A stretch of DNA of 17,751 bases from Mariprofundus sp. (lineage in GTDB: Bacteria > Pseudomonadota > Zetaproteobacteria > Mariprofundales > Mariprofundaceae), in contig WFUI01000050.1 of assembly GCA_015485035.1 (NCBI GenBank), forward strand, positions 1-17,751, written 5' to 3'. The translations under genes were made by a program, and so were the position numbers. Below are positions 1-17,751 of this stretch, piece by piece. Within the stretch, counting starts at the first letter, position 1, and each line of letters starts with the position of its first letter. The notes beneath the pieces were generated by a model, which saw only the letters and a program-made list of their open reading frames with translations, made no database searches and had not been told where the DNA came from.

Positions 1-312
1 GATTGGCTCGGCTTGTTATCTCCGGAACTCCGCATCATGTCCCCTCAGCGTGGTAACCGTCATGTACAGACTTTTTTTGAAGATGGCTTGCGTTGTACTT
101 TTGCAGATGCACAACGGTGTTATACCGGGTATATCAATGCCCGAATGCGGGTAACAGGACATTAGTGGCAAGGTCAGTTTGGCACGGTTGTGATGGGTGA
201 AGAATTTCTGGCACATGCAGTGTGTTATGTTTCTCTCAATCCTGTTCGAGCCGGTTTGGTCAAACAGGCCGACCATTGGGTTCTGGCAAGTGGGTCGAAA
301 TGCTTGAATTAG
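1..312 (+). pseudogene. Decayed REP-associated tyrosine transposase (RAYT, Y1/HUH family) remnant
   Basis: The broken reading frame matches the RAYT/Y1 transposase family from memory. Positions 9-44 read RLVISGTPHHVP in frame 3. An apparent extra T at 45 shifts to frame 1, which continues QRGNRHVQTFFEDG, then CYTGYINARMRVTGH, an in-frame TAG at 163-165, then WQGQFGTVVMGEEF and YVSLNPVRAGLVKQADHW, ending at TAG 310-312. Family members normally have about 50-60 residues between the FFED and RYTRYIN blocks, including the MPNHVH motif that binds metal. Here that stretch is absent, with the join near 80-90. Frameshift, deletion and nonsense codon together mean no active enzyme. The 5' end lies outside the window. 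The family is confident; the order in which the lesions arose is not known. Confidence 0.8.
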
Positions 313-328
313 CCACAGGGTGCCAACT

Positions 329-494
329 AGGGCCTGCTCACACTCATTTGGAGCGCAGCCCGCAGGGATTGTATTTTTCCGTCCTGCTGCGTTATTGCAA
401 GCTCATGTGCAATAAGCACATATCGCTTGCAAAGCCTTGCGGGAACACAAAAATGGTCGAATCGACGTCATCAAAATTAGTGTGAACAGGCCCT
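329..494. mobile_element. MITE-like non-coding element with terminal inverted repeats
   Basis: The 166-bp element is bounded by 23-bp imperfect inverted repeats, 329-351 and 472-494, with 20 of 23 positions identical. Each end begins AGGGCCTG and continues TTCACACT or CTCACACT. A second inverted pair lies inside (CCCGCAGGG at 359-367 against CCTTGCGGG at 435-443), and the centre forms a long hairpin. It has no convincing coding frame. No clear target-site duplication is visible at the junctions. Placement between a dead transposase and the rlmD-like gene suits a non-autonomous mobile element. The transposase family that would move it cannot be named from one copy. Confidence 0.65.
395..432. 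repeat. Central hairpin of the MITE-like element
   Basis: TTGCAAGC (395-402) pairs perfectly with GCTTGCAA (425-432). Inside it ATGTGC pairs with GCACAT across a short AATAA loop, giving about 14 base pairs with a small internal mismatch. There is no T-tract after it, so it is better read as a structural part of the element than as a terminator. Confidence 0.7.
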
Positions 495-530
495 GAAAGC
501 ACAGAAACGTGGCCCAAAAAAAGGGGTTGT

Positions 531-1775
531 ATGCAAACAGACGTAGCTGAAAAAATTCTTCCCGGCGGAGAGTGCGTTGTCCGGGTCGATGGGAAATCGA
601 TTCTGGTGGCCAATGCTGTGCCCGGCGATATTTTGAAGCTGAATATACAGGGCAAACGGCGCGGTGTTTTGCGTGCCGATATAATCGAAATAATCCGCCC
701 GTCAGAGCGACGTGTGAGTCCACCATGTCCGGTTGCAGCGCAATGCGGCGGGTGCGCCATGCAGTTTATTTCTGTTGAGAATCAGGCTGAAGTCAAATCG
801 GCGTGGGTGATGGATGCTTTCAAATCCCTGACAGATTCAGATACAGAGTGGATACCGGCTCACTCAAGTGAGGGCCGTTATCGTCGGCGGGTACGCTGGT
901 TTGTCGGGCGTGAAGACGGGGGATCATTCCTCGGTTTTTATGCTCCGTCCAGTCATCAGCCTGTAGGGCATGCCGATTGTATGGTCATCAGTCCTGAACT
1001 CAATGCGGTGCGGCAGTTGATTGAAAAAACCGTGAACCTGCAGGATGTGGGCAGCGTACAGGCGGTACACCTTGATGACGGGATCCATATCATTCTGGAA
1101 GCGGATGTTCGTCCTGAATACACCGGAGCAGATCAAATCGATGGCGTGCCATTACGCTGGTGGTGGCGTGATGGCAGGCGCATCACACGACCATTCCAGA
1201 AGCAGGCGCCCCTGTTTCACGATGTGCTGCCGTCAGGAGAAACGGAAATAAGGTTAATGATCGGTCCGGATGATTTTGTACAGGGGCAGCAGCAAGGTAA
1301 TCGGGAACTGATCCGCCAGATTCAGGACTGGGCTGGCGCTGTCGCCAGAATTGCCGACCTGTTTTGCGGTATTGGTAATTTGTCATTACCACTGGCTGCG
1401 GCAACCGGTGCTCAGGTATTCGGCGCGGAACTGAATGCTGCAAGCGTGCGGGCAGCATCGGCCAATGCCAAAGCGCTTGGTATTGCTTCCAGCTTTGTGG
1501 TGGCGAATCTGTTTGACGAATTCGATTTGGAGCCGTATATCGGTGCGGATGTACTGATTCTCGATCCACCGCGTCGCGGTGCCAAACGACTGTGTCATCA
1601 GATATCGCGGCTGTTGCCGAAGAAGATTATCATGATTTCCTGCGACCCGGCAGCGGGGGCGCGTGACGGGATTTTGCTGAAACAGCATGGTTTTAAACTC
1701 AAGGCATTACGGGCGCTCGATTTATTCCCCTATGCCGGCCATGTAGAGACCATGAGTCTATGGGAGCCGGAGTGA
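531..1775 (+). CDS. rlmD: 23S rRNA (uracil-5-)-methyltransferase, RlmD/TrmA family
   Basis: This SAM-dependent enzyme of the TrmA/RlmC/RlmD family (414 aa; E. coli RlmD is of similar size) methylates C5 of a uridine in 23S rRNA. A TRAM-like domain fills about residues 1-60. The [4Fe-4S] ligand set C66-x5-C72-x2-C75 and C150 follows. The catalytic domain has FVQGQQQGN (249-257), the SAM loop DLFCGIGN (276-283), DPPRRG (345-350), the nucleophile C371 in ISCDPAAGARD, and the base E406 in HVETM. CDP replaces the commoner CNP. The presence of a TRAM domain favours RlmD over RlmC, but target-site specificity is inferred. The start follows a GGGG stretch 4 nt upstream and lies 36 bp after the MITE. 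It overlaps the next gene by 4 nt. Confidence 0.88.
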   Translation: MQTDVAEKILPGGECVVRVDGKSILVANAVPGDILKLNIQGKRRGVLRADIIEIIRPSERRVSPPCPVAAQCGGCAMQFISVENQAEVKSAWVMDAFKSLTDSDTEWIPAHSSEGRYRRRVRWFVGREDGGSFLGFYAPSSHQPVGHADCMVISPELNAVRQLIEKTVNLQDVGSVQAVHLDDGIHIILEADVRPEYTGADQIDGVPLRWWWRDGRRITRPFQKQAPLFHDVLPSGETEIRLMIGPDDFVQGQQQGNRELIRQIQDWAGAVARIADLFCGIGNLSLPLAAATGAQVFGAELNAASVRAASANAKALGIASSFVVANLFDEFDLEPYIGADVLILDPPRRGAKRLCHQISRLLPKKIIMISCDPAAGARDGILLKQHGFKLKALRALDLFPYAGHVETMSLWEPE

Positions 1776-3271
1776 AGCGGATTTTCGCGCTTGTTCTATT
1801 GCTGTTGCTGACGGCATGTCAACCAGGTGATCAGGAACCCGGCCTGTTGCGTGTGGGGCTGGCACAGATGCCGATTACGCTCGATCCCCGGTTTGCCACC
1901 GATGCCGCTTCGGTGCGCGTGCAGGAACTGATACACCGTGGTTTGGTGAAACTGGATGATTCATTTAATGTTCAGGCGGATCTGGCTGAACGATGGGATC
2001 ATCCCGAGCCTCTGCTGTGGCGTTTTTACTTGCGTCCGGGCGTGCATTTCTCCGATGGTTCCGATGTAGATGCTGCTGATGTTGTTGCCACGCTTTCGGC
2101 TGTGCTGGATGCGAAACTGGGCAGCCCATTGAAAGCAGGGTTTGCATCCATCAAGTCGATTACGGCAGTGGGTCATCATATTGTGGTGATTCGTCTGAAC
2201 AGGGCAGAGGCATCATTACTGACGCATTTGAATATGGGTATTCTGCCTGAATCTATAGCGCATGCATCGCATCAGGCACGCAGCACCATCGGTTGCGGCC
2301 CGTTCAAACTCAGGGCGTGGACAGAAAGTGCGCTGACGCTTGAGCGTGTTGATCCATCCGCAAGTGTGGCTGTGATCCGCTTTCTCGGTGTAAAAGATCC
2401 GGTGACCCGAATTCTGAAGCTCAAGCGCGGCGAACTGGATTTTGTGCAGAATGATTTGCCACCGCATCTGCTTCCCTATATCAGGGAACAGCCGGAACTC
2501 AGTATTCAGACGCGACCCTCCACGACCTTTTCCTATATCGGACTGAATTTGCAGGATGAAATCTTGAAAGACGTGCGGGTACGCCGGGCACTGGCATTGG
2601 CACTGGATCGTAAGAAACTGAAAAAAGCCCTGTTTGCAGATCTGCCTGAGCTGGCCGAAACAGTGTTGATTCCGGACCATTGGGCATCTACGCCATTACC
2701 TGTATTGCCATTTGATGTGGCTCGGGCAGTCAAGTTGCTGGACGAGTCAGGGTTTCCCCGTGGCAAGGATGGTATCCGTTTTACAATCAATTATCGTACC
2801 AGTACCGACCCGACCCGCTTAAGACTGACTACGGCGATTGCTGCGATGTGGAAGAAAATCGGAGTAAAGGTATCGATTGAATCACTGGAGTGGGGTGGTT
2901 TTTATGCCCGCATCAAGCGCGGTGATTTCCAGGTTTTTTCACTGTCCTGGGTGGGGATTGCCGATCCGGATATCTATCGCTGGATTTTACACTCCGACAT
3001 GTGGCCGCCCAAAGGTGCCAATCGCGGCCGTTATGCCAATCCGCAAGTGGATGCGTGGCTGGATATGGCAACAGCTGCAGACAGTCAGGCTGAACGCAAA
3101 CAATGGTATGCCAGGGTACAAAAGAAGATGCATGATGATATGGTCTACATCCCGCTATGGTATGATCCGGTCATTGCCGTTTCCGGCCCCCGCATTTCGG
3201 GCTTCAAACCGAAACCTGACGGAAGCCTGAAAGGCTTGATGTCTGTCGTCCTGAAAGAAACCAGGGAATAG
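1772..3271 (+). CDS. Family 5 ABC transporter substrate-binding lipoprotein (peptide/opine type)
   Basis: A periplasmic solute-binding lipoprotein of the SBP_bac_5 (DppA/OppA) family, expected to bind oligopeptides or similar ligands for an ABC importer. The N-terminus MKRIFALVLLLLLTAC is a lipoprotein signal with lipobox LLTA-C. The mature part opens with the family pattern LRVGLAQMPITLDPRFATD, then the DLAERW and FYLRPGVHFSDG blocks. I chose GTG at 1772 because GGGAG sits 5 nt upstream and the start overlaps the rlmD stop as GTGA. An ATG at 1760 in the same frame would add four residues and has a weaker ribosome site. No permease or ATPase gene is present in the window, so this is an orphan binding protein. 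The ligand is unknown. Confidence 0.85.
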   Translation: MKRIFALVLLLLLTACQPGDQEPGLLRVGLAQMPITLDPRFATDAASVRVQELIHRGLVKLDDSFNVQADLAERWDHPEPLLWRFYLRPGVHFSDGSDVDAADVVATLSAVLDAKLGSPLKAGFASIKSITAVGHHIVVIRLNRAEASLLTHLNMGILPESIAHASHQARSTIGCGPFKLRAWTESALTLERVDPSASVAVIRFLGVKDPVTRILKLKRGELDFVQNDLPPHLLPYIREQPELSIQTRPSTTFSYIGLNLQDEILKDVRVRRALALALDRKKLKKALFADLPELAETVLIPDHWASTPLPVLPFDVARAVKLLDESGFPRGKDGIRFTINYRTSTDPTRLRLTTAIAAMWKKIGVKVSIESLEWGGFYARIKRGDFQVFSLSWVGIADPDIYRWILHSDMWPPKGANRGRYANPQVDAWLDMATAADSQAERKQWYARVQKKMHDDMVYIPLWYDPVIAVSGPRISGFKPKPDGSLKGLMSVVLKETRE

Positions 3272-3281
3272 CGGGGGAGAT

Positions 3282-3695
3282 ATGTTCAGTTTTCATCATG
3301 TGGCATTGAGTGTGTCCGATCTTGAAAAATCTGTTGCATTCTATGAATTGCTTGGATTCAGGTCGGTGTTTCGCTGGCAGAATGAGGATGGCTCACTTGC
3401 TATTGTGCACCTGAAACAGAGTGAAGCATTGCTGGAGCTGTTCTGCTTTGCCAGCACGGTTGCTGCGCCTGCATCATCAAAACAGCTGGCCACCGATTTG
3501 CCGCGTATCGGCATCAAGCATTTCGGTGTCAGGGTGGATGATATTCATATGGCCAAAGTGCGCATGATATCGCTCGGGCTGGCTGACAATATTGAAATCG
3601 TGAAAGGGAGAACCGGGATCGAGTATTTCTTTCTGGCAGACCCCGATGAAATTCTGGTTGAGGTGGTGCAGGACAACAGAAACCTTCCTGCCTGA
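3282..3695 (+). CDS. VOC superfamily (glyoxalase/dioxygenase fold) protein
   Basis: A 137-aa protein with two beta-alpha-beta-beta-beta units of the vicinal oxygen chelate fold. The first is HHVALSVSDLEKSVAFYELLGF, with probable metal ligands H6 and E52. The second is KHFGVRVDDI through ILVEVV, with H80 and E127. The four ligands stand where a glyoxalase I-like metal site is expected, so it is probably a metal-dependent lyase, dioxygenase or resistance-type protein. The substrate cannot be read from sequence. A strong ribosome site (GGGGGAG, 3273-3279) begins just after the stop of the binding-protein gene, 10 nt away, so it is probably co-transcribed with it. Confidence 0.8.
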   Translation: MFSFHHVALSVSDLEKSVAFYELLGFRSVFRWQNEDGSLAIVHLKQSEALLELFCFASTVAAPASSKQLATDLPRIGIKHFGVRVDDIHMAKVRMISLGLADNIEIVKGRTGIEYFFLADPDEILVEVVQDNRNLPA

Positions 3696-3733
3696 ACAGT
3701 TTTGTTTGATCCGGGGCCTGTTAAGCTTCGCGC

Positions 3734-4858
3734 ATGTCCGAAGCTCCCGAAGCCATTGTTGCAACTATCCTGAATGATCTGGCACCCCTGAAGGGTGTGC
3801 GGGTGATTGCTGCCATGAGCGGCGGGGTGGATTCGTCGGTGATGGCGGTATTACTCAAAGAGGCCGGGGTGGATGTGGTCGGTGTCTTCCTGAATGTATG
3901 GGATTATTCCCGCGATGATGTCAGTGGTCACGGTTCCTGCTGTTCACTTGAAGATTCGTATGATGCGCGTCGGGTGGCCGATCATATCGGTATTCCGTTT
4001 TATGCCATGGATATGCGCGATGAGTTTCGGCGTGATGTGATTGATCCGTTTATTCAGGATTACGAGACAGGCCGTACGCCCAATCCATGTGAACGTTGTA
4101 ACCGCTTTGTGAAATTCGGATCCTTGCTGGATGCGGCGGATCAGCTGGAAGCGCGATTTGTAGCGACCGGTCATTATGTACAGCGGCGGGATGCTGCTGA
4201 CGGTATCCACATCTTTAAGGGTAGTGATAGCAGGAAGGATCAGAGCTATTTTCTGGCTACGACGAGTCGAAAACAGGCGGAACGAATTTTGTTTCCGGTA
4301 GGTGGTCTGGAAAAGGATGATACCCGTATGCTGGCCCGTTATTTCAAGCTGGCCACGGCGGAAAAACATGAAAGCCAGGACATCTGCTTTATTCCTGCCG
4401 GTGATCGCATCGCATTTCTCAAACGCGAGGGGGCCACGGCCGGATTTATGGCCGGCGATATTGTGAATGCTCAGGGAACCATACTTGGTCGGCATCAGGG
4501 CATAGCACATTTCACGCTGGGTCAGCGCAAAGGGCTGGGTTTGCCCGATGGGCCGTGGCATGTGGTGGCACTCGATGGTACGACAGCCCGCGTTGTCGTT
4601 GCGCACCCTGAAGATGCACTGATTTCTGAAGTGGAAGTCGGCGATGTGAGCTGGATTCGCCAGCCGGATATCGGGGAGCGTATCACGGCCAAAGTGCGTT
4701 ACCAGATGCATCCGGCCGCATGTAGTCTGCAGCCCGAAGGGGACAACCTTCACCTTGCTTTCGACAAGCCCCAGAAACCGACTGCACCGGGGCAGGTGGC
4801 GGCTTTTTATGCCGGCGATGAATTGCTGGGTGGCGGGATTGTGAGTAAAATCTGTTAG
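3734..4858 (+). CDS. mnmA: tRNA-specific 2-thiouridylase MnmA
   Basis: MnmA adenylates and thiolates U34 of tRNA-Lys, -Glu and -Gln in the cytoplasm, with sulfur relayed from a cysteine desulfurase. Its 374 aa match the family. The PP-loop AMSGGVDSSV is at 27-36. The segment RTPNPCERCNRFVKFG holds C119 and C122, and C218 lies in ESQDICFIP. C122 and C218 correspond to the two catalytic Cys of E. coli MnmA (C102, C199). C119 adds a CxxC pair where E. coli has Asp. DQSYFLATT and HFTLGQRKGLG are also typical. The ribosome site is weak. The gene lies 38 nt after the VOC gene and converges on the phosphomannomutase gene. Confidence 0.96.
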   Translation: MSEAPEAIVATILNDLAPLKGVRVIAAMSGGVDSSVMAVLLKEAGVDVVGVFLNVWDYSRDDVSGHGSCCSLEDSYDARRVADHIGIPFYAMDMRDEFRRDVIDPFIQDYETGRTPNPCERCNRFVKFGSLLDAADQLEARFVATGHYVQRRDAADGIHIFKGSDSRKDQSYFLATTSRKQAERILFPVGGLEKDDTRMLARYFKLATAEKHESQDICFIPAGDRIAFLKREGATAGFMAGDIVNAQGTILGRHQGIAHFTLGQRKGLGLPDGPWHVVALDGTTARVVVAHPEDALISEVEVGDVSWIRQPDIGERITAKVRYQMHPAACSLQPEGDNLHLAFDKPQKPTAPGQVAAFYAGDELLGGGIVSKIC

Positions 4859-4924
4859 GGTTTTTCTTACTGAAATTCTTCAGGGAGATATTGATTTATT
4901 GATATCCTGTCAAAAAACACTTCC

Positions 4925-6283
4925 TTAACGGTTTTTCTCCAGCCACGAATCAATCAGTTCCCGCATTTCGGCCAGTCGTTTTTTGTTAGGTGCCTCAAAG
5001 CGCATGACCAGTGCAGGCTGGGTGTTGGATGCACGCAGCAGTCCCCAGCCATCTGAAAAATTGATACGCATGCCGTCAATATCGATAATGTCATATCCGA
5101 GTTCCCGGAAATGCACGATGGCCTCATTGACCAGATCGAATTTTCTTGCATCACTGCATGCAATGCGCAATTCAGGCGTGGTTTCGGAGTGAGGCACATC
5201 TTTCAGCAGTTCGGAAAATGTAGCGCCGGTATCGGTCAGCATCTGCATAACACGGGCGCCGGCATAGGCTGCATCATCAAAACCGAAGAACCTGTCCGCA
5301 AAAAACATATGACCGCTCATTTCACCGGCCAGCAAGGCTCCGGTTTCTTTCATCTTCGCCTTGATGGGCGAGTGACCCGTGCGCCACATGACCGGTTTGC
5401 CACCGGCCTGTCTGATGCCGTCATACATATGCTGAGAACATTTCACTTCGGAAATAATCGTGGCTCCCGGCTGTTGTTTGAGCAAATGACGGGCCAGCAG
5501 TAACAGCAGCATATCGGCCCAGATAATATTACCGTTTTCATCCACCACACCGATGCGGTCACCATCACCGTCAAAGGCGATGCCCAGATCCGCGCCGTGT
5601 TTTCGGACAGTATCAGCCAGATCGACCATGTTTTCGGCAATGGTCGGGTCGGGGTGATGGTTGGGGAAACGGCCATCCGGTTCGCAATACAGTTCGATGA
5701 CTTCGCAGCCGATACGCCGGTAAAGCGGGGCGGCAATAATGCCGGATGGTCCGTTGCCGGCATCGATGACAACCTTGAGCGGATGAGAAAGCCGGCAGTC
5801 GGCGGTAATAAAACGGGTATAATCATCCACCACACTTTGCGGGGTAACAGAACCCGGCGTGTCTGCATTGGGCAGATCCTTTTGCATCAGCGATTTCAGG
5901 GTCTGGATGTGTTCACCGTACAGGCTGGATTTTCCCAGCATCATTTTGAAGCCGTTGTATTCACCGGGATTATGACTTGCCGTGACCATGATGCAGCCGG
6001 CGATATCAAGCCGGTACACGGCATAATAGGCCAGTGGCGTTGGAGCAATGCCGATATCAATCACATGGCGACCGGCATCGGTCAGACCCCGAATCACGGC
6101 TGTTTGCAGGGCAGGGCCGGAGAGTCGCACATCCCGCCCGATGGCAACAACACGCTGATCATCTGCAGGCAGCATGGCGGCAAAAGCTTTACCCAGCCGG
6201 TAAGCCAGGTCTTCAGTGATATCTGTGCCGGCAATACCGCGAATATCGTATTCGCGAAAAGCGTGATGTGGAAACTGTTTCAA
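4925..6283 (-). CDS. algC: Phosphomannomutase/phosphoglucomutase (alpha-D-phosphohexomutase, AlgC type)
   Basis: This cytoplasmic enzyme interconverts 1- and 6-phosphates of mannose or glucose, feeding GDP-mannose, LPS and polysaccharide synthesis. All four domains are visible in 452 aa. The phosphoserine loop TASHNP has S103. The Mg-binding loop DGDGDR is at 238-243. The sugar-specificity loop GEMSGH at 320-325 is the dual-substrate form of AlgC-like enzymes. The phosphate loop RASNTQPALVMRFEA starts at 417. The first codon is TTG (6283-6281), supported by a GAAAGGA ribosome site 7 nt upstream and by the family's N-terminal FREYDIRGIAG block. It is divergent from the rep gene and convergent with mnmA. 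AlgC versus ManB naming is by motif only. Confidence 0.93.
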   Translation of the reverse strand: MKQFPHHAFREYDIRGIAGTDITEDLAYRLGKAFAAMLPADDQRVVAIGRDVRLSGPALQTAVIRGLTDAGRHVIDIGIAPTPLAYYAVYRLDIAGCIMVTASHNPGEYNGFKMMLGKSSLYGEHIQTLKSLMQKDLPNADTPGSVTPQSVVDDYTRFITADCRLSHPLKVVIDAGNGPSGIIAAPLYRRIGCEVIELYCEPDGRFPNHHPDPTIAENMVDLADTVRKHGADLGIAFDGDGDRIGVVDENGNIIWADMLLLLLARHLLKQQPGATIISEVKCSQHMYDGIRQAGGKPVMWRTGHSPIKAKMKETGALLAGEMSGHMFFADRFFGFDDAAYAGARVMQMLTDTGATFSELLKDVPHSETTPELRIACSDARKFDLVNEAIVHFRELGYDIIDIDGMRINFSDGWGLLRASNTQPALVMRFEAPNKKRLAEMRELIDSWLEKNR

Positions 6284-6290
6284 ATTGACG

Positions 6291-6297
6291 TCCTTTC
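6291..6297 (-). promoter_or_regulatory. Ribosome binding site that decides the TTG start of algC
   Basis: On the minus strand this reads GAAAGGA, followed by 7 nt and then TTG. No ATG lies nearby in frame ahead of the conserved FREYDIRG block, so the site supports initiation at TTG. Confidence 0.65.
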
Positions 6298-6374
6298 AAG
6301 GCTTTCCTTATCCAAATCGTTAACCCTAAATCTTGCGCTTGCGATACGGAAGCATCTGCATATGCTGCCCGGCC

Positions 6375-8336
6375 ATGTCTGCATCTCCATCCACATCTCA
6401 GCTTAATGAAGAACAATATCGTGCTGTATTTCACCGTGGCGGGCCGCTGCTGGTGCTTGCCGGTGCCGGTTCGGGTAAAACCCGTGTGATTACCGAACGC
6501 ATTGCCGCTCTGGTGGAGCGGGATGTGCCGGAAGATGCCATTACGGCTGTGACCTTTACCAACAAGGCGGCGCGTGAAATGCGGCAGCGCCTGCATGAAC
6601 GCCTCGGTGACAAGGCAGGCCGATTGCGTATCTGTACATTTCATTCGCTCGGTTTGTCCATTGTTCGCGAGCATGCAAAGCTGGCCGGTCGACGTGCCAA
6701 TGTGTCGATCTTTGCCGGAGCGGAGCAGAAATCGGCGATGAAATCTGTGCTGTCAGAGATGAAGTTACCTGCCGATGCCGATCAGGTCGACCGCACCCTG
6801 TCGCGTATTTCATCACTCAAAAACGGGCTGATCGAGCAACATGAGAATCAGCTGTCAGCTATTCGTGAGCATTATGATGAATTACTGCAACGTATGAATG
6901 CTGTCGATTTCGATGATCTGATGGTGTTGCCGATTCGTTTGCTGGAGGACCATGCCGATGTGCGTGCCCTGTGGCAGATGCGGGCACGCCATTTCCTGGT
7001 CGATGAATATCAGGATTCATCGCGCATTCAGTATCAGTGGGTACGGTTGCTGGTTCCCGCACATGGTAACCTGACGGTGGTGGGAGACGACGATCAGTCG
7101 ATTTACGGCTGGCGTGGCGCTGAAGTGAAGAATCTGTTTCAGTTACAGCGTGATTATCCGGATCTGACCGTGATACGGCTGGAGGAAAACTATCGATCCA
7201 CCGCCTCGATTCTGGACGCTTCCAATTCATTGATCGCCAAAAACTCCGAACGTCTGGGGAAAACGCTGCGTTCCAATCTGGGGAAGGGTAAACCGGTAAG
7301 GATCTGGGAATCGCCCAATCCGGAAGAGGAGGCGCGGCGCGTCGCCGGGGATATCAAGGCGCGTCGTGCGACTTCCGAAGCCGGCTGGGATGATTTCTGT
7401 GTGCTTTATCGTGCATCCTATCAGGCGCGTGCCGTGGAAATTGCCATGCGCGAAGCGCAGATCCCCTATCATATCAGCGGGGGGCTATCCTTTTTCGATC
7501 GGGCCGAAATTCAGGATGTGCTGGCTTATCTTCGTTTGATTGCCAATGCCGATGATGATCTGGCTTTTATGCGCGCTATTGCCCGACCACGACGCGGGAT
7601 CGGGGCCAAGGCGCTCGGTGAACTGGGTGATTTTGCCATGGCACACGGGTGTTCTCTGCTTGGTGCCTGCACACATGAAGATTTATCGCATCAACGTGCC
7701 ATGAAACTGCGTGAATTCGGCGATTTGATGGTGGCGCTCTCCTTTCAGTTTAAACACGGGGAAGCAGATGATGCGTTTGATGCGCTGCTCGATATGACAC
7801 TGCTGGAAGCGGCCATCCGGGCTGAAGCTGACAGTGAAGAAATGGCCGAGCGACGTATGGGAAACCTGATGGAATTACGGCGCTGGTGGATTATGCATAC
7901 GGAGAACGGCGGTGATCTGCCCGATTTTCTGCAACATATTTTCCTGCTGGCGGATAAAGCCGATGACGATCCATCCGCTCAGGTGCGACTGATGACTGTG
8001 CATGCGGCCAAGGGGCTGGAGTTCGATCATGTCTATGTCATCGGAATGGAAGACGGTATTTTTCCGCATTCCAGTGCTCTGGAGGAGAACAGAATGGAGG
8101 AAGAGCGTCGGCTGATGTATGTGGCAATGACGCGGGCCCGGTTCCATCTGACACTCAGTTATGCTCGTGTACGCCAGAGGTTCGGTCAGAAAGAAAAAAC
8201 GGCACCATCACCATTCCTGCAAGAGCCGGATCAATCGGTAATGCGCTGGGTGGATAAGGAACTCGACAGTGAAGAAGCCAGAGAGGAAGCTGAAGATCAT
8301 ATGGCGGCCATGCGCAAGGCTCTGGGGCTGGTTTAG
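6375..8336 (+). CDS. rep: ATP-dependent 3'-5' DNA helicase, Rep type (UvrD/PcrA superfamily 1A)
   Basis: A 653-aa superfamily 1A helicase that translocates 3'-5' on single-stranded DNA and acts in replication-fork progress and restart. Motifs in order: Walker A GAGSGKT (30-36), TFTNKAAREM, TFHSLGLSIV, Walker B VDEYQDSS (209-216), GDDDQSIYGWRGA (237-249), EENYRST (270-276), VHAAKGLEFDHVYV and EERRLMYVAMTRAR. TFHSLGL and GLSFFDRAEIQDVLAYLRL resemble E. coli Rep (673 aa) more than UvrD. The chosen ATG begins MSASPSTSQLNEEQ and lies just before the conserved LNEEQ start. An in-frame TTG at 6333 would add 14 atypical residues. No clear Shine-Dalgarno is seen before either. The interval 6284-6374 must hold the divergent promoters for algC and rep, but I see no convincing boxes. 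Confidence 0.92.
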   Translation: MSASPSTSQLNEEQYRAVFHRGGPLLVLAGAGSGKTRVITERIAALVERDVPEDAITAVTFTNKAAREMRQRLHERLGDKAGRLRICTFHSLGLSIVREHAKLAGRRANVSIFAGAEQKSAMKSVLSEMKLPADADQVDRTLSRISSLKNGLIEQHENQLSAIREHYDELLQRMNAVDFDDLMVLPIRLLEDHADVRALWQMRARHFLVDEYQDSSRIQYQWVRLLVPAHGNLTVVGDDDQSIYGWRGAEVKNLFQLQRDYPDLTVIRLEENYRSTASILDASNSLIAKNSERLGKTLRSNLGKGKPVRIWESPNPEEEARRVAGDIKARRATSEAGWDDFCVLYRASYQARAVEIAMREAQIPYHISGGLSFFDRAEIQDVLAYLRLIANADDDLAFMRAIARPRRGIGAKALGELGDFAMAHGCSLLGACTHEDLSHQRAMKLREFGDLMVALSFQFKHGEADDAFDALLDMTLLEAAIRAEADSEEMAERRMGNLMELRRWWIMHTENGGDLPDFLQHIFLLADKADDDPSAQVRLMTVHAAKGLEFDHVYVIGMEDGIFPHSSALEENRMEEERRLMYVAMTRARFHLTLSYARVRQRFGQKEKTAPSPFLQEPDQSVMRWVDKELDSEEAREEAEDHMAAMRKALGLV

Positions 8337-8360
8337 AACTCTATGAGTTGTCTTCGTCTG

Positions 8361-8380
8361 AGCCTGAGGTTCAGGCTTTT
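8361..8380 (+). terminator. Rho-independent terminator of rep
   Basis: AGCCTGA (8361-8367) and TCAGGCT (8371-8377) form a perfect 7-bp stem with a GGT loop and run into TTTT. The right arm covers the last codons of the opposing regulator gene, so the two convergent genes share this sequence. Confidence 0.75.
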
Positions 8381-8811
8381 GGTATGTTCAGCATCATGGT
8401 GATTTCGGTTTTGTTCTGCAGTACATCTTCCAGGCTATACGATGCCAGTACATCCATGAATGCCTTTTGCGCCTTGTAGAGCGCATGTCTCAACGCACAT
8501 GCCGGTAAAATCGGGCAGGTGTTTGTTTCCACATCAAAGCATTCCAGCAGGATGGCGTTGGGTTCAGTATGGTTTACCACATCCCCGAGATTGATTTGAT
8601 CGGCAGGCATGCCCAGCTCCATGCCACCGGATTTACCCCGGATGGTTTTCACCCAGTCGGTGGATGACAGGTGATGCACGACTTTGACCAGATGGTTCCG
8701 GTTGATATTAAAGGCTTCAGAAATTTCGCTGATGGTACATCGCCGTCCCGGATTGACACCCAGAAAAATCAGCACCCGGAGGGAGTAATCTGTGTATTGC
8801 GTCAGTTGCAT
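8371..8811 (-). CDS. nsrR: Rrf2 family Fe-S transcriptional regulator, NsrR-like
   Basis: A 146-aa DNA-binding regulator of the Rrf2 family. The N-terminus MQLTQYTDYSLRVLIFL and the helix-turn-helix region (about 25-48, with ISEISEAFNINRNHLVKVVHHL) follow NsrR, the nitric-oxide sensor whose Fe-S cluster is nitrosylated to release DNA. Cluster ligands C91, C99 and C105 are all present, and D8 matches the Asp ligand proposed for NsrR proteins. The first spacing is 7 residues rather than the 5 or fewer of better-known NsrRs. RGKSGGMELG is the family wing motif. Its own promoter lies just upstream. An NO role is inferred; an IscR- or RirA-like role is less likely given the ligand pattern. No NO-detoxification gene lies in the window. 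Confidence 0.85.
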   Translation of the reverse strand: MQLTQYTDYSLRVLIFLGVNPGRRCTISEISEAFNINRNHLVKVVHHLSSTDWVKTIRGKSGGMELGMPADQINLGDVVNHTEPNAILLECFDVETNTCPILPACALRHALYKAQKAFMDVLASYSLEDVLQNKTEITMMLNIPKA

Positions 8812-8817
8812 GCCCGG

Positions 8818-8847
8818 AATATAGAAAATAAACGATGCCGTTGTCTA
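8818..8847 (-). promoter_or_regulatory. Candidate sigma70 promoter for the NsrR-like gene
   Basis: On the minus strand TAGACA (8847-8842) and TATATT (8823-8818) are separated by 18 nt. The -10 box ends only 6 nt before the ATG, so a start site at the usual distance would fall on or next to the A of ATG and the transcript would have almost no leader. The -35 box overlaps the stop of the preceding gene. This is pattern-based only. Confidence 0.45.
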
Positions 8848-9099
8848 CCCGGTGATAGTGAGGTTATTTTGGCTGTATTGCTGCAGACAGGCTGAGCAGA
8901 TGCAGGCGCGGTTCCGGAAATGTTCCGGCACCTGATTCAACAGCTCCCGTGAAAAGTGCCCGGATTTACACCAGCATGGCGTATCGGATACTTTATCACA
9001 TCCGGCCATGACACAGTCATTGGGTTCTCCGCATAACGGGCAGACCGTTGAATCCAAATTGTTGCCGGTTGGATTTGGATATGTGGTTTCTTCTGTCAT
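8845..9099 (-). CDS. Cysteine-rich CWC family protein
   Basis: A small protein of 84 aa with eight cysteines in the order CPLCG, C, C, CWC and CICSAC. This matches the Cys-rich CWC family (named after its Cys-Trp-Cys motif), whose members are short and functionally uncharacterised. The pairs CPLC and CICSAC look like metal-binding knuckles, so zinc or iron binding is a reasonable inference. The CWC triplet is followed by the typical F..ELL..VPEHFRNRACIC segment. The ATG overlaps the uvrC stop as ATGA, so translation is probably coupled to uvrC. There is no signal peptide, so it is probably cytoplasmic. Confidence 0.8.
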   Translation of the reverse strand: MTEETTYPNPTGNNLDSTVCPLCGEPNDCVMAGCDKVSDTPCWCKSGHFSRELLNQVPEHFRNRACICSACLQQYSQNNLTITG

Positions 9100-10931
9100 T
9101 GGTGCAGCATAATAAATATTTTCTCGGCCAGTTTATCTGAAATGCCGGTGGCTTGTGCCAGCTGTTTCCGGCTGGCTTTTTTAACACCTTCAATACCGCC
9201 GAAATGTTTCAGCAAAGCTGCCCGTTTGGAAGGGCCGATGCCGGGAATATTATCCAGGGCTGAGCTGAACATGCTCTGTTTCTTGCGTTTGCGCATATAG
9301 GCACCGGCAAAGCGGTGTGCCTCATCGCGTACTCGGGCAATCAATAGCAGTGCAGGGGAATGTTTGCCGGGTTGCCGTGCCTGACCGATTTCCGGATTTC
9401 CCTTTTCCGACCAGCCCGGCCACAGCGTTTCTTCACCGAGTTTGCGGGAATCGCCTTTGGCCACTCCGACCAGTTTCAGCTCATGCAAACCGGCATCATG
9501 CGCACACTGCAATGCTACGTTCAGTTGACCCCGGCCACCGTCAATCAGCATCAGGTCGGGGCAGGGGATAGTGTCTTCGCGAATGGCACGAAAGAAACGC
9601 TCCAGAACAGCCTGCATAGCACCGTAATCATCGCCTTCGATGATATTGCCGGCAATGCCATCGAGTTTGTAACGGCGGTAATATTCTTTTTCCGGCCCCT
9701 GCCAGCCGGCATAGGTAATGGCGGCTACCATCTGCTTTCCGCCGAGATGCGCATTATCGACAGCGGCAATACGTTCCGGAACCTCATCAAGCGCAAATAA
9801 TTCGGCCAGCGCCGCAAAGGCCGCTTGCTGATTATCCTGTTTTCGCGTGGTAATCATCTGCTGGCCCGAATATGCAATCTGTTGCAGCCATTGCAGACGG
9901 GGGCCGCGTTTGGGGCAGCGGATGTCGGTTTTTGTGCGGGGATACATGATTGAGATAAGATGTTTCAGTTCCGCAATATCCACCTCTGAAGCAGTCAGTA
10001 TAATGTGCATCGGAGGAGTATCCTTGCTGTAACGTTCGGTGAACAATGATTGCAGGATTTCTATATCTTCAGCATCAGCGGCCTGGTCGATACGAATGTT
10101 CTGGCAACCCAGATCACGCCCGGCCCTGCGTACACCGATACTGGCCAGTACACCGGTGCCGTGACGAATCAATGCAATGGCATCGGCATTGTCCGGCAAG
10201 GCCCTGTTTTCGGAACCGGCCAGCACGCTGCGCAGGGCCCGAATGCGATCGCGTAATGCAGCGGCCTGTTCGAAATGCAAGCGATCCGAGGCCTGTTGCA
10301 TGTCCTGCTCCCAGCTTTTGAGCAGGGGCATATTTTTACCCTTGAGAAAACAGCGCACGTCATCGACCTGCCGGGCATATTCATCCTGCGATACGATCTT
10401 GCAGCAGGGGGCAGAGCAGCGGCCGATCTGGTGTTGCATGCAGGGCCGGGATCGATGGTTAAACACACTGTCTTCGCAATCCCTGATCCGGAAAAGTGAC
10501 TGCATCACATGCAGTGTGGCATGTACCGCACCCGCATTGGGAAACGGGCCGAAATATTCACCGGGCAATGAACGATTACCGCGATAGAGCAATAGTTTCG
10601 GGAATGCTTCATCGGTGAGCAGAATATACGGGTAGGATTTCGAATCCTTCATCAGCACGTTGTAACGCGGTTTAAGCTGTTTGATCAGGTTATGCTCGAG
10701 CACCAGCGCTTCAGCTTCCGAGCCAGTGATGGAAAAAGCGATATCCCTGATCTGCTGTACCATAGCCTGTGTGCGCGGCGATTCGGGCCGGCGTTGAAAA
10801 TAACTGGATACGCGTTTTCTTAAATTCCGGGCCTTGCCGATATATAACACTTTGCGGTCATGATCGAGCATGCGGTAAACACCGGGCTCGCGTGGCAGCG
10901 AGTTCAGCGGAACCGGTGCATCAATCCACAT
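9096..10931 (-). CDS. uvrC: Excinuclease ABC subunit UvrC
   Basis: UvrC makes both incisions around a lesion in nucleotide excision repair, after recruitment by UvrB. At 611 aa it matches E. coli UvrC (610). In order: the GIY-YIG nuclease (GVY at 17-19, YIG at 30-32) for the 3' cut, a Cys-containing linker (RPCMQHQIGRCSAPC), the UVR helix pair that binds UvrB (LHFEQAAALRDRIRAL), the RNase H-like 5' nuclease (AAVDNAHLGGKQMVAA, LMLIDGGRGQLNVAL, DEAHRFA), and a C-terminal double helix-hairpin-helix (NIPGIGPSKRAALLKHFGG). The open frame runs 40 codons further upstream, but that stretch lies inside the preceding gene. ATG 10931 gives the family N-terminus and an 11-nt overlap. Confidence 0.95.
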   Translation of the reverse strand: MWIDAPVPLNSLPREPGVYRMLDHDRKVLYIGKARNLRKRVSSYFQRRPESPRTQAMVQQIRDIAFSITGSEAEALVLEHNLIKQLKPRYNVLMKDSKSYPYILLTDEAFPKLLLYRGNRSLPGEYFGPFPNAGAVHATLHVMQSLFRIRDCEDSVFNHRSRPCMQHQIGRCSAPCCKIVSQDEYARQVDDVRCFLKGKNMPLLKSWEQDMQQASDRLHFEQAAALRDRIRALRSVLAGSENRALPDNADAIALIRHGTGVLASIGVRRAGRDLGCQNIRIDQAADAEDIEILQSLFTERYSKDTPPMHIILTASEVDIAELKHLISIMYPRTKTDIRCPKRGPRLQWLQQIAYSGQQMITTRKQDNQQAAFAALAELFALDEVPERIAAVDNAHLGGKQMVAAITYAGWQGPEKEYYRRYKLDGIAGNIIEGDDYGAMQAVLERFFRAIREDTIPCPDLMLIDGGRGQLNVALQCAHDAGLHELKLVGVAKGDSRKLGEETLWPGWSEKGNPEIGQARQPGKHSPALLLIARVRDEAHRFAGAYMRKRKKQSMFSSALDNIPGIGPSKRAALLKHFGGIEGVKKASRKQLAQATGISDKLAEKIFIMLHQ

Positions 10932-11613
10932 CGGAGTTTTGCGGGCGCTTGATTTCAGTGTCTGAATCCGTTGCTGTCGGGCAATCACTGGCAAGGGGAC
11001 AGCTGCTGCACAGTGGTCTGGTTTTACAAAAACGTTTGGCATGTTCGACAATCAGGGCATGATACTCCTGAAACAGCGGCAGGCTTTCAGGCAGGCGTTG
11101 CTGAAAATAGTTCTGAATACTGTCATAACCCAGTTCATGGTCGAAATGCCCCAGTCGCATAAACAGGCGTTTGGTGTAGGCATCGACAACAAATACCGGC
11201 CTGTCCAGCGCATAGAGGAGTATCGAGTCGGCAGTTTCCGGGCCAATACCATGCACAGCCAGCAGGCGCTGGCGTAATATACTGGTTGGCCATTTTATAA
11301 GCCCTTTGCATTTGCCATTGTTGTAGTAAAACAGCGAGAATTGCTGCAGATATCGCGCTTTCTGCATATAGAAACCGGAAGCGTGAATGATTTCACCCAG
11401 CTGTTGCAGATTGCTGCTGGCAATCAATTCACAGTCGAGCATGTTGTGTGTTTTCAGGTTACCAATGGCAGTTTCGACATTCTTCCAACTGGTGTTCTGG
11501 GTCAGAATAGCACCGACCATCATCTCAAACGGAGAATCAGCCGGCCACCAGTGCTGAGGACCGTAAATCGCCAGCAGTTTTTCATAGATCTGTTGCGGGG
11601 GGATTGAACTCAC
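10921..11613 (-). CDS. Endonuclease III-related HhH-GPD DNA glycosylase (MagIII/COG2231-like)
   Basis: A 230-aa HhH-GPD base-excision repair glycosylase with a C-terminal Fe-S cluster motif C196-x5-C202-x2-C205-x5-C211. The substrate loop LTQNTSWKNVE corresponds to LSAQATD in EndoIII. In the hairpin-helix HGIGPETADSILLYA (121-135), E126 occupies the place of the catalytic Lys of bifunctional EndoIII, while the Asp of the motif is kept (D144 in VVDAYTKRLF). This is the pattern of monofunctional enzymes such as MagIII, which removes 3-methyladenine. It should therefore not be labelled nth without evidence. The first codon is GTG, overlapping the rluB stop as GTGA. The gene's end overlaps the uvrC start by 11 nt, which groups two repair genes. 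Confidence 0.82.
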   Translation of the reverse strand: MSSIPPQQIYEKLLAIYGPQHWWPADSPFEMMVGAILTQNTSWKNVETAIGNLKTHNMLDCELIASSNLQQLGEIIHASGFYMQKARYLQQFSLFYYNNGKCKGLIKWPTSILRQRLLAVHGIGPETADSILLYALDRPVFVVDAYTKRLFMRLGHFDHELGYDSIQNYFQQRLPESLPLFQEYHALIVEHAKRFCKTRPLCSSCPLASDCPTATDSDTEIKRPQNSDVD

Positions 11614-12431
11614 TTGTCGGTATATCCCTTCAGTTTTTTGATTTCAGAGCGGTTCAATTTCCGGTAACTGCCTCTGGGCATGCCTTCTTCGAGTCGCAGC
11701 GGGCCGAAACGGGTGCGCATCAGGCGTCTGACAGGGTGGCCGCATTCTTCCAGCGTACGGCGTACTTCGCGCCAGCGGCCACGGTAAATGACAATGGTTA
11801 ACCAGGTGTGGCCCTTTGTTTCCGAATCGACCGTGACTTCCCATGCATCGGAACTGTCTCCTTTGCCGATATCAAAACCGCCGCGCCGCAGTTTCTCCAG
11901 TGTTTCCATTTCCACCAGACCGGCCACACGGGCCCGGTATTCTCGTGCCACTTTTGCCCCCGGCCGGGTCAGTGCCCGGGTCAGGTCACCATCGTCGGTA
12001 AGAATCAGTAAGCCTTCAGTATCCATATCGAGTCTGCCGATGGACTGGACATTGGGTGCGACATCGACAAAGTCGTAAATCAGTGGGCGCTTGCGGACGG
12101 CATCCTTGCGCGAACATAGCTGACCGGCCGGTTTGTTGTAGAGGATGTAGGTATAGTTTTGCTGCCGTTCGACAGTTTTACCATCCACCGTAACGATATC
12201 GCCGCTGTTGATTTTTGTGCCCGGTTCGCGGCACAGCTTCCCGTTGATTGCGACACGCCCGGCTTCCACCCAGCGATCCGCCTCGCGTCGTGAACATAAT
12301 CCACAACCGGCCAGATAGCGGTTGATGCGTTCACCGGAGGGTGCGCTCTGATTTATTTTATCGGGCAGGGAGGCTTCAGGTGTTTCCGGTTTCGTGCGTG
12401 TCCGTGTTTTGCGTGATTTGTTCTGCTTCAT
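11610..12431 (-). CDS. rluB: Pseudouridine synthase, RsuA/RluB/RluE family (probably RluB)
   Basis: This enzyme converts a uridine of rRNA to pseudouridine; RluB acts on 23S rRNA U2605 in E. coli. It has an S4 RNA-binding domain at about 33-90 (GERINRYLAGCGLCSRREAD) and the catalytic motif GRLDMDTEGLLILT, with nucleophile D135. ILYNKPAGQLCS and TRFGPLRL are family blocks. Length is about 273 aa from the chosen ATG. The first 30 residues are Lys/Arg/Thr-rich and not conserved. Other in-frame ATGs occur at 12452 and 12503; none has a strong ribosome site, so the start is uncertain. It overlaps the end of scpB by 56 nt at the chosen start. RluB rather than RsuA is by gene neighbourhood (next to scpAB). 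Confidence 0.88.
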   Translation of the reverse strand: MKQNKSRKTRTRTKPETPEASLPDKINQSAPSGERINRYLAGCGLCSRREADRWVEAGRVAINGKLCREPGTKINSGDIVTVDGKTVERQQNYTYILYNKPAGQLCSRKDAVRKRPLIYDFVDVAPNVQSIGRLDMDTEGLLILTDDGDLTRALTRPGAKVAREYRARVAGLVEMETLEKLRRGGFDIGKGDSSDAWEVTVDSETKGHTWLTIVIYRGRWREVRRTLEECGHPVRRLMRTRFGPLRLEEGMPRGSYRKLNRSEIKKLKGYTDK

Positions 12432-13146
12432 TTTTCTGTTTGTCTGTTTCATGGGTATCCATATGCTGTTCATTATTTTCATTCGCAGATTGGCCTGCAG
12501 CAATCTGTTCTGGTGTACTCTGCTCTGATATCGTTTGTTCAGAAGCTGGTTGCTCTGTGAGATTCTGCCCGAACTCTGTCTGTTTGATCACAAGCTGCTG
12601 AATTTCATCTTCATCCATCAACTGTGCCGAGTCTGGCAGATCCTTCAGTGATGCCAGGCCGAAATCGATCAGAAACTGTTTACCGGTACCGAAGAGATGC
12701 GGGCGACCCGGTACTTCCTTGCGGCCCAGCACCTTGATCCAGCCGCGTTCCTGCAGGGTGGCAATCATCTGGCTGGAAACTTTCACACCCCGTAACGCCT
12801 CGATTTCGGCTCGCGTGGTTGGTTGGCGATAGGCAATAATCGCCAGTGTTTCGAGTGCGGAACGTGACAGCCGGGGTGGTTTGATCTGCCAGAGTTGCCT
12901 CACCAGCTCCGCATGGGCGGCAGCTGTGCGGAATTGCCAGCCGCCGGCGACCTGAACAAGATTAATACCGCGCTCACGGTAATGGGTTTCAAGTTCAGCC
13001 AGGGCAGATCGTATATCGGAAGAAGGAATATCACCGTCAATCAGACTGTGTATTTTTTGCGGACTGAGCGGTTCATCACTGGCCAGGATCAGGGCTTCGA
13101 TTTGCGCCTCCAGCCGGATATCGGGCCGGGCATCAGGCTGGTTCAT
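12376..13146 (-). CDS. scpB: Segregation and condensation protein ScpB
   Basis: ScpB forms winged-helix dimers that join ScpA and SMC to make the chromosome-condensing complex. The core covers about residues 10-185, with LASDEPLSPQKI and the conserved SRSALETLAIIAYRQPTTRAEIEALRG (split in two winged helices), then GRPHLFGTGKQFLIDFGL. A tail of about 65 residues (190-256) rich in Gln, Glu, Thr and Asn follows. It contains a doubled DTHET motif and is not part of the family core. The DNA encoding the tail is also the start region of rluB in another frame. The ATG overlaps the scpA stop as ATGA, as expected for subunits of one complex. Confidence 0.93.
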   Translation of the reverse strand: MNQPDARPDIRLEAQIEALILASDEPLSPQKIHSLIDGDIPSSDIRSALAELETHYRERGINLVQVAGGWQFRTAAAHAELVRQLWQIKPPRLSRSALETLAIIAYRQPTTRAEIEALRGVKVSSQMIATLQERGWIKVLGRKEVPGRPHLFGTGKQFLIDFGLASLKDLPDSAQLMDEDEIQQLVIKQTEFGQNLTEQPASEQTISEQSTPEQIAAGQSANENNEQHMDTHETDKQKNEAEQITQNTDTHETGNT

Positions 13147-13904
13147 GTCATGGCCTCCTTCGGCAGCAAGGTGATGGAACCGTAGCTTTCACGTTGTACG
13201 ACAGTAATGGTTTGCTGCCGCCATAATTCCAGAATGGCCAGCACGGTTGTGACCAGAGCTTCTCGGCCGGGTGAATCGGACAGCAATTCATCGAGTTGTA
13301 CACCGCCATGCTGCAAACGTTGAAGCACAACGCCCATCTGCTCGCGCATACTCATCGTTTCGGCAAAAATATGCTGGCGCACTTCACCGCCGACGCGTTT
13401 AAGCACACTGCGGAAAGCCAGCAGCAGTGCATCAAGATCACCATCGGGCAGGGGGCGTTCCACCTCATCGGATTCGGGGAAAATCGAGCGGATGAAGACA
13501 TCCCTCCGCATCAATGGTCGTTCGTTTAATTCTTCGGCCAGCAGGCGGTATTGCTCGTAAGCGATCAGTTGTGCGGCCAGTTCGGCACGCGGATCGATAT
13601 CGTTACCTTCTTCATCCACTTCGGGGCGCGGTAGCAGCATACGTGATTTTAGTTGCATCAGGGTGCTGGCCATAATCAGATAATCGCCGGCAGTTTCCAG
13701 ATCGAGTGCTTCCTGTGCTTCCAGAATATCGAGATACTGTTGCGTAACCATAGCCATGGGGATGTCAAAAATATCCAGTTCCTGGCTTCGAATCAGATGC
13801 AGCAATACATCCAGTGGCCCTTCAAACTGGTCCAGTTGAACCGGTGGCAGTGCAGGCTGCTCAGTGTGCTCATCAATCAGAGTGACCTGCACTGCATTAT
13901 TCAT
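13143..13904 (-). CDS. scpA: Segregation and condensation protein ScpA (kleisin)
   Basis: ScpA is the kleisin subunit that bridges the two SMC heads in the bacterial condensin. The N-terminal kleisin signature QFEGPLDVLLHLIRSQELDI (24-43) binds the SMC neck, followed by DIPMAMVTQQYLDILE and YLIMASTLMQLKSRMLLPRP. An acidic middle (EVDEEGNDIDPRAELAAQLIAYEQYR) and a C-terminal winged helix (ALVTTVLAILELWRQQTITVVQ) complete the fold at 253 aa. It overlaps the trpS stop (ATGA) on one side and scpB on the other. SMC itself is not in the window. Confidence 0.94.
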   Translation of the reverse strand: MNNAVQVTLIDEHTEQPALPPVQLDQFEGPLDVLLHLIRSQELDIFDIPMAMVTQQYLDILEAQEALDLETAGDYLIMASTLMQLKSRMLLPRPEVDEEGNDIDPRAELAAQLIAYEQYRLLAEELNERPLMRRDVFIRSIFPESDEVERPLPDGDLDALLLAFRSVLKRVGGEVRQHIFAETMSMREQMGVVLQRLQHGGVQLDELLSDSPGREALVTTVLAILELWRQQTITVVQRESYGSITLLPKEAMT

Positions 13905-14932
13905 ACGCGATAACCCATTTTCAGGGTTTTACGCACCTTTTCCATGGTGCGTCCTGCCTCAATGCGAGCGCGTTCATTACCGGCCCGTACGATATCTTTC
14001 AGATCATCCGGTCTTGATGCAATATCGGCACGACGATCACGAATCGGCTGCAGCTCTTCTTCCAGATGTTTCAGCATACACATTTTACAATCGATGCAGC
14101 CGATGCCGGCTGTCGTGCAGCCCTGCTGTACCCACTGGCGCTCTTCTTCAGTCGAATAGACTTTATGGAAGTCCCATACCGGACATTTCTCCGGCGTGCC
14201 CGGATCATTGCGGCGTACACGGGCCGGATCGGTAGGCATGGTTTTCACCTTTTTTTCGGTCACCTTCCATGTTTCGCCCAGTTCAATCGTATTGCCATAG
14301 GATTTACTCATTTTACGTCCATCCAGCCCCGGCAATTTGGCTGCCGGCATCAGCAGCGATTGCGGTTCCGGAAACAGCGGTGGAATGCCCTGGCGGTAGA
14401 GATGGTTAAAGCGGCGGGCGACTTCGCGGGTCAACTCGACATGGGGAACCTGATCCTCACCGACCGGCACGCCATCGGCCCGGTAAATCAGGATATCGGC
14501 AGACTGCAATAACGGGTAACCTAGGAAGCCATAGGTGCCCAGGTCCTTTTCGCGCAACTGTTCGATCTGATCCTTATACGTAGGTACGCGTTCAAGCCAT
14601 GACAATGGCGTCATAAACGAAAACAGCAAATGCAGTTCGGCATGTTCCGGTACTTCCGACTGGATGAATACCACTGCTTTTTCCGGATCAACGCCGACAG
14701 CCAGCCAGTCGATCAGCATATCCCAGATGGTATCCTTCACAATGGAGGGGTTGGCGTAATCGGTGGTCAGGGCATGCCAGTCTGCGGCAAAAAAGAAACA
14801 TTGATGTTCTTCCTGCAGCTTCAGCCAGTTTTCCAGCACGCCTTTATAGTGCCCAAGGTGCAGACGACCGGTCGGGCGCATGCCGGAAAGGATACGCATC
14901 GGTCTGTTTTGTGCCTGGTTTGAAATGCTCAA
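13901..14932 (-). CDS. trpS: Tryptophanyl-tRNA synthetase, probable [4Fe-4S] type
   Basis: This class I synthetase charges tRNA-Trp. The HIGH motif is HLGH (25-28) in SGMRPTGRLHLGHYKG, and KMSKS is at 207-211 (DGRKMSKSYGN). Cysteines C250, C272, C279 and C282 lie in the C-terminal anticodon-binding half as C-x21-C-x6-C-x2-C. This is nearly the pattern of Thermotoga maritima TrpRS (C-x22-C-x6-C-x2-C), which binds a [4Fe-4S] cluster near the anticodon. I chose a TTG start because GGGGA lies 5 nt upstream, giving 343 aa. ATG 14899 would remove 11 residues and has no ribosome site, and the frame also extends to 14992. It is the first gene of the overlapping minus-strand cluster. Confidence 0.93.
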   Translation of the reverse strand: MSISNQAQNRPMRILSGMRPTGRLHLGHYKGVLENWLKLQEEHQCFFFAADWHALTTDYANPSIVKDTIWDMLIDWLAVGVDPEKAVVFIQSEVPEHAELHLLFSFMTPLSWLERVPTYKDQIEQLREKDLGTYGFLGYPLLQSADILIYRADGVPVGEDQVPHVELTREVARRFNHLYRQGIPPLFPEPQSLLMPAAKLPGLDGRKMSKSYGNTIELGETWKVTEKKVKTMPTDPARVRRNDPGTPEKCPVWDFHKVYSTEEERQWVQQGCTTAGIGCIDCKMCMLKHLEEELQPIRDRRADIASRPDDLKDIVRAGNERARIEAGRTMEKVRKTLKMGYRV

Positions 14933-14937
14933 GCTTT

Positions 14938-14943
14938 TCCCCT
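14938..14943 (-). promoter_or_regulatory. Ribosome binding site supporting the TTG start of trpS
   Basis: On the minus strand this reads AGGGGA, followed by AAAGC and TTG. The 5-nt spacing is ideal, whereas the ATG 33 nt further in lacks any such site. Confidence 0.55.
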
Positions 14944-14959
14944 TTTTGAAACAGCTGTG

Positions 14960-14987
14960 ATAATGGTATGTGAGCGAACGATAGCAA
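14960..14987 (-). promoter_or_regulatory. Candidate promoter of the trpS-scpAB-rluB-uvrC cluster
   Basis: On the minus strand TTGCTA (14987-14982) and CATTAT (14965-14960) are 16 nt apart, 28 nt before the TTG start of trpS. Both boxes are imperfect. The site lies between trpS and the divergent tRNA gene, where a promoter is required. Confidence 0.4.
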
Positions 14988-15035
14988 AGCATGCCATTGA
15001 ATGCGACGAGAGCCGGGGGATGTGTGAATAGAGCA

Positions 15036-15063
15036 TTGACGGAAGCAGTCTTCTCCCTAAAAT
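15036..15063 (+). promoter_or_regulatory. Promoter of the tRNA gene
   Basis: TTGACG (15036-15041) and TAAAAT (15058-15063) are separated by 16 nt. A GC-rich run (GCCGGCC) follows the -10 box, as in many stable-RNA promoters that respond to the stringent response. The tRNA begins 12 nt after the -10 box. Confidence 0.7.
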
Positions 15064-15075
15064 GCCGGCCTCCAA

Positions 15076-15152
15076 GGCGCTTTAGCTCAGTCGGTTAGAG
15101 CATCGGAATCATAATCCGAGTGTCCGGGGTTCGAGTCCCTGAAGCGCCACCA
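15076..15152 (+). tRNA. tRNA with anticodon CAT (probably tRNA-Met, elongator)
   Basis: A 77-nt cloverleaf. The acceptor arms GGCGCTT and AAGCGCC pair fully, and the 3' ACCA is encoded. The D arm is GCTCAGTCGGTTAGAGC. The anticodon stem TCGGA/TCCGA closes the loop ATCATAA, giving anticodon CAT. The T arm CGGGG-TTCGAGT-CCCTG contains one G-U pair. CAT is used by elongator Met, initiator Met and, with lysidine, Ile2. The fully paired first base excludes a typical initiator. Elongator Met is favoured over Ile2 but not proven. Confidence 0.92.
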
Positions 15153-15155
15153 TCT

Positions 15156-15186
15156 AAAGCCCTGCTATTGCGGGGCTTTTTCTTTT
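15156..15186 (+). terminator. Rho-independent terminator of the tRNA gene
   Basis: AAAGCCCTGC (15156-15165) pairs with GCGGGGCTTT (15170-15179) across a TATT loop, 10 bp with one G-U pair. It runs directly into a T-rich tract, TTTTTCTTTT. Confidence 0.9.
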
Positions 15187-15241
15187 CCACATCTAAATGC
15201 GTCTGTGCGGTTAGGTGGCTTTCAATTCCCCTGGTTTATGC

Positions 15242-15247
15242 TATAAC
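15242..15247 (+). promoter_or_regulatory. Candidate -10 box for the retropepsin-like gene
   Basis: TATAAC preceded by GC lies 24 nt before the ATG. The best -35 candidate, TTTCAA at 15220-15225 with 16 nt spacing, is poor. A promoter is needed here because the tRNA terminator isolates the gene from upstream transcription. Confidence 0.4.
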
Positions 15248-15271
15248 TTGATTTCAGGAACAGGGGGTATG

Positions 15272-16234
15272 ATGAAATATATTCTAGGGGCATTTAACTT
15301 CATTGCGCTAGCTCTTGGTATGATTGTTATTTATGTACTTGTTTTTGATGGACTCAGTAATAGAGATACGTCTGTTTCAGTAGTGAATAAAGCAAGAGGT
15401 TTTATTGGCAAACCTCCGCTTAAAATAGCGACAATTTCTTGTATGCCCCAGGATATTGAGGGAAGCACGTTCGTATTCGATTATCCTGTGTTGCATTCAC
15501 AAAATACAAAAATGGTTCAGTTAGAGTTGTCTAATCAGTTAAGAAATAAGTCAATTCTGCTTCATTTAAATGCGCCTGATGATCGAAATCGTCGAATTGT
15601 AAGCTCTCTGATTCCATCAATGGGGTCAGTGACAGTTACAGTTCCCGCTGAAAAATACAGTGTAAGTTTTGATATGGGTAATAATTTTTGCAACCTTAAC
15701 CGTGGTTTTTTGGGGAACCAAAAAAAGATAGGGATAAGGCAGCCTATTAATCTCGAAACGAAAAGCTACGCAACCTTAAATATTGATGATGGTGCAGTTT
15801 CAAATGGGGGATTAAAAATATCATTGAATGAGACTGACAGTGCCATGAATTCCGTGACCTCAACTAAAAGTGATGCATTTCTATCCTTACCAGTGTCTAG
15901 GGATGGGCATTTTTATGTTTCAGCAAAGAGTAATCATTTTCCGTTTGTGTTTATGGTTGATAGTGGTGCAACCAATGTTGCATTTCCAGCTCATTTCATT
16001 AAAAACTTAGGTGTAAAAAGATGTAGTCCTGTTACTACGAATACTGCAAATGGGATTGCAAAAGGCTGCGAAGCAATGGTAAAGGAAATTACTTTTGGGC
16101 CATATACAATAAATAACGTGAAAGTTGTATTTCTGAAACGGCTCAACACTCCACTATTGGGAATGAATGTGCTAAATAAGTTTAAAATGTTTAAGGTCGA
16201 TGATGAGCTGGAGCTTGTAAAAAAAGGCGGTTAG
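15272..16234 (+). CDS. Membrane-anchored retropepsin-like aspartic protease (clan AA)
   Basis: A 320-aa protein with one N-terminal membrane segment (about 4-25, LGAFNFIALALGMIVIYVLV), then a middle region of about 150 residues that I do not recognise, then a C-terminal retropepsin-like domain (about 205-320). That domain has DGHFYVSAKSN, the catalytic triplet D230-S-G in MVDSGATNVAF, TANG (258-261) and LLGMNVLNKF, as in the bacterial TIGR02281/clan AA family. These act as dimers because each chain gives one catalytic Asp. The anchor places the protease outside the cytoplasm. The start was chosen at the second of two adjacent ATGs, 4 nt after GGGGG. Codon and base use are AT-rich, unlike the genes before the tRNA. 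The protease target is unknown. Confidence 0.8.
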   Translation: MKYILGAFNFIALALGMIVIYVLVFDGLSNRDTSVSVVNKARGFIGKPPLKIATISCMPQDIEGSTFVFDYPVLHSQNTKMVQLELSNQLRNKSILLHLNAPDDRNRRIVSSLIPSMGSVTVTVPAEKYSVSFDMGNNFCNLNRGFLGNQKKIGIRQPINLETKSYATLNIDDGAVSNGGLKISLNETDSAMNSVTSTKSDAFLSLPVSRDGHFYVSAKSNHFPFVFMVDSGATNVAFPAHFIKNLGVKRCSPVTTNTANGIAKGCEAMVKEITFGPYTINNVKVVFLKRLNTPLLGMNVLNKFKMFKVDDELELVKKGG

Positions 16235-16256
16235 GAGTGTGGTTCGACTTTTTGGT

Positions 16257-16290
16257 ATATTAGACAAGCCTAAGGATCATCTAATATTTT
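16257..16290 (+). terminator. Candidate terminator between convergent genes
   Basis: ATATTAGA (16257-16264) and TCTAATAT (16280-16287) form an 8-bp stem, with CCTAAGG in the loop, followed by TTTTCTT. The stem is AT-rich and therefore weak. The position between two converging genes supports a termination role. Confidence 0.45.
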
Positions 16291-16300
16291 CTTGTACTGC

Positions 16301-16765
16301 TTAGCTAATATTACGAATTTGCTCGAATTCAGTAAAAACCGAAGAAGCGAGCATATCTAAGAGCTCAAGCTCCTCTGAGTGAAGATGATAAATTGCTGAA
16401 TGCGCTGGATTGTTGGGTGGTTCGGGGACATATGCAATCCTCACATTTGTTCCATGAGAGCTACATAGAGACTTTATATTAGCAACATTGCCTATACTTA
16501 AAACACTTGTAGGGCCAAGTGTCCTATCGGCTGACATAGCACTTTTTGTTTTTCTTAGTCGAGTTTTTTGATCACCATCAAAATACTCCAGCCAATTGAC
16601 GGAGAGGTACTCTTCGTTGGGCTTTAATTCCAAAGCTTGTGGAAGTATTCCTAAAACATTCCCACATTCATCTGTTCGTAGTTTTTTCCTGTTGACATGA
16701 CGAACGACATGATCTGTGTCGGGGATATGCATCCCCTTTTTTAGCTTTAGCTTTGCTGAAACCAT
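16301..16765 (-). CDS. Conserved protein of unknown function, third gene of the TIGR04255 cassette
   Basis: I do not recognise a named domain. The 154-aa protein starts with a basic segment (KLKLKKG). Then come HIPDTDHVVRHVNRKKL (13-29), LGILPQALELKPNEEYLSV (38-56) with NWLEYF (57-62), a middle segment, and RIAYVPEPPNNPAHSAIYHL (109-128) before a hydrophobic Glu-rich C-terminus. The compact HIPDTDHVVRHV, LSVNWLEYF and NNPAHSAIY blocks look like conserved family motifs, and H19 and H122 could be functional. The frame extends nine codons further to 16792, but ATG 16765 overlaps the preceding gene by 19 nt and is preferred. There is no signal peptide or membrane segment. It is probably co-transcribed with the two genes before it. 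Confidence 0.7.
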   Translation of the reverse strand: MVSAKLKLKKGMHIPDTDHVVRHVNRKKLRTDECGNVLGILPQALELKPNEEYLSVNWLEYFDGDQKTRLRKTKSAMSADRTLGPTSVLSIGNVANIKSLCSSHGTNVRIAYVPEPPNNPAHSAIYHLHSEELELLDMLASSVFTEFEQIRNIS

Positions 16766-17373
16766 ATTTCGGGCTTGTAAGGGGCCAGACACTCAGGTAA
16801 CCGGGCAATAGGTATGATGCCAGATGCTCGTTCAGTTTCTCCATTAATACATCTGGACAGGACCCATTTGACATGGATATTAGGAAGGAACTCGGCGGTT
16901 AACCGATTACTGCCATTCGTCCATGCCGCGATTATATTTCCGTTACTAGAAAGCCCCAATCCAGGAAGTCGCTTAGGATTAATTAAGATTATCCCTTTTA
17001 TGAACGCAGAAAAAGAGTCCTTATTAATAGGCTTGTCACCCTCTTCCCACTCATCCACGTCATGGAGTAAATCAATTTGATGAAATAGCGTATCACGCCA
17101 TGAGCGTTCCATGTGCATAGACACCCGAGACAAGGCGATTTTTACTGAGGCTGAAGCATCAAAGAGACACTCACTGAGTGATTCTGTGTCTGGAATATCA
17201 AATGATGCAGGTGATTTGGAAGGGATTAATTTTTTTAACTCCTCTCTAATATAAGTGTCCTTTTGAGGCCCCCATAAATGAGTCACATTAGATGCAAAAT
17301 CTCCACCACTAGCTTGTTCTTCAGCATTGATTGGTTGAAGCAAGTCAAGACAGGCATTAGAAAGTGTACTCAT
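16747..17373 (-). CDS. Conserved protein of unknown function, second gene of the TIGR04255 cassette
   Basis: No named domain is recognised. The 208-aa soluble protein has a variable N-terminal half. Its C-terminal half (about 100-205) looks strongly constrained: DEWEEGDKPINKDSFSAFI, then RLPGLGLSSNGNIIAAW (135-151), then RLTAEFLPNIHVKWVLS (157-173) and APYKPEIWF. The SNGNIIAAW and RLTAEFLP strands suggest a beta-sheet fold, but that is inference. ATG overlaps the TIGR04255 stop as ATGA, and its own end overlaps the third gene. No metal- or nucleotide-binding signature is seen. Confidence 0.75.
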   Translation of the reverse strand: MSTLSNACLDLLQPINAEEQASGGDFASNVTHLWGPQKDTYIREELKKLIPSKSPASFDIPDTESLSECLFDASASVKIALSRVSMHMERSWRDTLFHQIDLLHDVDEWEEGDKPINKDSFSAFIKGIILINPKRLPGLGLSSNGNIIAAWTNGSNRLTAEFLPNIHVKWVLSRCINGETERASGIIPIARLPECLAPYKPEIWFQQS

Positions 17374-17751
17374 CGTTGAAAAAGCTCCCTTGTCTTATCA
17401 GAAATAGAGGATTCAAAGACTCTGTTTTTTTCGATTCTCATGAGGTTAATCAGCTCAAAAATAGCATCGTCTTTCTGAGGTGCATTGGACTCTGTAAATA
17501 TATCCTGATCAATAACAAAAGATATATGGTTCAGTATCGGAGATGGAACTACTGTAGAGTTTAGCCTTAGTTGGCAACCAATATTTGGTACTGGCATCAT
17601 GCATTGCACATTGTAAAAATTTAAGTCCGGGAAAGAGTCTGGAACTTTTGGATAGATGTGAAAATAATCTTCATTCTTAAGACTAGAGCCAGTAACTGGT
17701 ATGTCGATTCGATTGATATACCGGATCCCAATGCGACTTATTTTTTTGTAA
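17370..17751 (-). CDS. TIGR04255 family protein, C-terminal part (start beyond window)
   Basis: The open frame continues to the window edge; the visible 126 codons are the C-terminal half. From the edge it reads RIGIRYINRIDIP (the characteristic TIGR04255 block), then EDYFHIYPKVP, and near the end INLMRIEKNRVFESSISDKT, the family's C-terminal signature of a helix pair followed by FESSI(S/T)DK. TIGR04255 proteins are sporadically distributed and their activity is not established to my knowledge. Although GTG 17607-17609 could start a shorter frame, the conserved block lies upstream of it, so the real start is outside. It overlaps the next gene by ATGA and is the first visible gene of the cassette. 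Confidence 0.85.
   Translation of the reverse strand, partial: YKKISRIGIRYINRIDIPVTGSSLKNEDYFHIYPKVPDSFPDLNFYNVQCMMPVPNIGCQLRLNSTVVPSPILNHISFVIDQDIFTESNAPQKDDAIFELINLMRIEKNRVFESSISDKTRELFQR

Follow-up and report, generated by a model that had tools for sequence, protein, structure and literature searches.

What do three overlapping genes at the end of a Mariprofundus contig encode, when the first of them belongs to TIGR04255, a named yet unexplained family of sporadic distribution? The window, i.e. the whole stretch of DNA analyzed here, comprises 17,751 nucleotides (positions 1-17751 of contig 50 in an assembly of 294 contigs). The earlier note on this DNA had described three co-oriented genes overlapping by ATGA and by 19 nt. 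All three were found on the minus strand, overlapping by 4 nt at the T/M and by 19 nt at the M/C junction:

17370..17750, minus strand: T, the C-terminal 126 aa of a TIGR04255 protein (NCBIfam match), open at the contig end
17370..17373, minus strand: T/M overlap, ATGA
16747..17373, minus strand: M, the second gene, 208 aa, with a variable N-terminus and a conserved core
16747..16765, minus strand: M/C overlap, 19 nt, assuming the 154-aa start of C
16301..16765, minus strand: C, the third gene, about 154 aa, with a predicted ADP-ribosyltransferase (ART) fold
15076..15152, plus strand: tRNA read as Met(CAT), at the variable site adjoining the cassette segment

T reaches 53.3 bits against NCBIfam TIGR04255, whose curated cut-off is 30, so its family label stands. 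The match covers profile positions 119-251 of 252, and no further piece of the missing half of T was found anywhere in the assembly. The stop of C lies at 16301 and the ATG at 16765 yields 154 aa with the 19-nt overlap; alternative starts are GTG 16792 (163 aa) and ATG 16732 (143 aa, no overlap with M). In the alignment, a lysine-rich stretch ending in G precedes the start of the conserved domain in several C homologues, and this makes the 154-aa start the preferred one but does not prove it. A start of M giving the 4-nt overlap with T is available in seven of the ten other loci with both genes present (L002, L003, L004, L005, L007, L009 and L163), and the overlaps are therefore not a one-off. 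The motif blocks that had looked conserved are indeed so in alignments of M and C homologues; in the core of M, DEWEEGDKPI and PGLGLS..G..IAAW stand out in an alignment of 18.

The cassette is real, recurring and mobile. With M, protein database searches returned ten proteins, and with C six, the window's own included in each case. Scanning the genome_contigs collection with the M alignment yielded eight loci, from Zetaproteobacteria, Gallionella, Gallionellaceae, Acidithiobacillus, Curvibacter, two other Betaproteobacteria and a Gammaproteobacterium. C lies directly behind M in all eight, and T precedes them in seven, the eighth contig beginning inside M; the small proteins thus recur beside TIGR04255 in unrelated genomes with their order unchanged. 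T of L004 is split in two pieces, a degenerate copy. T of L002 is 60% identical to the C-terminal part present in the window. M gave no match to plasmids and phages; scans of viral contigs (IMG/VR) returned two contigs. All three genes are present on one of them (L163), between an upstream gpA-type phage terminase and a downstream KAP-type NTPase; the other (L162) has T, M and the start of C at the contig end, beside a Zot-domain gene. A complete trio is also carried by a genome of the same genus, G022. Its M and C are only 45% and 42% identical to those of the window, but the trpS proteins of both genomes share 93%, which argues for horizontal spread; with 46% identity, the M of Gallionella is as close to the window as the same-genus copy. 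The sporadic distribution claimed before is borne out by the presence of M in 2 of 61 genomes searched, its own among them.

The genomic site agrees with this mobility. GC content is 0.37-0.42 in 1-kb windows from position 15001 and 0.50-0.55 up to 14500, in the ordinary chromosomal DNA that makes up most of the window, and this confirms an AT-rich segment beside the tRNA at 15076-15152. The tRNA was read as Met(CAT), the Ile2 CAT tRNA being the other candidate identity. We fetched 18 stretches upstream of trpS from the same genus, 17 of which could be scanned (three being ≤1.5 kb), and found neither T, M nor C in these 17, i.e. the cassette is not fixed in relatives. The same tRNA adjoins trpS in seven of the 18, and for five of these seven more than 4 kb of sequence is available. 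In two of these five, G008 and G012, a phage-type tyrosine integrase directly follows this tRNA, and in G012 a second copy of the tRNA 3' end lies about 6.6 kb further on. This places the trio in a variable tRNA site that serves integrases in relatives, as the proposed island location had implied. Behind the tRNA of the window the ORFs leave no space for an integrase, and the contig ends inside T. A housekeeping locus is ruled out by the patchy distribution and the different DNA at this site in relatives.

Further observations concern the same site. A gene for a TIGR02281-type clan AA aspartic protease (15269-16234) lies in the AT-rich segment and faces the cassette in convergent orientation; the 17 scanned stretches contain no homologue. 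Beside C, the intergenic positions 16240-16276 form a near-exact 37-bp match with about 4153-4182 of L168, an island at the same tRNA of G012 that otherwise differs from the window; an exact 28-base pattern derived from it was absent from the viral contigs. At a contig end of G004 (L181) the same tRNA occurs twice as an inverted pair near trpS, possibly an assembly artefact.

The earlier statement that C has no recognised catalytic domain is correct for sequence profiles: Pfam, NCBIfam and PHROG gave no family at E≤1, and PADLOC a single weak match (E 0.056). However, its predicted structure (pLDDT 94.7) points to an ART fold. In a VIA-align search with this model, rows 1-33 all belong to the ART superfamily and span the whole model before the first other fold appears. 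Among 34 members, R (32/34), S (33/34) and H (33/34) are the three most conserved residues of a diverse family; they correspond to R11, S44 and H111, numbered on the 143-aa form that starts at ATG 16732. With regard to the R-S-E clade of the ART superfamily, the third conserved residue of C is H and not E, as read from the alignment and not from superposition on a solved enzyme. Neither the combination of R-S-H with ADP-ribosyltransferase nor TIGR04255 and its name variants occurred in the literature searched (open-access PMC main texts, supplements excluded).

Beyond the window, TIGR04255 heads many three-gene units with differing second and third genes. In a phylum sample it is present in 29 of 398 genomes at 31 places. 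Among the 30 places besides the window's own, two repeat other loci (L050 is the G022 trio and L053, by gene layout, is L002). In 28 of the 30, T is followed by two same-strand genes that may count as second and third, but not in L049 nor in L057, which is truncated by its contig; the third genes of L055 and L060 were found by profile. C of L055 matched as two separate pieces, a degenerate copy. The third genes fall into seven clusters (12, 5, 5, 2, 2, 1 and 1) and the second genes (29 proteins) into eleven, none of which is common to two third-gene clusters. The largest cluster, with 12, corresponds to the C family, its second gene being of the WDG type, named after a W-D-G motif, in 10 and of the window type in 2 of the 12. 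It was joined with profile A9, to which eight of the 12 contributed rows; a comparison of window-type C with seven others supports it independently (prob 90, E 1.8e-6). The 55 partner proteins include one PemK toxin, by sequence the third gene of L046.

Several of the other third genes show features of their own. One family of 271-332 aa has S-x-C-N-like motifs (L044, L047, L052, L054 and L070), another of 190-232 aa an SN(T/S)CD motif (L045, L048, L056, L058 and L061). The PADLOC candidate PDC-M32A matches four of the 55 partner proteins, none of which belongs to the ten genes in second or third position of the CN-type units; pooled over proteins, these four matches presumably correspond to CDM-type third genes. 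The third genes at L063:4046-4423 and L068:1575-1946 look HEPN-like by eye, and Pfam gave no support for this at E≤0.01.

In a tree of 34 T rows, from which L065 was left out, third-gene types cluster with 10 changes compared with a shuffled mean of 17.2, a value as low being reached in none of 200 shuffles. The starred branches force at least three changes for the C type and at least two for the CDM type. L046 falls together with three CDM rows (100/99), in a region around L046 and L066 where a long-branch warning makes single placements unsure. Clustering and forced changes together indicate that T and its pair have for the most part evolved jointly, though some exchanges occurred.

M and C also occur as a pair away from T. 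The C profile hit 15 of the 398 genomes, in 13 beside T and in two (G112 and G110) away from it. An M-type gene lies directly upstream of C in all 15, the M match of G110 being weak (E 1.2e-5). The WDG profile marks 21 places in 20 of the 398 genomes, eight of them T loci. At 11 of the 13 others a short ORF directly downstream is C-like by position and motifs. As a set, these 11 ORFs match the C profile with prob 97 and E 9e-11; singly, four do (L087, L097, L105 and L107). The downstream ORF of L102 overlaps more, no short C-like ORF was found behind the WDG gene of L108, and L104 has a weak T match (E 3e-9). M-C units with no adjacent T match are L087, L088, L097, L103, L105, L106 and L107, and the core of the cassette thus appears to be the M-C pair, to which T is often added. 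In L101:1-1416 (reverse complement), a WDG-C unit has a 471-aa protein, ATPase-like by eye, in the place of T.

M itself matched no family in Pfam, NCBIfam, PHROG or PADLOC at E≤1. There is moderate evidence from profile comparison, the one link that joins the two types, that M is a distant relative of the WDG-type second genes: prob 7 and E 0.0047 were obtained with 8 rows, prob 67 and E 5e-5 with 22 rows.

On balance, we think it probable, if far from assured, that T-M-C is a horizontally moving tripartite cassette resembling toxin-antitoxin systems, with C as ART-fold effector, M as its inhibitor or folding partner and T as shared regulator, sensor or stabiliser. C would bind NAD+ and, using R11-S44-H111, either transfer ADP-ribose to a cellular target or destroy NAD+. 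M, encoded just ahead in an overlapping frame, would be its cognate inhibitor or folding partner, and T would hold or stabilise the M-C pair and sense a trigger, perhaps phage infection.

It is unlikely that the roles are distributed differently, with T, as a promiscuous antitoxin or chaperone similar to Panacea domains, doing the neutralising and M serving the effector as its adaptor or targeting subunit. T stays constant while the pairs behind it vary, as expected of a promiscuous neutraliser, and it looks non-enzymatic, its predicted model being a duplicated beta-alpha-beta4-alpha fold and its alignment containing no invariant residue. However, the seven M-C units with no adjacent T match require that the restraint come from elsewhere, if C is toxic.

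Quite unlikely in our view is a third reading, in which C, an enzyme of ART fold resembling KptA, acts in RNA repair or on small molecules and the cassette is an accessory repair or metabolic unit. C resembles KptA/Tpt1 in predicted fold only, as PF01885 has no match to it in Pfam at E≤1. Other T units carry different third genes, one of them the PemK toxin, and the distribution is sporadic as well as island- and phage-borne, which all speaks against a repair unit. C showed no sequence link to KptA, DUF952, RES or DarT, in a low-power test in which those families missed each other too and whose sets were flawed (several wrong-frame RES rows, wrong ORFs in the first DUF952 set). Sequence searches of PDB chains gave nothing for C and A4. 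For A1 (best E 0.22, a DNA polymerase IV) and A2 (best E 0.0074, Pumilio, part of the chain; a further one at 1.1) matches were obtained, the first two of which we took as chance.

The least likely reading, that C is no ART at all, its structural rows reflecting a common alpha+beta arrangement and R, S and H serving binding rather than catalysis, draws on the lack of a significant Foldseek match in the PDB or the viral library and of a sequence link, but is hard to reconcile with 33 consecutive rows of a single superfamily over the whole model, ahead of other folds, and with R, S and H leading conservation across a diverse family.

The tripartite reading with C as effector finds its closest published working analogue, among those found, in CmdTAC, where an antitoxin and a SecB-like chaperone restrain an ART toxin until a phage capsid protein binds the chaperone and causes release (PMC11618068). 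The analogy is one of layout, i.e. three components including an ART effector, predicted in our case, and the roles of C as effector, M as cognate restraint and T as stabiliser or sensor were assigned by it. The triad of CmdT is H-Y-[EDQ], whereas C conserves R, S and H; the order in the name of CmdTAC is toxin-antitoxin-chaperone, whereas the ART-like gene comes last in T-M-C; and CmdC is a SecB homologue, whereas T compared with a SecB profile gave prob 0.6 in a low-power sequence test.

Other known systems share single features. RES is counted within the ART superfamily (PMC9503650) and typically paired with DUF2384 (PMC3482391). Xre-RES likewise joins a small partner gene to a toxin domain, but RES (PF08808) has no match to C and DUF2384 none to M in Pfam at E≤1, and T-M-C has a third gene; RES structures are absent from the VIA-align rows of C, which excludes nothing. 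The antitoxin of DarT is a macrodomain protein. DarTG differs from T-M-C in that neither DarT (PF14487) nor the macrodomain matched C or M in Pfam at E≤1. In Panacea (PanA) networks, one constant family is combined with many different toxin partners (PMC8832971, PMC10440598), similar to T; however, the second and third genes of T units vary in concert, and T comes in addition as a third component. Judged by the libraries and open-access papers searched, T-M-C is new and kin to a known kind of system.

The anti-phage role proposed for T-M-C stays inferential, and the defence neighbourhood of M-C loci is suggestive at best. Strong PADLOC matches lie near 2 of 11 M-C loci, a raw count with no null model that is based on the 10 of 106 scanned neighbour proteins mapped to loci. 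L007 is flanked downstream by a GmrSD-type/PDC-M55C gene and upstream by an IetA-like AAA gene; L163 has a PDC-S20 gene as neighbour, and L003 only a partial mad2 match. At E≤1e-10, 40 PADLOC families match the 106 proteins, many as redundant models of one protein; mad3, Csx1 and a second mad2, among others, are matched outside the 10 mapped. Strong Cas12f matches were set aside as probably the IS605-type transposase of L004. The part of T in the window has no match in PADLOC-DB at E≤1, and 35 T rows gave one match to HamB (0.0012) and one to PDC-S05 (0.0041).

A broader proposal, to which we give slightly less than even credence, is that TIGR04255 marks undescribed tripartite conflict systems in which a constant sensor is joined to interchangeable pairs of inhibitor and effector, the most frequent effector being a new R-S-H lineage of ARTs whose pair also acts as a T-free toxin-antitoxin pair. 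If this is true, TIGR04255 genes would be pointers to conflict systems with different effectors and could thereby guide the discovery of new ones. The NAD-dependent enzymes of bacterial conflicts would also gain an ART lineage whose third active-site residue is unusual.
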